DNA of 64,000 nucleotides, from contig CAMXIF010000001.1 of assembly GCA_947243845.1 (NCBI GenBank), positions 1 through 64,000 of the forward strand, given 5' to 3'. The translations under genes were made by a program, and so were the position numbers. The notes below the pieces were generated by a model, which did not search any database, was not told where the DNA came from, and worked only from the letters and a program-made list of their open reading frames with translations. The stretch is from an uncultured bacterium (GTDB taxonomy: Bacteria; Bacillota; Clostridia; Lachnospirales; Lachnospiraceae). Shown here piece by piece: positions 1-64,000 of the stretch (its first letter is position 1; every line of letters starts with the position of its first letter).

Positions 1-2
1 TG

Positions 3-961
3 GATGACGGCCACACGGGAACCGATACGGAGCGCGAAAGTTTCCAGCGGCTTTTTGGGGATGTAATGAACGGGAAAATTACCTGCGTTGTGGTGAAAGA
101 CCTCTCCGTTTTGCCCGGAATTACAGTGACGCTGGGAGTCTGATTGATAACCTTTTTGTACAATGGGCGTCCGCTTTATCAGCTTGGCCGAGGGCGTGGA
201 CAGCTATTTAAACCCGGATAGCGTGAACAGCATTATTGTGCCGATAACAAATGTGATGAATGACCAGTATTGTTATCAGACCTCAAAGAAAAACCGGCAG
301 GTATTTGATTACAAGCGGCGCAACGGCCAGTATATCGGCTCTTTCGCTCCCTACGGCTACATCAAAGACCCAAAGGACAAGCACCAGCTTATTATGGATA
401 CGAATGCGGCTGAAATCGTCAAGCGCGTGTATTCTATGCTCCTGCAAGACTTGTCCATCGCCTTGTATCTGAACGAACACGGCATACCCAGCCCCACGGC
501 CTACCGCCGGGTGAAAAGCTACAAGGTACACCAGATAGAGGCTGTGCCGGAGGAAGAATGGGTGCGCGTCCCCGATACCCACGAGGCCATCATCACCCGC
601 AGCCAGAGCGGGAAAAATATCTATTATGCCTGCTCCACTTACAAGAACCGCTCCCGGACGGCCTGCTCCAAGCACTCTATCAAGCACAACCGCTTGGAGG
701 TCGCCGTTCTGTTCGCTATCCAGTATCAAGTGAACACTGCCGTTTCCTACTCGGCGTTGACAAGGAACATCCCGCGCTGGTAGCCTTTGCAAAGTATCAA
801 AGCATCGAAACGCCCACCCGTGAAATCCTCACGGACTTGGTAGACCATATCAAGGTTTACGAAAAGGCAATATCAGCGTTCATTTCAAGTTCACGGACGA
901 GTTCCGCAATATTGCCGAGTACATTGAAATCAACACCACCGACACCGCCGAGGCGGGCTGA
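3..961 (+). pseudogene. Degenerate large serine recombinase, 5' end outside window
   Basis: This is the wreck of a large serine site-specific recombinase of the kind found at the end of Tn4451-like and other Firmicute integrative elements. Position 3 onward reads DDGHTGTDTERESFQRL and KITCVVVKDLS, typical of the resolvase catalytic domain. The frame is lost near 115, where the conserved RNYSDAGSLIDNLF continues in another frame, and again near 171. Positions 163-783 encode the recombinase core (FDYKRRNGQYIGSFAPYGY, a zinc-ribbon-like stretch with YACSTYKNRSRTACSKH). Further shifts near 720-780 and 865 precede a C-terminal piece (LVAFAKYQSIETPTREIL, then HFKFTDEFRNIAEYIEI) ending at a TGA at 959-961. 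At least four lesions make activity very unlikely. Base composition is more GC-rich than the next 3 kb. Confidence 0.88.
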
Positions 962-1138
962 TACCCGCCAAAGCATGAAAAGCCCCTAAAACCGTGTTTT
1001 CTTAATAGGAGCTAATCATATGATAAATATAATGTAATATATGCAAATATTAAGAATTTTGTAGTATGTGTCGAAATATAAAATGATTGGATTGCAGAAT
1101 ATCGGGAACGGACTATTTTGAAAGGGGAAGCTGAATAG

Positions 1139-1864
1139 ATGTTCAGAATTGCTATATGTGATGATGAAAGTTTATTTGCAGAAGAATTAAGAGAGTTGCT
1201 CTCTGATTACATGATAGACAAGGGTCTTGTTTTTGAGATAGATATATATGGCTCGGGTGAAGCGTTGATAGAATTAGGAATCGAGGTAATAAAGTATACT
1301 GCTGTGTTTTTAGATATTAATATGGAGAAGATTGATGGTATCAAGGCGGCGGAGAAGATCAGAGAAATAAGCAGGGAAGTCTTCATTGTATTTGTGACTG
1401 CATATGTGAACTATTCTTTGGAAGGGTATCGGCTTGATGTTGTTCGGTATTTGCTTAAAGGGAATGTGAATTTTTCAAGTATGGTCAGTGAATGTGTAGA
1501 TGCCCTTATGGATAAACTGAATTATTCAGTTGTAAAACGGAAGTTTGATTTTAAGGAAGGTACGAGAGAGATATCGCTGGAAAGATTACTGTATGTTGAA
1601 AGTAATCTGCATAAATTGGAGTTTCATGTCATGGAGGAGAACTTAAAGATTTATACCATGTACGAAACTCTGAACGCATTAGAAAAAAATTTGAAAGCAA
1701 GTAATTTTATCAGGATACATCAGAGTTATCTAGTGAATATTAAGTATATCAAGAATGTTGTAAGATATAAAGTGATATTAACAAATGGAATCGAGTTGGT
1801 GATACCCAAGGCAAGGTATACATATGTTAAGGAACAATTTATCTCATATCAGGGAGAAGTTTAG
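1139..1864 (+). CDS. LytTR-family response regulator (AgrA-like)
   Basis: A 241-residue two-component response regulator. The receiver domain (about 1-120) has the acidic pair D8/D9, the phosphoacceptor D59 in VFLDINM, T87 and K107 in RYLLKGN. A LytTR DNA-binding domain fills about 138-236, with IRIHQSYLVN and the typical LxNG element. The start is preceded by AAAGGGG at a good distance. The stop codon abuts the ATG of the kinase gene, so the two are co-translated. This layout (REC plus LytTR with a GHKL kinase) matches Agr/Com-type peptide sensing, but no pheromone or AgrB gene is visible nearby. The gene is AT-rich compared with most of the window and sits next to the recombinase relic, suggesting horizontal origin. 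Confidence 0.93.
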   Translation: MFRIAICDDESLFAEELRELLSDYMIDKGLVFEIDIYGSGEALIELGIEVIKYTAVFLDINMEKIDGIKAAEKIREISREVFIVFVTAYVNYSLEGYRLDVVRYLLKGNVNFSSMVSECVDALMDKLNYSVVKRKFDFKEGTREISLERLLYVESNLHKLEFHVMEENLKIYTMYETLNALEKNLKASNFIRIHQSYLVNIKYIKNVVRYKVILTNGIELVIPKARYTYVKEQFISYQGEV

Positions 1865-3166
1865 ATGTCAGATTTATTAGCGGAAATATTGATAATTTTT
1901 TTTGAAGTGCTTTGCTGTAAAATATTTTATGAAATATTCGGAAAATTGCGCTTTAGGGGTTGGATTAATATAGTACAGATGATTATTCTGGAATGCGGCG
2001 TATTTTTAGTGTCGAGAATGCTGTCAGATTTCTTTATAGTAAAGCAAATTGTGATGATTTCCGTATTTGCTTTACTTATGTTTTGGCATGTTAAAATAAC
2101 TCTTGCAAAGTCATTTGTATTAGCATTATTGCATCAGGCTATGATACTATCAATCGATTATTTTACATATTTTGTCAGCATAGAGTTAAGTTTGACCGGT
2201 AAAGCAACAGGTAATCCATACAGTATAGAAAATATTTTGGTAATTATGCTTGGAAAAGCGATTGTATTTTTATGTGTTCTTGTGGTAGGGAGAAAGTTGC
2301 GGGAAAAATCTACGGAGATCCTTGTTGATGTAGACTGGCTTAAAATTCTTATTTTTCCGATATTTACAATTATTATAATAACAGCAATGATTTCAGTATT
2401 CAGCGATGTGGAAACGCCAGAGCAGGTTACACTGATACTGACAAGTTCTTTCGGAATGATTGGAATGAATATAGTAGTGTTATACTTAATCAACGACATA
2501 GTGGATCGAGAAACGCAGCTAAATGAAAACAGGATTTTCCGGATTCAAGCTAAAAACCAGGCAGATATGTATCGTTCCATTTCAGAAAATTTTGACAAAC
2601 AGAAAAAGAAAACACATGAATACAAAAATCAGATAGTGTGCATTGAAACTTTGGTGAAAAAGAAGCAGTTTGAAAAAGTGGAAGAGTATGTCAAGACAAT
2701 TTATAGTCGGTTGGATAAAGAACGTGATTCTATTGATACCAACAATGTAATAGTTAATGCGATTCTAAATACGAAGTATCAAGAGGCAGAGGAGAACAAG
2801 ATTGTCTTTGTGTTACGGGTAAATGATTTGTCGGGACTGAGAATTGAAGATGAAGATATTGTTACGATATTGTCAAATTTGCTGAACAATGCAATTGAAG
2901 CATGTAAAAAGTGCGAGGTTGGTAGAAGGTTATTGAAATTAAAATTTGTTGACGAGGACGGGATGATAAAAATAGGTGTCAGAAATACGTTTGAGACAGC
3001 TATTCTTTATGAGAACGGGGAAATACAGTCAACTAAATTAGTGAAAACGGAAGAACATGGAGTAGGTATAAAAAATATCATAGAAATTATTGAGAAATAT
3101 GGTGGTTCTTATGTTATTAAAGATGTGGATCAGGAATTTTTCTTTTCGATTGTCATACCGACTTAA
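1865..3166 (+). CDS. GHKL-domain sensor histidine kinase (AgrC-like)
   Basis: A 433-residue membrane sensor kinase, the partner of the adjacent LytTR regulator. The first 210 residues form about six to seven hydrophobic segments (for example near 33-50, 58-76, 83-103, 125-141, 160-180 and 189-208). A cytoplasmic part follows with H251 in the motif THEYKNQI, the AgrC-type phosphoacceptor box. The ATPase domain has the N box (LLNNAIEAC, about 339-347) and a G box (EEHGVGIKNI). It starts directly after the stop of the regulator gene. By family, it would sense a secreted peptide; the ligand cannot be deduced because no AgrD-like precursor or AgrB peptidase is seen in the window. Confidence 0.92.
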   Translation: MSDLLAEILIIFFEVLCCKIFYEIFGKLRFRGWINIVQMIILECGVFLVSRMLSDFFIVKQIVMISVFALLMFWHVKITLAKSFVLALLHQAMILSIDYFTYFVSIELSLTGKATGNPYSIENILVIMLGKAIVFLCVLVVGRKLREKSTEILVDVDWLKILIFPIFTIIIITAMISVFSDVETPEQVTLILTSSFGMIGMNIVVLYLINDIVDRETQLNENRIFRIQAKNQADMYRSISENFDKQKKKTHEYKNQIVCIETLVKKKQFEKVEEYVKTIYSRLDKERDSIDTNNVIVNAILNTKYQEAEENKIVFVLRVNDLSGLRIEDEDIVTILSNLLNNAIEACKKCEVGRRLLKLKFVDEDGMIKIGVRNTFETAILYENGEIQSTKLVKTEEHGVGIKNIIEIIEKYGGSYVIKDVDQEFFFSIVIPT

Positions 3167-3206
3167 TAAAAAGTAAGTATCATATGTAAAGGGAGTTTTT
3201 AGAAGA

Positions 3207-3236
3207 AAGTAGAGGCCGAAAAATTGGCCTCTGCTT
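3207..3236 (+). terminator. Hairpin after the two-component operon
   Basis: Inverted repeat AAGTAGAGGCC (3207-3217) and GGCCTCTGCTT (3226-3236) with an 8-nt loop, 40 bases after the kinase stop. The T-run is weak (CTTCTTAAATG), so termination efficiency is uncertain; it also lies at the 3' end of the converging minus-strand gene. Confidence 0.6.
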
Positions 3237-3281
3237 CTTAAATGATTTATCGCAAAATAAATTTAAAGTTTCTGCAATATA

Positions 3282-3479
3282 CTAGGGTTTTTCATTCTGC
3301 GGAGTATATGTATGATGCGTATCTGGGTCAATAGGATCATCACTCACAATTATTTCTTCTGATCCCGTTGCAGGTAAGGGAACAGTGGATGATTCTCTAT
3401 TTTCATGTATAAAATAGGTAATGCCTAGCAAAAATATTATAGCCAAAATAACGGTAAACCCTATTTTTTTTATTTTCAT
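3282..3479 (-). CDS. Small single-pass membrane protein, unknown
   Basis: A 65-residue protein beginning MKIKKIGFTV with one hydrophobic segment (about residues 4-24) and a short acidic, proline- and threonine-rich tail predicted outside the membrane. An upstream in-frame ATG at 3524 overlaps the preceding gene; the start at 3479 is preferred because it begins the signal-anchor, although its ribosome binding site is weak. It lies downstream of the frameshifted beta-sandwich gene on the same strand and may be co-transcribed with it. I recognise no family. The tail contains LPATG, but it lies directly after the N-terminal anchor rather than before a C-terminal one, so it is not a sortase signal. 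Confidence 0.5.
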   Translation of the reverse strand: MKIKKIGFTVILAIIFLLGITYFIHENRESSTVPLPATGSEEIIVSDDPIDPDTHHTYTPQNEKP

Positions 3480-3501
3480 AATAATATCGCCATATCCTCT
3501 C

Positions 3502-3917
3502 TTAAGGAAGTGTATAAGTACCACTATAATTTGCGGTCACAGCAGATTCATTAATAAACGCCAGTGAATATAATCCGGCCTTTCCTACCGTTAGAGTGCC
3601 GTTCCATCCAGTTGCACTGCCACTGTCAACAGGATAACTGAATGAATTTGTATTACGATCATACAATCCAACGGGACTTTGTGCATTTGGACTTATTCTT
3701 ATATTTAGACCTATTTGGTCTCCAACATTAAAATTATATTTATTACTCAAATATCCTTGTGTATATGCGTTAAGATTAACATTTACATCCATTGATACTG
3801 ATTTCGTTAAGCTATCAGGTGCAGGGTTTGTTTCCGAATAGGGAGTAAAGACCGCTATTACTTCACCATTTTCATAGCCAACATTCCCTTCAAAATAATG
3901 CTTTTCCTTTTGTACAT
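3502..3917 (-). pseudogene. Beta-sandwich-like protein gene with a 1-nt frameshift near the start
   Basis: A strong ribosome binding site (AAAGGAGG) precedes an ATG at 3917, but that frame stops after 19 codons. The rest of the gene is open in the -1 frame, and joining at the A-run at 3908-3911 gives MYKKEKHYFEGNVGYENG followed by about 120 further residues to 3502. The C-terminal part (DVNVNLNAYTQGYL, WNGTLTVGKAGLYSLAF) resembles a small beta-sandwich, and its TVxKAGxYxLxF pattern also occurs in the lipoprotein at 5184-5696. No signal peptide is present. It may be a recent inactivation, a sequencing slip in the A-run, or a frameshift-expressed gene; a shorter product starting at 3792 is possible. 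Function unknown. Confidence 0.55.
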
Positions 3918-4148
3918 AATAAAATCCTCCTTTTCTTTATGCCATATATTATGGCTAATTAGTATGTTGTTATTATTATACTTGGAAACAGTTCATTTTA
4001 CGATGGTTTTAGTATGGCATTTTCTGCTTTAGAGTGGCCATTTTCTGCAAGACATATTGTTAAATCAGCAATTTTTCTATAATTTACTATGAAGGAGGAG
4101 CATTTAAATATGGTTGAAGAGATGGGATGTCCGAAAACGCTGGGGATT

Positions 4149-4946
4149 TCAAGGCTTCCGTGCAAGTTGTAAGTCAATGGTGTCATAGATGGTATAGATT
4201 CCGCCATATTGATTGATGGTTTCCTCTATTCTGCCAAAAAACTCAGTTCTTATTTTTTCTTCCATTGCAATATGATCCGAATAGGTTCCCAATAATGCAA
4301 TATATTCCTTCGCGGAAAATGTCCTTGTTCTATAAAACATAGCGTGTCTGATATCTACAAAACCATATTTTTCTGCAATCTCAGCTCTCTGCACAGCCTG
4401 CTCTTCGGTATATTCCGTCTCTTTGACACTGACTTTATCGTAATAGGTATAATAATATTGGGAATATAGATTATCAATTTCCGCAGAGAGTGCAGGATTG
4501 CCTTTGTCCCGATACGGATGATTGGCAAATCTTGCAAAAGCACCGCTGGATTTCAACATGTCATAAACCTTTGCATACCCAATATCTTCCGGTACCCAGT
4601 GGAACGCGGATGCAGAATAGATCAGGTCATATTGAGAAACAGGCAAGGCAACATCTTCGAATTTGCCGGTAATAACTGAAAAATTTTTATATTCCTCAAA
4701 CTTTTTCTCACATAATTTAGATAAGTTTTCTCCATATTCCACGGCGGTTAAGTTACAGCCTGTTTGCAGGATTGGCAAAGTTGCCTGTCCGCCGCCAATC
4801 CCTACCTCAACAACATGAGATGATTGATTGATGGGAATGTAATCAAAAAGCATTTCGTAAAGGTCGTCCGTATAGCCGGGACGAAGTTTTTCATAGGTAG
4901 CAGCAACGGTATCAAACGCCCATTCCAAACCTTTAATGACTGGCAT
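4149..4946 (-). CDS. Class I SAM-dependent methyltransferase
   Basis: A 265-residue methyltransferase of the UbiE-like Rossmann class. Motif I is VVEVGIGGGQAT (about 45-56), followed by an acidic residue at the end of strand 2 (E70 in LTAVEYG), then FEDVALP and DLIYSASAFHWV, which is typical of this family. The substrate cannot be inferred. The start at 4946 has a ribosome binding site (rendered in the + strand as CCTCCTTT just upstream). The gene stands alone, divergent from the lipoprotein gene at 5184. Base composition is AT-rich, like the preceding accessory genes. Confidence 0.88.
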   Translation of the reverse strand: MPVIKGLEWAFDTVAATYEKLRPGYTDDLYEMLFDYIPINQSSHVVEVGIGGGQATLPILQTGCNLTAVEYGENLSKLCEKKFEEYKNFSVITGKFEDVALPVSQYDLIYSASAFHWVPEDIGYAKVYDMLKSSGAFARFANHPYRDKGNPALSAEIDNLYSQYYYTYYDKVSVKETEYTEEQAVQRAEIAEKYGFVDIRHAMFYRTRTFSAKEYIALLGTYSDHIAMEEKIRTEFFGRIEETINQYGGIYTIYDTIDLQLARKP

Positions 4947-5088
4947 AACATGCCTCCTTTCATCAGATTAAATTCACCAGTAAATTTGTCAAGGGAAATT
5001 CTATCATGCGGGTAAGAACATGTCCAGCATTGATATTTCCATGAAATTAGAAGGAAGTTGAATTGAGAGAATGAAATTTTTGAAGACA

Positions 5089-5143
5089 ACAGCCGCCCTG
5101 TTCCGTTTATAAAAACAGGGAGAAATCACAAAGCGGCGGCTGT
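5089..5143 (+). other. Nested hairpin upstream of the lipoprotein gene
   Basis: ACAGCCGCC (5089-5097) pairs with GGCGGCTGT (5135-5143), and inside it CCCTGTT (5096-5102) pairs with AACAGGG (5114-5120). No T-run follows, so it is not an obvious terminator. It ends 40 bases before the lipoprotein start and could shape the leader RNA. Purely a structural observation. Confidence 0.45.
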
Positions 5144-5183
5144 GCCGGCCATAGATTCGGGCATAGAGAATGGGAGGATTTGT

Positions 5184-5696
5184 ATGAAGAAGATTATGAT
5201 ATCAGCGGTTATTATCTGTATATTCCTTACAGGTTGTAAGAGCGTAACCTCTGCAGTGGACACCGGGGCAGAGAAGGCGGTTGAGAATAGTAAACGGTCA
5301 GAGAGTGAAGAAGAAGCAGAGGACAGAGAACAGCCAGATGAGGCGGGAGGTTTAGAGAACCTGAAACAATTAGGGAGTATGGAGGAGGTGGGAATTAAAG
5401 AATTGGAAGAAAACTGGCCGGAAAGTATCTGCTATAACGCGGATGGGGTCTATGGGTATCCTTTGTATACGGAGATTGCAGTTGACACACCCATGACACT
5501 GTCAGTCTCCTGTGAGACATTGAATGGCAGTCTGCATTTGAAGATAGTGAACGCTGATACCAAGGAGATTGATTTTAGCGAGAAAAATCCGGATGGTGAG
5601 TATACGGTGAATATTGATAAAGCAGGAACGTATCAGATACTTTTTTACGCCAAAGAGCATGTGGGAAGTGTTGAAATTGTGCCGGCGGGGAATTAG
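5184..5696 (+). CDS. Lipoprotein with C-terminal beta-sandwich-like domain
   Basis: A 170-residue predicted lipoprotein. The signal peptide MKKIMISAVIICIFLTGC ends in the lipobox LTGC, so C18 is the likely lipidated residue. An acidic, low-complexity linker rich in E and D follows (about 30-70), then a small domain ending in YTVNIDKAGTYQILFYA that looks like a carbohydrate-binding or pre-peptidase type beta-sandwich. The start at 5184 is chosen because it gives a clean signal peptide and has GGGAGG upstream; an in-frame ATG at 5142 would spoil it. The closing strands resemble the frameshifted gene at 3502-3917. No precise function is recognised. Confidence 0.8.
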   Translation: MKKIMISAVIICIFLTGCKSVTSAVDTGAEKAVENSKRSESEEEAEDREQPDEAGGLENLKQLGSMEEVGIKELEENWPESICYNADGVYGYPLYTEIAVDTPMTLSVSCETLNGSLHLKIVNADTKEIDFSEKNPDGEYTVNIDKAGTYQILFYAKEHVGSVEIVPAGN

Positions 5697-5722
5697 GACA
5701 TCATCCTTAGGTTAATAAAAGA

Positions 5723-5764
5723 GAGCATTGGCCAAAATATAAATGCAGTGATGGCACAATGCTC
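5723..5764. terminator. Bidirectional terminator between lipoprotein and citrate synthase genes
   Basis: GAGCATTG (5723-5730) pairs with CAATGCTC (5757-5764), followed by TTTTGTTTG on the + side and TTTTATTAA on the - side. It lies between two convergent genes, so it can serve both. Confidence 0.75.
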
Positions 5765-5794
5765 TTTTGTTTGTTGTTTGTATAATGATTCTGG

Positions 5795-7165
5795 TCAGGC
5801 ATTCCTTTCCAGCAGATTCTGGTAGTCTCTGTCCACGCAGATGGTCTTGTATGCGGGACGGATAATCTTGCCGTTGTTAGCCAACTCTTCCATGCGGTGG
5901 GCGCTCCATCCGACAATTCTGGCGATCGCGAAGATGGGCGTGTAGAGTTCCATCGGCAGATTGAGCATATCATACACAAAACCGGAGTAGAAGTCCACGT
6001 TAATGTTAACGCCTTTGTAGATGGGACGTTCTTTTGAGATAATTTCCGGCGCCAGCCGCTCCACCAGGGAGTAGAGAGCGAACTCGTCCTGCAGACCTTT
6101 TTCCTCGGAGAGCTTCTCTACGAAGGTCTTAAAGATAATGGCACGCGGATCGGATTTGGAGTAAACGGCATGGCCTACACCATAGATTAACCCCGCATGG
6201 TCAAAGGCCTCCTTGTGTAGAAGCTTGGCAAGGTAATCAGCGACCTGTCCTTCATTCTTCCAATCGGATATTTCCCGTTTCATTTCGTCAAACATTTTCA
6301 CAACCTTGATGTTAGCGCCGCCGTGACGGGGACCCTTCAGGGAACCAATCGCTGCAGCAATGACAGAGTAGGTATCTGTCAGGGAAGAAGTGACCACATG
6401 GGTTGTGAAAGAAGAGTTGTTACCGCCGCCATGTTCCATATGCAGGATCAGTGCGATGTCCAGTATCTTTGCCTCAAGTGGAGTATATTTACTGTCGGGA
6501 CGCAGGATATGCAGAATATTCTCCGCATTGGACAGTTCCAGCTGTGGCTGATGGATATATAGACTTTCTCCATTGTGATAGTGGTTATAGGCCTGATAGC
6601 CGTAGATGGAGAGCATCGGAAATAAGGCGATCAGCTGCAGACACTGTCTTAAGACATTGGGCAGGGATGTGTCATCCGCCCGGTCGTCATAAGAATAGAG
6701 TGTGAGCACACATCTTGCCAGGGTGTTCATCATATCATTGCTGGGCGCTTTCATGATGATGTCGCGCACAAAACTGGTGGGAAGAGAACGATAGCTGTTT
6801 AACAGCTTGGTAAAGCTTGCAAGTTCCTCTTTGTTGGGCAGTTTATCAAACAGAAGAAGATAGGTCACTTCTTCGAATCCAAAGCGGTTATCGGTAGAGA
6901 GGCCGTTCACAAGATCGCTGACGTTATAGCCCCTGTAAAAAAGCTTTCCGTGGGTGGGAACCTGTACGCCGTCTACGATCTTGTTGGCACGTACATCGGA
7001 GATGTTGGTCAGTCCGGCCAGTACGCCCTTACCGTTTAAGTCGCGTAGTCCACGCTTTACATCATACTTCGTAAAAAGCTCTGTATCAATTATACCGGCT
7101 TGTTCACTCATATTCGCAAGTCGTACGATTTCAGGTGTGATTTCAGAAAAACTATTCTGTTCCAT
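5795..7165 (-). CDS. gltA: Citrate synthase
   Basis: A 456-residue citrate synthase that condenses oxaloacetate with acetyl-CoA. Catalytic residues are visible: H245 in LHMEHGGGNNSSF, H332 in GVGHAVYSKSDPR and D391 in NVDFYSGF; H281 lies in KGPRHGGAN. Length is slightly above the short Bacillus CitZ type, with an N-terminal extension of about 50 residues. The start has GGAGG upstream (CCTCC at 7178-7182 on the + strand). In fermentative clostridia this enzyme feeds the 2-oxoglutarate/glutamate branch rather than a full cycle; no aconitase or isocitrate dehydrogenase gene is adjacent. A sigma-A promoter sits about 90 bp upstream. Confidence 0.95.
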   Translation of the reverse strand: MEQNSFSEITPEIVRLANMSEQAGIIDTELFTKYDVKRGLRDLNGKGVLAGLTNISDVRANKIVDGVQVPTHGKLFYRGYNVSDLVNGLSTDNRFGFEEVTYLLLFDKLPNKEELASFTKLLNSYRSLPTSFVRDIIMKAPSNDMMNTLARCVLTLYSYDDRADDTSLPNVLRQCLQLIALFPMLSIYGYQAYNHYHNGESLYIHQPQLELSNAENILHILRPDSKYTPLEAKILDIALILHMEHGGGNNSSFTTHVVTSSLTDTYSVIAAAIGSLKGPRHGGANIKVVKMFDEMKREISDWKNEGQVADYLAKLLHKEAFDHAGLIYGVGHAVYSKSDPRAIIFKTFVEKLSEEKGLQDEFALYSLVERLAPEIISKERPIYKGVNINVDFYSGFVYDMLNLPMELYTPIFAIARIVGWSAHRMEELANNGKIIRPAYKTICVDRDYQNLLERNA

Positions 7166-7257
7166 AAGATATGTACCTCCTTTCGTAATACATCATATCT
7201 TTCCATGCGATGCGGTGCATGGATATGGATATTCCATTCCTCTACACTGTCTTTCTT

Positions 7258-7287
7258 ATCATACCATGAAAAAAAAGAGTGAAACAA
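7258..7287 (-). promoter_or_regulatory. Sigma-A promoter for citrate synthase gene
   Basis: On the minus strand TTGTTT (7282-7287) and TATGAT (7258-7263) are 18 bp apart, and the -10 is extended by TGG. Transcription would start near 7251, giving a leader of about 85 nt. The remaining part of the 357-bp divergent gap toward deoC is AT-rich and shows no gene. Confidence 0.55.
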
Positions 7288-7522
7288 GCAAAAAGAAGAA
7301 TTTAACAAAACTTTAACAATTTTTGTATCAAAAATAGTAATATAGTACCAGAAAAATGCGAAAATAATAGGAAGAATTGTTATGAAAACGGGATGGTGAA
7401 GGCAACCTATATGGTATATGGAGCATTAAACAAATAAAAAAGTGCTGGAAATTTTGTGGATGGGAGATTATGATTAAGAAAGACGGTTGTGTTTCGGAAA
7501 AGGAAAGGAGTATTATCGTAAA

Positions 7523-8170
7523 ATGGACAAGAAAGAGATACTGAAACGTGTGGATCATACGCAGTTGAAAGCATTTGCAACATGGGAGGACATAGTGACT
7601 CTCTGTGATGAGGCGCTTGCAAACGAGACGGCTTCTGTTTGTGTGCCGCCTGCTTATATTAAAAGAATACATGATACTTATCAGGAGAAGATTAACATCT
7701 GTACGGTGGTAGGGTTTCCGCTGGGATACTCAGTGACAGAGGCCAAGATCGCGGAGACGCGCAAGGCCATAGAGGACGGCGCCGGCGAGATAGATATGGT
7801 GATCAATATCAGCGATGTCAAAAATGGCCTGTATCAAAAGGTAGAGGACGAGATCCGTACCTTAAAGCAGGAATGTGGCGATAAGATTTTAAAAGTCATT
7901 ATAGAGACCTGTTATCTAAACGAAGAAGAGAAGATTGCTATGTGTAAGGCCGTGACCAATGCAGGGGCGGATTATATCAAGACTTCTACCGGTTTTGGCA
8001 CAGGCGGGGCTACGATCGAAGATGTCCGTCTCTTTAAAGAACATATCGGACCGGGCGTTAAGATTAAGGCGGCAGGCGGTATTTCCACACTGGAAGATTT
8101 AGAGGCTTTTGTGAAAGAGGGATGTGATCGGATTGGCACTTCCAGGGCGGTAGGTTTGCTCAGGGATTGA
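7523..8170 (+). CDS. deoC: Deoxyribose-phosphate aldolase
   Basis: A 215-residue class I aldolase that splits 2-deoxyribose 5-phosphate into glyceraldehyde 3-phosphate and acetaldehyde in deoxynucleoside catabolism. The Schiff-base lysine is K153 in YIKTSTGFGTGGAT, with D91 (GEIDMV) and K182 (IKAAGG) as the supporting residues; the length is normal. The start at 7523 gives the usual N-terminus (MDKKEILKRVDHT) and has AAAGGAG 12 bases upstream; an earlier ATG at 7487 would add residues not seen in the family. It stands alone here, without deoD, deoB or pdp genes. Confidence 0.95.
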   Translation: MDKKEILKRVDHTQLKAFATWEDIVTLCDEALANETASVCVPPAYIKRIHDTYQEKINICTVVGFPLGYSVTEAKIAETRKAIEDGAGEIDMVINISDVKNGLYQKVEDEIRTLKQECGDKILKVIIETCYLNEEEKIAMCKAVTNAGADYIKTSTGFGTGGATIEDVRLFKEHIGPGVKIKAAGGISTLEDLEAFVKEGCDRIGTSRAVGLLRD

Positions 8171-8286
8171 GAGGGGATAATAAAGAAATAGGAATCCTAA
8201 TATTAAAAGTTTGGTTGAAGCATTTTATCACGGAGGACATGCCGGATATTCTGAGAAAAAACAGGGGAAATAATTTATAAGTTTTT

Positions 8287-8306
8287 TAGGAAATTTTTCC
8301 TATTTT
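8287..8306 (+). terminator. Possible terminator between deoC and flagellin-like gene
   Basis: TAGGAAA (8287-8293) and TTTCCTA (8296-8302) form an A/T-rich stem followed by TTTTC. The stem is weak and the loop is minimal, so this is tentative. Confidence 0.35.
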
Positions 8307-8310
8307 CTGT

Positions 8311-8338
8311 TTGCTTTTTTGCTCCGCGGAGGTATAAT
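8311..8338 (+). promoter_or_regulatory. Sigma-A-like promoter of the flagellin-like gene
   Basis: TTGCTT (8311-8316) and TATAAT (8333-8338) are 16 bp apart. No sigma-28 type sequence (TAAA, then GCCGATAA) is seen, which is unusual for a flagellin gene in a motile bacterium. Confidence 0.5.
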
Positions 8339-8404
8339 ATTATTATACTAGGTACAGTGTGAGTTGTAATTTGGGGTATGACGATTATGGAAAGGAGCAT
8401 GATT

Positions 8405-9163
8405 ATGAACGCGATATCATCTCAAAAAGGTCTTTTTGGGGCTTATTCACATCTTGCCAGCGGCAAGCGGATTAATACAGCCAAAGATGATGCGGCAGGG
8501 ATGGCCATTGCGAAGCGGATGCAGAGTCAGGAGACGGGGCTTCGTGTCGGTGCGGAAAATGCCGGGATGGCTATGAATGCGGCCAATGTGGCGGAAGGTG
8601 CGCTGGGAGGCATGGCAGATTATCTGCAGCGGATTTATGAACTTGCCATTAGGTCCATGAACGGTATTAATTCCGATGCTGATAAGCAGATCTATCAGAA
8701 GGAGATTGATCAACTCAAACAGGGGATCGAATCCCTGGCAAGAGATACTTCTTTTAATGAACAGAAAATGTTGGACGGCAGTATGGCGGATATGGCGGTT
8801 GCTACTTCTCCAAACGGCGGCGGCATGAGAATCCAGATGGAAAATTCCACGCTGGAGGCGCTGGGTATCGCTGATTTGGATGTAACGTCAAAGGATTTCA
8901 ATCTGGATTCTATCAAGAAAGCGATGGATATGGTTTCTGAGCGCAGAAGCAGTCTGGGAGGATCCATGAATGCTCTGCAGCGTGTGCAGAATTACAATTC
9001 TTCGGCGGCTTTAAATCAGCTGTCATCCAGAAGCAGGTTGGAAGATTTGGATTTCCCCAAGGCTGTTTCTAAGAAGAAGCAGGAGGAACTGCTTGGACAG
9101 TATCGGATGCACATGATCAGAAAGCAGATGGAGCAGAAGAAATCGCTTACGGCCCTGTTTTAA
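8405..9163 (+). CDS. Divergent flagellin-like protein
   Basis: A 252-residue protein with both flagellin terminal domains. The N-terminal part (LASGKRINTAKDDAAGMAIA, then NVAEGALGGMADYLQRIYELAIRS) is the canonical D0/D1 helix pattern. The C-terminal part (QNYNSSAALNQLSSRSRLEDLDF) matches the second D1 helix, but the last 30 residues are unusually rich in lysine, arginine and glutamine and end in SLTALF instead of the usual sequence. There is no variable D2/D3 domain. The start at 8405 is set by AAAGGAG seven bases upstream. No hook, motor or chaperone genes are nearby. It may be a minor flagellin, or a protein adapted to another role. Confidence 0.82.
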   Translation: MNAISSQKGLFGAYSHLASGKRINTAKDDAAGMAIAKRMQSQETGLRVGAENAGMAMNAANVAEGALGGMADYLQRIYELAIRSMNGINSDADKQIYQKEIDQLKQGIESLARDTSFNEQKMLDGSMADMAVATSPNGGGMRIQMENSTLEALGIADLDVTSKDFNLDSIKKAMDMVSERRSSLGGSMNALQRVQNYNSSAALNQLSSRSRLEDLDFPKAVSKKKQEELLGQYRMHMIRKQMEQKKSLTALF

Positions 9164-9299
9164 TATTGACTTTTTAAGGCCTGTCTGAGATAATGTTAAA
9201 GATGTACGGATACACGTGCATACAAGGGAAGTTCGGGGTTCCGGGACTGAATCCTGGTATTCCGTGAAATAATACAATTTTTAAGGAGGAGAACATAAT

Positions 9300-11015
9300 A
9301 TGGCAACAAAAGCGTATTATCCCATTTCCGAAATTGGTGCTGGTAAGGTTGGTTTTTCCAAAACCCGTTCCATCATCGAGGCAGCATTTTACGGAAACAA
9401 TGTAGTTAAGGTAAGTACTTTAAGAGAGGCTTATGAGCTGGCAAAAAATTCACCTGGTACTGTTGTGACAGACATGCCGATCAAAGACGGTGAGACTTTT
9501 GGTCTTCCCGCAGATGCGAAAGTTCTGTTATTCAATGACGGTGCAGTAACAGGCCGTTATGCAGCAGCACGCCGTATCAAAGGTGAGCCTGGTGTGGATG
9601 AGGCTAAGCTGGATAAAGTAGTTATGGATGCTGTCTATGAGACACGTTGGAAAACCATGTATCATGCAGAGTGCTTCGTAGGTCTTGATCCTGAGTTCAT
9701 GGCTAAGGCACACCTTCTGATTCCGGAAGGAGAGGAGAACTTACTGTACAACTGGATGATCAACTTCCAGTATATGTCTGATGAGTACGTGAAGATGTAC
9801 AAGAACTCCAAACCGGTAGGTGATGGCAAAGAGCCTGATATCTATATCTTCTCCGATCCTCAGTGGGCACCTCATGAGGCTCCTGATGTAGATTACAGCT
9901 GCTTAAGCGATCCTTTGACACTTTGCTATTTTGATACCAATGAGAACTGCGCAGCAATTCTTGGTATGAAGTATTTTGGCGAACATAAGAAAGGTACTCT
10001 GACAATGGCATGGGCACTGGCTAACAGAAACGGCTATGCTTCCTGCCACGGCGGTCAGAAAGAGTACTCTTTAGAAGGCGGTAAGAAGTTTGTTGCTTCC
10101 GTATATGGTCTGTCAGGTTCCGGTAAGTCTACTCTGACACATGCGAAACATGATGGCAAGTATGACGCATTTGGCGGCATCAAGGTTCTTCACGATGATG
10201 CTTTCATCATCAACGCAGACACCTGTGCATCCATCGCTCTTGAGCCTACTTATTTTGATAAGACATCCGATTATCCGACAGGTTGTCCTGATAACGAGTT
10301 CCTGTTATCTGCTCAGAACTGCTCCTGCACAATGGATAGCGAGGGTAAGATTCAGTTAGTAACAGAGGATATCAGAAACGGTAACGGCCGTGCAATCAAG
10401 TCCAAATTATGGTCACCTAACCGCGTGGACAAGATTGATGCACCTGTTAACGCAATCTTCTGGATTATGAAAGATCCTACAATTCCGCCGATTGTTAAGT
10501 TAAAAGGTTCTGCACTTGCATCCGTTATGGGCGCAACACTGGCTACCAAGACATCTTCTGCAGAGCGTGTAGCTGCAGGTACAGATATGAATGCAATCCG
10601 TATCGTTCCTTATGCTAACCCGTTCAGAACCTATCCTCTGGTAAATGACTATGAGAAGTTCAAGAAGCTGGTAGAAGAGAAGAACGTTGACTGCTACATC
10701 GTTAACACAGGCGATTTCATGGGTCACAAGTGTCAGAAAGAAGATACACTTGGTATCTTGGAGACCATTGTAGAAGGTAAGGCGAAATTCGAGCAGTGGG
10801 GTCCTTTCGAAGACATCGAGATTATGAACGAGTGGAGCGGCAAGACAGGCGACTTCACACCTGACTTAAACGATGCTGATTACAAGGCACAATTAAAGAG
10901 CGCTCTGGAGACTCGTGTGAATGCGGTTAAGGGCTTTGCTGAGAAGAAGGAAGGTTATGATAAGCTTCCTGATGAGGCACTGGCTGCACTTGAGAAACTG
11001 GTGAACGCACTCTAA
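9300..11015 (+). CDS. pckA: Phosphoenolpyruvate carboxykinase (ATP)
   Basis: A 571-residue ATP-dependent PEP carboxykinase, interconverting oxaloacetate and PEP with CO2 release; in fermentative clostridia it may run toward oxaloacetate. The P-loop GLSGSGKST covers about 270-278, followed by the kinase-2 type metal site VLHDDAF (about 297-302). The ribosome binding site AAGGAGGAG is optimally placed. Codon choice is strongly biased (many GTA, GCA, AAG and CTT/CTG codons, few rare ones), consistent with high expression. It is somewhat longer than the typical 530-540 residues. It is followed by a repeat element and a very strong terminator. Confidence 0.95.
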   Translation: MATKAYYPISEIGAGKVGFSKTRSIIEAAFYGNNVVKVSTLREAYELAKNSPGTVVTDMPIKDGETFGLPADAKVLLFNDGAVTGRYAAARRIKGEPGVDEAKLDKVVMDAVYETRWKTMYHAECFVGLDPEFMAKAHLLIPEGEENLLYNWMINFQYMSDEYVKMYKNSKPVGDGKEPDIYIFSDPQWAPHEAPDVDYSCLSDPLTLCYFDTNENCAAILGMKYFGEHKKGTLTMAWALANRNGYASCHGGQKEYSLEGGKKFVASVYGLSGSGKSTLTHAKHDGKYDAFGGIKVLHDDAFIINADTCASIALEPTYFDKTSDYPTGCPDNEFLLSAQNCSCTMDSEGKIQLVTEDIRNGNGRAIKSKLWSPNRVDKIDAPVNAIFWIMKDPTIPPIVKLKGSALASVMGATLATKTSSAERVAAGTDMNAIRIVPYANPFRTYPLVNDYEKFKKLVEEKNVDCYIVNTGDFMGHKCQKEDTLGILETIVEGKAKFEQWGPFEDIEIMNEWSGKTGDFTPDLNDADYKAQLKSALETRVNAVKGFAEKKEGYDKLPDEALAALEKLVNAL

Positions 11016-11045
11016 GAAAAAGGTAAATCTGCTTAGCAAAATATC

Positions 11046-11072
11046 TTTGCGAGTTTTGCTTTGCGGACTTGG
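11046..11072 (+). repeat. Dispersed palindromic repeat, copy A (diverged)
   Basis: TTTGCGAG, then TTTTGCTT, then TGCGGACTTGG, 30 bases after the pckA stop. It aligns with the core of the elements at 22079-22123 and 48633-48677 (pattern TTGCGAG, GCTTyGCGGACTyrG). Confidence 0.5.
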
Positions 11073-11094
11073 ATACGTATATAGTATGATAATG

Positions 11095-11130
11095 AAATGG
11101 GTATATCGCGGATTGCGATATACCCATTTT
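11095..11130. terminator. Strong terminator between pckA and the DfsB-family gene
   Basis: A perfect 15-bp stem, AAATGGGTATATCGC (11095-11109) with GCGATATACCCATTT (11115-11129), and a 5-nt loop. It is followed by TTTTCTG on the + side. It lies between convergent genes and can serve both. Confidence 0.85.
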
Positions 11131-11154
11131 CTGTGAATGTACTTGCAGAATCTT

Positions 11155-11706
11155 TCATGACTTCGGAGGTGTTTTACAGTTTTTACGGTGGGCTTTCAGT
11201 TTCTTGATGGCCCAGGCGTAATGGCTGGAGGTGTTACTGACGAAATAGGAGCCCAGTACACTGCCACCGACCCAGGGGAACGCCCCTTTGGTGAAGAGTT
11301 CTTCATTTGAAAAAGTCTCAGCCAGCTGCATCACATCCTGGTGGGATTTGGCAAGCATCTCTTTGGCTTCTTCCAGAGTGGTGTTCTGGTGTTTTTGCCA
11401 GAAAACTTCATTCATTTTGCCATAGGTTTTCCAGTTATAGGGGCGGGGAATAAAGGGTGCAGGAGCACCCGCCTGATTGGTGTGAACCCAATGCAGCAGC
11501 AACTGATGCCATTCATAAAGATGAACCAGAATGTCTCTTACATTTCTGTCTCGTTTCCAGTGCGCTTCCTTCTTACTTGCATCGCTGCTGAAATCAAAGG
11601 GTGTGGCAAGTTCCTTGTCTGACAGGTCTGAGATCAATTGATTCATTTGTGCGTAGTTTTCTGCGGATGCGCTCAGTAAATCTGATTTTGTTGTTGGTCT
11701 GCCCAT
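11155..11706 (-). CDS. ClbS/DfsB-family four-helix protein (DUF1706)
   Basis: A 183-residue member of the ClbS/DfsB family, a DinB-like four-helix bundle. Recognisable segments are MGRPTTKSDLL, NVRDILVHLYEWHQLLLHW, PRPYNWKTYGKMNEVFW and the SSHYAWAIKKLK end, with conserved histidines spread along helices as in DinB proteins. ClbS itself opens the cyclopropane ring of colibactin and protects producers from self-damage; DfsB acts in Bacillus stress resistance. The present protein's substrate is unknown. The gene is downstream of a WYL-domain regulator on the same strand (about 150 bp apart), which may control it. Confidence 0.85.
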   Translation of the reverse strand: MGRPTTKSDLLSASAENYAQMNQLISDLSDKELATPFDFSSDASKKEAHWKRDRNVRDILVHLYEWHQLLLHWVHTNQAGAPAPFIPRPYNWKTYGKMNEVFWQKHQNTTLEEAKEMLAKSHQDVMQLAETFSNEELFTKGAFPWVGGSVLGSYFVSNTSSHYAWAIKKLKAHRKNCKTPPKS

Positions 11707-11860
11707 ATGGATTTCCTCTTTTCTTAAATTATTTGATAAGATTTCAGGATGCAGCTTTTGATAAAATATCTTAATTGTTTCTCTGAATCATGGAATCTGA
11801 TTTTATATTACGACATAAACCCAGACAACATATGTCATGGTTTGTATTTTATTAAGTTTT

Positions 11861-12760
11861 TCAAAGTTTATTTTTTTCATAGGTGAGTCTTGCCTGTTCG
11901 GCAAGGTCCTTTTTTAAGGCCGCGGGAGACAGGACTGTTACATTTGGCCCGAAAGAGAGCAGGAACCCGATCAGCCAATTATCCACCGGCATTTTTGCGA
12001 TAACCAGCAGAGTATCGTCCTTTTGCAGGGTAATCTGTTCCGGGGCAAATTCGTCATAAACCCGGTAAGCCATTTCCGGCGGAAAACAGAGGGTGACCTG
12101 CTGCTCATATTCTGCGGGGGAATCTTCAGGGGTTTCGGGAAAAGAACAGGAGGGGTAATTCTCCTTTAAGACTTCCAGGCTCAGGATGCGGTTTATCTTA
12201 AACAGACGGAATTCCTGTCTTTTAGTACAATAGGCTTTCAGATACCAGGAACGTCCTTTGTATAGAAGTTTTAATGGATGGATAATTCGTTCTGTAGTCT
12301 TGGCATGAGAACTGGCATAAGATATCTTCACACATCTTCGCTGCAGAATAGCGGATTTGAGAGAATCAAATTTTATTTTATCGGAAGCTTTATCGCCCCA
12401 TCTTGTATAGTCAACTTCCAGCCAGTTATCCGACTGCATCTGGAAAAGGGCAGAGAGTTTACGTAGAATTTCGGAATTTTCGATATCCGGGGCAGCGCTG
12501 GTGTTTTGTAATGCGGAAAGAATTTCCTGTTGTTCTTCTTTGGACAGAACCGTTCGATCCAGAGTAAAGCTATCCATCAGATAAATGCCGCCGTTTCGTC
12601 CGGTTTCTGTAAAGACGGGGATGCCGGCACTGCTTAAGGCGTCAATGTCACGGTATATGGTCCGCACCGAGACTTCCAATTCCTGTGCGAGTGCCGGGGC
12701 GGAAGCGTGTCCTGTACGCAGCAGATAATATAGGATTTTAAATAATCTACTTTCCTGCAT
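11861..12760 (-). CDS. YafY-type transcriptional regulator (HTH_11 plus WYL domain)
   Basis: A 299-residue regulator. The N-terminal helix-turn-helix (about 5-60; LAQELEVSVRTIYRDIDALSSAGIPV) is the HTH_11 type, and a WYL domain follows (about 135-205; CVKISYASSH, IHPLKLLYKGRSWYLKAYC). A WCX-like C-terminal extension ends the protein. WYL domains bind nucleic acids or other ligands and often report stress. Its position upstream of the DfsB-family gene suggests control of that gene or of itself, but this is inference. A good sigma-A promoter lies about 75 bp upstream. Confidence 0.9.
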   Translation of the reverse strand: MQESRLFKILYYLLRTGHASAPALAQELEVSVRTIYRDIDALSSAGIPVFTETGRNGGIYLMDSFTLDRTVLSKEEQQEILSALQNTSAAPDIENSEILRKLSALFQMQSDNWLEVDYTRWGDKASDKIKFDSLKSAILQRRCVKISYASSHAKTTERIIHPLKLLYKGRSWYLKAYCTKRQEFRLFKINRILSLEVLKENYPSCSFPETPEDSPAEYEQQVTLCFPPEMAYRVYDEFAPEQITLQKDDTLLVIAKMPVDNWLIGFLLSFGPNVTVLSPAALKKDLAEQARLTYEKNKL

Positions 12761-12812
12761 GAGTTGCCACTCCTGTATTTTGCGAGGTTAAAATATATAT
12801 ATTTACAGAAAT

Positions 12813-12841
12813 ATTATAAACTTGCGGATAGAAAAGTACAA
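12813..12841 (-). promoter_or_regulatory. Sigma-A promoter for the WYL regulator
   Basis: Minus-strand TTGTAC (12836-12841) and TATAAT (12813-12818), spaced 17 bp. An AT-rich palindromic run (AAATATATATATTT around 12791-12803) lies between it and the start and could be an operator. Confidence 0.6.
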
Positions 12842-13116
12842 GCGATAGGTTGTTGCGGTGAGTCTGTTAGATGACATCCAAAAATTGTGTCTGTTACAGC
12901 GTTATCAGATTATATATCCGGTGGCCATTATACTGTAGAGGGGCATAAAAGATACTTTTCTGGGGATATGACAAAGATTTAGGCAAATTGGCGGCTGTGC
13001 GGGTGTTGATTTAAATCTGTATGACATGCCGGAAGGACGTTTTATATTCGGAGCATAGGCTTATCTTAGACTGCGGGCACCTTTCTATATATGAACGGTA
13101 TTCACTATCAAATATA
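12842..13116. other. Intergenic stretch with no recognisable gene
   Basis: About 275 bases between the WYL regulator promoter and the hydrolase stop. All frames carry stops, and I see no RNA structure, repeat or start with a ribosome binding site. Confidence 0.5.
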
Positions 13117-13803
13117 TCATGTAATTGTATATAAGAAGGATTCTATTTCTTGATTGAAAGTATGAGATTTTTTATTGGCAATAAAATGATTTCCCTTCAT
13201 GATGACCAGTTTTGCATTTGGTATGTTTGCGGCAATCAGTTCAGTATGATCCTGTTTGATCATATCTTTTGTCCCCGCTATCACAAGTGTGGGTGCCTGA
13301 ATGGAATGTAACGCATCGCATTTTATCATAGGCTCATCAACCATTAAACTTAATAATTCTTTATGGCGGCTTGCCTCCTGTGATTTTACGGCAAACAATT
13401 TGGTAATATGATAGCCGATTTCTATGGGAAGCTGAACGCTTCTTTTGATGCCTTTGGCATCCAAATTACCGCCATTTAAGATAAGAGCTTTCACTTTATG
13501 CGGGTATTTTAATACGAATTTCATGGCAATATTGGCGCCATCAGAAAAGCCCAGTATGATAGCCTGGGGGATTTGCAGCTGTGTCATCAGTTCGTTGAGA
13601 TCATCGGCAAACTGTTCGATTGTAAAGGGAGCCGTTCCTCTTGCAGAGTTTCCGTGGCCTCTCGTATCTATGGCAATCACCCTATATTTATTGGAAAAAT
13701 ACGAAATCTGATGTCTAAAATAGGTACTGTCTTCTCCGTTGCCATGAAGCAATAGAAAGGGCATCCCGTGTCCTTTTTCCTGATAATAGAGAGAGATATC
13801 CAT
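13117..13803 (-). CDS. Alpha/beta hydrolase
   Basis: A 228-residue alpha/beta-hydrolase. The oxyanion-hole region is LLLHGNGED (18-25), the nucleophile S87 sits in LGFSDGAN, the acid is D180 (AGTKD) and the base is H206 (KGNHFI). This set matches small cytosolic esterases or hydrolases; the substrate is unknown. The start at 13803 (MDISLYYQ) is preferred over an upstream ATG because AAAGGAGG lies just before it. The gene follows the GH125 mannosidase gene on the same strand with about 50 bases between them, so co-transcription is likely. Confidence 0.9.
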   Translation of the reverse strand: MDISLYYQEKGHGMPFLLLHGNGEDSTYFRHQISYFSNKYRVIAIDTRGHGNSARGTAPFTIEQFADDLNELMTQLQIPQAIILGFSDGANIAMKFVLKYPHKVKALILNGGNLDAKGIKRSVQLPIEIGYHITKLFAVKSQEASRHKELLSLMVDEPMIKCDALHSIQAPTLVIAGTKDMIKQDHTELIAANIPNAKLVIMKGNHFIANKKSHTFNQEIESFLYTIT

Positions 13804-13855
13804 GCAAATAGTCCTCCTTTGTCCCTGTTTCGCAATTAGCTGTGTCTTGTAAGCA

Positions 13856-15169
13856 TTACGAAATGGTTTTTGAAATGTAGTCCGCAGAGCATATATCATA
13901 ACCGCAAATCTTAAGGATTAGTTCACAAAACAAAGCGTTTGCCCAGGAGAACCACTTTCTGGTATAACATGCCGGATCATCTACATGCAGGCTTTCATGC
14001 ATCAGATTTGTGCCGGCATCGGTTTCGAGCAGCATTTGCAAAACGAAGGTCAGTTCTTGTTCGTCCACCGCAGTCAGGCCCTGCATGATGAGGGAGAGAG
14101 GCCAGATGTGGTTCACGGGTGTGTGAGGACTGCCGATTCCGCGGGCGCATTTGCCATGATAATAATAAGGATTTGCCTCGCTTAAAATAAAGCGCCTTGT
14201 GTTCTGGACGATTTCTGTATCGCCTCGGTATCCCAGATAAGGGATGGACAGAAGGCTGGGAATGTTGGCATCATCCATCAGGTTATACTGTCCGAAGCCG
14301 TCTGTCTCGTAGGCATAAATTTTGCCATAATCAGAGGTCTCTACAATACCGTAAGTTAGAATGCCTTCTGTAATCTGATGCCTGAGATGGCGGGCGTCTT
14401 CCTGTAAGTGGGTATCATGATAAATGGTATCCGCTATCTCTTCCAGATACCGCAGGACGACTGTGGCGAACATATTAGAAGGCATCAGATATCCATAAGT
14501 ACAGGCATCATCGCTGGGCCGAAAGCCAGACCAGATAAGACCGATATTGCCCTTGACGAGTGCACCCTTGCCATTTCTGGATAGGGTATCTGTAAAAAAC
14601 GTATTTTTTCGGATAAAGTAATAGGTTGAGTTATCTTCATGGTTCTGCTCACAGCGAAAAACCTGTAGTATTTTGCAGATGCCCTGTCGAAAATCTTCAT
14701 TGAAATGACTGATACAGCCTGTGTTTTTCCAAAGAAGATAAGCCAGCTGAATGGGGTAGCACAGGGAATCGATTTCAAATTTTCGTTCCCAAAGCCAGTC
14801 ATTCATCTGGGTATCATCATGACTCCAGCAGTTGCCGCTTGGCGTTTCGTTAAAGGCATTGGCGTAAGGGTCTATATTGATATAGAAAAACTGTTTCCGC
14901 ACAAGACCGGCAATCAGTTCAGCAAGAACAGGATCTTTTCTGGCCGGGATCAGATAAGGTCTCATCTGGGCCGCAGAATCCCGCAGCCACATGGCGGGAA
15001 TGTCGCCGGTGATCAGATAGGTGGTGCCGTCTGAAAGTTCACGGACAGTTGTCTGTAAGGTGTTGTAAAAACAGTTTTCAAATATCTGTGCCAGGCGAGC
15101 CTGATCGTGTAATTTTTCTTTCACCTCTGTAATGAGGACTTCCACAGATTCCCACTTCTTATGTTCCAT
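13856..15169 (-). CDS. Glycoside hydrolase family 125 exo-alpha-1,6-mannosidase
   Basis: A 437-residue GH125 enzyme, a family of metal-independent exo-alpha-1,6-mannosidases with an (alpha/alpha)6 barrel. Diagnostic segments are GDIPAMWLRDSAAQMRPYL, NAFNETPSGNCWSHD, GFRPSDDACTYGYLMPSNMF, GIGSPHTPVNHIWPLSL and WFSWANALFCELIL. There is no signal peptide, so it acts on imported mannosides such as N-glycan fragments. The start at 15169 (MEHKKWES) has GGAG six bases upstream; in-frame ATGs at 15181 and 15229 have poorer sites. No mannoside transporter gene is adjacent, although a binding-protein-like lipoprotein gene diverges from it. Confidence 0.93.
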   Translation of the reverse strand: MEHKKWESVEVLITEVKEKLHDQARLAQIFENCFYNTLQTTVRELSDGTTYLITGDIPAMWLRDSAAQMRPYLIPARKDPVLAELIAGLVRKQFFYINIDPYANAFNETPSGNCWSHDDTQMNDWLWERKFEIDSLCYPIQLAYLLWKNTGCISHFNEDFRQGICKILQVFRCEQNHEDNSTYYFIRKNTFFTDTLSRNGKGALVKGNIGLIWSGFRPSDDACTYGYLMPSNMFATVVLRYLEEIADTIYHDTHLQEDARHLRHQITEGILTYGIVETSDYGKIYAYETDGFGQYNLMDDANIPSLLSIPYLGYRGDTEIVQNTRRFILSEANPYYYHGKCARGIGSPHTPVNHIWPLSLIMQGLTAVDEQELTFVLQMLLETDAGTNLMHESLHVDDPACYTRKWFSWANALFCELILKICGYDICSADYISKTIS

Positions 15170-15414
15170 CCTGTGCTCCATTTCTGTATTATTTCGGCAT
15201 GTTTTAAATCTACAATAGAATAGTAGCATATACGCGGTTCTTCAATCAAATGTTTTTGGGCCAAATATTTTGTGACTTTTCAATTTCTATTTCAGCCGAT
15301 TGCGGACGTGGAGGAAGCGGGGATTGTAAAATGAGGCTTCCCTTTTAAGTGGTTTTAAGATACAATGAATAAGAAGTGTCGCGGTTATTTGACCTGGTGG
15401 AAGGAGAATGTGGA

Positions 15415-16707
15415 TTGAGGATTGGGACAAAGAGACTGCAAGTGTTGTCGGCTGCTGCAATGACTATTCTGGCAGGTTTGCTGGCCGGCTGTGGATTAGC
15501 AGATCAGCAGACGGTTATGAAACAGCCGCAGGAACAGACACAAGAAGCAGCAGAAACAATGGATATGGCGTTCCAGGAACAGATGCAGATAGAGGAAGCG
15601 GCAACGACAGATGTTTCGATTCAAGAGCAGATGGAAATAGTACAGGCATCGGATGAAGTGGACTGGCCAGATGCTATGGAAGCCCTGTTGAATGATATGT
15701 ACGGGGATTATATGGAAGAAGGCGGAGAGGTTGTGTTTCTGCCGGATGGCACTCTTATGGACGGCGTATATAATGAAAATATTTATAATGGTATTCGGAT
15801 GTATGCTCTGGCGGCAGGAGTTTCATTTTCCTATTATGATTCGGAAGATGGCACATATGAGGATTATCGGGATGCCATTATCCATGCTGTGGACAATCAT
15901 GCAAGAGTGATTGTATGTGCGGGTGAAAATTTTCAAAAGGCGATTGGAGAACTGCAAGGAGTCTATCCACAGGTTTCCTTTTTATTGATTGATGGTGTGC
16001 CGGTGGGAGAAAACGGCGAGGCAGTAGAGATTGCAGAAAATGTGCATTGTGTTGCTTTTAAGGAAGAACAGTCAGGATATCTTGCGGGCTATATGGCAGT
16101 TTTAGAAGGATATCGCCGATTTGGATTTGTCGGGGGTGTTGAGGCAGCGCCAGTAATCCGGTATGGGTATGGTTATCTGCAGGGGATTGATGATGCGGCA
16201 GGACGTTTGCAATTAGATGATGTGATAGTGAATTACTGGTATGCGGGCACTTATGAGCCGGATCCGGATATTCAGAAAAAGGTATCGGACTGGTATGATT
16301 CCGGTACGGAAGTGATTTTTGCCTGTGGCGGTTCGTTATATGAATCTGTTTTAATGGCCGCAGAAGAAAAGGGCGGTATGATGATTGGCGTGGACATGGA
16401 TCAGAGCAGGGAGTCAGAAAGAGTTTTGACCAGCGCGGTCAAAGACACTGCAAATGCGGTGATTATTTCTCTGGATGATTTCTTTGCGGCCGGCGGTCAA
16501 TGGTCAGAATCTTATGCAGGGCAGAGACGTCTTTATGGTGCGAAAGAGAACTGTACAGGGATTCCGATAACGGATACGGAGTGGCGATTTAAAAATGTTA
16601 CGACAGATGAGTACTATGAGGTATTTCATCAAGTCAGAAGAGGGGACATAGAAGTGTCGGATGCGGTGGAGGAAAGACCACAGGTGACCGTCACGGTGGA
16701 TTATTAA
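15415..16707 (+). CDS. BMP/PnrA-family substrate-binding lipoprotein
   Basis: A 430-residue lipoprotein. The signal peptide ends in LAGC (C26), a glutamine- and glutamate-rich linker spans about 30-80, and a periplasmic-binding-like domain of the basic membrane protein (BMP/PnrA) family follows (IYNGIRMYALAAG, CVAFKEEQSGYLAGYMAVLE, FGFVGG, YESVLMAAEEKGGMMIGVDMDQ). BMP proteins usually bind nucleosides for ABC importers; no permease or ATPase gene is adjacent. The start is taken as TTG 15415 with GGAAGGAG eight bases upstream; GTG 15376 and 15397 are in-frame alternatives. The stop overlaps the next ATG (TAATG), so the pair is translationally coupled. Confidence 0.82.
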   Translation: MRIGTKRLQVLSAAAMTILAGLLAGCGLADQQTVMKQPQEQTQEAAETMDMAFQEQMQIEEAATTDVSIQEQMEIVQASDEVDWPDAMEALLNDMYGDYMEEGGEVVFLPDGTLMDGVYNENIYNGIRMYALAAGVSFSYYDSEDGTYEDYRDAIIHAVDNHARVIVCAGENFQKAIGELQGVYPQVSFLLIDGVPVGENGEAVEIAENVHCVAFKEEQSGYLAGYMAVLEGYRRFGFVGGVEAAPVIRYGYGYLQGIDDAAGRLQLDDVIVNYWYAGTYEPDPDIQKKVSDWYDSGTEVIFACGGSLYESVLMAAEEKGGMMIGVDMDQSRESERVLTSAVKDTANAVIISLDDFFAAGGQWSESYAGQRRLYGAKENCTGIPITDTEWRFKNVTTDEYYEVFHQVRRGDIEVSDAVEERPQVTVTVDY

Positions 16708-18446
16708 TGCAGGTAGAAGAAAGAAAAGTATATTATAAACGGAAAAGTATAAAACAGAGTCTGATTGTATTGTTAGCCGGAATTTTGGCGGCGGTTCTCT
16801 TATGTAGCTGCGGTGAAGAGGAAGTTCCCGTCAGTTCGGAACGTGTGGAGACAGAAGGTGCAATCGTGCCCGGCGAGGAATTTGATCCGGCAAGGCTGAT
16901 TAGCGGAGATGTACAGTTAAGCGCTTCCAAATTGGAAAATTATGCGTCAGAAGCAGAGTTGTATTACGACAGACATTCAGAAAAACTCGAGTACTCTATG
17001 GTTATGCCTCAGATACCGGCGAGCGATGACGCTTATCTGTATTTGTTCCAGGAGGATTGTTATAAAGCAGGCACGCTGTCTGGCGAGCCGGTTGTCTGTA
17101 GAGCGAAGAGAAGATACTGGAAGATTCGGTTTCCTTATCAGAAGGGAAGCCTGTTTGACCAATTCGTTCCGGCTCTTTTGATTGATGGCGAGTATGTTCC
17201 GGTGGGAGAGGGAGTTTACCTTTTGAATCCCGAGGCGCTTTCTGATAAGAGGGAGGAATATCCGGATGTGGGTTCCAAGAAAGGATTATTGCTGGATCCG
17301 AATATGGTTAAGACTCCGGAGTTAACGGATCTTGGTGTCAAACATGCGATTTATAATATTCCGCTGTCCCATATCATGGGGGAAACCACCAATCCGTTTC
17401 TGCCCACTATTCAGTATGAGTATGAGGGGACAACCTATCTCTTTAACGGGGCAGCCATTAACGGTTATGATGAGTTGTTTGTTTATCTGGAAGAGCAGGG
17501 AATGACTACAACAGCGGTAGTGTTGAATGACTGGAATGAGGAGCATTTGGAGCTGATTCATCCGGAGGCCAGAAATCATGACAGCGGCGCCTATTATTAT
17601 ATGTTTAATGCGGCGGACGAGGAAGGTGTGAAAACGCTTGAGGCAGTAGCCTGTTTCCTGGCAGACCGGTATTCCGGTGAAGATCATGGCATCATACACA
17701 GTTGGGTGATTGCCAATGAGATCAATCAGCATAAACTGTGGAACTATATGGATACGGTTGATGTGAACTATTACGCACAGGAATTTGAGCGGGGGATGCG
17801 GATATTCTACCAGGCTATCAAGAGCCGGTATGCAAACGCCAGAGTGTATTTCAGCATTGATCACGACTGGAACAGCAATAAGACTGCAAGCCCCAAGTAT
17901 TTCAATGCCAAAGATCTGGTCAGGGCCATCAATGATGCGGCGCTTACGCATGGAAATTATGACTGGGGGATTGCGATACACCCTTATCCGCAGCCGATGA
18001 CTCGTGTGAACTACTGGTCGCAGCATTATGATAAGACGCAGGAGGCGGAGATCGTTTCCATTATGAATTTGGGTGTGCTGACGGATTTCTTGAGTCAGGA
18101 GAAGTATCTGGATACCAATGAGGAAGTGAGGAGCATTACCATCACTGAACTTGGCTTTTCCTCCAAGTCGGGAGAAAAGCTGCAGGCGGCGGCTTTTGCT
18201 TATTGCTATTACATTACGGAAGCCAATCCCTACATAGATGCCTTTATCATGAACAGACAGACAGATGCACCGGAGGAAGTAAAACAGGGACTTGCCTTCG
18301 GAATCTATGAATACGATCATTCCGAAAAATATATCAAAGATGTATTCCGTTATATTGATACAGACCAGTCTGAGGAATATACGGAGTTTATGCTGAACAT
18401 ACTGGAGGCGGACAGCCTTGAGGAAGCACTTTCTTGGGCACAGTGA
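16707..18446 (+). CDS. DUF5722 lipoprotein, glycosidase-like
   Basis: A 579-residue lipoprotein with an N-terminal membrane segment and lipobox LCSC (C35). The body matches DUF5722, whose members look like TIM-barrel glycosidases: GVKHAIYNIPLSHIM, SWVIANEINQHKLWNYM (an NE pair in the acid/base position), YFSIDHDWN, GIAIHPYPQPM and ITITELGFSS (a glutamate in the nucleophile position). The NE and TELGF motifs suggest a retaining clan-A hydrolase, but the substrate is unknown. It overlaps the BMP-type gene by one base, so the two may act together at the cell surface. Confidence 0.85.
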   Translation: MQVEERKVYYKRKSIKQSLIVLLAGILAAVLLCSCGEEEVPVSSERVETEGAIVPGEEFDPARLISGDVQLSASKLENYASEAELYYDRHSEKLEYSMVMPQIPASDDAYLYLFQEDCYKAGTLSGEPVVCRAKRRYWKIRFPYQKGSLFDQFVPALLIDGEYVPVGEGVYLLNPEALSDKREEYPDVGSKKGLLLDPNMVKTPELTDLGVKHAIYNIPLSHIMGETTNPFLPTIQYEYEGTTYLFNGAAINGYDELFVYLEEQGMTTTAVVLNDWNEEHLELIHPEARNHDSGAYYYMFNAADEEGVKTLEAVACFLADRYSGEDHGIIHSWVIANEINQHKLWNYMDTVDVNYYAQEFERGMRIFYQAIKSRYANARVYFSIDHDWNSNKTASPKYFNAKDLVRAINDAALTHGNYDWGIAIHPYPQPMTRVNYWSQHYDKTQEAEIVSIMNLGVLTDFLSQEKYLDTNEEVRSITITELGFSSKSGEKLQAAAFAYCYYITEANPYIDAFIMNRQTDAPEEVKQGLAFGIYEYDHSEKYIKDVFRYIDTDQSEEYTEFMLNILEADSLEEALSWAQ

Positions 18447-18494
18447 TCATGGTATATTAACTGATAGAAAAGGGTTTTCTGGTAAAAAATTCTG

Positions 18495-18523
18495 TTGTAT
18501 TCTGCGGTCGATTCGGATATAAT
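18495..18523 (+). promoter_or_regulatory. Sigma-A promoter of 6S RNA
   Basis: TTGTAT (18495-18500) and TATAAT (18518-18523) with a 17-bp spacer; the initiating base would be about 18530, matching the expected 5' end of the RNA. Confidence 0.7.
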
Positions 18524-18529
18524 AGAACT

Positions 18530-18720
18530 AACCTGAAATGTGCGACTAAGTCTTGTTATTTTGAACCTACAGATACTTTAAACGGGATTCCTACATTGTC
18601 ATATGGATGCCAGGCCTCCAGCCTTTAGGCTTTGTGCAGTGGAAGGCAGAAGTATGGTTGCGGTTACCCACCTAGCTTTGCTAGGAGTCAAAATACAAGA
18701 TCCGGCATTTCGGGGGAATA
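18530..18720 (+). ncRNA. ssrS: 6S RNA
   Basis: This RNA mimics an open promoter and sequesters sigma-A RNA polymerase. The 5' arm CCTGAAATGTGCGA (18532-18545) pairs with the 3' arm ending CCGGCATTTCGGGG (18702-18715), the conserved closing stem of 6S RNAs (compare the enterobacterial GAGATGTTCGC and GGCATCTCGG). Inside, TCTTGT with ACAAGA and ATTTTGA with TCAAAAT continue a long rod around a central bulge, and a strong inner hairpin (CCACCTAGCTTTGCTAGG region) is present. About 190 nt, the usual size. No protein-coding frame runs through it. It has its own promoter and terminator. Confidence 0.85.
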
Positions 18721-18730
18721 CAAAAGATGG

Positions 18731-18762
18731 AAAAGCAGTCGTCTGTGACGGCTGCTTTTACT
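18731..18762 (+). terminator. Terminator of 6S RNA
   Basis: AAAAGCAGTCGTC (18731-18743) pairs with GACGGCTGCTTTT (18747-18759) over a 3-nt loop, with T-residues in and after the stem. Confidence 0.75.
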
Positions 18763-18911
18763 GTTAAACAACAGATTTCTGGCGAAACAGGGATCTATTG
18801 TTTAGGGATAATCGTCCGGAAGCGTGCATAGAAATAGAAAGAGTCGGTAGTTTTATGTAGAACGGAACGAAAAGGGATACCGGCACAGAAGATAGACAGA
18901 AAGGGTCTTAT

Positions 18912-21128
18912 ATGAAATTAGATACCAAAATGATGGCGAAACTATCGCTTATTTTTTTCGGACTGCTTTTCCTGGTCTGCCTGTGGCTGGGGAGAGGACA
19001 GGAAAAGAGGAATGAGCCAGAAGGAGATAAGATCCTTTCGGAGGATGTGAAGATTCTTTTGGATGCGCTGGGGATGGAAGAAGTCTTTGACGAGGGCGGT
19101 GCGCAGAACCAGTACCTGACCTATCAGCAGTACATACAGATATATGAACAGATGAACGGAGCTGAACTGGAACTTCCTGATTATGCGGAGCGGTATGAAC
19201 CGGAATATGAATTTTTGAAAGAGGATTGGTATGCGGCTTATCGAATACTGCTTGCCCATCTGGATACAGAGTCTTCCATCTGGGAGACGACAGTCTTTGT
19301 ACTCAAGGTGAATCCTCAGACCAAGGAGGCATACACAGAGAGCGGCGCAATGCAGGGAGCTTATCAATACTGTTCGGCGGCCTTTGAGGAGAATACATTT
19401 GAGGAGATGAAGGTCTATGTAAAAGGAGATAAATTACTGACGATCGTGGAAGTGCTTCCAGAAGAACATTATCTGGGGAATGTGTGGGTGATGGAAGTGA
19501 CTGATGATGTGCTTACCTGCTTTTATCACCAAGTCATGTTTCAGGTGCAGATGGGTCAGAAAGATGTCGGCCATCCGGAGCGGGAGCAAGTGGCGGATCT
19601 TACTTTTAAAAATGGCCTATTGAGAGAGGTGAAGGGACAGTCGCAAAAAATTCATGGAAAATTATTGCGAGTCACGGGGGATGAGATAGAGATTGAGGGA
19701 CAGGGAATCTACAGCATTGCAGAGGATATGGAGATTTATAAACTCCATGGCAGTATGGAGACCCTGCGGCAGGAGGATTTAAAAATCGGGTATGCGGACA
19801 CAGACTTTGTGCTCAAGAAGGACAGAGTCTGTGCCTGTCTGGTGTCCAGGGCAGAGAAAGCAGACAAAATCCGAGTCCTTATTAAAAACAAGGCATCCAA
19901 CAGCCCATATTATGAAAGTGTGGATATCCATGTGGATGGGGAGCATGTGCAGATAAAGGCAGAGGATATGGAGGAGGGTGAGCGGAGAGTCTACCGGAGC
20001 ACGAACCTTACGGACAAGGTGCTGCTGGATGTGGAAGGAATCGGTCAGGAAAATAATGCTTATCGGGGAGCAGTGGAGTGTTATCGTATGCGGGAAGGAA
20101 TCGTTCTGATCAATGAACTTTCTCTGGAAGAATATCTCTATGCAGTGGTGCCAAGTGAGATGCCGGCGTCTTATCCGGCGGAGGCGCTTAAAGCCCAGGC
20201 GGTGTGTGCCAGGACTTATGGATACCGTTATATCCTTCATGCAGGTCTGCCGCAGTTCGGAGCCCATGTAGATGATACAACAGCCTATCAGGTGTATCAT
20301 AATATTGCAGAAAATGCGGCATCCACCACGGCGGTCAGGGAGACGGAGGGGATTCTGCTTCTCTATGACGGACAGCCGGCACAGAATTATTATTACTCTA
20401 CTTCCTGTGGGGTAGGAACGGATACTGGGGTTTGGAAGGGCGGAAAAGACACAGATACTTCTTATATGCGTGCCGGGAGAGTGAGCAGTACCCAGTCCGG
20501 GGTCCGTGGGGAGGAACTTTGTCAGGAGGATATTTTCAGGGAATTTATCAGTACAGTCCATGAAGAAGATTTGGAAAAGGATGAACCCTGGTATCGTTGG
20601 ACATATAGGGTAGAACAAATAGAAGAAGATAGGATGCTTGCCCGTATACAGGAGCGGTATCAGGCAGTGCCGGCAGCTGTTCTTACGAGAACAGATGGAG
20701 AGTATTATGTATCGGAGCCGGTGGAGGAGCTGGGAACAATCCACAATCTTTCTATTGAAAAGCGGGGCGCCGGCGGGGTGGCGGATGAACTGCTTATCGA
20801 AACGGATCGGACAACGATCAAAGTAATCTCGGAGTATAATATAAGATATATATTGTGTGATGGAAAAAGTACGGTGGTACGTCAGGATGACAGTACTACC
20901 GTGCCGGTGACATTGCTTCCCAGCGGTTTTTTTGTTCTGGATGTTGGCAAAAAGGGTGATAATGTGGTAGGATATACGTTGACTGGCGGGGGATATGGTC
21001 ATGGTGTGGGAATGTCTCAGAATGGGGCAAAAGCACTCGGTGAAAGCAATGTTTCCTATGAGCAGATTCTGGCAATGTTTTATCCCGGATGTACACTAGC
21101 GGATGCAAAGACATGGAGTGAACAGTGA
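18912..21128 (+). CDS. SpoIID/LytB-domain membrane-anchored protein
   Basis: A 738-residue protein with an N-terminal anchor (about 9-26) and an extracytoplasmic body. The SpoIID domain begins near residue 394 (VLINELSLEEYLYAVVPSEM, then SYPAEALKAQAVCARTYGY) and ends with GYGHGVGMSQNGAKALGE (about 693-712). SpoIID is a lytic transglycosylase that trims denuded glycan during engulfment; the glutamate in PSEMP is its catalytic position. This protein is about twice as long as SpoIID (around 340 residues), because some 390 residues of unknown function precede the domain. It therefore belongs to the SpoIID/LytB-like group rather than being SpoIID itself. It follows 6S RNA and precedes a YihY-family gene. 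Confidence 0.9.
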   Translation: MKLDTKMMAKLSLIFFGLLFLVCLWLGRGQEKRNEPEGDKILSEDVKILLDALGMEEVFDEGGAQNQYLTYQQYIQIYEQMNGAELELPDYAERYEPEYEFLKEDWYAAYRILLAHLDTESSIWETTVFVLKVNPQTKEAYTESGAMQGAYQYCSAAFEENTFEEMKVYVKGDKLLTIVEVLPEEHYLGNVWVMEVTDDVLTCFYHQVMFQVQMGQKDVGHPEREQVADLTFKNGLLREVKGQSQKIHGKLLRVTGDEIEIEGQGIYSIAEDMEIYKLHGSMETLRQEDLKIGYADTDFVLKKDRVCACLVSRAEKADKIRVLIKNKASNSPYYESVDIHVDGEHVQIKAEDMEEGERRVYRSTNLTDKVLLDVEGIGQENNAYRGAVECYRMREGIVLINELSLEEYLYAVVPSEMPASYPAEALKAQAVCARTYGYRYILHAGLPQFGAHVDDTTAYQVYHNIAENAASTTAVRETEGILLLYDGQPAQNYYYSTSCGVGTDTGVWKGGKDTDTSYMRAGRVSSTQSGVRGEELCQEDIFREFISTVHEEDLEKDEPWYRWTYRVEQIEEDRMLARIQERYQAVPAAVLTRTDGEYYVSEPVEELGTIHNLSIEKRGAGGVADELLIETDRTTIKVISEYNIRYILCDGKSTVVRQDDSTTVPVTLLPSGFFVLDVGKKGDNVVGYTLTGGGYGHGVGMSQNGAKALGESNVSYEQILAMFYPGCTLADAKTWSEQ

Positions 21129-21168
21129 TAAAGTAATATTTATATTGATTAGATGATGATTGAAAGTC

Positions 21169-22059
21169 ATGCGCAAAAGCAGCGCAGAAATGAAGAGAAC
21201 AATGAGAACGATTTACAGATTATATTATATTATGCGGGATTTTAACTGGCAGATGACGAAGAAGAATATCAGTGCCTTTGCGGCCAGTACGGCTTTCTTT
21301 CTGTTTCTGTCCATGATACCGCTTTTGATGGCGCTTTGTGCCGTTTTGCCGTATACGGCTTTGACACAGGACAATTTGATCAACGCTATTACACAGTTTA
21401 CGCCGGATGCCATGGAGGCTATGGTGGTGAGGATTGTGTCGGATGTTTATGCCAGGTCTGCGGGTACCATTACGGTTTTTGCACTGGTTACGGTCTGGTC
21501 TGCAGGAAAAGCCATGCTGGCACTGATCCGGGGACTCAATGCGGTCAATGATTTTGAGGAGAGACGTAATTATTTTGTGCTGCGGGCGATTGCCTGTATT
21601 TATACGGTAATTATTCTGGCGGCTATGCTGGTGGCGCTGTTTGTCATGGTATTTGGCAATGTGATCGTGGATTTTTTGCTGGCGGATATTCCGCCTTTGC
21701 ATTTTCTGATGCGGTTTATCATGCATTTTCGCTTCCTGATATCCTGGGTGATATTGACATTGATTTTTGCAATGATTTATGCTTTTGTGCCAAGTAAGAA
21801 ACTGCGGTTTAAAATACAGATTCCGGGTGCGGCCTTTTCCGCTGTTTTATGGGGTGCAGCTTCTTATGCCTTTTCCGTGTATGTGGATAATTTTAATGGA
21901 TTTGGTACATACGGAAGCCTGACTACGGTTGTGATTTTAATGTTGTGGTTCTATATGCTGATGTATATTCTGATGATAGGCGCCCATATTAACCGCTATT
22001 TTGGGCCGGTTTATAAATTTTTATTCGGCTGGCTTGACAAGTCGCGGGAAAGACACTAA
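21169..22059 (+). CDS. YihY/BrkB-family membrane protein
   Basis: A protein of about 296 residues with six predicted membrane segments. Family hallmarks are AFAASTAFFLFLSMIPLL, a WSAGKAMLALIRGLNAVN segment and the C-terminal FGTYGSLTTVVILMLWFYML and GAHINRYF motifs. YihY/BrkB proteins were once called ribonuclease BN; their function is unproven, with transport proposed. The start is uncertain: ATG 21169 has no good ribosome binding site, TTG 21160 and ATG 21190 are in frame. It may be co-transcribed with the SpoIID-type gene 40 bases upstream. Confidence 0.9.
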   Translation: MRKSSAEMKRTMRTIYRLYYIMRDFNWQMTKKNISAFAASTAFFLFLSMIPLLMALCAVLPYTALTQDNLINAITQFTPDAMEAMVVRIVSDVYARSAGTITVFALVTVWSAGKAMLALIRGLNAVNDFEERRNYFVLRAIACIYTVIILAAMLVALFVMVFGNVIVDFLLADIPPLHFLMRFIMHFRFLISWVILTLIFAMIYAFVPSKKLRFKIQIPGAAFSAVLWGAASYAFSVYVDNFNGFGTYGSLTTVVILMLWFYMLMYILMIGAHINRYFGPVYKFLFGWLDKSRERH

Positions 22060-22078
22060 AATAGCAAGTAGTTTTATC

Positions 22079-22123
22079 CAAATCGAACAAAGTTTGATTG
22101 CGAGATCCGCTTCGCGGACTCAG
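22079..22123 (+). repeat. Dispersed palindromic repeat, copy B
   Basis: Starts 19 bases after the upstream stop. The core GAGATCCGC, TTC, GCGGACTC forms a hairpin with one bulge. It matches the element at 48633-48677 at 35 of 45 positions, and all ten differences are transitions. A related hairpin (GAGAAATGC, GAA, GCATTTCGAG) lies at about 22439-22461. Confidence 0.6.
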
Positions 22124-22124
22124 A

Positions 22125-22409
22125 CAAATGGAGAAATTTTAATAATAAAAGGCAAAGAAGGTGCCAGTAGGATATTATTTTCCGCAAGAGATAGGGAATC
22201 AGCGGCTGGAAGTTCCCTTCGGTTCAAATGATAATCTGAATTTCCCACCGGAGCCGCCTGTGCGAACCAATAGTAGTGCAGGACGTATCGGCACGTTACG
22301 CCAAATGAAGTGTCTGTTGCAGTGGCTGCATCGCATCAACAAACAACAGAAACCTGGGTGGTACCGCGGATTATATTCGTCCCATGTGTAAAACACATGG
22401 GACTTTTTT
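22125..22409 (+). promoter_or_regulatory. T-box leader controlling pheS-pheT
   Basis: The hallmark T-box sequence AACCTGGGTGGTACCGCGG is at 22351-22369. It is followed by a terminator, GTCCCATGTGT (22379-22389) paired with CACATGGGAC (22394-22403), then six T. The upstream part holds the stem I region, with an apical hairpin GGAA/TTCC near 22197-22217. Several TTC triplets (22217-22245) could be the phenylalanine specifier; I cannot fix which from the sequence alone. Uncharged tRNA-Phe binding would favour the antiterminator and switch on the downstream synthetase genes. Confidence 0.9.
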
Positions 22410-22514
22410 GCGCGCAGTTTCTGGCGAGCAACGCGAACGAGAAATGCGAAGCATTTCGAGTCTGCTTATGTGAGTGAGAGTCGGAAGAAAGAAAACTAAA
22501 AAAGGAGAACAGCA

Positions 22515-23534
22515 ATGAAAGAGAAGTTAGAACAGATCAAAGCGGAGGCACTACGGCAGATTGAGGCCAGTGATGCCCTCGAAAAACTCAACGAGGTCAG
22601 AGTCAATTATCTCGGCAAGAAGGGTGAATTGACGGCAGTATTGAAAGGCATGAAGGATGTGGCGCCGGAGGAGCGTCCGAAAGTCGGACAGCTTGTCAAT
22701 GAGACCAGGGAAGAGATTGAGAGAGTCCTGGAAGAATCTGTCAGAAAGATGGAAAAGGCAGTTCGTGAGGCAAAGATGAAAAAGGAAGTCATTGATGTGA
22801 CGCTGCCGGCTAAGAAGAATAATGTAGGCCACAGACATCCCAACACCATTGCCTTAGAGGAAGTAGAGAGAATTTTTATCGGTATGGGGTATGAAGTGGT
22901 AGAAGGGCCTGACGTGGAGAAGGACTACTATAATTTTGAGGCCCTCAATATTCCGGCGGATCATCCGGCCAAGGATGAACAGGATACATTTTATATTACA
23001 GGAGATATTCTCTTAAGGACACAGACTTCTTCCACCCAGGTGCATGAGATGGAAAAGGGGAAACTGCCGATCCGTATGATCGCTCCGGGCAGAGTATTCC
23101 GCTCCGATGAGGTGGATGCGACTCATTCTCCTTCGTTCCATCAGATTGAGGGGTTGGTGATTGACAAGAATATTACGTTTGCAGACTTAAAGGGAACACT
23201 GGAAGAGTTTGCGAGGGAATTATTCGGGGAGGAGACCAGAGTGAAATTCAGGCCCCATCATTTCCCGTTCACAGAGCCCAGTGCGGAGATGGATGTGACC
23301 TGCTTTAAGTGCGGCGGCAAGGGTTGTCGCTTCTGTAAGGGAGAAGGCTGGATTGAAATCTTAGGCTGCGGTATGGTACATCCCCATGTGTTGGAGATGA
23401 GCGGTATTGATCCGGAAAAATATACAGGATTTGCGTTCGGTGTGGGGTTGGAGCGTATTGCCCTCTTGAAGTATGAGATTGATGATATGAGACTGCTGTA
23501 TGAAAACGATATCCGCTTCTTGAAGCAATTTTAG
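22515..23534 (+). CDS. pheS: Phenylalanyl-tRNA synthetase alpha subunit
   Basis: A 339-residue class II synthetase subunit that charges tRNA-Phe as an alpha2-beta2 enzyme with PheT. An N-terminal coiled coil (about 1-85) binds tRNA. Class II motif 2 is [22 protein letters not shown], and motif 3 is [17 protein letters not shown] Cys cluster ([17 protein letters not shown]) is typical of Firmicute PheS. It is controlled by the T-box leader, and an AAAAAAGGAGAA ribosome binding site precedes the start. A small tautomerase-like gene separates it from pheT. Confidence 0.97.
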
Positions 23535-23599
23535 GGAGCAGGAGGAAGTAGGATCGAGAATTGTTTACGTGCAAAAGCGGCGCAGAAATGGAGAAAATT

Positions 23600-23830
23600 A
23601 TGCCGCATGTAAAAATTAAATGTTTTTCCGGCAGGACGCAGGAGCAGAAAAGAAGATGTGCACAAAAAATTGCGGAAGACATTTCCGAAATTCTGGTATG
23701 TGATATGGAAAGTGTCTCCGTTGCGATTGAAGATGTCGATAAAGAGGCATGGAAAGAGGAAGTTTGGGATAAGGATATGGTTGTCGATAAAGATATCTTA
23801 TTTAAAAAACCTGGATACACATATGATTGA
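23600..23830 (+). CDS. 4-oxalocrotonate tautomerase-like small protein (PptA type)
   Basis: A 76-residue tautomerase-superfamily protein. The start at 23600 is chosen because Met is followed by Pro (MPHVKIKCFSGRT), the catalytic N-terminal proline of this family after Met removal, and GGAG lies six bases upstream. The pattern KIAEDISEILVCDMESVSVAIEDV and the closing PGYTYD resemble PptA-type tautomerases. The true substrate is unknown. It sits between pheS and pheT in the same orientation and would be under the same T-box. Confidence 0.83.
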   Translation: MPHVKIKCFSGRTQEQKRRCAQKIAEDISEILVCDMESVSVAIEDVDKEAWKEEVWDKDMVVDKDILFKKPGYTYD

Positions 23831-23893
23831 ATAATATCCCAATTTCTAAGCGCTTATAAAATTTTGTAAAAAAAGAAAGGAAAAGGAATTAGA

Positions 23894-26314
23894 ATGAATA
23901 CAGCATTATCATGGATTAAAGCATATGTGCCGGATATTACATGCACAGACCAGGAATATATGGATGCAATGACGCTTTCCGGTACCAAGGTGGAAGGTTA
24001 TACAAGACTTGACAAAAATCTGGAGAAGATTGTGGTCGGTCAGATTGAAAAGATTGAAAAACATCCGGATGCGGATAAACTGATCGTCTGTCAGGTCAAT
24101 ATTGGCGAGGAAGTGATTCAGATTGTTACCGGCGCCCCGAATGTGAAAGAGGGCGACAAGGTGCCGGTGGTCTTAGACGGCGGCAAAGTGGCGGGCGGTC
24201 ATGACGGTGGCCCCCTGCCGGAGGATGGGATTGTGATTAAGGCAGGGAAACTGCGCGGCGTACCTTCCAATGGTATGATGTGTTCCATTGAAGAACTGGG
24301 TTCCAGTCGGGATATGTACCCGGAAGCACCGGAGATGGGTATTTATATTTTTGAAGAAGATGTGCCGGTGGGAAGCGATGCCGTAGAAGCATTGGGACTC
24401 AGGGATACCGTATTCGAGTATGAAGTGACATCAAACCGCGTAGACTGTTACAGTGTGATCGGTATTGCCAGAGAGGCGGCAGCTACGTTCAGAAAGCCCT
24501 TTATTCTGCCGGAAGTAACGGTGAAAGGCAATGACGAAAATGTGGAAGACTATATCAGTGTGGAAGTATTGGATCAGGAACTCTGCCCAAGATACTGTGC
24601 AAGGGTGTGTAAGAACATTAAGATTGGTCCTTCTCCCAAATGGATGCAGAGACGCCTTGCGGCCAGCGGGATCCGTCCCATCAATAATCTGGTAGATATC
24701 ACAAACTACGTGATGGAAGAATATGGTCAGCCCATGCACGCGTATGACTTAAATACCATTGCGGGCCATAAGATCATTGTGCGCCGTGCTAAAGACGGGG
24801 ATGTGTTCCAGACGCTGGATGGACAGGACAGGGCGCTGGATTCCGAGGTGCTGATGATCTGTGATGCTAAGAAGGAAGTGGGTATCGCCGGTATCATGGG
24901 CGGTGAGAATTCCAAGATTACGGACGATGTGACTACGGTGCTCTTCGAGGCCGCCACATTCAATGGAGCCAATATCCGTAAATCTGCCAAGCGCGTGGGT
25001 CTGCGGACAGATGCGTCCGGTAAGTTTGAGAAAGGTTTGGATCCTCATAATGCGGAAGCGGCCATTAACAGAGCCTGCCAGTTGATTGAAGAGTTTGGCT
25101 GCGGCGAAGTGGTGAGCGGTATGGTGGACGTGCGGGGCGAACTGAAAGAAGAAGTTGTCCTGCCCTTTGCACCGGACAGTTATAATAAACTGCTCGGCAC
25201 ACAGGTGTCCAAAGAGGAGATGCTTGCAATCTTTAAGATGATTGAGGTAGAATATAATGAGACTTCCAACAGCCTGAAAGTCCCTACTTTCCGACAGGAT
25301 ATTTTAAGACAGTGTGACATTGCGGAGGAGGTAGCCAGATTTTACGGTTATGATAAGATTCCGACTACGCTGCCTACCGGTGAGGCTACTACGGGCAAAC
25401 TTCCCTTCAAGTTACGGATTGAGCAGAAAGCAAGGGATATCGCTGAATACTGCGGTTTCTCTCAGGGTATGTGCTATTCCTTTGAGAGTCCCAAGGTGTT
25501 TGACAAACTGCTTCTCGATGCAGATGATCCGGCTAGGGCGGCGATCACCATTGCCAATCCGCTGGGAGAGGATTTCTCCATCATGAGGACCATTTCCCTG
25601 CATGGTATGCTCACAAGTCTTGCCACCAACTATAACAGGCGCAATAAAGATGTACGGCTCTACGAATTAGGAAATATCTATCTGCCCAAGGCTCTGCCGC
25701 TTACGGAACTGCCGGAAGAGCGGATGCAGTTCACATTGGGTATGTACGGAGACTGTGATTTCTTTACCATGAAGGGTGTGCTGGAAGAGTTCTTTGACAG
25801 TATCGGCATGAGAAAGAAAGCGGTCTATGATCCCAAGGCTGGGAGAAATTACCTGCATCCGGGCAGACAGGCTGACATTTATTACGATGATACCCTGGTG
25901 GGCTATCTGGGTGAGGTTCATCCGGAAGTCTGCGATAATTATGACATGAAGACCAGGGCCTATGTGGCAGTTCTCGACATGCCGGCAGTTCTTCCTTTTG
26001 CCACCTTTGACCGCAAGTATGAGGGGATTGCGAAATATCCTGCGGTGCTTCGGGATATCAGTATGGTGGTGCCAAAAGAGATTATGGCAGGTCAGATTGA
26101 AGCCGTGATTGCCCAGAGAGGCGGTAAGATTCTGGAAGACTATCAGCTCTTTGATATCTATGAGGGCGACCAGATTAAAGAAGGGTATAAGTCGGTAGCT
26201 TACTCTATCACTTTCCGGGCGAAGGACAGGACACTGGAAGAGGCCGATGTGACTGCGGCCATGAAGAAGATATTAAATGGATTGGAAGGCATGGGAATCG
26301 AGTTGAGAAGTTAA
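23894..26314 (+). CDS. pheT: Phenylalanyl-tRNA synthetase beta subunit
   Basis: An 806-residue subunit of normal length. Domains in order: tRNA-binding EMAP-like domain (about 40-150; IEKIEKHPDADKLIVCQVNIG), B3/B4 editing domain (about 205-370), B5 (about 400-475), catalytic-like core, and the C-terminal FDX-ACB anticodon-binding domain (about 713-805; YPAVLRDISMVVPKEI, then SYSITFRAKDRTLEEADV, with ITFRA shape conserved). It acts with PheS and proofreads Tyr-tRNA-Phe. The ribosome binding site AAAGGAAAAGG precedes the ATG. Followed closely by the aminopeptidase gene. Confidence 0.97.
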   Translation: MNTALSWIKAYVPDITCTDQEYMDAMTLSGTKVEGYTRLDKNLEKIVVGQIEKIEKHPDADKLIVCQVNIGEEVIQIVTGAPNVKEGDKVPVVLDGGKVAGGHDGGPLPEDGIVIKAGKLRGVPSNGMMCSIEELGSSRDMYPEAPEMGIYIFEEDVPVGSDAVEALGLRDTVFEYEVTSNRVDCYSVIGIAREAAATFRKPFILPEVTVKGNDENVEDYISVEVLDQELCPRYCARVCKNIKIGPSPKWMQRRLAASGIRPINNLVDITNYVMEEYGQPMHAYDLNTIAGHKIIVRRAKDGDVFQTLDGQDRALDSEVLMICDAKKEVGIAGIMGGENSKITDDVTTVLFEAATFNGANIRKSAKRVGLRTDASGKFEKGLDPHNAEAAINRACQLIEEFGCGEVVSGMVDVRGELKEEVVLPFAPDSYNKLLGTQVSKEEMLAIFKMIEVEYNETSNSLKVPTFRQDILRQCDIAEEVARFYGYDKIPTTLPTGEATTGKLPFKLRIEQKARDIAEYCGFSQGMCYSFESPKVFDKLLLDADDPARAAITIANPLGEDFSIMRTISLHGMLTSLATNYNRRNKDVRLYELGNIYLPKALPLTELPEERMQFTLGMYGDCDFFTMKGVLEEFFDSIGMRKKAVYDPKAGRNYLHPGRQADIYYDDTLVGYLGEVHPEVCDNYDMKTRAYVAVLDMPAVLPFATFDRKYEGIAKYPAVLRDISMVVPKEIMAGQIEAVIAQRGGKILEDYQLFDIYEGDQIKEGYKSVAYSITFRAKDRTLEEADVTAAMKKILNGLEGMGIELRS

Positions 26315-26339
26315 GGTAACAGTTGAAACGGAGGTTATT

Positions 26340-27761
26340 ATGGAACAGAAAAACACATGGGAAACTTACAATGCAAAGCAGCTGAAGGAAGTGGACAGCT
26401 TTGCCAGAGAGTATATGGATTTTTTGGATAACGGCAAGACGGAAAGGGAATGTATCGACCAGATTGTCAATACCGTGGAGAGTGCAGGATACCAGGAGTT
26501 AGAAGCGCTTGTCAAGGCAGGTAAACAGTTGAAAGCCGGAGACAAGGTCTATGAGGTATGGATGAATAAATCCATCGTACTGTTCCAGATTGGAGAGCAG
26601 AAGCTGGAAGACGGCATGAATATTCTCGGTGCTCATATTGATTCTCCCCGCCTGGATGTGAAACAGAATCCGCTGTATGAGGAGGGCGGTTTCGCTTATC
26701 TGGACACCCATTATTACGGCGGCGTGAAGAAGTACCAGTGGGTGACGATTCCTTTGGCAATCCATGGTGTGGTGGTGAAGAAGGACGGCGAGACCGTGGA
26801 AGTGAATGTGGGTGAGAATGAGGACGATCCGGTATTTTTCATCTCAGATCTGTTGATCCATCTGGCACAGGAGCAGCTGGAGAAGAAAGCCAATAAGGTG
26901 ATTGAGGGCGAGGCGCTGGATATTATTATAGGCAACAAGCCGCTCACCATCGATAAGAAAAAGAAGAAAGACGGTGAAGAGGAAAAGGCGGAGAAAGATG
27001 CTGTGAAGAAAGGCATTCTGGATATCCTGCAGAAAAGCTATGGGATTGAGGAAGAGGACTTTATCTCGGCAGAACTGGAAGTGGTGCCTGCGGGTAAGGC
27101 CAGGGAGGCCGGGTTTGACCGGAGTATGATTCTGGCATACGGACAGGATGACCGTGTGTGCGCTTTTTCTTCCTTAAAAGCAATGCTGGAAACAGGGAAG
27201 ACGAAACGGACAGCCTGCTGTATCCTGGTGGACAAAGAAGAGATAGGAAGTGTCGGCGCCACCGGCATGCAGTCCAAATTTTTTGAAAATGCGGTGGCGG
27301 AAGTGATGAACCTGATGGGAGAATACAGCGAATTGAATCTGCGCAGATGTCTGGCACATTCTTGTATGCTTTCCTCAGATGTGAGCAGTGCTTTTGACCC
27401 ATCCTTTGCATCCAGTTTCGATAAAAAGAATGTGGCGTATTTGGGTGGCGGCATGGTATTTAACAAGTTTACCGGTTCCCGCGGCAAGTCCGGATCCAAT
27501 GACGCCAATGCAGAGTATCTGGGACATATCCGGGCAATCTTTGAGAAAGAGAAAGTCAACTTCCAGACGGCGGAACTGGGTAAAGTAGACTTGGGCGGCG
27601 GCGGAACCATCGCTTATATTCTGGCGCTTTATGGAATGAATGTCATCGACAGCGGCGTGGCGGTACTGAACATGCACGCGCCATGGGAAGCTACCAGCAA
27701 AGCGGATGTGTATGAGACCAAGCGTGGTTACATGGCGTTCCTTCAGAACGCAGATATGTAA
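26340..27761 (+). CDS. M18-family metalloaminopeptidase
   Basis: A 473-residue M18 aminopeptidase, a binuclear zinc enzyme that trims N-terminal residues from peptides, usually as a dodecamer. Metal ligands and catalytic residues are visible in GAHIDSPR (H99, D101), VDKEEIGSVGATG (the catalytic and metal glutamates) and LGGGGTIAYILA with a closing histidine in VLNMHAPWE. A charged insertion rich in lysine and glutamate (about 200-220) is a surface loop. It begins 26 bases after pheT with GGAGG in the spacer and may share its transcript. Confidence 0.92.
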   Translation: MEQKNTWETYNAKQLKEVDSFAREYMDFLDNGKTERECIDQIVNTVESAGYQELEALVKAGKQLKAGDKVYEVWMNKSIVLFQIGEQKLEDGMNILGAHIDSPRLDVKQNPLYEEGGFAYLDTHYYGGVKKYQWVTIPLAIHGVVVKKDGETVEVNVGENEDDPVFFISDLLIHLAQEQLEKKANKVIEGEALDIIIGNKPLTIDKKKKKDGEEEKAEKDAVKKGILDILQKSYGIEEEDFISAELEVVPAGKAREAGFDRSMILAYGQDDRVCAFSSLKAMLETGKTKRTACCILVDKEEIGSVGATGMQSKFFENAVAEVMNLMGEYSELNLRRCLAHSCMLSSDVSSAFDPSFASSFDKKNVAYLGGGMVFNKFTGSRGKSGSNDANAEYLGHIRAIFEKEKVNFQTAELGKVDLGGGGTIAYILALYGMNVIDSGVAVLNMHAPWEATSKADVYETKRGYMAFLQNADM

Positions 27762-27825
27762 GGTTTGCAGGAACTGAAAGATAGTTGTCCGGCAATTTAC
27801 AAAATAGGGATATACAGAGGAAAAT

Positions 27826-28893
27826 ATGACTGCGTTAAAGAAATCTGATTTTTACTTTGCACTGCCGGAGGAATTGATTGCCCAGGATCCGTTAGAAGAT
27901 CGTTCGGCGTCCAGACTTCTTGTGCTGGATAAGGAAACCGGAAAGACAGAGCATCATGTATTTAAAGAGATTATTGATTATTTAAGGCCGGGCGATTGTC
28001 TGGTCTTAAATAACACCAAAGTACTGCCGGCAAGGCTGTTTGGTGTCAAGGAGGATACCGGCGCCGCCATTGAAGTGCTGCTTTTAAAAAGAAAAGAGAA
28101 GGATATTTGGGAGACGCTTGTAAAACCCGGCAAGAAAGCCAGACCAGGCACCAGACTTGTGTTTGGGGACGGAAGTCTGCGGGCGGAAGTGCTGGAAGTT
28201 GTGGAAGAAGGCAACCGTCTGATTCATTTTACCTATGAAGGCATTTTTGAACAGATTCTGGATCGACTGGGAGAGATGCCGTTACCCCCTTACATTACGC
28301 ATAAACTGGAAGATAAGAATCGTTATCAGACCGTATACGCCAAATATGAAGGTTCTGCGGCGGCACCTACGGCAGGGCTGCATTTTACGGAGGAACTGTT
28401 GCAGAAGATTGCTGACAAAGGGGTGGAGACTGTCTATGTGACACTTCATGTGGGACTTGGCACCTTCCGTCCGGTAAAAGCAGACAACCTGTCGGAACAT
28501 CATATGCATTCTGAGTATTATGAAGTGAGCGCAGAGGCGGCAGATCAGATCAATCGTGTGAAAGCCGCCGGCGGCCGGATCATCTGCGTGGGTACCACCA
28601 GCTGCCGGACCGTGGAGAGTGCGGCGGATTGTAACGGTATGGTGCAGTCGGGATGCGGCAACACAGAAATCTTTATTTATCCGGGCTACCAGTTTAAGGT
28701 GTTGGACGGTCTGATTACCAATTTCCATCTGCCGGAGTCTACGCTTGTGATGTTGGTCAGCGCTCTGGCAGGCAGGGAACATGTGCTTGCAGCTTACCAG
28801 GAGGCGATAGAGAAGAGGTACCGGTTTTTTAGTTTCGGGGATGCGATGTTTATCGTTGACAACCTGTCGAAAGATTCAATAACTATTCAATAA
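27826..28893 (+). CDS. queA: S-adenosylmethionine:tRNA ribosyltransferase-isomerase
   Basis: A 355-residue QueA that transfers the ribosyl group of SAM to preQ1 in tRNA, producing epoxyqueuosine. Family motifs are [60 protein letters not shown]-like [18 protein letters not shown] and the end [12 protein letters not shown]. Length is normal. No tgt or other queuosine gene is adjacent. The start at 27826 is the usual one, with GAGGAAA upstream. Confidence 0.96.
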
Positions 28894-29005
28894 CTATGGA
28901 ATGATCACGCAGATTGTGGCAGACTCCACAGTCATTCGGGAAATGTACGAGCCCTTTTATTAAACTTTACGCAAAGGCTGACGCAGGGCAGGGAAAGGAT
29001 TGCTC

Positions 29006-29692
29006 ATGGAGATTTATTATGTGGAGGATGATACAGATATCGCTCAGTCTACCCGGACTTATCTTGAACAGAATGGATATCGGGTGTCTTTGTTTCCTAC
29101 GATACGGGAAGCACAGATTGCATTACGGGAGGGGTGTCCTTCCCTGGTGCTGGTAGACTGGAATATGCCGGACGGTCATGGAAGCGCGCTGTGTCGGTGG
29201 ATTCGGGCCAACAGAAAGGGGCTGCCGGTAATCTTCCTTACTGTGCGGGGTGACTCCAGGGATATTGTGGATGGGTTTGCCTGTGGAGCGGATGATTATG
29301 TGGTCAAGCCTTTTGAACTGGAAATTTTGCTTTCCAGAATCCGTGCTCTGCTCAGAAGAGCGGGAGATATTTCCGGACGATATCTGTCCTGTGATGGAAT
29401 CGTACTGGACAGGGAAGCGATGCAGGTCAGATGCCAAGAGGAAGAAATTACTTTGAGTCTGGCGGAATATCGTCTGCTTTTATTATTGTTGGAGAATCAG
29501 GGGAAGACGCTGCCCCGTGAACGGATTTTAGAAGCTTTGTGGGATGCAGATGGTAATTTTGTCAATGATAATACATTGACAGTGACCATAAAGCGTCTGC
29601 GGGAAAAGCTGCATCAGCCTGTCTGTATCAAAACAGTCAGGAGTATCGGTTATCGGATGGAGGAGACCCTATGCTGGAAAGAAAACAGTTAA
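29006..29692 (+). CDS. OmpR-family response regulator
   Basis: A 228-residue regulator. The receiver (about 1-115) has D8/D9 in VEDDTD, phosphoacceptor D51 in VLVDWNMPDGHG, and K100 in VVKPFE. A winged-helix Trans_reg_C domain follows (about 130-225; SLAEYRLLLLLLENQGKTLPRERILEALW, then VTIKRLREKL). The ATG at 29006 is preferred over TTG 29000 because it places GAAAGGA at a normal distance. It overlaps the kinase gene by 22 bases. The PhoB-like direct repeats at 30681-30699 are its likely target. Confidence 0.94.
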   Translation: MEIYYVEDDTDIAQSTRTYLEQNGYRVSLFPTIREAQIALREGCPSLVLVDWNMPDGHGSALCRWIRANRKGLPVIFLTVRGDSRDIVDGFACGADDYVVKPFELEILLSRIRALLRRAGDISGRYLSCDGIVLDREAMQVRCQEEEITLSLAEYRLLLLLLENQGKTLPRERILEALWDADGNFVNDNTLTVTIKRLREKLHQPVCIKTVRSIGYRMEETLCWKENS

Positions 29693-30690
29693 TAATTTTA
29701 ATGGGATTTGTTATGTCCGTCAGTTTGCTGGCGGCTTTTTTTACGGCATTGTTTATGGTAGTGTCTTATCGCATGTTATCAGCGCTATCAGGGGAAATGC
29801 TCCTGTGTATGGCGGCAGGTTTTGGGGCAGCGGCAAGTCTGTTTGCAGGCACTGTTTTATATATGAAAAAGACGACAGACAAGCGTGTACAGACACTGAC
29901 AGATTATCTGGAACAGATCAATATGGGGAGGGCAGGAATCCTTATGCCGGAAGGGGAGGACGAACTATCCAAGCTGCAAGATGAGATTTATAAAACAGTT
30001 ACCATGTTGTATCAGACCAGAGATGAGGCATTACAGACCAGGAATCGTTATGCACAGAACCTGTCCAATATTGCCCATCAGATCAAGACACCTATCACGG
30101 CCATCTGCCTGGCGTTACAGATGGGACAGGATGAAACCGAGCGGCTGCAGGAAAAGATTTACAGACAGCTTTCACGACTGACGCATCTGGAGGAAGCGCT
30201 TCTGTTATTGGCTGGAATGGATGCGGGAACCCTGTCTTTTAGAAAGGAAAAGGTAGATGTATACACCCTGTTGATGATGGCGGCGGATAATTTACAAGAA
30301 CTGTTTCGACAGGCCCAGGTAGGTGTTTCAATACCGGAATTGGGGGAACTGTCCATTAACGCAGATTTTGAATGGACCATGGAAGCGGTGATGAATCTGC
30401 TTAAGAATTGTATGGAACATACGCCGCAGGGCGGAAGTGTTTGCTGTCAGTATGAACGAAATCCGCTCTATGCAGAGATTCGGATATGGGATAGCGGCAT
30501 GGGATTTGAGCAGGAGGATATCCCCCATTTATTTGAACGGTTTTATCGTGGCAAAAATGCCTCAGAGGGCGGTATCGGCATTGGCCTTGCGTTGGCAAAG
30601 GAGATTATTGAACGTCAGAACGGTACCCTCAGGGCGTTAAACAGGACAGAGGGCGGTGCATGTTTTGAAATCCGTATCTATTGTCACTGA
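29671..30690 (+). CDS. Short-loop sensor histidine kinase (BceS-like)
   Basis: A 339-residue kinase with two membrane helices (about 8-32 and 43-65) joined by only some ten residues, the layout of intramembrane-sensing Bce-type kinases that read their signal through a partner ABC transporter. H136 lies in LSNIAHQIKTP (HisKA), and the ATPase domain has an N box (MNLLKNCMEHTP) and G boxes (IWDSGMGFEQEDIPHLFERF, GIGIGLALAKEII). The partner transporter genes follow directly. Probable signals are cell-wall-active peptides, inferred from family only. Confidence 0.93.
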   Translation: MLERKQLIILMGFVMSVSLLAAFFTALFMVVSYRMLSALSGEMLLCMAAGFGAAASLFAGTVLYMKKTTDKRVQTLTDYLEQINMGRAGILMPEGEDELSKLQDEIYKTVTMLYQTRDEALQTRNRYAQNLSNIAHQIKTPITAICLALQMGQDETERLQEKIYRQLSRLTHLEEALLLLAGMDAGTLSFRKEKVDVYTLLMMAADNLQELFRQAQVGVSIPELGELSINADFEWTMEAVMNLLKNCMEHTPQGGSVCCQYERNPLYAEIRIWDSGMGFEQEDIPHLFERFYRGKNASEGGIGIGLALAKEIIERQNGTLRALNRTEGGACFEIRIYCH

Positions 30691-30719
30691 GTTGTCACTT
30701 TACTTTGCTATACTATACA
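30681..30719 (+). promoter_or_regulatory. Response-regulator box and promoter before the ABC transporter
   Basis: TTGTCACT occurs twice (30681-30688 and 30692-30699), a direct repeat with 11-bp period typical of OmpR/PhoB-class binding sites. The second copy's TTGTCA (30692-30697) can double as a -35, with TATACA at 30714-30719 after a 16-bp spacer. The first copy overlaps the last codons of the kinase gene. Confidence 0.6.
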
Positions 30720-30741
30720 GCATAGAAAGGTTGGTGATAAG

Positions 30742-31419
30742 ACGGAAATCTTAAAATGTGAGGGAGTGAGCAGGGTATATGGGAGCGGAGAAAACCGTGT
30801 GACGGCGCTCGATGGGATCGACCTGTCCGTGGAAGCAGGAGAGTTTGTGGCCATTGTTGGGGCATCCGGTTCCGGTAAATCCACGCTGTTACACATTCTT
30901 GGCAGTGTGGATCAGCCTACTGCAGGGAAAGTCCTGATAGACGGCATGGATATCGCTTCTCTGAATCAGAAACAGTCGGCTGTTTTCCGGCGCAGAAAGG
31001 TAGGTATTATCTATCAGTTCTACAATCTGATTCCTACACTGACGGTTGAAAAAAATATTCAGATGCCCTTGCTCTTGGATAAGAAGAAAATAAACAGAGA
31101 GTACTTCGATCAGATTGTGACTGCTCTTGGCATTGCCGATAAACTGCAAGCGCTTCCCAGTCAGCTTTCAGGCGGTCAGCAGCAGCGGGCAGCCATTGCC
31201 AGGGCATTAATTTACCGACCGGCAATCCTTCTGGCGGACGAACCCACAGGCAATCTGGATCAGAAAAATTCCAAGGAAATTATGGATATGCTGAGTCTTT
31301 CCAACCGTAATCTGAAACAGACCATTCTGTTGATCACGCATGATGAGAAAGCGGCTCTTACGGCTGACCGTATCATAACCATTGAAGATGGTCGTATCGT
31401 CAGTGATATGAGGAGGTGA
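30742..31419 (+). CDS. ABC transporter ATP-binding protein (BceA/LolD type)
   Basis: The ATPase of an FtsX-type exporter or sensor transporter. Walker A is GASGSGKST, the signature is LSGGQQQRAAIARAL, Walker B is ILLADEPTG, and the H-loop is LLITHDEK. The reading frame is open upstream and encodes EILKCEGVSRVYGSGEN, the expected first strand of the domain, but the codon where Met is expected is ACG (30742-30744). The first ordinary start is GTG 30766, which would remove about eight residues of the core sheet. I give the upstream limit because the domain needs it. It is followed by the permease gene with a 5-base gap. Confidence 0.88.
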   Translation, partial: TEILKCEGVSRVYGSGENRVTALDGIDLSVEAGEFVAIVGASGSGKSTLLHILGSVDQPTAGKVLIDGMDIASLNQKQSAVFRRRKVGIIYQFYNLIPTLTVEKNIQMPLLLDKKKINREYFDQIVTALGIADKLQALPSQLSGGQQQRAAIARALIYRPAILLADEPTGNLDQKNSKEIMDMLSLSNRNLKQTILLITHDEKAALTADRIITIEDGRIVSDMRR

Positions 31420-31424
31420 TCGGT

Positions 31425-33665
31425 ATGTGGAAAGCATATTCGGCGGGCTATATTAAACAGAACCGGGCTGTCTGCGCTTCTGTCAGGGCGGCGGCTTTGA
31501 TCGCGGCATTATTTCTGTCCTTTCTGTGCGGGTTGTTTTATAATTTCTGGCAGGATAATATTGCCAACGTGACCGAGGAAGAAGGCCCATGGCATGGACG
31601 GATAACAGCTGAGATTGATGAGCAGGAAATTTCTATGATACGCAGCTTGGAGCATGTGAAAAGTGTGACGGTCAAGGAAGGGATGCCCGGGGAAGATGGG
31701 ACGGTGGTAGATATCATTTTTGATCCGGTGCGGTCGATTGTAACGGAGATGCCTCTGATTACAGAGACACTGGGGCTTGAAGAAGGGGATGCGTCCTATC
31801 ATTATCAGCTTTTGTCGCTGTATTTTGTGCGGATTCCGGGAGATGAATATCCAAGGCTTGTGATGCCGTTTTATCTGGCAATCATTGTGTTGGTCTGTAT
31901 CTCTATGTTGCTGGTAATCTACAATGCCTTTGCGTTTACAATGCACACCAGAGTGCATCAGTTTGGTATTTTTGCCAGTGTGGGAGCAACACCGGCACAA
32001 ATTCGTATCTGTCTGCTGCAGGAAGCCTTTCGCATGACGATCTGGCCAATCCTTGTGGGGATTTTGATGGGTGTGGTTCTATGCCGTGGTGTAATGGCGG
32101 CAATTGTAAAGATGGCAGAGCAGATTGTGGGCGGAAGAAGCGCTGAATTTATGTATCCGCCGTATCTGATGGGATGCACACTTGTATTGTCAGCCACAAC
32201 AGTGCTTATAGCGGCCTGGATACCGGCTAAGAAGATGAGCCGAATGACACCCCTTGAGGCGATCCGGGAGGGGGAAGAGATACATCTCACCAGGAGAAAG
32301 CATTCTCTCATCATGTCTCTTTTATTTGGTTTGGAAGGGGAACTGGCAGGGAATTTTTTAAAAGCGCAGAAAAGGGCATTTCGCACGGCTACCTTGTCCC
32401 TGACGTTGTCATTTATGGGATTTATGCTGGTGCAATGTTTCTTTACATTATCAGACATCAGCACAGAAGAAACTTATTTCGCCAGATATCAGGATGTCTG
32501 GGATATCATGGTGACGGTGCAGGATACCGGAATTGATCAGGTAAGGCAAAACGATGTGGAGGCATTACGGAAATTGACCGGTGTGGAGGATGTGGCAGTA
32601 TATCAGAAGGCAGAAGCAGTCTGTAAGATGCCTGAGGACTGGGCCAGCGGGGAACTTATGACGCTGGGCGGTTTGGAGGCGCTGACGGATGGAAGTGTCA
32701 TTTCAGCACAGGGAATATATACGGTGAAAGCGCCTATTGTGGTATTAGATGATGAGAGTTTCCGGCAATACTATGAACAGTTTGGAACCGGCAATAAGAC
32801 AGATTGGTCCCGGGGAGAGGGAGGCACAGAGTTTCTGGAAGGTACGGTGGTGATCAATCGTGTGTGGGACAGTCTGCACAGTAATTTCCGAGACCGTCAA
32901 TACATTTCCTTTGTGCAGGAAAATCAGGAGAAGATCACATTGGATGGGGCAGATTCGGATAAAAGACTGACAGAAGTTCCAATTCTGGCATACGTGAAGA
33001 AGACGCCGGTTTTGCGGGAGGAATATGCAGACTATGCTTTGATACAGGTTATGTCGCAGTCCTATTGGGAAACAATAACAGCATTGAAAAGCGGCGCCGA
33101 ACGGGATACTTATATCCGCATTCTGACGGATGAGGATATTTCAATTGAGCAGTTATCGGAACTTGAGAAAAAAGCGGAACAGATTCTTGGCGGATCATAT
33201 GACATAGAAAGTGAAAACCGTCTGCAGGAAAAAGTCAGGAATGACGAGATGATTGCCGGATATAAATATATTCTTGGCGGTTTTTGCGTTTTGCTTGCAA
33301 TCATCGGCATTGCCAATGTGTTTTCCAACACGCTGGGATTCTTGCGCATCAGAAGAAGAGAGGTTGCCCGTTATTTATCCGTAGGGCTTACGCCTGGAGG
33401 AGTAGGAAAAGTGTTTGCACTGGAAGCGGTGGTGATCGCCAGTCGTCCTATGTTGATTACCCTGCCGATTATTATAGTGTTGATGGGAATGATGATCAAA
33501 GCCAGTTATCTGAATCCGATGGTGTTTATCAGGAGGGCGCCGGTCAGTCAGATGCTGCTGTTTATGGCGGCGATTTATGTCTCTGTGGCGGCGGCATATT
33601 ATCTGGGCGGAAAGAAGGTGCTTGGCTGTAATATTTCCGAGACTCTGCGGGAGGATTTCGTATAG
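31425..33665 (+). CDS. ABC transporter permease, FtsX type
   Basis: A 746-residue permease with two FtsX-like halves. The first half has one N-terminal helix (about 15-37), an extracellular segment (about 40-145) and three helices with the LVIYNAFAFTMHTRVHQFGIFASVGATPAQIR signature split across residues 160-200. The second half has a large extracellular domain (about 345-605) and three C-terminal helices (SNTLGFLRIRRREVARYLSVGLTPGGV). AGGAGG is eight bases before ATG 31425. With the short-loop kinase and regulator it looks like a peptide-sensing and detoxification module, though BceB proper has ten helices. Confidence 0.9.
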   Translation: MWKAYSAGYIKQNRAVCASVRAAALIAALFLSFLCGLFYNFWQDNIANVTEEEGPWHGRITAEIDEQEISMIRSLEHVKSVTVKEGMPGEDGTVVDIIFDPVRSIVTEMPLITETLGLEEGDASYHYQLLSLYFVRIPGDEYPRLVMPFYLAIIVLVCISMLLVIYNAFAFTMHTRVHQFGIFASVGATPAQIRICLLQEAFRMTIWPILVGILMGVVLCRGVMAAIVKMAEQIVGGRSAEFMYPPYLMGCTLVLSATTVLIAAWIPAKKMSRMTPLEAIREGEEIHLTRRKHSLIMSLLFGLEGELAGNFLKAQKRAFRTATLSLTLSFMGFMLVQCFFTLSDISTEETYFARYQDVWDIMVTVQDTGIDQVRQNDVEALRKLTGVEDVAVYQKAEAVCKMPEDWASGELMTLGGLEALTDGSVISAQGIYTVKAPIVVLDDESFRQYYEQFGTGNKTDWSRGEGGTEFLEGTVVINRVWDSLHSNFRDRQYISFVQENQEKITLDGADSDKRLTEVPILAYVKKTPVLREEYADYALIQVMSQSYWETITALKSGAERDTYIRILTDEDISIEQLSELEKKAEQILGGSYDIESENRLQEKVRNDEMIAGYKYILGGFCVLLAIIGIANVFSNTLGFLRIRRREVARYLSVGLTPGGVGKVFALEAVVIASRPMLITLPIIIVLMGMMIKASYLNPMVFIRRAPVSQMLLFMAAIYVSVAAAYYLGGKKVLGCNISETLREDFV

Positions 33666-33696
33666 TATATCAAAATATTTTGCTGTGATAAAGCAC

Positions 33697-33749
33697 TTGA
33701 CTTTGGTATGAAATCGTACTATAATTCACATAGTACGATTTCGTACTAT
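33697..33749 (+). promoter_or_regulatory. Promoter and palindromic operator of the MarR-MATE operon
   Basis: TTGACT (33697-33702) and TATAAT (33720-33725) are 17 bp apart. A perfect 12-bp inverted repeat, AAATCGTACTAT (33711-33722) and ATAGTACGATTT (33730-33741), straddles the -10, and a third half-site TCGTACTAT follows at 33741-33749. Binding there would block RNA polymerase, as expected for autorepression by the adjacent MarR protein. Confidence 0.8.
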
Positions 33750-33812
33750 GTAAGGATACTTGTGGTGGATATTGAATGGATTTGCCATAAGTATACACAC
33801 AGAGAAAGGGGC

Positions 33813-34277
33813 ATGATTGATATGATTTCCAACGAGATGCAGCGTTTTAACCACCTGGTAGGAGAGATTGATGCAGTATATCATGAGGTTGCGTGGAACC
33901 AGGGGCTTTCTGACAGTATTTTTGATATTCTATATACCATCTGTAATGCTGGAGAATGCTGTATGTTAAAAGATATCTGCCGTAATTGCGGTCTTAGTAA
34001 ACAGACGGCGAATTCTGCCTTGCGTAAACTTGAAAAAGAGGGGATTGTCTATCTGGAACTGATGGATTCCAAGCATAAAAAGGTGTGTTTGACAGAAGCG
34101 GGGAAATGTCTGGTCAGTCGGACTGTCGGCCGCGTGATTGAAGCGGAGAATGAGATATTGGCATCCTGGGAGAAAGAGGATGTGGAGACATATATTGCCT
34201 TGACCAGGCGGTATTTACTGGCATTACAGGAGAAGGCAAAGGATTTGTCAGATGGCCTGGAAGGGGGACGGTTATGA
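33813..34277 (+). CDS. MarR-family transcriptional repressor
   Basis: A 154-residue regulator with a winged helix (about 51-95): MLKDICRNCGLSKQTANSALRKLEKEGIVYLE, the wing (SKHKKVCLTEAG) and the long C-terminal dimerisation helix. The start at 33813 follows AGAAAGGGG; ATG 33822 is an alternative, and a longer frame from 33708 would overlap the operator. The stop overlaps the MATE start (ATGA). It most likely represses this operon through the palindrome at 33711-33741 and releases it on ligand binding. Confidence 0.9.
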   Translation: MIDMISNEMQRFNHLVGEIDAVYHEVAWNQGLSDSIFDILYTICNAGECCMLKDICRNCGLSKQTANSALRKLEKEGIVYLELMDSKHKKVCLTEAGKCLVSRTVGRVIEAENEILASWEKEDVETYIALTRRYLLALQEKAKDLSDGLEGGRL

Positions 34278-35602
34278 TGATACAGTTGTCGGATCATTTT
34301 GATTACCGCCGTCTACTGCGCTTTACGCTGCCATCCATCATTATGATGGTGTTCACTTCAATCTATGGTGTTGTGGACGGCTTTTTTGTTTCTAATTTTG
34401 CCGGGAAAACTCCCTTTGCGGCAGTCAATTTTATATACCCTGTGCTGATGATCTTAGGATGTGTCGGATTTATGTTTGGTACGGGAGGCAGCGCGTTGAT
34501 AGCGCTTAACCTTGGGATGGGGGATAGGAAGAAGGCTGATGCGGTGTTCTCGCTGGTTGTTTATACGGCGGCTGTCTGTGGACTGGTGTTTGCGCTGCTT
34601 GGTTTTTGGTTTGTCCGTCCGGTGGCTGTGCTTATGGGAGCAGAGGGACAGCTTTTAAGAGACAGTATCAGCTATGCAAGGATATGTCTTCTTGCCCTGC
34701 CCTTCTTTATTTTGCAATTTGAGTTCCAATGCCTGTTTGCGACAGCGGAAAAGCCTAAGCTGGGATTGTACGTGACTGTGGCATCAGGCGTTACAAATAT
34801 GATTCTGGATGCCCTATTTGTGGCGGTATTTCAGTGGGGATTACAAGGTGCAGCTGCGGCAACGGCATTAAGTCAGTTTGTGGGAGGCGTTATTCCGCTT
34901 TGGTATTTCGGGCATGAAAATTCCAGCCTGTTACGTCTGGTGAAATGTAAATTTGACGGGCGGGCTTTGTGGAAGGTCTGTATCAATGGATCCTCTGAAC
35001 TGATGAGCAATGTTTCCGCGTCTCTCGTGAGCATGCTCTACAATGTGCAGCTGATGAAATATGCGGGAGAGAATGGGATTGCCGCCTATGGTGTCCTGAT
35101 GTATGTGTGCTTTGTTTTCCAGGCAATCTTTATCGGCTATTCAGTGGGGACAGCGCCTGTGATCGGTTATCACCACGGGGCACATAACTATGAGGAATTG
35201 AAAGGATTGCTAAAAAGGAATATTGTGCTGATCGGCGGATTTTCTGTTTTGTTGTTTGGTGCAGGACAGTTGTTGGCAAGGCCGCTTTCTTTGTTGTTTG
35301 TGGGATATGATCAGGAACTTTTGCAGATAACAGCCCATGCCTTTATGATATTCTCATTTTCCTTTTTGTTTTCAGGGTTTGCAATCATGGGTTCCTCCTT
35401 TTTTACCGCCTTGAACGATGGGCTGACCTCGGCGCTGATTTCCTTTTTGCGGACACTGGTATTCCAATGCCTGGCAGTTGTCATCTTTCCGATTTTCTGG
35501 GGAATAGACGGAATCTGGCTGTCCATTGTATCGGCGGAAGTGATGGCAGTACTGGTGACCGTGCTGTTTTTACTTGGAAAACGTAAAAGATATCATTATT
35601 AA
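34274..35602 (+). CDS. MATE-family efflux transporter
   Basis: A 442-residue polytopic protein with about twelve membrane helices. Family features include the N-terminal RRLLRFTLPSIIMMVFTSIYGVVDGFFVSNFAG and GTGGSALIALNLGMGD, and the repeat in the second half, APVIGYHHGAHNYEELKGLL. MATE pumps use sodium or proton gradients to export cationic drugs and metabolites. It overlaps the marR stop by four bases, so its expression is likely induced by the compound sensed by MarR. Confidence 0.94.
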   Translation: MMIQLSDHFDYRRLLRFTLPSIIMMVFTSIYGVVDGFFVSNFAGKTPFAAVNFIYPVLMILGCVGFMFGTGGSALIALNLGMGDRKKADAVFSLVVYTAAVCGLVFALLGFWFVRPVAVLMGAEGQLLRDSISYARICLLALPFFILQFEFQCLFATAEKPKLGLYVTVASGVTNMILDALFVAVFQWGLQGAAAATALSQFVGGVIPLWYFGHENSSLLRLVKCKFDGRALWKVCINGSSELMSNVSASLVSMLYNVQLMKYAGENGIAAYGVLMYVCFVFQAIFIGYSVGTAPVIGYHHGAHNYEELKGLLKRNIVLIGGFSVLLFGAGQLLARPLSLLFVGYDQELLQITAHAFMIFSFSFLFSGFAIMGSSFFTALNDGLTSALISFLRTLVFQCLAVVIFPIFWGIDGIWLSIVSAEVMAVLVTVLFLLGKRKRYHY

Positions 35603-35738
35603 AACAAGTACAATAATCAGTCTGCAAAGGTGTTTCTTTACAAAAAGAAATAAATAGGGTAGGATAGAAAAGTAATAGAGAAGCCGCAGGTTAGAAATTT
35701 AATGCGGTAAGAATGGCAAAAGAGGATGGTTGGAAATA

Positions 35739-36077
35739 ATGGAAGAGAGAAGAAAAAACAAACGGCTGGAATTGACATCCAGATTGTTAATCAAGCGGCT
35801 TGATCAGGAAACAGAAGCAAGGGAAGTCAATATTGAGGTGGTTGATGTATCAAAGACAGGTGTCGGTTTTCGGTGTGGGGAAATGCTTGAGATCGGTTCT
35901 GTATATGAGTCGTTTCTGACAATCTGGACCAAAGAGGTACTGCATGCTTTCATAGAGATTATTCGCATGGAGAAGAAAGAAGACGGATTTGTTTACGGCG
36001 CTATCTTTATTGGTATGTCTGAGACGGAAGCCAGCAGGATTGAGACCTACAGCACGATAGAAAATATGAATGAATAG
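35739..36077 (+). CDS. PilZ-domain protein
   Basis: A 112-residue single-domain PilZ protein, a c-di-GMP receptor. The RxxxR motif is in MEERRKNKRLEL, and the second motif DVSKTGVGF matches (D/N)xSxxG. Both binding motifs are intact. ATG 35739 is used; TTG 35730 in frame is closer to an AGAGG site. The next gene, a VanZ-family membrane protein, begins 16 bases later, so the two are probably co-transcribed. A second c-di-GMP-related gene (HD-GYP) lies at the right edge of the window. Confidence 0.85.
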   Translation: MEERRKNKRLELTSRLLIKRLDQETEAREVNIEVVDVSKTGVGFRCGEMLEIGSVYESFLTIWTKEVLHAFIEIIRMEKKEDGFVYGAIFIGMSETEASRIETYSTIENMNE

Positions 36078-36092
36078 AGAGAAGCAGGTGCA

Positions 36093-36587
36093 ATGAAGGG
36101 TAAGAAGAACAAAAATATCGGTCTGGAGATTGTCGTAATCACAGCTTCGCTTCTGGGGCTTATGATGCTTTTATATTTTGTGATGATCGTATCGTTTCAA
36201 AATGGTACCGTTTCTTCGGATGTAACAAGCAGACTTGCCGGGCAAATTGCCCGGCGTATTTTTACGGATCCCACGCAGGATCAGATTATGACCACGGGAC
36301 TGATGATACGCTATGGAGCGCATCTGTTGTTGTTTTTTGTGGTGGGGTTGGTGACAACTTTTGTCAGTATGGTGATATTCCGCAGGTACTATCGAATACT
36401 TGGGGTGATCGGGGCGGGAGCAGTGTGTTATCTGCTGGCCTATTATACGGAATATTATAAACAGTTCGTGGAGGGCAGACATTTTAACCAGTCGGACGCC
36501 ACACTGAACTGGTATGGAAGTGTGGCGGGGATTATCTGTATGGTAGGTTCCTATTTTCTGAACAGGCTGTTGGTGAAGCTTACGTGA
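36093..36587 (+). CDS. VanZ-family membrane protein
   Basis: A 164-residue protein with about four membrane helices (near 13-33, 72-95, 100-118, 140-158). The segment YYTEYYKQFVEGRHFNQSDATLNWYGSVAG carries the VanZ pattern E, K/Q, F, GR, D, N, G. VanZ confers low-level teicoplanin resistance in one context, but most members have no known role. It follows the PilZ gene. It converges on aroA with only 18 bases between them. Confidence 0.78.
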   Translation: MKGKKNKNIGLEIVVITASLLGLMMLLYFVMIVSFQNGTVSSDVTSRLAGQIARRIFTDPTQDQIMTTGLMIRYGAHLLLFFVVGLVTTFVSMVIFRRYYRILGVIGAGAVCYLLAYYTEYYKQFVEGRHFNQSDATLNWYGSVAGIICMVGSYFLNRLLVKLT

Positions 36588-36605
36588 CAGGGTTTAATTC
36601 TTTTA

Positions 36606-37880
36606 TCAGCGGGTAAGTTCAGCCAGATCTTTATAAAATGCAGGGTAGCTGATGGTCACTACATCGCTGCCCTTTATTTGTGTCTCGCCATCGGCAATGA
36701 GAGCGGCAATGGCAAAACTCATGGCAATGCGGTGGTCTAAATGGGAGTCCACTGTAGTGCCATGAAGCGGGGCGCCTCCATTTATGATCATACCATCGTC
36801 AGTGCCTTTGATGTCACAACCCATGGCGCTAAGATACTGTACCATCACATCGATGCGGTTGGATTCCTTGACCTTTAACTCGGCTGCATCACGGATGATA
36901 GTTGTACCTTCCGCGCATGCCGCCATGATATTGATGACAGGCAGTTCATCGATCAGCGTGGGAATGATATCTCCCTCAATGGTAATGCCATGAAGGGAAC
37001 TGGATTTTACCAGAAGATCAGCAACCGGTTCACCGTCATTCCTAACATTTAAAAGCGTGATGTTGCCGCCCATCTGCTGGCAGACACGCAGAATACCATC
37101 TCTTGTGGGGTTGATGCCCACATTGCGGATCAGGATTTCGGAACCGGGAACGATCAACCCGGCGGCCATAAAGTAAGCAGCGGAGGAAATATCTCCGGGC
37201 ACATTGATGTTCTGTCCCATAAGGCGTGGATCTGGATGTACGGCGGCAGTTCTGCCCTCCGTATGCAGATTAGCGCCGAAATAACGCAGCATAAGCTCTG
37301 TGTGGTTGCGGCTGATGGCAGGCTCTGTTACCTGTGTTATGCCATCGGCATAGAGGCCGGCCAATAACACAGCTGACTTGACCTGGGCGGATGCTACCTT
37401 GGATTGATAGTGGATGCCGTGCAGGGGACGTCCTGCAATATGCAGGGGCGCGCAGTCATTGCCGTTTATACTGGTGATATCAGCCCCCATCATGGATAAG
37501 GGTTCCATGATCCGCCGCATGGGTCGTTTCTGGATGGAAGCATCGCCGGTCAAAGTACTCTCAAAAGGCTGTCCTGCCAAAATCCCACTGATCAGACGGG
37601 TGGTGGTGCCGCTGTTACCCATGTCCAGTACCGATGAGGGCGCCCGCAGACCGTGAAGCCCTCTGCCGTGGATTAGGATTTTATCTGGTGTGTTTTCAAT
37701 CTCAATGCCCATTTGGCGAAAGGCCTCTATGGTGGAGAGACAGTCTGCACCCTGTAAGAAGTTAGTAACTTCCGTGAGGCCCTCCGCCAGGGAACCGAAC
37801 ATGACAGCCCGATGGGAAATCGATTTATCACCGGGGATTGTGACTTCGCCTTTCAATGCCTTTACTTTATGCAGAATCAT
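36606..37880 (-). CDS. aroA: 3-phosphoshikimate 1-carboxyvinyltransferase (EPSP synthase)
   Basis: A 424-residue EPSP synthase that makes 5-enolpyruvyl-shikimate 3-phosphate from shikimate 3-phosphate and PEP. Substrate-binding motifs are IPGDKSISHR (16-24), LDMGNSGTTTRL (85-96) and IQKRPMRRI (116-124); the catalytic acidic and basic residues occur in ELPVINIMAA and KESNRIDVM. The NSGT variant at the PEP site and the overall pattern resemble class II enzymes of Gram-positives. AAGGAAGGT lies seven bases before the start. It is 79 bases downstream of tyrA on the same strand, forming an aromatic amino-acid operon. Confidence 0.96.
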   Translation of the reverse strand: MILHKVKALKGEVTIPGDKSISHRAVMFGSLAEGLTEVTNFLQGADCLSTIEAFRQMGIEIENTPDKILIHGRGLHGLRAPSSVLDMGNSGTTTRLISGILAGQPFESTLTGDASIQKRPMRRIMEPLSMMGADITSINGNDCAPLHIAGRPLHGIHYQSKVASAQVKSAVLLAGLYADGITQVTEPAISRNHTELMLRYFGANLHTEGRTAAVHPDPRLMGQNINVPGDISSAAYFMAAGLIVPGSEILIRNVGINPTRDGILRVCQQMGGNITLLNVRNDGEPVADLLVKSSSLHGITIEGDIIPTLIDELPVINIMAACAEGTTIIRDAAELKVKESNRIDVMVQYLSAMGCDIKGTDDGMIINGGAPLHGTTVDSHLDHRIAMSFAIAALIADGETQIKGSDVVTISYPAFYKDLAELTR

Positions 37881-37959
37881 GATGATTACCTTCCTTATTA
37901 TGCTCAGATTTTGTCCAGTGGAAATGCAGGACGGTCCGTTTTAACGCTTCATGGGAATC

Positions 37960-39057
37960 TTAACGTGTATGAATCCTGTATTCGTTTTCTGTCAGGAGTC
38001 TGACGGCAGCTTCCGTAGCCTTTTTATCATAAAATTCAATCCGCAGGGCGCCTTCTGCTAATTCCCGGTTATGATTGATGCCAATATTCTTGATGCTCAC
38101 CTCATGTTCTCCCAGCAGCGCGGCAATCGTAGCGATTGCGCCCGGCCGGTCTGCAATGTCCACCGTGAGTACATATTCTGCCTTGATGGGTCCATTGGAA
38201 CTGTTGGTGAAGGAATCCCGGTAGGTGCGTGCCGTGTCAAAAAACTGATAGAGTACTTCTTCATTTCGATTATCAATATAATCGGAAAGCATGGTAAGGT
38301 ACGCTATATAGGTCTTTAACAGGCCGGAGATGTAAGTCGTGTTGGTCAAGCAGATTTGCTGCCACATGGCGGGAGAGGAAGAAGCAATCCGCGTGATATC
38401 TTTAAATCCTCCCGCGGCAATCATCTTCATAATGCCATCTTTTGAATCGCAGCTTTTGATCACATTGACCAGGGAAGCAGCAATCACATGGGGCAGATGG
38501 GAGATAGCGGCTGTGACATAATCGTGCTGGTCATAAGAAAGCACCAGCGGAATGGCGCCGATGGAAGAGACTAAGCCCTGGTAGGCTGCCACTTTTTCCC
38601 TGGGCACTGTCCCGGAAGGCGTCAGGATATAGTAAGCATTTTCCAGTAAAGATGCCTTGGAATTCTGGTAGCCGAATCGTTCGGAGCCTGCCATCGGGTG
38701 GCCGCCAATGAATTGTGAGGAAAGCCCAAGCGCTTCTATATGGCGGTGGATTCCTGTTTTGACGCTCCCCACATCCGTGAGGATGGTATCAGGAGAAAGA
38801 TAAGGCTTTAACGTCAGTAAATTATCGTCATTATACGATACCGGAGCACATAAAAACAGATAGTCGCAGTCGTTAAAAGAAGCATCTATGGCAGGACATA
38901 TTTTATCAATGATCTGTTCTTCCAGAGCCAGATCCAAAGATGCCTTGTTGATATCATAAGCAATCAGACGGGATGAGGGGAGATGGTTCTTGATTGCCTT
39001 GGCGATGGAGCCGCCGATCAGTCCCAGTCCGATAAAGCCGTAGGTCAGAGGTCTCAT
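37960..39057 (-). CDS. tyrA: Prephenate dehydrogenase with ACT domain
   Basis: A 365-residue TyrA that oxidatively decarboxylates prephenate to 4-hydroxyphenylpyruvate on the tyrosine route. The NAD site is GFIGLGLIGGSIAKA (7-21); catalytic-site sequence IGGHPMAGSERFGY (H120) is present. An ACT domain occupies the C-terminus (about 293-362; TVDIADRPGAIATIAALLGEHEVSIKNIG), likely sensing tyrosine. It is the first gene of the tyrA-aroA pair and diverges from the EF-G paralogue. Confidence 0.95.
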   Translation of the reverse strand: MRPLTYGFIGLGLIGGSIAKAIKNHLPSSRLIAYDINKASLDLALEEQIIDKICPAIDASFNDCDYLFLCAPVSYNDDNLLTLKPYLSPDTILTDVGSVKTGIHRHIEALGLSSQFIGGHPMAGSERFGYQNSKASLLENAYYILTPSGTVPREKVAAYQGLVSSIGAIPLVLSYDQHDYVTAAISHLPHVIAASLVNVIKSCDSKDGIMKMIAAGGFKDITRIASSSPAMWQQICLTNTTYISGLLKTYIAYLTMLSDYIDNRNEEVLYQFFDTARTYRDSFTNSSNGPIKAEYVLTVDIADRPGAIATIAALLGEHEVSIKNIGINHNRELAEGALRIEFYDKKATEAAVRLLTENEYRIHTR

Positions 39058-39184
39058 ATGCAGGGTTACCTTTCATAGTCATTGCCTTAATAAATCCGTT
39101 TTTACTATAGCATTTAAAAGGGGGAAAAGCAAGGAAAGCAAAATCAGGCAAAATCAATAAATTGTGCAAAATCTATAAATGTTA

Positions 39185-39213
39185 TTGAAATTGTTGATAA
39201 AATTTAGTAAAAT
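39185..39213 (+). promoter_or_regulatory. Sigma-A promoter of the EF-G paralogue
   Basis: TTGAAA (39185-39190) and TAAAAT (39208-39213) with a 17-bp spacer in a very AT-rich divergent region; start near 39220. Confidence 0.6.
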
Positions 39214-39268
39214 ATAAATGCAATTTGTTTTTGCGGTTGAAGATAACAGAATTGGAGGATTACAAGAC

Positions 39269-41362
39269 ATGAATGTTTACACAACGGATAAGATTCGTAA
39301 TGTGGTTCTGCTGGGTCATGGGGGATGCGGCAAGACCAGTCTGGTGGAGGCGATGGCCTACCTGTCCGGCATCACATCCAGAATGGGAAAAGTTGCTGAC
39401 GGGAACACTGTGAGTGATTTTGGTAAGGAGGAACAGAAACGCCAGATATCCATAGCCACTTCTGTTGTTCCAATCGAATGGGAGGGCGTGAAGATCAATG
39501 TGCTTGACTCGCCCGGTTTCTTTGATTTTGTAGGCGAAGTGGAGGAAGCGGTCAGTGCAGCAGATGCGGCGATCATCGTAGTGTCCGGTAAGGCCGGCGT
39601 GGAAGTGGGCACAGAGAAAGCATGGGAGATCTGTGATAAATATAAACTCCCCCGATTTGTGTTCGTGACGGACATGGATATTGACAATGCCTCTTTCAGA
39701 CAAGTTGTAGAAAATATGACTGATAAATACGGCAAGAAAATGGCGCCGTTCCATCTGCCGATTCGTGAGAATGAGAAATTTGTGGGATATATCAATGTTA
39801 TCACCGAGCAGGCGTATCGCTGGGAAGGTAAAGAAGTCGTGGAGTGCGAGATGCCGGAATACAGTAAAGCAAATCTGCAGTTATGCCGTGACACATTGAT
39901 GGAAGCAGTGGCAGAGACCAGTGAAGACCTTATGGAACGTTATTTCAATGGAGATACTTTCTCAGAGGCCGAGATTCGTGCAGCGCTTCGGACCAACGTG
40001 ATGGATGGCAGCATTGTTCCCATGTCCATGGGTTCCAATGTACTCTGCCAGGGTGTGTTCACACTGCTTGACGATATCGTTAAATATATGCCCAGTCCGG
40101 AGAACCGGGAACTGGCAGGGGTTGATTTAAAGACCAATGAGATTTTCCAGGCCAACTATGATTTCTCCAAAGCGAAGTCTGCATATATTTTCAAGACCAT
40201 TGTGGATCCGTTTATCGGTAAGTATTCGCTGATCAAAGTATGCTCCGGTGTATTGAAGAGCGATGATGTTATCTATAATGATGAGAAAGAAGTAGAGGAA
40301 AAGATTAATAAGCTTTACGTGATGCAGGGGAACAAACCCATTGAGATCAAGGAACTTCATGCGGGTGATATCGGAGCAATTGCGAAGCTGACAGCGGCCA
40401 GAACAGGCAACACCCTTTCCACCAAGGCAAGAACCATCCGCTATGGTAAGACAGAGATTTCCACGCCTTATACATACAAACGGTATCGGGCTAAGAATAA
40501 GGGTGATGTGGATAAGGTATCTCAGGCACTGCAGAAGATGAGACATGAGGATCAGACACTCTGGGTTGTCAATGATGGGGAGAATAAACAGACGTTGTTG
40601 TACGGCATGGGCGATCTGCATCTGGAAGTGATTGCCAGCCGTCTGCAGAATGAGTATAAGGTAGAAATCGAGCTGAGCGAGCCGAAGATTGCATACCGTG
40701 AGACCATCCGTAAGAAATCCGATGTGGAGTATAAGTATAAGAAACAGTCCGGCGGACATGGACAGTATGGTCATGTAAAGATGCGTTTTGAGGCTTCCGG
40801 GGATTTAGAGAATCCTTATGTATTCGAGCAGGAAGTGGTCGGCGGCGCCGTGCCGAAGAATTATTTCCCGGCAGTGGAAAAGGGATTGCAGGATTCCATA
40901 TCCGCAGGGCCTCTGGCAGCGTATCCGGTAGTCGGTGTGAAAGCGGTTCTTTATGATGGTTCCTATCATCCGGTAGATTCCTCCGAGATGGCTTTTAAGA
41001 TGGCGACTATTCAGGCGTTTAAGAAAGGATTTATGGAGGCAGGACCGGTGCTCTTAGAGCCCATCGCGAACTTACAGGTGACAGTGCCTGATTCCTATAC
41101 GGGAGATGTTATGGGCGACCTCAATAAGAGAAGGGGCCGCGTGCTGGGCATGAATCCTGCCGGAGATGGCAAGACTGTGGTTGAGGCAGATATCCCGATG
41201 GCAAGTCTGAACGGCTATTGTACAGATCTTCGTTCCATGACAGGCGGACGCGGTACTTATAAATATGAGTTTGCAAGATATGAGCAGGCGCCCAGCGATG
41301 TACAGGAGAAAGAAGTGGCGGCAAGAGCGAAGGCTGTTGCAGAAGCGAATGCGGATGCATAA
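39269..41362 (+). CDS. Elongation factor G-like GTPase (FusA2 type)
   Basis: A 697-residue EF-G paralogue with all five domains. G1 is GHGGCGKT (16-23) and G3 is DSPG (80-83), but switch I reads KRQISI instead of ERGITI, and the G4 guanine-specificity motif NKxD is replaced by TDMD (134-137). Domain IV has SGGHGQYGHVKMRFE and the tip sequences are kept. These changes place it with the EF-G-like subfamily rather than canonical FusA, which normally lies beside rpsL/rpsG and tuf. Its role in translation is unresolved. The start at 39269 follows GGAGG and gives the usual N-terminus; the ATG at 39218 would overlap the promoter. Confidence 0.9.
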   Translation: MNVYTTDKIRNVVLLGHGGCGKTSLVEAMAYLSGITSRMGKVADGNTVSDFGKEEQKRQISIATSVVPIEWEGVKINVLDSPGFFDFVGEVEEAVSAADAAIIVVSGKAGVEVGTEKAWEICDKYKLPRFVFVTDMDIDNASFRQVVENMTDKYGKKMAPFHLPIRENEKFVGYINVITEQAYRWEGKEVVECEMPEYSKANLQLCRDTLMEAVAETSEDLMERYFNGDTFSEAEIRAALRTNVMDGSIVPMSMGSNVLCQGVFTLLDDIVKYMPSPENRELAGVDLKTNEIFQANYDFSKAKSAYIFKTIVDPFIGKYSLIKVCSGVLKSDDVIYNDEKEVEEKINKLYVMQGNKPIEIKELHAGDIGAIAKLTAARTGNTLSTKARTIRYGKTEISTPYTYKRYRAKNKGDVDKVSQALQKMRHEDQTLWVVNDGENKQTLLYGMGDLHLEVIASRLQNEYKVEIELSEPKIAYRETIRKKSDVEYKYKKQSGGHGQYGHVKMRFEASGDLENPYVFEQEVVGGAVPKNYFPAVEKGLQDSISAGPLAAYPVVGVKAVLYDGSYHPVDSSEMAFKMATIQAFKKGFMEAGPVLLEPIANLQVTVPDSYTGDVMGDLNKRRGRVLGMNPAGDGKTVVEADIPMASLNGYCTDLRSMTGGRGTYKYEFARYEQAPSDVQEKEVAARAKAVAEANADA

Positions 41363-41410
41363 GATTGTGCTGGCAATGCATTGTGTGCTGACGCATAAAG
41401 AGAATTAAAT

Positions 41411-41477
41411 TTGAAAAGACTGAATACGGGGAGAGACATGATGTCTCTTCCCGTTTGCGTTATAAATGTCTTTTCAA
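41411..41477 (+). terminator. Two nested inverted repeats after the EF-G paralogue
   Basis: Inner stem ACGGGGAGAGACAT (41426-41439) with ATGTCTCTTCCCGT (41441-41453), followed by TTTGCG. An outer 10-bp perfect repeat, TTGAAAAGAC (41411-41420) and GTCTTTTCAA (41468-41477), encloses it. The inner part is a plausible terminator; the purpose of the outer arms is unclear. Confidence 0.6.
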
Positions 41478-41547
41478 TATTCAAATGTGGTGATAAGATA
41501 AGGGTATATCGAAAGTGCTTTGGTTTTAAAATAAGGAGGAGATTTCC

Positions 41548-43527
41548 ATGGCAGCTAGTGAGTATGCAACAGCGTTAAGACAGGGACGGCGCAGTTATCG
41601 AACCGCGCTCAGTAAGGGGGAATATCCTTATCTTCCGGTATTGGATGATATGATATCTTATACCGAGGTCGCATCTATTGAAAATCTGGGGATTATGGAC
41701 ATTCCCTTATCCAAAATAGTGGGAACGAAGACAGAGGGAAGGGCGAATGCCTTTGCCAATAATTTTATGCCGCTTCTTCCGGAAGAGTCAGAATTCGGCA
41801 GAAAATGGGCGGCTGTGTACGAGCATCAGATTGATGATGGTATTAACGATCCGATCATTGCTTATGAGTTTATGAACCAGTTTTATGTACAGGAGGGGAA
41901 TAAGCGCGTCAGTGTGATGAAGTACCTTAAGACTTACAGCCTTCCGGCGAGTGTCACCCGTCTGGTTCCCAAAAGGTCAGAGGAAAAAGAAAATCGTCTG
42001 TATTATGAATTTTTGGATTTTTATGAAGTATCACACAGCTATGACGTCTGTTTTTCTAAAGAGGGAAACTATCAGAAACTGTTGAAATATATGGGGAAAA
42101 AGGCAGATGAACCCTGGAGTGATGATGACAGAATGAATTTTCATTCTGCATGCTATAATTTTGGGCTTGCGTTTAGTAAGGCGAGTGGCGAGAAATTGGA
42201 CATCAATGTGTCCGATGCGTTCCTGATTTATGTGGAAATATATGGTTATGATAAAGTGGCGGAACAGACAGAGCAAGAGATAAGCCGTTCCCTTCAGAAG
42301 ATGTGGACGGAGATCACGCTTGCTGATCAGGGAAGCCAGGTAGAACTGGTACAGAACCCGGAGAATGTAAAGTCCACCCTCTTGAACAAACTGCTTCCTC
42401 TGTGGATTCCGGACTCCCTGAAAATAGCATTTATTTATACAAAGACCAGAGAGACTTCCAGCTGGGCTTATGCGCATGAACTGGGGAGATTGTATCTGGA
42501 ACAGGCTTTTGCCGGCAGGATAGAGACGATGGCTTTCGAAAATGCAGACAGTGAGGCGCAGGTGGAGAAAGCTATCGATCAGGCGGTTGCGGATGGCTGT
42601 GAATTAATCTTTACCACGGCTTCACAGATGGTAAACCAGAGTGTGCGTTCCGCGATTCAGTATCCGAAGGTAAAGATATATAACTGCTCCATTAAGATGT
42701 CCTATTCTTCCATCTGCACGTACTATGCAAGGATGTACGAGTCCAAATTCCTGATGGGCGCGATTGCTGCGGCATTATCCCGTATAGACAGATTGGGATA
42801 TGTGGCTGATTATCCCATTTATGGAGCGCTTGCGAATATCAATGCTTTTGCGCTGGGGGCCAAAATGATCAATCCCTACGTTAAAATACACCTGGAGTGG
42901 GCGAAGGTTAAAGGAGTCGATGCCAGGGAAAGGCTTAAACAGGAAGGGATTGTATTTGTGTCTGACAGTGATATGATTACGCCTGAGAAAGCGTCCAGAG
43001 CATATGGACTCTATATCAAAAAAGATGATGGAACCTTGGAAAATTTGGCTACACCAATCTGGGATTGGGGTAAATTTTATGAGCGGATCATTAAAAATAT
43101 ATTCAGCGGCGGCAGTACGGAATCCGATGCCCAGAAGGGTAAAAAAGCAGTCAATTACTGGTGGGGCATGTCAGCGGATGTCATTGATGTCATCTGCTCC
43201 AAATCCATGCCGGATGGAACTGCCAGATTGATCGGACTTCTGAAAAATTCAATCCGCACCGGAGAATTTCAGCCTTTTGGCGGGCCGATCTATTCCCAGA
43301 GCGGTGTCTTGCAGTGTGAGAAGGGAAAGAGTCTGGGGGCGGACGAGATCATCACCATGGATTGGCTTGCAGAGAATGTGATTGGCAAGATTCCGGAACT
43401 GGAAGAATTGACTGAGGATGCCAGGGCGCTGGTGGAATTTCAGGGAATTAAAGTAGATGAAACCGGTACGGAGAAAAAAGCCGGTGCTGTAAATGACAGG
43501 TCGGGCGAGAGCGGAGGACAGGAATGA
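41548..43527 (+). CDS. Signal-less BMP-domain protein with ParB-like N-terminal motif
   Basis: A 659-residue protein. The N-terminal 280 residues include YEFMNQFYVQEGNKRVSVMKYL (about 112-133), whose EGNKRVSV closely resembles the nucleotide-binding motif of ParB/Srx-fold proteins. The second half (about 290-600) is a BMP/PnrA-type binding-protein domain (IAFIYTKTRETSSWAYAHELGRLY, DGCELIFTTASQM, YESKFLMGAIAAALSRIDRLGYVADY, NYWWGMSADVIDV). There is no signal peptide or membrane segment, so the ligand domain should be cytoplasmic. The start follows AAGGAGG. The stop overlaps the ATG of a phosphoesterase gene (ATGA). A role in nucleoside or nucleotide sensing is inference. Confidence 0.8.
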   Translation: MAASEYATALRQGRRSYRTALSKGEYPYLPVLDDMISYTEVASIENLGIMDIPLSKIVGTKTEGRANAFANNFMPLLPEESEFGRKWAAVYEHQIDDGINDPIIAYEFMNQFYVQEGNKRVSVMKYLKTYSLPASVTRLVPKRSEEKENRLYYEFLDFYEVSHSYDVCFSKEGNYQKLLKYMGKKADEPWSDDDRMNFHSACYNFGLAFSKASGEKLDINVSDAFLIYVEIYGYDKVAEQTEQEISRSLQKMWTEITLADQGSQVELVQNPENVKSTLLNKLLPLWIPDSLKIAFIYTKTRETSSWAYAHELGRLYLEQAFAGRIETMAFENADSEAQVEKAIDQAVADGCELIFTTASQMVNQSVRSAIQYPKVKIYNCSIKMSYSSICTYYARMYESKFLMGAIAAALSRIDRLGYVADYPIYGALANINAFALGAKMINPYVKIHLEWAKVKGVDARERLKQEGIVFVSDSDMITPEKASRAYGLYIKKDDGTLENLATPIWDWGKFYERIIKNIFSGGSTESDAQKGKKAVNYWWGMSADVIDVICSKSMPDGTARLIGLLKNSIRTGEFQPFGGPIYSQSGVLQCEKGKSLGADEIITMDWLAENVIGKIPELEELTEDARALVEFQGIKVDETGTEKKAGAVNDRSGESGGQE

Positions 43528-44147
43528 AAATCTTAGTACTAGCCGACCAGAAATCTAAATATTTGTACGACTTTTATGACAGGGATAAGATTAAAGACGT
43601 TGATCTTATTATTTCCTGTGGAGATCTTCCAGCAGTATATTTGTCGTTTTTTGTCACGCTTTGCAATGTGCCGCTTCTTTACGTCAGGGGAAACCATGAC
43701 GGTAAATATGAGGCGGCGCCCCCCGAGGGGTGTATTTGTATCGAGGATGATATTTATGTGTATCAGGGGATTCGTATTCTGGGGCTGGGTGGTTCCATGG
43801 AATATATTCCAAGGGCGGACAACCAGTATACGGAGCAGAAGATGAGAAAGCGGCTGTGGAAGCTGAAATATAAACTATGGAAGCATAAAGGGTTTGATAT
43901 TTTGGTGACTCATGCGCCGGCTCGTCAGATCAACGATCTGGAAGATCTGCCGCATCGCGGGTTTGAGGTCTTTCGGGAATTGATGGAGAAATATGAGCCG
44001 AAGTTTTTCTTTCACGGACATGTGCATGCCAATTACAGCAGAAATTTTAAAAGAATGGACAAGTACAAATCGACCACTATAGTCAATGGCTTTGAATATT
44101 ATATTGTGGAATATCCGCAGGAGGAGCAGTATCCGGAGGTATTGTAG
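43524..44147 (+). CDS. Metallophosphoesterase
   Basis: A 207-residue calcineurin-like phosphoesterase. Metal motifs GD (G33-D34 in SCGDLPA), GNHD (56-59), VTHAPA and HGHVHANY are intact. The first motif, normally DxH, reads DQK (D8, K10), so one metal-ligand histidine is replaced by lysine. Substrate unknown; relatives act on nucleotides, phosphoproteins or lipids. It begins inside the stop of the BMP-domain gene, a strong sign of joint production in fixed ratio. Confidence 0.88.
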   Translation: MKILVLADQKSKYLYDFYDRDKIKDVDLIISCGDLPAVYLSFFVTLCNVPLLYVRGNHDGKYEAAPPEGCICIEDDIYVYQGIRILGLGGSMEYIPRADNQYTEQKMRKRLWKLKYKLWKHKGFDILVTHAPARQINDLEDLPHRGFEVFRELMEKYEPKFFFHGHVHANYSRNFKRMDKYKSTTIVNGFEYYIVEYPQEEQYPEVL

Positions 44148-44157
44148 TATCCGGACA

Positions 44158-44187
44158 TTGACATGATAGTGCGGTTTATGTTATAGT
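44158..44187 (+). promoter_or_regulatory. Promoter of the erm locus
   Basis: TTGACA (44158-44163) and TATAGT (44182-44187), 18-bp spacer. Starts a leader of about 320 nt before the methyltransferase gene. Confidence 0.7.
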
Positions 44188-44237
44188 CGGCATAGTTAGA
44201 AATATTATGTATCATATATCAGGAAGGTGGCTTAAGC

Positions 44238-44285
44238 GTGGGAATTATTATTCGTTGTGCCCGCACCCGTATTCAGGGGCAGTAA
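44238..44285 (+). CDS. Putative Erm leader peptide (+X+ type)
   Basis: A 15-codon ORF, MGIIIRCARTRIQGQ, starting at GTG 44238 with AGGAAGGTGG seven bases upstream, a better site than most genes here. It contains R-T-R, fitting the Arg/Lys-X-Arg/Lys arrest motif at which macrolide-bound ribosomes stall. It ends 12 bases before an intrinsic terminator and lies upstream of an Erm gene. Induction by ribosome stalling is inferred from other erm loci. Confidence 0.7.
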   Translation: MGIIIRCARTRIQGQ

Positions 44286-44297
44286 AAGCAGATATAT

Positions 44298-44322
44298 AGT
44301 CTCATGGAAATGGGATTTTTTT
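44298..44322 (+). terminator. Attenuator hairpin after the leader peptide
   Basis: AGTCTCAT (44298-44305) and ATGGGATT (44310-44317) form a short stem with GGAA loop and two G-T pairs, followed by a run of T to 44322. Placed just after the leader stop, it would end most transcripts unless stalled ribosomes alter folding. Confidence 0.65.
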
Positions 44323-44356
44323 GCGTGCGAATAATACTTGCCATATTGCTTACCGG

Positions 44357-44382
44357 ACAGATGTGATGGAGATCATGTCTGT
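44357..44382 (+). promoter_or_regulatory. Leader hairpin in erm 5' region
   Basis: ACAGATGTGAT (44357-44367) and ATCATGTCTGT (44372-44382) pair over 11 positions with two G-T pairs and a GGAG loop; a possible SD-like sequence is thus held in the loop. Confidence 0.5.
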
Positions 44383-44406
44383 GTTGTCTGCCTTATTGTA
44401 TCGTTT

Positions 44407-44447
44407 AGCAGGAAGATTCTGTTTATGAGGATCATACCTGCTTTTTT
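44407..44447 (+). terminator. Second terminator-like hairpin in the erm leader
   Basis: AGCAGG (44407-44412) with CCTGCT (44437-44442) and, inside, GATTCT (44415-44420) with AGGATC (44428-44433); six T end at 44447. It overlaps the start of a possible second leader ORF. Confidence 0.65.
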
Positions 44448-44502
44448 ACTGCCTTTTTTCGGGACAGGATTCGCCTGCAGGCGATGGCAAAGGAACGAAT
44501 AA
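44425..44502 (+). CDS. Possible second leader ORF before erm
   Basis: A 25-codon ORF from ATG 44425 beginning MRIIPAF and ending FACRRWQRNE, stopping one base before the AAGGAGG of the methyltransferase gene. An AGGAA sequence lies about 11 bases upstream of its start. Its translation would disrupt the second terminator hairpin and the palindrome TCGCCTGCAGGCGA (44471-44484), and could control access to the erm ribosome binding site. Coding status is inference only. Confidence 0.4.
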   Translation: MRIIPAFLLPFFGTGFACRRWQRNE

Positions 44503-44516
44503 TAAGGAGGCACGCT

Positions 44517-45344
44517 ATGCGAAAGAGCAGGAGACAAGCAGGATATGATTATACAAAGCAGGTAACGGATTCACAGAATTTTCTGACAGATTCTACATTG
44601 CTTCACAGGATTGTCCGGCTGGCGGACATTCATAACAATGACACAGTGATTGAAATAGGGACCGGTAAAGGCCATCTGACGGAGGCACTTAGCAAAAGGG
44701 CCGGCAGGGTCTGCTCGGTGGAGATTGATACAAAACTCATAGAAATTGCCGGGAAACGTCTGGCGAAGTATTCCAATCTGGAATTGATATCGGGGGACTT
44801 TTTAAAATACCGTCTGCCCTCAAAGGGCGAGTATAAGGTGTTTGCCAATATACCGTATTTTATCACCACTCAGATTGTGGATAAACTGACACAGGGAGAT
44901 AATCTTCCGACAGACATTTTTCTTGTGATGGAGAAAGGGGCAGCCAAAAGATTTATGGGACTGCCCAAAGAGACTAAGAAATCTCTGGAGCTTAAGGTGC
45001 GATGGGATATGAAGATGGTATATCATTTTCGTAGGGAGGATTTCCATCCCAAACCATCTGTAGATTCTGTTCTGATACATTTCTCCAGAAAGTCAGTACC
45101 GGATCTTGACAGGGAACAATACCGGGAATTTCAGAAATTTGTTGAGCAGAGCATGAAGTATGGTATGACGGGAAAAGGAGGACCGCTTACGAAAAGGCAG
45201 GTGTCGGCGGCACTGAGACAGGCGGGACTGAATAAAGCGCATGAGGACGGTGTCACCCTCTATATCCAGTGGCTCTGTCTGTTTCGATATTTCAAGAAAA
45301 CAGTTGACAAATCCCGCAAGTATAATAAAATTAGAAGAGTATGA
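44517..45344 (+). CDS. erm: Erm-type 23S rRNA adenine-N6 methyltransferase
   Basis: A 275-residue rRNA methyltransferase. Motif X is DSQNFLTDSTLL (18-29), motif I is EIGTGKGHLTEAL (46-58), the acidic motif II is VEID (68-71), and motif IV is NIPYF (111-115), as in Erm proteins; FHPKPSVDSVLIHF is also shared. By family it methylates A2058 of 23S rRNA and blocks macrolide, lincosamide and streptogramin B binding. The housekeeping relative KsgA is less likely given EIGTGKG and the inducible-looking leader. The start at 44517 has AAGGAGG six bases upstream; the frame extends to ATG 44484 but that would bury this site. The N-terminus is basic. Confidence 0.9.
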   Translation: MRKSRRQAGYDYTKQVTDSQNFLTDSTLLHRIVRLADIHNNDTVIEIGTGKGHLTEALSKRAGRVCSVEIDTKLIEIAGKRLAKYSNLELISGDFLKYRLPSKGEYKVFANIPYFITTQIVDKLTQGDNLPTDIFLVMEKGAAKRFMGLPKETKKSLELKVRWDMKMVYHFRREDFHPKPSVDSVLIHFSRKSVPDLDREQYREFQKFVEQSMKYGMTGKGGPLTKRQVSAALRQAGLNKAHEDGVTLYIQWLCLFRYFKKTVDKSRKYNKIRRV

Positions 45345-45353
45345 GTGGAAGCT

Positions 45354-45396
45354 TATAATCTACGGCCGGAAGAGACATTTTGTGCGGTAGATTATA
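45354..45396 (+). other. Inverted repeat between erm and leuS
   Basis: TATAATCTAC (45354-45363) and GTAGATTATA (45387-45396) are perfect 10-bp arms around 23 bases. No T-run follows, and no T-box sequence precedes leuS. It could be an operator or a folded leader element. Confidence 0.45.
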
Positions 45397-45444
45397 GTAC
45401 GATATATGCTGTGTGAGTGCGGCGGGAAAGGTATGGTCAACGAA

Positions 45445-47973
45445 ATGGCAGAAGTATACAATCACAGAGAAGTGGAGACAAAATGGCAGAAGGTGTGGGA
45501 TGATGAGAAGGCTTTTAAGACTTTGGACGATTATTCCAAACCCAAATATTATGCGCTGGTGGAATTCCCTTATCCTTCCGGACAAGGGCTTCACGTGGGA
45601 CATCCAAGGCCTTATACAGCGTTGGACATCGTGGCGAGAAAGAGAAGGATGCAGGGCTATAATGTGCTCTATCCTATGGGCTGGGATGCCTTTGGTCTTC
45701 CTACGGAGAATTATGCGATCAAGAATCATATTCATCCGAAGATTGTGACACAAAATAACGTGTCACGTTTTAAGAGTCAGCTTCATTCTCTGGGATACTC
45801 CTTTGATTGGGATAGAGAAGTCAATACCACGGATCCCAATTACTATAAGTGGACCCAGTGGATTTTCTTAAAATTGTTTAAGGCAGGCCTTGCCTATAAA
45901 TCTGAGATGCCCATCAACTGGTGTACTTCCTGTAAGGTCGGTCTGGCCAATGAAGAAGTGGTGAACGGCGTCTGTGAGCGCTGCGGGGCAGAAGTAGTCC
46001 GCAAGGTGAAGAGTCAGTGGATGCTTAAGATCACAGAGTACGCTGATAAATTGATCGAAGGGCTTGACACGGTAGACTATGTGGAACGTGTCAAAGTATC
46101 CCAGAAAAACTGGATTGGCAAATCCACAGGTGCAGAGGTGGATTTTGCAATTAAGGATAAAGAAGATAAACTCCGTGTCTACACGACAAGATGTGACACA
46201 TTGTTTGGCGCAACGTACATGGTAGTGTCGCCGGAACATCCGATGATTGATAAATATAAAGACGATTTAAAGAACTGGGACGACATCTGTGCTTATCGTG
46301 AACAGGCGGCCAGAAAGTCTGATTTTGAGCGGGCGGAACTGGCGAAAGATAAGACCGGTGTATGCATAGATGGCATGACAGCTGTCAATCCGGTCAATGG
46401 AAAAGAAATACCGATTTTTATCTCAGATTATGTCCTGATGAGTTATGGTACAGGCGCCATTATGGCAGTGCCGGCCCATGATGAGAGAGACTGGGATTTT
46501 GCCAAGAAATTCGGTCTGCCCATCGTTGAAGTTGTGGCGGGCGGCAAGGATGTGCAGGAAGAAGTGTATACGGATGTAGCCACAGGTACTTTGGTCAATT
46601 CCGATTTCCTCAACGGACTAAGCGTTGCAGATGCCAAAGAGAAGATGATAGCCTTTTTGGAAGAAAAGGGCGTGGGCTGTGCCAAGACTAACTTTAAACT
46701 GCGTGACTGGGTATTCTCCAGACAGCGTTACTGGGGTGAGCCTATCCCGATCGTACATTGTGACAAGTGCGGTTATGTGCCGCTTGATGAGAGCGAACTG
46801 CCTTTGGAACTGCCGGAGGTGGAAAGTTATATGCCTACCGATACTGGGGAATCGCCGCTGGCGTTAATGACTGAGTGGGTCAATACTACCTGCCCCTGCT
46901 GTGGCGGGCCGGCGAAACGGGAGACAGACACCATGCCCCAGTGGGCAGGTTCTTCCTGGTACTTCCTGCGCTATACGGACCCCAATAACAGCGAGGCCCT
47001 TGCCAGCAAAGAAGCGCTGGATTATTGGATGCCGGTAGACTGGTATAACGGCGGTATGGAACATACCACACTGCATTTGTTATATTCCCGGTTCTGGCAT
47101 AAATTCCTGTATGATCAGAAAGCAGTGCCCTGTCCGGAGCCCTATGCCAAGAGGACTTCCCATGGCATGATTCTGGGATTGAATCCCCATTGCTTCTCCA
47201 ACCTGCCGGCAAAGGAGCAGGAGCAGCTGCTTGCAGAGCATGGCAGTGAGAAGGCGGCCAGAGAGGCGTTGAAAGAAAAATACGGGGAGATGGCAGAACA
47301 TCCCGTGGTAAAGATGTCCAAATCTTTGGGAAATGTGGTTAATCCCGATGATATTGTGACGGATTATGGTGCAGATACCCTTCGTACCTATGAGATGTTT
47401 ATCGGTGCCTTTGAACTGAGTGCCGGCTGGAGTGAGGACGGTGTCAAGGGCTGCCGCAGGTTCTTAGAGAGAGTGTGGAAACTGCAGGACATTCTCATAG
47501 ACGATATGAACTATTCCAAAGATATGGAGATCAAAATGCATCAGACCATCAAGAAAGTCAGCAATGATTTCGAGAGTCTGAAATACAACACGGCGATTGC
47601 AGCCATGATGGCATTGGTCAATGATTTCTATAAGAAAAATGCGGTAACCAAGGGTGAGTTTAAGACATTGATTTCGCTGCTTAACCCGGTGGCGCCTCAT
47701 ATTACCGAGGAATTGTGGCAGAAAGTCGGTTTTGCCGGCAGAGTTTACCAGACGGCGTGGCCGGAGTTTGAGGAGGCAAAGACCGTGGAGTCCACCGTGG
47801 AGATTGCCGTACAGATTAACGGTAAGACCAGGGCTACTCTGGATATCGGAAAGGACGATCCGAAGGATGAAGTGATTGCCAAGGCCAAAGAAGTGGTTGC
47901 GGATAAGCTGACCGGAACGATCGTGAAAGAGATTTATGTGCCAGGCAGGATTGTGAATATTGTGCAGAAATAA
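45445..47973 (+). CDS. leuS: Leucyl-tRNA synthetase
   Basis: An 842-residue class I synthetase that charges tRNA-Leu. The HIGH motif is HVGH (50-53, in [16 protein letters not shown]); the KMSKS motif is VKMSKSLGN (about 622-630). The CP1 editing domain (about 220-400) has [15 protein letters not shown] and the editing-site [12 protein letters not shown] zinc-ribbon pattern is seen at [22 protein letters not shown] and CDKCGYVP. The start is placed at ATG 45445 (MAEVYNHRE) by family alignment from memory; ATG 45433 and 45406 are in frame. The stop overlaps the next ATG. Confidence 0.96.
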
Positions 47974-48632
47974 TGAGTTTGGATTGGATTATCTTACAGG
48001 TATTGATAACTGCATATAGTATTGTGGCTCCGAATCCTTTATATAAAATGGCGGTTCTGATGCCGCAGGATGATTCTATTTATATCAATGCGAGTGCGGT
48101 GATCGATCTGAATGAAGATGGAATGCCGGAGGTATGTCTGGCGGCGTCAAGCGGCTGGGAATATTATGTATATTATTATCTGGATGGCGATGTCTGTTCA
48201 GTAGAAGGCTTGATACCCTGGGCATGGAGCAGTAATCTGTGTTATACAACAGACAAAAGACTGGTTATGTGTGTCTATGCGCACACTACAGGGACAGCGG
48301 GCATTTCACAGTACAGAGTTTATGAATGGACCTCTGCAGGCTATCAGATGGCGGAGGATTTATGGAGTAAGCCAAATGAATGGGATAGATATGGGAATCC
48401 TGTCAGTTTGGAATATATCTCATCGAAAGAGGCGATTGATCCTTTTGAAATGGAAGATTACTCCGATCTGCTGATCACACAACAGGAGTTTGATCGGAAA
48501 ATTGCGGATTTTGGTGAACTTACCTCTATTTTTTATGATGGGGAAAGTCTGTACTCAGATGCATGGGAGCAGGATGTAGATACGGATGAGATATACAGGG
48601 AAATTCAGAAACAGATATGGAGCTGGAAGTAA
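47973..48632 (+). CDS. Unknown protein with FG-GAP-like calcium motif
   Basis: A 219-residue protein overlapping the leuS stop (TAATG). After a hydrophobic N-terminus (about 5-20) it has INASAVIDLNEDGMPEVCLAA, in which DLNEDGMPE matches the DxNxDGxxD/E calcium-binding loop seen in FG-GAP and VCBS repeats. The rest is rich in Tyr, Trp and Asp, with no further motif I recognise. It may be exported by its N-terminal segment. There is no functional link to leuS beyond position. Confidence 0.65.
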   Translation: MSLDWIILQVLITAYSIVAPNPLYKMAVLMPQDDSIYINASAVIDLNEDGMPEVCLAASSGWEYYVYYYLDGDVCSVEGLIPWAWSSNLCYTTDKRLVMCVYAHTTGTAGISQYRVYEWTSAGYQMAEDLWSKPNEWDRYGNPVSLEYISSKEAIDPFEMEDYSDLLITQQEFDRKIADFGELTSIFYDGESLYSDAWEQDVDTDEIYREIQKQIWSWK

Positions 48633-48677
48633 CAAATCGGGCAAAGTTCGATTGTGAAATTTATTTCGCGGACTCGG
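48633..48677 (+). repeat. Dispersed palindromic repeat, copy C
   Basis: Begins immediately after the stop codon of the upstream gene. CAAATCGGGCAAAGTTCGAT then TTTCGCGGACTCGG; 35 of 45 positions match copy B at 22079-22123. Confidence 0.6.
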
Positions 48678-48695
48678 CTGCGCTTGAGATGTTGC

Positions 48696-48983
48696 TTATA
48701 GCATCAAAAGAGCAAAAATATGGATTGACACGGTATGACCGCCGTCACCCCAAAAGGGTACGGCGGTCATTTGCTGTGCAATAAATGCATCTTCCGCCGA
48801 TACATCATTATAAATCTGATAGCGGTCCCCAACTGTATAAAATGACATCATCAGTGTGGATTCATACAGATTAGAATCTAGTGTGGGCGCAAAACGAAAT
48901 AAACGATATAACGTTATGTTTTCTTTAAAAATATTATTGACATATATAAAAACACCCCATATAATGAACCTATGTGGAGAGTA
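48696..48983 (-). pseudogene. Possible 3' remnant of an unknown gene
   Basis: A minus-strand frame of about 95 codons with no good start encodes protein-like sequence such as APTLDSNLYESTLMMSFYTV, GDRYQIYNDVSAEDAF and IAQQMTAVPFWGDGGHT, ending in a TAA at 48696-48698. No upstream half is found; the frame closes at 48984. It overlaps the plus-strand terminator at 48735-48770. It may be a decayed gene end or chance. Family not recognised. The rest of the 48633-49197 gap is AT-rich and shows no other gene. Confidence 0.35.
48735..48773 (+). terminator. Terminator after the leuS-linked gene
   Basis: ATGACCGCCGT and ACGGCGGTCAT form a perfect 11-bp stem, extended inside by ACCC/GGGT, spanning 48735-48770, then TTTGC. 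Confidence 0.65.
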
Positions 48984-49197
48984 TTATCTTAGTGAAATGT
49001 TCAGACTCGTTCAATTCGGAACGATAAATCGGAAGTATCCGATTCCGGCGGGATCGGCCATATTTCACATAATAATTGAAAAACGGCTGAATGTGGTGTC
49101 ATGAAAGTTATAGTAATGATATGTAAAAATCCGGAGAAAAGGAACGGGATGTCCAGACGGCAGAACGATAAGGACAATAGCAAAGCGAGGAAAAGAT

Positions 49198-50028
49198 ATG
49201 TTTGCAGACTATCATGTACATACACACTTCAGTGATGATTCCACTTACCTCATGGAAGATGTGATAAAGGATGCCATTCATATGGGAATGGATGAAATCT
49301 GTTTCACTGACCACGTGGACTACGGAATCAAGGTAGACTGGGACAGCGGACAGGATATCATATACCGGGATGGTGAACCGATGGCAAATGTGGATTATCC
49401 GGCCTATGCAGAACAGATTGGGATATTGCGGAAGCGTTATGGAGATCAGATTACAATCAGGATGGGGATGGAGTTTGGTATGCAGATGCACACGATCCCC
49501 CAGTTTGAGACATTGTATGGCAGGTATCCCTTTGATTTTATTATTCTATCCGTTCATCAGGTGGAAGACCAGGAGTTCTGGACGCACGAGTTCCAGCGCG
49601 GTAGGACGCAGCAGGAATACAATGAACGTTATTATGAGGAAATCTTGAACCTGGTAAAAAACTATCAGCATTACAGTGTGCTGGGGCATCTGGATCTGAT
49701 TGTGCGTTATGATGAGAAGGGCGTCTATCCTTTTGAATATGTAAAATCTTATGTGGAAGAGATATTGAATGAAGTCATACGAAACGGCAAAGGAATAGAG
49801 GTGAATACCTCTTCTTACCGTTATGGGCTGGCCGATACGACACCGTCCAGAGAGATTTTGAAACTATATAAAGAACTGGGCGGCAGAATCATCACGCTTG
49901 GAAGTGACAGCCATAAACCGGAGCATTTGGGCGTCTGTATGGAAGAGACGAAGGAGTTGTTAAGGTCAATTGGATTTGACAGCTTTTGTACTTATGATAA
50001 ATTGCAGCCAATATTTCATGCACTCTAA
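49198..50028 (+). CDS. PHP-family histidinol-phosphatase
   Basis: A 276-residue PHP-domain phosphatase of the HisJ/HisK type, which dephosphorylates histidinol phosphate in histidine synthesis. Metal ligands are visible: HxH (H6, H8 in DYHVHTHFSDDST), FTDHVD, the glutamate in GMEFG, ILSVHQV, VLGHLDLIVRYD and GSDSHKPEHLG. The ribosome binding site GAGGAAAAG precedes the ATG. No other his genes are nearby, a common situation for this enzyme class. Other PHP phosphoesterase roles cannot be excluded. Confidence 0.9.
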   Translation: MFADYHVHTHFSDDSTYLMEDVIKDAIHMGMDEICFTDHVDYGIKVDWDSGQDIIYRDGEPMANVDYPAYAEQIGILRKRYGDQITIRMGMEFGMQMHTIPQFETLYGRYPFDFIILSVHQVEDQEFWTHEFQRGRTQQEYNERYYEEILNLVKNYQHYSVLGHLDLIVRYDEKGVYPFEYVKSYVEEILNEVIRNGKGIEVNTSSYRYGLADTTPSREILKLYKELGGRIITLGSDSHKPEHLGVCMEETKELLRSIGFDSFCTYDKLQPIFHAL

Positions 50029-50110
50029 GCAGTGATTTGCCGCATAAATCATTTTGGGGGATTCGTTTTTCGGTTCAGTTTAAACTTCTGTTTTGACGAA
50101 AATATAGTAT

Positions 50111-50141
50111 GACCGGGGCCGCCAATCTGGGCACTCCGGTC
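50111..50141. terminator. Hairpin between convergent genes
   Basis: GACCGG (50111-50116) and CCGGTC (50136-50141), with inner GCC/GGC pairing. No marked T-run on either side; weak support. Confidence 0.4.
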
Positions 50142-50157
50142 ACTAAGAACATGATAT

Positions 50158-50424
50158 TTATTTCTTCCGCAATTTCAGCATCTTATCGATTCGCGCCAGT
50201 TCTTCCGGTGTGGAATATTTCTTGATCGTATCGATGATCGTGTCAATCTCCTCGTTTGTAAAAGTGATATGGTTATCCTGTCCCCTCTTGGCGACAGCCA
50301 TCAGAAAGGGAAGCATCTGTTCCTTTTTCATGGACTGGCTTTCAAACACCAGGGCCTGTAAAAATTCTAATTTGGTCTTGTCAATATGTGCGATTGCAGG
50401 ATCGTTCATCCAGGTATTAGTCAT
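50158..50424 (-). CDS. Small protein sharing a YSTPEE motif with its neighbour
   Basis: An 88-residue, mostly helical protein (MTNTWMNDPAIAHIDKTKLE, then ESQSMKKEQMLPFLMAVAKRG and IDTIIDTIKKYSTPEELARIDKMLKL). No signal or membrane segment. AAGGAG precedes ATG 50424; a frame start at 50463 lies inside the upstream gene. The C-terminal KYSTPEELARIDKM resembles LYSTPEEIKQLEHF in the protein encoded just upstream, suggesting a shared fold. Function unknown; similar pairs appear to be clostridial. Confidence 0.7.
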   Translation of the reverse strand: MTNTWMNDPAIAHIDKTKLEFLQALVFESQSMKKEQMLPFLMAVAKRGQDNHITFTNEEIDTIIDTIKKYSTPEELARIDKMLKLRKK

Positions 50425-50437
50425 GAGATACTCCTTT

Positions 50438-51031
50438 TTATGGGTTGTTCTGGAACATTTCATACATTGCCTTTTGCTCCGGAGTGAGCATGTTCATCAG
50501 CATATCCAGCATGGGTGAACTCTGGGAGCTGTGAGTGGTTTCACTTCCTTCTGATGATGCTGAGGACTCATCGTTGTTATAGCTGCTGTCAGAAGCCGTA
50601 TCCGAAGAACCGTCATTTCCGAAGAAAGGATTTTCAAACAGGGAATCCATGGACATTTCAGGGAAAATCTCCTGCATGGCGGACATAGTCTGAGACATTT
50701 CCTGCACAGTCTCCAGTGTTTTCAGCATATTTTGGAAGTGTTCCAGTTGTTTGATTTCTTCCGGTGTGGAGTAGAGACACAGTTCTTTACATATTTTGTG
50801 CAGGTCAGGCTTTTCAGGGGTGGAAAGGCTGCATCCGCAAAGCTGAAAGGGATGTCTGCGCACATAGTCCATGGTATATTGTAGTTCCATGTACTTAATG
50901 TAGATGGCCAGATGTTTTTGCATGGAAGGTTCTATGTAGGGGAGAAGAACCTTGAATTTCTGGATTTGATTGGTAGTATATAAGGCATCGAATGTCATAA
51001 CATTGGACGCGTTTTCATTTTTGTCTGTCAT
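50438..51031 (-). CDS. Unknown helical protein with Ser-rich tail
   Basis: A 197-residue cytoplasmic protein. The N-terminal part (about 10-115) is helical (YTTNQIQKFKVLLPYIEPSM, MELQYTMDYVRRHPFQLCGC) and includes LYSTPEEIKQLEHFQNML. A Met-rich segment follows (VQEMSQTMSAMQEIFPEMSM), then a Ser/Asp/Glu low-complexity linker, and a C-terminal helix (SPMLDMLMNMLTPEQKAMYEMF). The start at 51031 has AGAAAGG upstream; an earlier ATG at 51079 lacks one. It is 13 bases upstream of the small partner gene, forming an operon. No family recognised. Confidence 0.7.
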   Translation of the reverse strand: MTDKNENASNVMTFDALYTTNQIQKFKVLLPYIEPSMQKHLAIYIKYMELQYTMDYVRRHPFQLCGCSLSTPEKPDLHKICKELCLYSTPEEIKQLEHFQNMLKTLETVQEMSQTMSAMQEIFPEMSMDSLFENPFFGNDGSSDTASDSSYNNDESSASSEGSETTHSSQSSPMLDMLMNMLTPEQKAMYEMFQNNP

Positions 51032-51087
51032 AGGATATGCCTTTCTGATGCCCGGATTTTCTCTATAAGTATATGACACATGAGAGA

Positions 51088-51121
51088 AAAATAGGCTCTA
51101 AATAGAGCTAGAGCCTATTTT
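51088..51121 (-). terminator. Terminator of the cysteine-rich gene
   Basis: A perfect 13-bp stem AAAATAGGCTCTA (51088-51100) and TAGAGCCTATTTT (51109-51121); in the minus direction it is followed by TTTTTCTCTC. Confidence 0.75.
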
Positions 51122-51163
51122 CCAGATGTGTGTTAAAGAAGTGTTAAGATGAAACGTGATGGG

Positions 51164-51403
51164 TTAGTTGCCACAGCAGCAGGATAAGAGGATAAGAATC
51201 CAGATCCAGGAACAGCAGTTATTGTCGTTGCCGCCAAAGAAACCGTTGTTGCCAAAGAAGCCGTTACCGCATCCACAGCCATCGCCATTGTTACCGCAGC
51301 AGGATAAAAGGATAAGGATCCAGATCCAAGAACCGCATCCACATCCGTTATTTGCTGTACTGGTATTGTTGCATCCGCAGTGAGTTGCTGTTAAATCGCT
51401 CAT
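51164..51403 (-). CDS. Chorion-like high-cysteine protein with an internal repeat
   Basis: A 79-residue protein rich in Cys, Gly and Asn (MSDLTATHCGCNNT, NGCGCG, DGCGCGNGFFGNNGFF) with two copies of CSWIWILILLSCC or its near-equal GSWIWILILLSCCGN. It resembles the short 'chorion class high-cysteine' proteins of clostridia, whose role is unknown; a spore- or surface-associated function has been guessed. TTGGAGGG precedes ATG 51403, which is preferred over an upstream ATG at 51532. The repeats are encoded by a DNA duplication exactly 120 bp apart. Confidence 0.8.
   Translation of the reverse strand: MSDLTATHCGCNNTSTANNGCGCGSWIWILILLSCCGNNGDGCGCGNGFFGNNGFFGGNDNNCCSWIWILILLSCCCGN
51175..51334. 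repeat. Direct repeat inside the cysteine-rich gene
   Basis: Two 38-nt copies beginning GCAGCAGGATAA at about 51176 and 51296, with three mismatches, exactly 120 bp apart. Each encodes the WIWILILLSCC segment. Confidence 0.7.
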
Positions 51404-51558
51404 GTTAGTGCCCTCCAAATGTTGTTTATGGTTTATCTTATGAACAGAGAGCAAATTGGTGACAGAGTTTTGATAATATGATGTCAGATACAGTATCTGA
51501 AAGAAAATGGATGTAATGTATGCTTGAAACATATGTTCGACTGTGATAAGATAGCAAT

Positions 51559-52050
51559 ATGAATAGTAAGATAAACGAATCCAAACCGCATATAAAAAAG
51601 GCGGATGTTATGGTAATCACAGTCTGTCTGTTGGCGGCCCTGCTGTTAGCGGCCGGTCTTTTGCGTCATCAGGAGGAGGGGCATCAGCTTTGTATTTCTT
51701 ACGATGGTGAGACGATCATGACAGTAGAAGTGGAAGAAGTTATTTCAGAAAAAGATGTATCTGCAGATGGCGGAGAAAGCGGGTGCTATTATCTGATTAC
51801 TTACGAGGATGCCGAGGCAGTGCTTTTGAAATTTGACAGCCTCCCGGATGTTCCGTCAGGTGTCAGCTATAATCTGTTGTATCTTTCAACAGAGGGAGTA
51901 CAGATGGAAGCGGCGGATTGCCGGGATCAGATCTGTGTGCATCACAGGCCGCTGACAGGAGGCGGAGAAAGCATCATCTGCCTGCCCCACAGGCTCGTGG
52001 TGGAACTGGTTGGAGGAGAAGGTGAACAGGCAGACGGGATGGTGAAGTGA
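51559..52050 (+). CDS. NusG domain II-containing membrane-anchored protein
   Basis: A 163-residue protein with an N-terminal membrane helix (about 17-35) and an extracytoplasmic NusG domain II-like region ending in the typical DCRDQICVHHRPLTGGGESIICLPHRLVVEL. This conserved Cys-containing loop (DCxxQxC, then ICLPHRLV) is the family hallmark. The stop overlaps the start of a Gx-transporter gene, a pairing seen widely in clostridia and often linked to flavin or isoprenoid functions. Precise role unknown. Confidence 0.87.
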   Translation: MNSKINESKPHIKKADVMVITVCLLAALLLAAGLLRHQEEGHQLCISYDGETIMTVEVEEVISEKDVSADGGESGCYYLITYEDAEAVLLKFDSLPDVPSGVSYNLLYLSTEGVQMEAADCRDQICVHHRPLTGGGESIICLPHRLVVELVGGEGEQADGMVK

Positions 52051-52562
52051 TGAAAAGGACGGTGGAACTGGGATTTTTATTGGCGGTTGCTCTGATTCTT
52101 TCCTATGTGGAGTCACTGATACCGTTCGGGTTTGGGATACCGGGTATCAAACTGGGGCTGCCAAATCTGATCGTGGTATTATTGCTGTATCGTGATAAGG
52201 CGCTGTCAGGCGGAGTGAAGGAGGCCTTGCTGGTGAACGGGCTGCGGATCATTCTTTCAGGTTTTTTGTTTGGGAATCTGTATGCGATTCTGTATGGGCT
52301 TTCGGGGGCAGCTTTCAGCTTTACGGTTATGGCGCTGGCCCGTAGATGCAGATATTTTTCTATGGTCGGGGTAAGTGTGCTTGGCGGTGTGTTTCATAAT
52401 GTGGGACAGGTTATGGCGGCAGTGTTTGTGGTGGAAACTTTTGCAGTCATATATTATCTGCCGGTTCTGATTGTGGCAGGAGTAGTGACGGGAGCGCTTC
52501 TTGGTATCCTTGGGATGGAATTGCTGCCATATCTTAAGCGGGATACAAGTACGGATAGATAA
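52050..52562 (+). CDS. Gx transporter / heptaprenyl diphosphate synthase component I-like
   Basis: A 170-residue membrane protein with about five helices. Family segments are SYVESLIPFGFGIPGIKLGLPNLIVVLLLY, NGLRIILSGFLFGN, YGLSGAAFSF and LGGVFHNVGQVMAAVFV. It belongs to the Gx/HepPPSyn-I family, related to ECF-type S-components, so uptake of a small molecule is plausible. ATG 52050 (or GTG 52047) overlaps the NusG-II stop, so the two are coupled. A gap of 30 bases leads to ruvA. Confidence 0.88.
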   Translation: MKRTVELGFLLAVALILSYVESLIPFGFGIPGIKLGLPNLIVVLLLYRDKALSGGVKEALLVNGLRIILSGFLFGNLYAILYGLSGAAFSFTVMALARRCRYFSMVGVSVLGGVFHNVGQVMAAVFVVETFAVIYYLPVLIVAGVVTGALLGILGMELLPYLKRDTSTDR

Positions 52563-52592
52563 AGAAAGTGGAACAGAAAAGAGGGAATAAAA

Positions 52593-53213
52593 ATGTATGC
52601 ATACATAAAAGGTACATTGGAAGAGATTATGGAAGATTGTGTGGTGGTGGAAACCGGTGGAATAGGGTATAATGTGAAAGTATCCACAACCACGGCGGAT
52701 CTTTTGCCGGGAATCGGCAGTGAGGTCAAGATTTATACTTATACTTTAGTGCGGGAGGATGCTTTCTCGCTCTATGGGTTTCTGACCAGAGATGATTTGG
52801 AGATATTTAAGAAACTGATCACGGTAAGCGGGATCGGACCGAAGGGCGGGCTGGCAATCCTGTCGGTGATGAGTGCCGATGCACTGCGGTTTGCCGTGAT
52901 GGCGGGAGATGCGAAGGCAATTGCGAAAGCGCCGGGGATCGGCGCTAAGACGGCAGAGCGTGTCATCTTAGATTTGCGAGATAAGATTTCCCTGGAAGAT
53001 ACTCTTCGAGGGATTGGTGCGCCTGCGGGCAAAGCGGGAGCGTCTGCAGATGTCCAGGCCGCGGACAATGTGATGAAACGGGAAGCTATTGAGGCTTTGG
53101 TGGCATTGGGGTATTCCGCATCGGATGCCACGGCGGCTGTCAAGAAGGTGGAACTGCATGAGGATATCACGGTGGAGGATATCCTGAAACAGGCGTTAAA
53201 ATATATGTTCTAA
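52593..53213 (+). CDS. ruvA: Holliday junction DNA helicase subunit RuvA
   Basis: A 206-residue RuvA that binds four-way junctions as a tetramer and loads RuvB. Domain I is the OB fold (MYAYIKGTLEEI, VVVETGGIGYNV), domain II has two helix-hairpin-helix motifs (LITVSGIGPKGGLAIL, IAKAPGIGAKTAERVILDL), and domain III is at the C-terminus (EAIEALVALGYSASDATAAV). RuvA and RuvB genes are adjacent; no ruvC is seen, as expected in Firmicutes that use RecU. Confidence 0.96.
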   Translation: MYAYIKGTLEEIMEDCVVVETGGIGYNVKVSTTTADLLPGIGSEVKIYTYTLVREDAFSLYGFLTRDDLEIFKKLITVSGIGPKGGLAILSVMSADALRFAVMAGDAKAIAKAPGIGAKTAERVILDLRDKISLEDTLRGIGAPAGKAGASADVQAADNVMKREAIEALVALGYSASDATAAVKKVELHEDITVEDILKQALKYMF

Positions 53214-53227
53214 TGGAGATATAAATT

Positions 53228-54226
53228 ATGGCAGGCAGAATGATTGAAACGAATCTGATCGAAGAGGATATCAAGATTGAAGGATCTCTTCGTCCGCAGA
53301 CACTGGTTGACTATATTGGTCAAAAAAAGGTTAAGGATAATCTAAAGATATATATCGAGGCGGCCAAACAGCGCGGAGATGCTTTGGATCATGTCCTGTT
53401 CTATGGACCGCCCGGACTCGGCAAGACCACGCTGGCAGGTATTATCGCTAATGAGATGGGTGTACATATGAAAGTTACCAGCGGGCCGGCCATCGAGAAG
53501 CCGGGAGAGATGGCAGCAATCTTAAACAATCTGCAGGAGGGAGACCTGTTGTTTGTGGACGAGATTCACAGGTTAAACAGGCAGGTGGAGGAAGTACTCT
53601 ATCCGGCTATGGAGGATTATGCCATTGATATTATGATAGGAAAAGGAGCCACAGCCCGATCCATCCGTCTGGATCTGCCCAAATTTACACTGGTAGGTGC
53701 AACTACCAGAGCGGGACTTCTTACGGCACCCCTGCGGGATCGGTTTGGCATGATTCATCGGCTGGAGTTTTATACGGTGGCGGAACTGAAGGTCATCATT
53801 ATTCATTCGGCAAGAATACTTGGCGTGGAGATTGACGAGAAAGGCGCGGTGGAATTAGCTAGGAGAAGCCGGGGAACGCCTCGGCTCGCAAACCGTATCC
53901 TGAAACGGGTGAGAGATTTCGCACAGGTGAAGTATGAGGGGGTAATCACAGAGGAGATTGCGAAGACGGCTCTGGACCTGATGGATGTAGATAAGATGGG
54001 ACTGGATCATGTGGACAGGAATATCCTGATTACGATGATAGAGAAGTTTAAAGGCGGACCGGTGGGCCTCGATACACTGGCGGCGGCCATCGGGGAAGAC
54101 GCAGGAACCATCGAGGATGTGTATGAGCCTTATCTGATTCAGAATGGGTTCTTAAACCGTACGCCGAGAGGGCGCGTGGTCACGGATACGGCATATCAAC
54201 ATTTTGGACTTGAAATTCCTTCCTAA
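53228..54226 (+). CDS. ruvB: Holliday junction DNA helicase motor RuvB
   Basis: A 332-residue AAA+ motor that drives branch migration with RuvA. Walker A is GPPGLGKTT (60-68), Walker B is [10 protein letters not shown], sensor 1 is [10 protein letters not shown], the arginine finger region is APLRDRFG, and sensor 2 is [18 protein letters not shown]. The winged-helix end is [24 protein letters not shown]. It starts 14 bases after ruvA. Confidence 0.97.
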
Positions 54227-54295
54227 GACAGATATAATAGATATAGTGTTAAGCATTTTTATCAGGCGGCATATTTAGTATGGGAGGGGAGCCAT

Positions 54296-54703
54296 ATGTC
54301 AACAAAAACAGATACGGAAGTGATTATTGCTGGTAAGGTGTTTACACTGAGCGGTTATGAGAGTGAGGAATACCTGCAGAAGGTAGCATCCTACATTAAT
54401 AATAAGGTTGCTGAATACAATAAGGTTGACAGTTTTAAGAGGCAGTCTCTTGATACCCAGAATGTGTTGTTGCAGCTTAATATTGCAGACGATTATTTCA
54501 AGGCAAAGAAGCAGATTAGCCGTTTGGAAGAAGAATTACAGAACAAGGAAAAGGAAATGTATGATTTGAAGCATGAATTGATTGCTTCTCAGATCAAGTT
54601 GGAAAATACAGAAAAGAATGTCAGGAATCTACAGACAGAAATCAATGAGAATGCGAAAAAAATAGTCCGCATGGAAACCGAATTAAAAGAACGTAAAAAA
54701 TAA
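54296..54703 (+). CDS. zapA: Cell division protein ZapA
   Basis: A 135-residue ZapA, which crosslinks FtsZ filaments. The globular head (about 1-45) has VIIAGKVFTLSGYESEEYLQKVASYINNKVAEY, and the rest is a long coiled coil (about 70-135) of heptads rich in Lys, Glu and Leu. The start has GGGAGGGGAG upstream. It is followed by a strong terminator. Confidence 0.92.
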   Translation: MSTKTDTEVIIAGKVFTLSGYESEEYLQKVASYINNKVAEYNKVDSFKRQSLDTQNVLLQLNIADDYFKAKKQISRLEEELQNKEKEMYDLKHELIASQIKLENTEKNVRNLQTEINENAKKIVRMETELKERKK

Positions 54704-54707
54704 GAGC

Positions 54708-54738
54708 GGGAGATGCCGTCAGGCATCTCCCTTTTCTT
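54708..54738 (+). terminator. Terminator after zapA
   Basis: Perfect 10-bp stem GGGAGATGCC (54708-54717) and GGCATCTCCC (54722-54731), GTCA loop, then TTTTCTT. Confidence 0.9.
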
Positions 54739-54776
54739 AAAAATAGACATATCTATCAATATTTGAGGGTTATCAC

Positions 54777-57044
54777 ATGGACAAAAAAGTGGAACTGCTT
54801 GCCCCGGCGGGAAATTATGAGGCCTTTATGGGCGCAATGAATGCTGGTGCAGACGCAGTGTATCTGGGCGGAGAGAAGTTTGGCGCCAGAGCATATGCGG
54901 ATAATTTCACCGTGGAAGAGATCTGTCGTGCCTTGCATGTGGCACATTTTATGGGCAGAAAAATATATCTGACAGTCAATACATTGTTGAAAGAGAACGA
55001 GGCCGCGCAATTGTATGAGTACCTGCTCCCTATCTATGAGGGCGGGCTGGATGGTGTGATTGTGCAGGATTTAGGGGTGTTTCGATTAATCAGGGCGTGG
55101 TTTCCCGAACTGCCGCTGCATGTCAGTACCCAGATGACCATGACGGGATCGGGCGGTGCTTCTATCCTGAAAGAACAGGGGGCGGTACGGATTGTGCCGG
55201 CCAGGGAACTGTCCCTTGCAGAGATATGCGCGATCAAGGAAGAAACAGGGCTTGAGATTGAGTGCTTTATCCATGGCGCCATGTGTTATTGCTATTCGGG
55301 GCAGTGTCTTTTTAGCAGTATTCTGGGCGGCAGGAGCGGCAACAGGGGAAGGTGTGCCCAGCCCTGCCGTCTGCCTTACCAGATTTATGCGGATCAGAAT
55401 CAGATATTGGGAGAGGGCTATCCGCTCAGTCTGAAAGATATGAGTACGCTGGAATATATCCCGCATTTGATTGAGGCGGGCATTGATTCCTTTAAAATAG
55501 AAGGGCGCATGAAGAAGCCGGCGTATGCTGCCGGTGTCACAGCCATGTATCGCAAATACATTGATCTGTATTATCGTCAGGGGGCAGATGGATACAGGGT
55601 GGAGCCGGAAGACATGGACAGGCTTCGAGGGTTATACATTCGCAGCGAGATTCAGACAGGCTATTATGAGAGACATAACGGCAAAGAGATGATCACGCTG
55701 TCGAAGCCTGGCTATATCGGAAGCGATGAGCGTGTACTTGCGGAAATTCAGGCCGCCTATCTTCATGAACCGGACAAGATGCCGGTATGTATGTCTGTAG
55801 AAATTATGGAGGGCATGCCAATCCGGGCACAGGTGACGGGATTGATTCAGGCAGAAGCCATTGGCGAGGCAGCGCAGACTGCCCAAAATGCACCGCTGCA
55901 GCCGGAAGATATTCAAAAGCGGATGACAAAAACCGGCAATAGCTGTGTGACAGTGACTGATTGTGAGATCCGGATGGAGGGCCAGGTATTTGTGCCAGTG
56001 CGTGCGCTGAACCAGCTTCGGCGGGATGTTATAGAGGCTTATGAGCGGAAAGTAATTGCACAAAATGGCTTATGTGACACGAGAACTGTAAAAAATGAAA
56101 GTACGGTACAGATTGCGTATTCCGATAAACAAAATGATCGACTGAATCAGTCAACTATTTTGACGCTGGCATCAAAAAATCGACCGGATGAGTCAACACT
56201 GATAACACCAACTAAAGAATGTCTTGTAACCACCTATGACCAGCTGACAGCAGTGCATGCGTACGGGTGTGAACGGATTTTTATAGAGAGTGATCTGTTT
56301 TTACAGGAGTATGAGAATATCCTTGCATTGGGCAGGGGTCTTAAGGCTGGAAATGCTCAACGAAATACAGATGCCTGCACCTATTATCTGGCGCTTCCTT
56401 ATATCCTGCGCAAACGGGATGAAGTATTTTTGCAGCGTCTGACACAGAAGCTTGAGGAAACTGGCGGCGAGGGTGTGATTACCGGATTTTTGCTCCGCAA
56501 TCTGGAGGGCTTGTCTTATGTTAAAAATCTGCCGGGGGACTACAAAGTCATTCCCGACAGCGGACTTTATTGTTTTCATAAAGAAACTCTGCAATTTTGG
56601 AAAGACTATGGAGAGGAGTATACCCTTCCTTATGAATTAAATGCAAAAGAGTCTTCCCATCTTGCGGCGGCGGCCAGAGAACTTGGCATGCGCACCACAC
56701 TGGTGGCATATGGACGGATTCCAATGATGGTCACAGCTAACTGTCTGCGTAAGACAGCCGGTATCTGTCCGTCCGGCGCAAAGGACAGCCGGCAGATTTA
56801 TTTAAAGGATCGTTATCAGACAGCTTTTCCGATAGCAGTCAACTGTGAGCACTGTTATAATATTATATATAATTCGGTGCCATACTCTCTGCATACAAGC
56901 AGGAAAGAGGCGATGAGAGTGGGCGCAGATATCTGGCGTTATGATTTTGTGATGGAATCAAAAGCCGAATGTCGACAGATTCTTGCCGGTGCGTTTCCCT
57001 TTGCGGACTATACGGCAGGACATTTGAAAAGGGGCGTTGAGTAG
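54777..57044 (+). CDS. U32-family peptidase / tRNA- or rRNA-hydroxylation type protein
   Basis: A 755-residue two-part member of the U32 family. The N-terminal half has LLAPAGNYEAFMGAMNAGADAVYLGG, the signature CFIHGAMCYCYSGQCLFSSILGGRSGNRGRCAQPCRLPY split over about 160-200, and ISTLEYIPHLIEAGIDSFKIEGRMK-like SFKIEGRMKKPAY. A collagenase-like DUF3656 segment follows, and the C-terminal part repeats a TIM-like half with the cysteine cluster CLRKTAGICPSG and NCEHCYNIIYNSVP. Relatives TrhP/RlhA hydroxylate RNA; peptidase activity is historical. It begins a group of envelope genes. Confidence 0.92.
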   Translation: MDKKVELLAPAGNYEAFMGAMNAGADAVYLGGEKFGARAYADNFTVEEICRALHVAHFMGRKIYLTVNTLLKENEAAQLYEYLLPIYEGGLDGVIVQDLGVFRLIRAWFPELPLHVSTQMTMTGSGGASILKEQGAVRIVPARELSLAEICAIKEETGLEIECFIHGAMCYCYSGQCLFSSILGGRSGNRGRCAQPCRLPYQIYADQNQILGEGYPLSLKDMSTLEYIPHLIEAGIDSFKIEGRMKKPAYAAGVTAMYRKYIDLYYRQGADGYRVEPEDMDRLRGLYIRSEIQTGYYERHNGKEMITLSKPGYIGSDERVLAEIQAAYLHEPDKMPVCMSVEIMEGMPIRAQVTGLIQAEAIGEAAQTAQNAPLQPEDIQKRMTKTGNSCVTVTDCEIRMEGQVFVPVRALNQLRRDVIEAYERKVIAQNGLCDTRTVKNESTVQIAYSDKQNDRLNQSTILTLASKNRPDESTLITPTKECLVTTYDQLTAVHAYGCERIFIESDLFLQEYENILALGRGLKAGNAQRNTDACTYYLALPYILRKRDEVFLQRLTQKLEETGGEGVITGFLLRNLEGLSYVKNLPGDYKVIPDSGLYCFHKETLQFWKDYGEEYTLPYELNAKESSHLAAAARELGMRTTLVAYGRIPMMVTANCLRKTAGICPSGAKDSRQIYLKDRYQTAFPIAVNCEHCYNIIYNSVPYSLHTSRKEAMRVGADIWRYDFVMESKAECRQILAGAFPFADYTAGHLKRGVE

Positions 57045-57046
57045 AT

Positions 57047-58450
57047 TTGTTGGAAATATATATCACAGAACTTTCTAAATACTTTATCACACTGTTTATT
57101 GCCCTGTATACACTGGAGTGTTTCCTGGTATTTCGTTTTCAGGAGGAGGAGCGGCGAAAGGGCAGTTATATCCGCCAGAATTTCTTCATGTTTCTGGTGC
57201 ATTTTTCATGCTTTCTGGTCATCTGTTTTGAGACAGGCAAGGTAGAATATCTGCTTTTCTATATATTACAGCAGATTCTTTTGTTTGCTACAATCGTGCT
57301 GTTTCGCATGATTTATCCGAGGGGCAATCGTCTGATCATCAACAATATGTGCATGCTCTTGAGCATTGGTTTTGTCATTTTGTCGCGTCTTTCTTATGAA
57401 AAGGCGATCAAGCAATTTTTTATTGTGACGGTATCTTTGATCATGAGTATGCTGATTCCCTATTTTATTCATAAACTCAAGTTTCTGAAAAGTCTTACCT
57501 GGGTGTATGCCGGTGTGGGCATTGTGGCGCTGGGAGTGGTATTGATTCTGGGAACTGTCACTTACGGCTCCAAGATTTCTTATTCTATCGGCGGCGTTAC
57601 CTTTCAGCCCTCGGAATTTGTGAAGATTATCTTTGTCTTTTTTCTGGCCAGTGCACTCAGTGAGTCTCAGGACTTCTTAAGAGTTGTGGTCACGGCTGTA
57701 TTGGCCGGCATTCATGTGCTGATTCTGGTGGCTTCCAAGGACTTGGGCAGTGCGCTCATTTTCTTTATTGTTTATGTGATGATGGTATTTATCGCTACAG
57801 GACAGTGGATTTATCTGTTTGTCGGTACGGCCGGCGGCAGTGCTGCTGCGGTGGCGGCCTTTTATCTGTTCAGTCATGTGCAGGTGCGGGTACAGGCCTG
57901 GCAGGATCCTTTCAGCTGTATCGATGCGGCAGGCTTTCAGATTACCCAGTCGCTCTTTGGCATCAGCAGCGGAGGCTGGTTTGGGCTTGGACTGTTTCGG
58001 GGCAATCCCACGGCGATTCCCTTAGTTGAGGCTGACTTTGTATTTTCAGCGGTGGCGGAAGAACTGGGTATTGTCTTTTCCATGTGTCTGATTCTGATCT
58101 GTTTAAGCAGTTTTATCATGTTTATGAATATTTCTATTAAACTGCAGAACGGGTTTTATCGGCTGATTGCTTTCGGGCTGGGCATCACTTATATTTTTCA
58201 GGTGTTTCTGACTGTTGGCGGAGGAACCAAATTCATTCCCATGACTGGGGTGACGCTGCCTTTTATCAGTTATGGGGGCAGTTCCATCTTAACAACACTC
58301 ATTATGTTTTTTATTATAGAAGGACTGTATATCATCAGGCAGGATGAAGGAGACAGACGTGCCAAAAAGAAGAGAAAACGAAGAAGAATTGAATATGCGG
58401 CAGCAAGAGGCGAGGAGGATGAAGAAAGAGAAGAAGGAGAAGATGCGTAA
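57047..58450 (+). CDS. FtsW/RodA/SpoVE-family peptidoglycan polymerase
   Basis: A 467-residue SEDS-family glycosyltransferase with about ten helices. Hallmarks are GGVTFQPSEFVKIIFVFFLA, SKDLGSALIFFIVYV, the long loop QDPFSCIDAAGFQITQSL, FSAVAEELGIVF and the end PMTGVTLPFISYGGSS. It polymerises lipid II with a partner class B PBP, encoded next. The start is TTG 57047 or 57050, since no ATG precedes the first helix. The C-terminal tail is a highly charged Arg/Lys then Glu/Asp run, coding in part over the PBP start. Confidence 0.93.
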   Translation: MLEIYITELSKYFITLFIALYTLECFLVFRFQEEERRKGSYIRQNFFMFLVHFSCFLVICFETGKVEYLLFYILQQILLFATIVLFRMIYPRGNRLIINNMCMLLSIGFVILSRLSYEKAIKQFFIVTVSLIMSMLIPYFIHKLKFLKSLTWVYAGVGIVALGVVLILGTVTYGSKISYSIGGVTFQPSEFVKIIFVFFLASALSESQDFLRVVVTAVLAGIHVLILVASKDLGSALIFFIVYVMMVFIATGQWIYLFVGTAGGSAAAVAAFYLFSHVQVRVQAWQDPFSCIDAAGFQITQSLFGISSGGWFGLGLFRGNPTAIPLVEADFVFSAVAEELGIVFSMCLILICLSSFIMFMNISIKLQNGFYRLIAFGLGITYIFQVFLTVGGGTKFIPMTGVTLPFISYGGSSILTTLIMFFIIEGLYIIRQDEGDRRAKKKRKRRRIEYAAARGEEDEEREEGEDA

Positions 58451-59852
58451 GAAGCGGAACCGGCAGATTCTCGCAGTCACTTACTTCTTTGTGGCGGTGT
58501 TTCTCTGTATGATGGGTTATACCTGTCATTATGCCATCACCCATAAACAGGAGCTGATCAATAACAGCTATAACAGCAGGCAGGAGATTCTGGTGGCGCA
58601 GAACACCAGAGGAATAATTTATGCGGATGGCAGACAGGTGTTGGCGCAGACACAGACCGATGAGGAAGGTAAAGAGACCAGAGTATACCCTTATGGAAAA
58701 TTATTTTCCCATGTGGTTGGGTATGCTGCCAACGGACGTTTTGGGATCGAGGCTTCCGCCAATTATTATCTGATCAACTCCAATGCCAGACTTTCTGAGA
58801 AAGTGGCCAATGATGTGGCCGGGCTCAAGTATCCGGGAGACAATGTGGTAACGACCCTGAATGTGGATCTTCAGCAGATTGCCTATGATTCTCTGGGTAT
58901 CTATAAGGGAGCGGTGATTGTGACGGATCCCGCCACCGGCAATATACTGGCTATGGTATCAAAGCCGGATTTTGATCCCAATGAGATTGAAGTGATCTGG
59001 GATGATCTTTTGGAGGACAAAGAGAGTGGTATCCTCTTAAACCGTGCTACGCAGGGACTCTATCCGCCGGGATCTACTTTTAAGATTGTAACAGCGCTGG
59101 AATACATTCGGGAAAATCCTGACTCATATAGTCAATATGCGTACCAGTGTAATGGCAGATTTACCCAGGGAGAGGAGACGATCAATTGTTATCATGGCAC
59201 GGTTCATGGCTATGAAGACTTTAGCAAATCGTTTGCCAAATCCTGTAATGCCTCTTTTGCCAATATCGGTATGCAGCTTGACCGGCAGAAATTTGCAGAT
59301 ACACTGGAACAGATGCTGTTTAATCAGGAACTGAAAGTAGGTTTTGCCTATAATCAGAGCAGACTGGTGATTGATAAGCACACGGAAGACGCAGACATGA
59401 TGCAGGCAGCCATCGGGCAGGGAACGACAGCAGTTACGCCTCTGGAAATGAATATGATTACCTGCGCCATTGCCAATGACGGTATGCTGATGAAACCTTA
59501 TTTGGTGGATCACGTGGAGACACATGACGGGAATGTGATCAAACAGTTTGAATCCACCGCCTATAAGCGGATGATGAGTGCGGAGGAAGCCGAGGCCTTA
59601 AAAGGGCTGATGCAGGAAGTGGTAAAGAGCGGTACCGGCACCAAACTTGCGGATGCATCCTATACGGCGGCCGGCAAGACAGGCTCTGCGGAGTATAACA
59701 GTGTGAAAGAGGATTCCCATGCATGGTTTACGGGCTTTGCCCCGGTGGAGGATCCGGAACTTTGCGTGACGATCATCATAGAGGGCGCCGGTTCCGGCGG
59801 CGACTATGCGGTGCCCATTGCCAGGCGGATATTTGATGCGTATTTTGAATAA
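58419..59852 (+). CDS. Class B penicillin-binding protein (transpeptidase)
   Basis: A monofunctional transpeptidase, about 477 residues from ATG 58419, with a basic cytoplasmic tail (KKEKKEKMRKKRNR), one membrane anchor (about 17-38) and the extracellular catalytic part. Active-site motifs are STFK (S219-K222 in PPGSTFKIVTALEY), SCN (KSCNASFANIG) and KTG (AAGKTGSAEYN). It would crosslink peptidoglycan made by the SEDS protein encoded just upstream. The true start is unclear: in-frame ATGs at 58344, 58395 and 58443 all exist, and the frame overlaps the upstream gene by up to 107 bases. Confidence 0.92.
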   Translation: MKKEKKEKMRKKRNRQILAVTYFFVAVFLCMMGYTCHYAITHKQELINNSYNSRQEILVAQNTRGIIYADGRQVLAQTQTDEEGKETRVYPYGKLFSHVVGYAANGRFGIEASANYYLINSNARLSEKVANDVAGLKYPGDNVVTTLNVDLQQIAYDSLGIYKGAVIVTDPATGNILAMVSKPDFDPNEIEVIWDDLLEDKESGILLNRATQGLYPPGSTFKIVTALEYIRENPDSYSQYAYQCNGRFTQGEETINCYHGTVHGYEDFSKSFAKSCNASFANIGMQLDRQKFADTLEQMLFNQELKVGFAYNQSRLVIDKHTEDADMMQAAIGQGTTAVTPLEMNMITCAIANDGMLMKPYLVDHVETHDGNVIKQFESTAYKRMMSAEEAEALKGLMQEVVKSGTGTKLADASYTAAGKTGSAEYNSVKEDSHAWFTGFAPVEDPELCVTIIIEGAGSGGDYAVPIARRIFDAYFE

Positions 59853-59873
59853 AAAGAAGAACGATTGTCTGAG

Positions 59874-59904
59874 GGCATCCATCTGGGAAGGTGGATGCCT
59901 TTCC
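59874..59904 (+). terminator. Terminator after the PBP gene
   Basis: GGCATCCA (59874-59881) and TGGATGCC (59892-59899) with a 10-nt loop, followed by TTTCC. Ends the U32-FtsW-PBP operon. Confidence 0.75.
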
Positions 59905-60049
59905 TGTATATAAATTTCAAGATGGAATATCAAAGTTCAGGAAAATTTTGTGAGGCCACTATCTTTTTATAGGGATGATTCGTTATACATAATAAGAAGG
60001 ACGAACACTTTGCCGGTCAAAGAGGTTGGGATAATGAAAGGTGAATCTG

Positions 60050-60577
60050 ATGCAGGGTGATTTCAGTTTGATCAGAAAAATGAAGCAGGGTGATGACATG
60101 GCCTTTGAGCTGTTTGTCCGCAAATATTATGAAAAGATCCTGCTGTACTGTCATTATCACTGCGCAGACCGGGAAGAAGCGCAGGATTTGACGCAGGAGA
60201 CCTTCGTCCGTTTTTTTACGAAATTATCCGCCTATCATTATAGAGGCAAAACATTAAATTATTTATATACGATAGCAGGTAACTTGTGCAGAGATTATTG
60301 CAAAAAGAAACGGGAACTGTTGATACTGGAAACGGAAGATATGACAGAAGGACTTTTAGAAAGATTTTCAGAAGGGCATCAGATGGAAGCCGTTCTCAAC
60401 AAAATGGTAGTAGAGCAGGTACTTAAACAGCTGCCGGAAGAACTGCAGGAAGTTGTCATATTGTATTATTTTAAAGGACTTAAACTCATAGAGATTTCAG
60501 ACATCTTACAGATTGGACTTCCACTGGTGAAGTATCGAATGCGGCAGGCCAAGAGACGATTGGAAAAACTGCTGTGA
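60050..60577 (+). CDS. ECF-type RNA polymerase sigma factor
   Basis: A 175-residue extracytoplasmic-function-like sigma factor. Region 2 (about 5-75) contains FELFVRKYYEKILLYCHYHCADREEAQDLTQETFVRFF, and region 4 (about 110-172) has QLPEELQEVVILYYFKGLKLIEISDILQIGLPLVKYRMRQAKRRL, the -35 recognition helix. The start at ATG 60050 is eight bases after GAAAGG; GTG 60041 is in frame. Its stop overlaps or abuts the next gene, which starts at TTG 60592 with AAGGAGGG before it. The following membrane protein may act as a regulator. Likely controls this operon. Confidence 0.88.
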   Translation: MQGDFSLIRKMKQGDDMAFELFVRKYYEKILLYCHYHCADREEAQDLTQETFVRFFTKLSAYHYRGKTLNYLYTIAGNLCRDYCKKKRELLILETEDMTEGLLERFSEGHQMEAVLNKMVVEQVLKQLPEELQEVVILYYFKGLKLIEISDILQIGLPLVKYRMRQAKRRLEKLL

Positions 60578-60591
60578 AAGGAGGGAGCAGA

Positions 60592-61365
60592 TTGAGCGGG
60601 AAAGAGTGGATACAGACAAAAGAGACAGTGCGGAAGGATGTTGCAACAGGCCTGTTAGAGGAAAAGATACAGGAGACCATTCGCAGATCTTGCAGTGCTT
60701 TTTATATGGCTGAGCAGGAACGTACACTGTCGTATCAGGATTTCTTATGGATACAACTGAAAATAATCCCTAAAAAATGGTGGGTATTTCAATCCTTTAT
60801 TCTGCTGGCACTGTGGATGGTGTTAAGGATTGTACTGGATGCAACAATACCAAAGAGAAGTATGGGGGTGGCGGCATCGCTGTTTGTGATCCTTATCATT
60901 CCTGAACTGTGGAAAAACAGAGTATGCGGCAGTATGGAGATAGAAGCGGCGTCCTATTATTCCCTGCGGCAGATTTATGCGGCGCGGATGCTGTTATTCG
61001 GGATTACAGATGTTTTCTTACTTACTTTATTTTGTGGAATGGCATCGGTACAATTAGATCTTAAACTGTCTCAGATGGTCATTCATTTTTTATTTCCACT
61101 TTGTGTGACGGCCTGTATCTGTTTTGGAATACTGTGCAGCAGATATTTTCTCAGTGAGACAATGGCAGTCGTCTTATGTCTGGTGTGGAGCGCCGCGTGG
61201 ATGCTGCTCGTTATAAATGACAATGTTTATGAAAGAATCACGATGCCTGTTTGGTTTCTGCTCTTAGGATTGGCAGTGACTATCTTGGCGTCTGCCATTT
61301 ACCGTATTCTCAAAAATTGTAATTGTTATCGGGAGGTGCTGTTTGATGGAATTAAAAATGGATGA
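60592..61365 (+). CDS. Membrane protein of the sigma-ABC operon
   Basis: A 257-residue protein with a cytoplasmic N-terminus (about 1-60; MSGKEWIQTKETVRKDVA) and about six membrane helices. The N-terminal half could bind the sigma factor encoded just upstream, but it shows no zinc-binding anti-sigma motif (HxxxCxxC). TTG 60592 follows AAGGAGGG by five bases; GTG 60574 is an alternative. It overlaps the ABC ATPase gene by 20 bases. Unknown function; an anti-sigma or membrane component of the transporter is possible. Confidence 0.65.
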   Translation: MSGKEWIQTKETVRKDVATGLLEEKIQETIRRSCSAFYMAEQERTLSYQDFLWIQLKIIPKKWWVFQSFILLALWMVLRIVLDATIPKRSMGVAASLFVILIIPELWKNRVCGSMEIEAASYYSLRQIYAARMLLFGITDVFLLTLFCGMASVQLDLKLSQMVIHFLFPLCVTACICFGILCSRYFLSETMAVVLCLVWSAAWMLLVINDNVYERITMPVWFLLLGLAVTILASAIYRILKNCNCYREVLFDGIKNG

Positions 61366-62236
61366 TTTGACAAAGGAATTTGGCAATTTCACTGTGGTTA
61401 ATCATATTTCTCTTACTATGTCCAATGGAGTATATGGATTGCTTGGCATAAACGGGGCTGGCAAGACAACGCTGATGAGAATGTTGTGTACCCTGCTTCG
61501 TCCCACAGAGGGGAGTATTTATTGTAATGGCAGGGATATTTATGAGATGGACAGTGAATATCGGAAGCTGCTGGGATATCTGCCGCAGGAATTCGGGTTT
61601 TATCCAGAATTTACAGTGCAGGATTATCTGTTCTATATTGCAGCGTTGAAAGGAATCCGTCCTGTTGTGGCGAAGAAACGGGTGAAAGAACTGATTGCAA
61701 AGGTCGGGCTTGCCAAGGCAGCCACGAAAAAGATGAAAAAGTTATCCGGCGGCATGAAACGCAGGGCGGGTATTGCGCAAGCTATGCTCAATGATCCTAA
61801 AATACTGATACTGGATGAACCGACAGCAGGACTCGATCCGAATGAGAGGATACGTTTCCGTAATCTGATCAGCGAGCTCTCGGAGGAGAGACTGGTACTT
61901 CTCTCAACCCATATCGTGTCAGACGTGGAGTATATCGCCAATGAAATCTGGCTGATGAATGAGGGAATGATTCTGCACAGAGGGACTGTGAAAGAAATCA
62001 TAGCATCCATGCCGGAGAGCGTATGGGAATGTTTTGTGAATAAGGGTAAGATATCTGCCTATATGCATAAATATAAGATTTCTAATATGAAGACGGAGCC
62101 GGAGGGCGTAATTATGCGGATTATTTCCCGTGATAAGCCAATGGAATCTGCGAAAAGAACAGAGGCGTCATTGGAAGATGTTTTTTTGTATTATTTTGGA
62201 GAAAAAGCAAAGGATGAAGCGGAAGAAATCGGCTGA
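61346..62236 (+). CDS. ABC transporter ATP-binding protein
   Basis: A 296-residue ATPase. Walker A is GINGAGKTT, the signature is LSGGMKRRAGIAQAML, Walker B is ILILDEPTAGLD, and the switch histidine lies in LLSTHIVSD. The C-terminal 80 residues are a regulatory extension. GGGAGG is nine bases before ATG 61346. The overlap with the membrane-protein gene indicates translational coupling. It pairs with the ABC-2 permease encoded next; subtype resembles exporters of lantibiotic-immunity or drug type. Confidence 0.93.
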   Translation: MELKMDDLTKEFGNFTVVNHISLTMSNGVYGLLGINGAGKTTLMRMLCTLLRPTEGSIYCNGRDIYEMDSEYRKLLGYLPQEFGFYPEFTVQDYLFYIAALKGIRPVVAKKRVKELIAKVGLAKAATKKMKKLSGGMKRRAGIAQAMLNDPKILILDEPTAGLDPNERIRFRNLISELSEERLVLLSTHIVSDVEYIANEIWLMNEGMILHRGTVKEIIASMPESVWECFVNKGKISAYMHKYKISNMKTEPEGVIMRIISRDKPMESAKRTEASLEDVFLYYFGEKAKDEAEEIG

Positions 62237-62256
62237 TAATCCGGAGGAGAAGACGA

Positions 62257-63480
62257 ATGGTAAGGTTTGAAATAAAAAAGATATTTTCCAGAACAGGAAA
62301 TAAGGTTGCATTGTTGATTCTGGCTGCGGTATTGTCTTTGGTCAGTTTCCTGACAGTTGGAAGTGTGGAGTATGTGGATGAGCAGGGAGAAGCAGCAAGT
62401 GGTATCGAGGCGGCGCGGCATCTGAGGGAGGATAAGAACCAGTGGGCCGGTGAGATCACAGAGGAAGTGCTTTTGAAAGTACTTCAAAGAAATAATGAGA
62501 TCATTGTTTCTAAGGAGTATCTGTCCAAAGATTATCGGGAGACTAATAAGGCATATGCTAAAACACAGGGCTTTTCGGATATCAGAGACATGCTGAATGG
62601 AGCATTTACTTCTTTTCGGGAGTATGATTATTATCGAATAAACAGTCTGACAGCAGAAGAAGCATCTGTCTTTTATGAACAGCGGGTTAAGGTTCTTGCA
62701 GAATGGCTAAACAGTGATGAGGCAAAAGACAGATATTCAGAAGAAAAGAAAGACTTTATGCTCACAAGATACAATGAATTGCAGACACCTCTGTATTATG
62801 AATATGCGGATGGCTGGAAAGCCTTTGCGGAATATGCGCCTACAATCATCATGTTGACAGTACTGATTCTGGCATTTCCTATATCTGGTATTTTTGTGAA
62901 TGAGTTTCAGTACAAAGCAGAGTCCATATTCTTTTCAGCGAAACTGGGAAGAAATAGAGCCGTTCTGGCAAAAATCTGTGCCGGCATAGGAATCATCACA
63001 GGTATTTATTGGACGGTTATCCTGCTGTATTCGGCAGTGGTGCTTGCCATATTGGGGACGGGTGGGGCAGGATGTGCCATTCAGACGAGCCTTGGCGGCT
63101 GGAAAAGTTTGTATCATATCACGTATCTGCAGAACTATTTTCTGATTGTGGGAGGAGGGTATCTGGGCTGCCTGTTTATCCTCACACTGGTCATGTTCCT
63201 GTCGGCCAAGACACATTCCACGGTTCTGCCGGTCACAGTCCCCTTTATCCTGCTGTTCCTTCCCTCCTTTTTGGGCAATTTCCAGGTGTTATCCGAAGTG
63301 TTGGGAATTCTGCCGGATCAGCTTTTGCAGATGGGACAGGCGGTTCGTATGTTTAATCTGTACCAGGTGGGCACAACAGTGATTGGGGCAGTACCGATCA
63401 TCATGATTGTGTATCCGGTATTGTCGTGCGCGCTTTTGCCATTATTGTACCGCACATATAGCAAAACGGAGATTAAATAA
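62257..63480 (+). CDS. ABC-2-type permease
   Basis: A 407-residue permease partner of the preceding ATPase. An N-terminal helix (about 18-36) is followed by a large extracellular region (about 40-185) and five to six C-terminal helices (for example YAPTIIMLTVLILAFPISGIF, FLIVGGGYLGCLFILTLVMF, VPIIMIVYPVLSCALLPLLY). EYKAE-like EFQYKAESIFFSAKLGRNRAVLAK is typical of ABC-2 export permeases. It ends the sigma-ABC operon and converges on the HD-GYP gene 30 bases away. Confidence 0.88.
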   Translation: MVRFEIKKIFSRTGNKVALLILAAVLSLVSFLTVGSVEYVDEQGEAASGIEAARHLREDKNQWAGEITEEVLLKVLQRNNEIIVSKEYLSKDYRETNKAYAKTQGFSDIRDMLNGAFTSFREYDYYRINSLTAEEASVFYEQRVKVLAEWLNSDEAKDRYSEEKKDFMLTRYNELQTPLYYEYADGWKAFAEYAPTIIMLTVLILAFPISGIFVNEFQYKAESIFFSAKLGRNRAVLAKICAGIGIITGIYWTVILLYSAVVLAILGTGGAGCAIQTSLGGWKSLYHITYLQNYFLIVGGGYLGCLFILTLVMFLSAKTHSTVLPVTVPFILLFLPSFLGNFQVLSEVLGILPDQLLQMGQAVRMFNLYQVGTTVIGAVPIIMIVYPVLSCALLPLLYRTYSKTEIK

Positions 63481-63510
63481 TGGCAGGATACAGGCATGAA
63501 AGCACCTGGC

Positions 63511-64000
63511 TTAGTAGATGGCCGCAATCTTAAGTTCAGGTTGTCTGGAAAGGTCGATCTTTTCACCATCTGCTTTCAGCAGCAACGGTCTGGACAAGTG
63601 TGCCTTGTTGATTTCCATGATCTCGGCTTCTACATCGTTACTGAGCCGCACATTGAAATGAAGCTGTGTGGAAGCAATATGGTAGAGGATTGGACGGAGA
63701 ATGGCTTCGTCATATTTCACATAACCATCCCGCTCAAAATTCTCGATCACCTGAAAAGGATTTAAGGACTGGCGGTAGGTTCTGGCAGAGGTCATGGCCT
63801 CATAGGCATCTATGACAGCAATATATTTGGCAAAGATATCGATCTTATCACTGCGGAGTTTGGAAGGATAGCCGGAACCATCACAGCGTTCGTGGTGCAT
63901 GAGGGTGGCCTTGATCACATGTTCGTTCAAATGCTGGTCTTTTAACAGATTGAACCCTAACATGGTATGTGTCTTTAATTTGGCGAAGTCCAGATCGGTC
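63511..64000 (-). CDS. HD-GYP domain protein, 5' part outside window
   Basis: The C-terminal 162 residues of an HD-GYP c-di-GMP phosphodiesterase-type protein. The GYP half is complete: LKTHTMLGFNLLKD, MHHERCDGSGYP (metal-binding HHE and GYP) and IAVIDAYEAMTSARTYRQSLNP. The N-terminal HD motif lies beyond position 64000, so the start and any sensory domain cannot be seen. It would hydrolyse c-di-GMP, linking functionally to the PilZ protein at 35.7 kb if active. Confidence 0.9.
   Translation of the reverse strand, partial: TDLDFAKLKTHTMLGFNLLKDQHLNEHVIKATLMHHERCDGSGYPSKLRSDKIDIFAKYIAVIDAYEAMTSARTYRQSLNPFQVIENFERDGYVKYDEAILRPILYHIASTQLHFNVRLSNDVEAEIMEINKAHLSRPLLLKADGEKIDLSRQPELKIAAIY

Follow-up and report, generated by a model that had tools for sequence, protein, structure and literature searches.

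The window, by which we mean the whole 64,000-nucleotide stretch of DNA analysed here, lies on contig C1 of genome G000 (3.39 Mb), whose nearest named relatives are uncultured Lachnospiraceae. It carries a predicted rRNA methyltransferase (erm) gene, flanked by a calcineurin-like phosphoesterase gene (43524-44147) and leuS. The gene and the parts of its 5' region are as follows.

44158-44187, + strand: promoter with -35 TTGACA, N18 spacer and extended -10 TATAGT (from the sequence)
44221-44230, + strand: leader Shine-Dalgarno sequence AGGAAGGTGG (GAAAGG present in 22 of 24 leaders)
44238-44285, + strand: leader peptide of 15 codons with a GTG start, VGIIIRCARTRIQGQ (Shine-Dalgarno on its 5' side, stop at 44283-44285)
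44240-44254, + strand: helix arm A, within leader codons 1-6 (pairs with A', with compensatory changes)
44262-44270, + strand: R-T-R of the leader, codons 9-11 (R-x-R in all 24 leaders studied)
44278-44295, + strand: arm B, the equivalent of mef(E) dIR1, across the leader end and stop (18-nt near-complement of B')
44298-44322, + strand: T1 hairpin with a seven-U tract, terminator-like or a pause (folding energy -7.4 kcal/mol)
44308-44324, + strand: arm D, made of the end of the T1 loop, its 3' arm and U-tract (complementary to D')
44328-44342, + strand: arm A' (duplex permutation test and covariation)
44357-44382, + strand: middle hairpin, in the position of mef(E) R3/R4 (absent from L006)
44407-44447, + strand: T2, a predicted intrinsic terminator, AGCAGG...CCTGCT followed by TTTTTT (folding, conservation and likeness to mef(E))
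44408-44424, + strand: arm D', within T2 (complement of arm D)
44425-44502, + strand: second open reading frame, 25 codons (real letters, not conserved)
44434-44453, + strand: arm B', the equivalent of dIR2, overlapping the T2 3' arm and U-tract (complement of B)
44471-44484, + strand: palindrome of 14 bp, exact here; some members of the family have a weak third hairpin at this place (from the sequence)
44504-44510, + strand: erm Shine-Dalgarno sequence AAGGAGG (from the sequence)
44517-45344, + strand: erm, predicted 23S rRNA adenine N6-methyltransferase, 275 aa (broad NCBIfam Erm model and tree)

A previous sequence-only reading of this locus had proposed that the gene has its own promoter, a well-initiated 15-codon leader with R-T-R and two further hairpins (the middle hairpin and T2), and all of these are present. 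It had also placed a terminator 12 bases past the leader. The T1 hairpin does begin 12 bases past the leader stop and ends in seven T; a simple terminator scan reported a single other site, where chance would give 1.7, and missed both T1 and T2, so that folding, conservation and resemblance to mef(E) are the grounds for regarding the two as terminators. The 5' region of the window folds better than 100 of 100 dinucleotide shuffles (z -3.63), the whole of it forming one rod. Among 4227 Rfam models, none matched this region at its gathering score, and one match (E 4.4) fell below it. Elsewhere in the window, a 6S RNA (18527-18720) and a T-box leader (22146-22387) both score over their Rfam gathering scores.

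A divergent Erm-type protein

On its sequence, the window protein is an Erm-type enzyme. It scores 223.3 bits with the broad NCBIfam Erm model (cut-off 212) and 140.1 bits with the KsgA model, below the cut-off of 171 for the latter. With the class-specific Erm models among 25 of the 31 model rows it remains far under the models' own cut-offs, the best being Erm(A) with 146 of 475. Global alignments gave 25-34% identity to Erm(A), (B), (C), (T), (42), (F), (X) and one further plasmid Erm. A tblastn search of 72,556 plasmid records found a match in 1787, all under 60% identity, and the plasmid matches listed are less than 37% identical to the window Erm; viral contigs held no relative of it. 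The closest solved chains are ErmC' and 1yub, which is named only as an rRNA methyltransferase and which we take to be ErmAM. As the earlier reading had supposed, this is a chromosomal protein of the Erm type that fits none of the named classes tested. The finding set beforehand as counting against that reading, close identity with an established class, was not seen: the protein is less than 37% identical to the named Erms compared in the matches listed, with Erm(Q) not among them. Judging by its family and by the motif in the leader, its target would be A2058 of 23S rRNA.

A KsgA/RsmA-type 16S dimethylase paralogue equipped with an attenuator would share the fold and could account for the 140 bits obtained with the KsgA model. 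We regard this as exceedingly unlikely, given that the KsgA score is under its cut-off and the Erm score over its own, and that a separate, less similar gene on contig C13 of G000 (36% identity to the window Erm) is taken as KsgA. The tree argues the same way: the family and the distant locus L034 group with ErmA, ErmB, ErmC and ErmT (98/99) and separate from these genomes' own KsgA proteins. This tree was built without L036, the cut copy L020 and L019, whose copy is split on its contig. It places ErmF and ErmX on the side of KsgA, where both sit on very long branches, with a long-branch warning that makes such placements unsure.

The term 'undescribed' used by the earlier reading needs qualifying in two respects: bulk predictions of many Clostridia Erm families exist (PMC8914350), and the mef(E)/mel architecture described below is published (PMC4335068). 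The bulk survey predicted 392 uncharacterised erm families, including a Clostridia cluster, F.2, around erm(Q), with families mainly from Clostridia or from gut and wastewater metagenomes; a divergent clostridial Erm is thus no surprise in itself. The term 'leader' is absent from the main text of that survey.

Within the same Lachnospiraceae genus, 20 of 60 genomes have an orthologue of the window erm, three of these copies being a fragment, split or cut (G052, G002, G011), and outside the genus we found one in a single genome of 38 (G066). Mean pairwise identity across 18 genomes is 70% for Erm and 71.5% for KsgA, and the two correlate (rho 0.51, for pairs that are not independent). At six of 24 loci found by protein leuS lies downstream (L001, L002, L004, L006, L007 and L033; the flanks cover only 1.5-3 kb). 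These observations fit, and do not prove, an old and mainly vertically inherited erm gene with losses and moves. At L019 (G002:C24) the erm match lies in two pieces on one contig, and this copy may be broken.

The leader is conserved among orthologues

The 24 distinct loci found by protein with upstream DNA are L001-L020 and L033-L036, where L031 and L032, being contigs of L002 and L003, were counted once and L024, a fragment at a contig end, was left out. The element is present at 21 of them, in orthologues down to 59% protein identity, a recurrence that argues against chance. To these 21 we added three (L043-L045) that were found with the leader model itself and are hence biased towards it, giving the 24 leaders studied here. 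All 24 have an open reading frame of 11-16 codons with R-T-R or R-I-R, and they share the T1 hairpin with its U-tract and the T2 terminator. A promoter-like site (best score at least 9 of 12) precedes every one of them, with TTGACA itself in 21 and a poor -10 in L014. Six T follow T1 in 21 of 21 aligned leaders, and the T2 folding energy is -14.3 kcal/mol in the window and -11.7 to -19.7 kcal/mol across 21 leaders. The feature is real and conserved.

Two covariance models were built, R1 from the erm leaders and R2 from the R1 set plus mef leaders. The three most distant protein-found loci, L034, L035 and L036, gave no credible match to either. They have short upstream reading frames, MIRSIRIR in L034 (48% identity), MFGTSNRIRK in L035 (51%) and MFVNGRTHLS in L036 (57%), and were left out of the 24. 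Upstream of position 3001 in L036, hairpins similar by eye can be seen that do not match the models.

In L005 the peptide ends directly after R-T-R, and the downstream letters GGGGCAGTAAAA are kept, as is most of B; the retention of these letters past the early stop suggests that they serve the RNA. With its leader cut after R-T-R, one B letter changed and no switch in silico, L005 (G033) is possibly a decaying regulator.

Two smaller parts of the sequence-only reading did not extend to the family. The second leader reading frame, said to end at the erm ribosome binding site, is real in its letters and starts in the T2 loop, and an equivalent that begins near T2 and stops 3 nt before the core of the ribosome binding site exists in only four of 24 leaders, with differing start codons (ATG in L001, GTG in L012, L013 and L015). 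The frame ends early in L003, has no start in seven of 24 leaders, runs for 12 codons from a start after T2 in L007 and has a TTG start in L018; the residues shared, PAFLL, fall in conserved T2/B' letters. We rejected it as a second leader. The 14-bp palindrome is exact in the window, and its perfect form is not conserved: only part of the family has a hairpin at this position, of varying sequence and placed like R7/R8 of mef(E).

Long-range helices in the leader

Comparison of the leaders shows three long-range helices. Leader codons 1-6 pair with a segment beyond T1 (A:A'), the end of the leader pairs with the T2 3' arm and U-tract (B:B'), and the T1 3' arm and U-tract pair with the T2 5' arm (D:D'). 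The mean energies of own duplexes in 21 leaders are -20.8, -23.9 and -17.3 kcal/mol for A:A', B:B' and D:D', against -7.8, -10.2 and -7.0 kcal/mol with shuffled partners. The fraction of 2000 permutations at least as good was 0 for A:A', 0.0015 for the arms of T2, 0.0035 for B:B' and 0.03 for D:D', and 0.15-0.76 for eight other segment pairs in the 21 leaders; these permutation and shuffle tests ignore the relatedness of the leaders. D:D' is an addition of the present analysis and is not named in the sections of PMC4335068 on mef(E).

The A:A' helix also covaries. Across 21 leaders, 8 of its 15 pairs changed on both sides, giving 20 double-change cells compared with 5.5 in shuffles, none of 500 shuffles reaching 20; slid versions of the helix were all lower, and its halves are 78% and 96% paired. 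With mef leaders added the figures are 12 pairs and 35 cells (17 rows, in an alignment fitted to the structure). T1 showed no covariation of its own in the 21 leaders.

The seven U at the end of T1 in the window, together with its conservation, could mean that T1 is the main regulated terminator. This is very unlikely in our judgement: we found no conserved upstream competitor for T1, each leader's A and B arms pair with its D no better than with permuted partners, A' and D' are synthesised after the T1 U-tract, and in mef(E) the stop mapped by RNA-seq lies at R5/R6, the equivalent of T2 (PMC4335068). T1 is probably a pause site or a weak terminator.

A masked leader is predicted to open the T2 terminator

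We folded the transcript up to the T2 U-tract with nothing bound (free RNA) and with a mask from the 5' end through a ribosome that has the x of R-x-R in its P site. In the free RNA, all 24 erm leaders form A:A', D:D' does not exceed 0.1 expected pairs, and 23 of 24 leaders have T2 paired above 0.5 (L016 has 0.19), so that the free state is predicted to be off. When the leader is masked, T2 falls from above 0.5 to below 0.4 and is replaced by B:B' and D:D' in 20 of 24 leaders. Among dinucleotide shuffles of the sequence upstream of T2, 19 of 360 behave like a switch. L005, L011 and L018 do not switch under the mask, and T2 in L016 is already low when free.

The position of the ribosome matters in these models. 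A bare 31-nt footprint at R-x-R takes T2 below 0.4 in 15 of 24 leaders, the other nine not switching. Placed three codons past x, the same footprint does so in one (L016, low anyway). With the footprint moved to the final sense codon, so that the stop occupies the A site, again only L016 is affected, T2 being kept in 23 of 24. Upstream, T2 was opened in 15 of 24 leaders by a footprint on the start codon and in 8 and 10 of 24 by footprints four and two codons before x. These results indicate that the stretch of codons from R-x-R to the stop can determine the logic: in the models, a stalled ribosome can cover A and leave most of B, and a terminating one can cover B and leave A. These are equilibrium folds, which differ from co-transcriptional folding, and as soon as all of B' is included the window's minimum-energy structure is the antiterminator rod even without the mask.

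We propose the following sequence of events. Without drug, a ribosome would complete the leader and depart, leaving leader codons 1-6 (A) to pair with A' around T1; arm D would then be unavailable, T2 would form and RNA polymerase would halt before erm. With a macrolide, a ribosome would stall at R-T-R, covering A and leaving most of B free, D would pair with the T2 5' arm (D') and B with the T2 3' arm and U-tract (B'), and T2, blocked by both helices, would allow erm to be transcribed. That the ribosome stalls, and that a macrolide is the drug, is suggested by the leader motif and the Erm family.

The erm ribosome binding site is not predicted to be freed

The mean accessibility of the erm Shine-Dalgarno sequence is 0.53 in the free RNA and 0.35 with the leader masked (23 leaders, without L018), and in the window it falls from 1.00 to 0.04. 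This predicted trend is opposite to that of translation attenuation, and in the window's own case the low access under the mask would be a difficulty for strong expression. A scheme in the style of erm(C), in which stalling exposes the ribosome binding site and neither T1 nor T2 has a role, runs against this modelled accessibility, which does not rise with a stalled ribosome, and against the conservation of T2 with its U-tract and of the complement of its 3' arm; we give it hardly any credence. The mixed transcription and translation attenuation suggested by the sequence-only reading is thus borne out in silico for transcription and not for translation.

A double control like that of Bacillus subtilis tlrB has more in its favour. 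Here B:B' and a second U-tract (44454-44459) would form a long terminator, arm A would sequester the erm ribosome binding site (44245-44256 with 44494-44505), and a stalled ribosome would break both. B. subtilis tlrB is reported to work in this way with an R-Y-R leader (PMC6851288), and the window offers a perfect 12-bp complement between A and the ribosome binding site, a U-tract after B' and a 5' region that folds as one rod. The 12-bp complement is the same in L003 and is broken in L002, its permutation support is weak (0.0145 of 2000 permutations were at least as good), masking the leader does not free the ribosome binding site, and no U-tract follows B' in streptococcal-type mef(A), L014 or L020. 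We rejected this sequestration as a candidate pairing and consider the double control unlikely. A macrolide-inducible transcriptional attenuator remains the most likely reading of the modelled and comparative data.

Comparison with known attenuators

The same order of parts, with an R-x-R leader, a long helix, a hairpin, a terminator and distal repeats over the terminator and poly-U, has been described for the Streptococcus mef(E)/mel (mef(A)/msr(D)) attenuator (PMC4335068). According to that account, the leader MTASMRLR is followed by a long R1/R2 helix, R3/R4 and the Rho-independent terminator R5/R6, with an anti-attenuator made of dIR1, six bases past the leader, and dIR2, which overlies the terminator with its poly-U. 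It has genetic and RNA-seq support, and without macrolide, reads end at R5/R6. Deletion of dIR1 raised uninduced expression, for which the authors invoke a new pairing (PMC4335068); a simple antiterminator arm does not predict this outcome. The counterparts in the window are A:A' enclosing T1, the middle hairpin, T2, B and B'. By sequence and in silico, the window shows an R-x-R leader, an A:A' helix that excludes D:D' and a T2 overlapped by B:B', as expected of a mef(E)-type element. It differs from mef(E) in that its gene encodes a methylase and not an efflux pump, its leader is VGIIIRCARTRIQGQ and not MTASMRLR, and its host belongs to the Lachnospiraceae.

The B letters are near-identical in the two systems, GGCAGTAAAAGCAG in the window and GGCAATAAAAAAAGCAG in the mef(A) loci L060 (a Listeria plasmid) and L061 (a Streptococcus phage), where they lie after the leader with their complement at the terminator. 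With these two leaders masked, D:D' has 13-18 expected pairs; in their free RNA, T2 is already displaced (0.22 and 0.06), unlike in nearly all erm leaders. The covariance models found streptococcal-type mef(A) with E 1.4 (R1) and with E 0.14 (R2), the latter in the right place and the best of its search, neither being significant.

Two other systems share part of this design. Transcription of Bacillus erm(K)/erm(D), known here from a description in PMC4335068, is controlled by attenuation with an R-L-R leader; unlike the window, these genes have an MTHSMRLR-type leader, with two adjacent terminators in erm(K). B. subtilis tlrB (yxjB) combines an R-x-R leader, a terminator and a 23S rRNA methylase in a macrolide-dependent system, and differs in the account of PMC6851288 in having no overlapping antiterminator identified, a reported sequestration of the ribosome binding site, tylosin as the drug and G748 as the target. 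Among the matches listed, we found no literature on this erm leader, in a search with most subscription journals outside it. The kind of attenuator is known; its pairing with this Erm, the leader peptide and the use of a shared element were not found among the literature matches listed.

The element precedes other resistance-type genes

R1 matched 17 of 397 genomes of the family, four times before erm and 13 times before mef-like genes. Ten of these 13 matches have an identical leader, come from ten genera and are identical to L046 over 1.2-2.3 kb. These loci (L046-L055, about 1440-1910 on the mef strand) form a recently spread element in which an attenuator of this type precedes a mef-like efflux gene, and their leader is only VLICVR, which has no R-x-R. 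Two mef-like proteins score below the Mef(A) cut-off of 675, with 528 (for the first 382 residues of one) and 555 (another), and the first is less than 60% identical to every plasmid and phage match. In a search of plasmid DNA, the leader of the Lachnospiraceae mef gene gave a match for only 44 nt upstream of its promoter. Four mef/MFS leaders were folded, and L046, L058 and L059 switch and L056 does not. In the order sample 11 of 392 genomes matched and in the class sample 3 of 391; the family, order, class and phylum samples overlap, so that their counts are not additive.

R2 again matched 17 of 397 genomes in the family. In the phylum sample it matched 6 of 319, four of them outside the family (five loci, with weak E values of 0.0014-0.035, some possibly due to chance); L096, a 29-nt match, was left out. 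Four of the five extra-family loci were read, and all four precede resistance-type genes: a Mef(A) of 783.6 bits, above the cut-off, with the leader MYSIRLR; two Msr-type ABC-F proteins, partial reads under the model cut-off, with the leaders MYSVRLR and MFLFFG; and an RlmN/Cfr-type radical SAM enzyme (L093:1500-2754) with the leader MLHSIRIWK. The L093 protein is below both the RlmN and the Cfr cut-offs and so may be a resistance-type paralogue. In L095 (about 1480-1835 on the gene strand), the leader MFLFFG of the Msr-type gene is followed by a reading frame MFYIYI, possibly a second leader. The mask displaces T2 in three of these four loci and not in L094. The B letters of L094 and L097 resemble those of mef(A), which bridges the two ends of the proposed leader family.

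Discussion

From the comparative sequence data and the folding models, we consider it highly probable that the window holds a chromosomal Erm rRNA methylase under a ribosome-mediated transcription attenuator of the mef(E)/mel type. A wider reading seems to us about evenly poised between true and false: that a single ancient attenuator family without a name of its own, known by A:A', B:B', D:D' and the distance from R-x-R to the stop, serves as a macrolide sensor shared by at least four unrelated Bacillota resistance gene types (Erm, Mef, Msr-type ABC-F and RlmN/Cfr-like), and has been inherited with the native erm since early in this Lachnospiraceae genus. Its defining feature would be a two-position logic, in which a ribosome at R-x-R means on and one at the stop, about 15 nt later, means off.

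For the well-studied mef(E) switch, the analysis supplies an extra long-range helix, and the 24 natural versions of the attenuator make the antitermination pairing by D:D' and B:B' testable. The searchable RNA model, which has no match in the Rfam release searched, links the leaders of erm, mef, ABC-F and RlmN/Cfr-like genes. For the organisms themselves, the findings suggest that inducible macrolide resistance is native to the chromosomes of a Lachnospiraceae genus, and not only imported.
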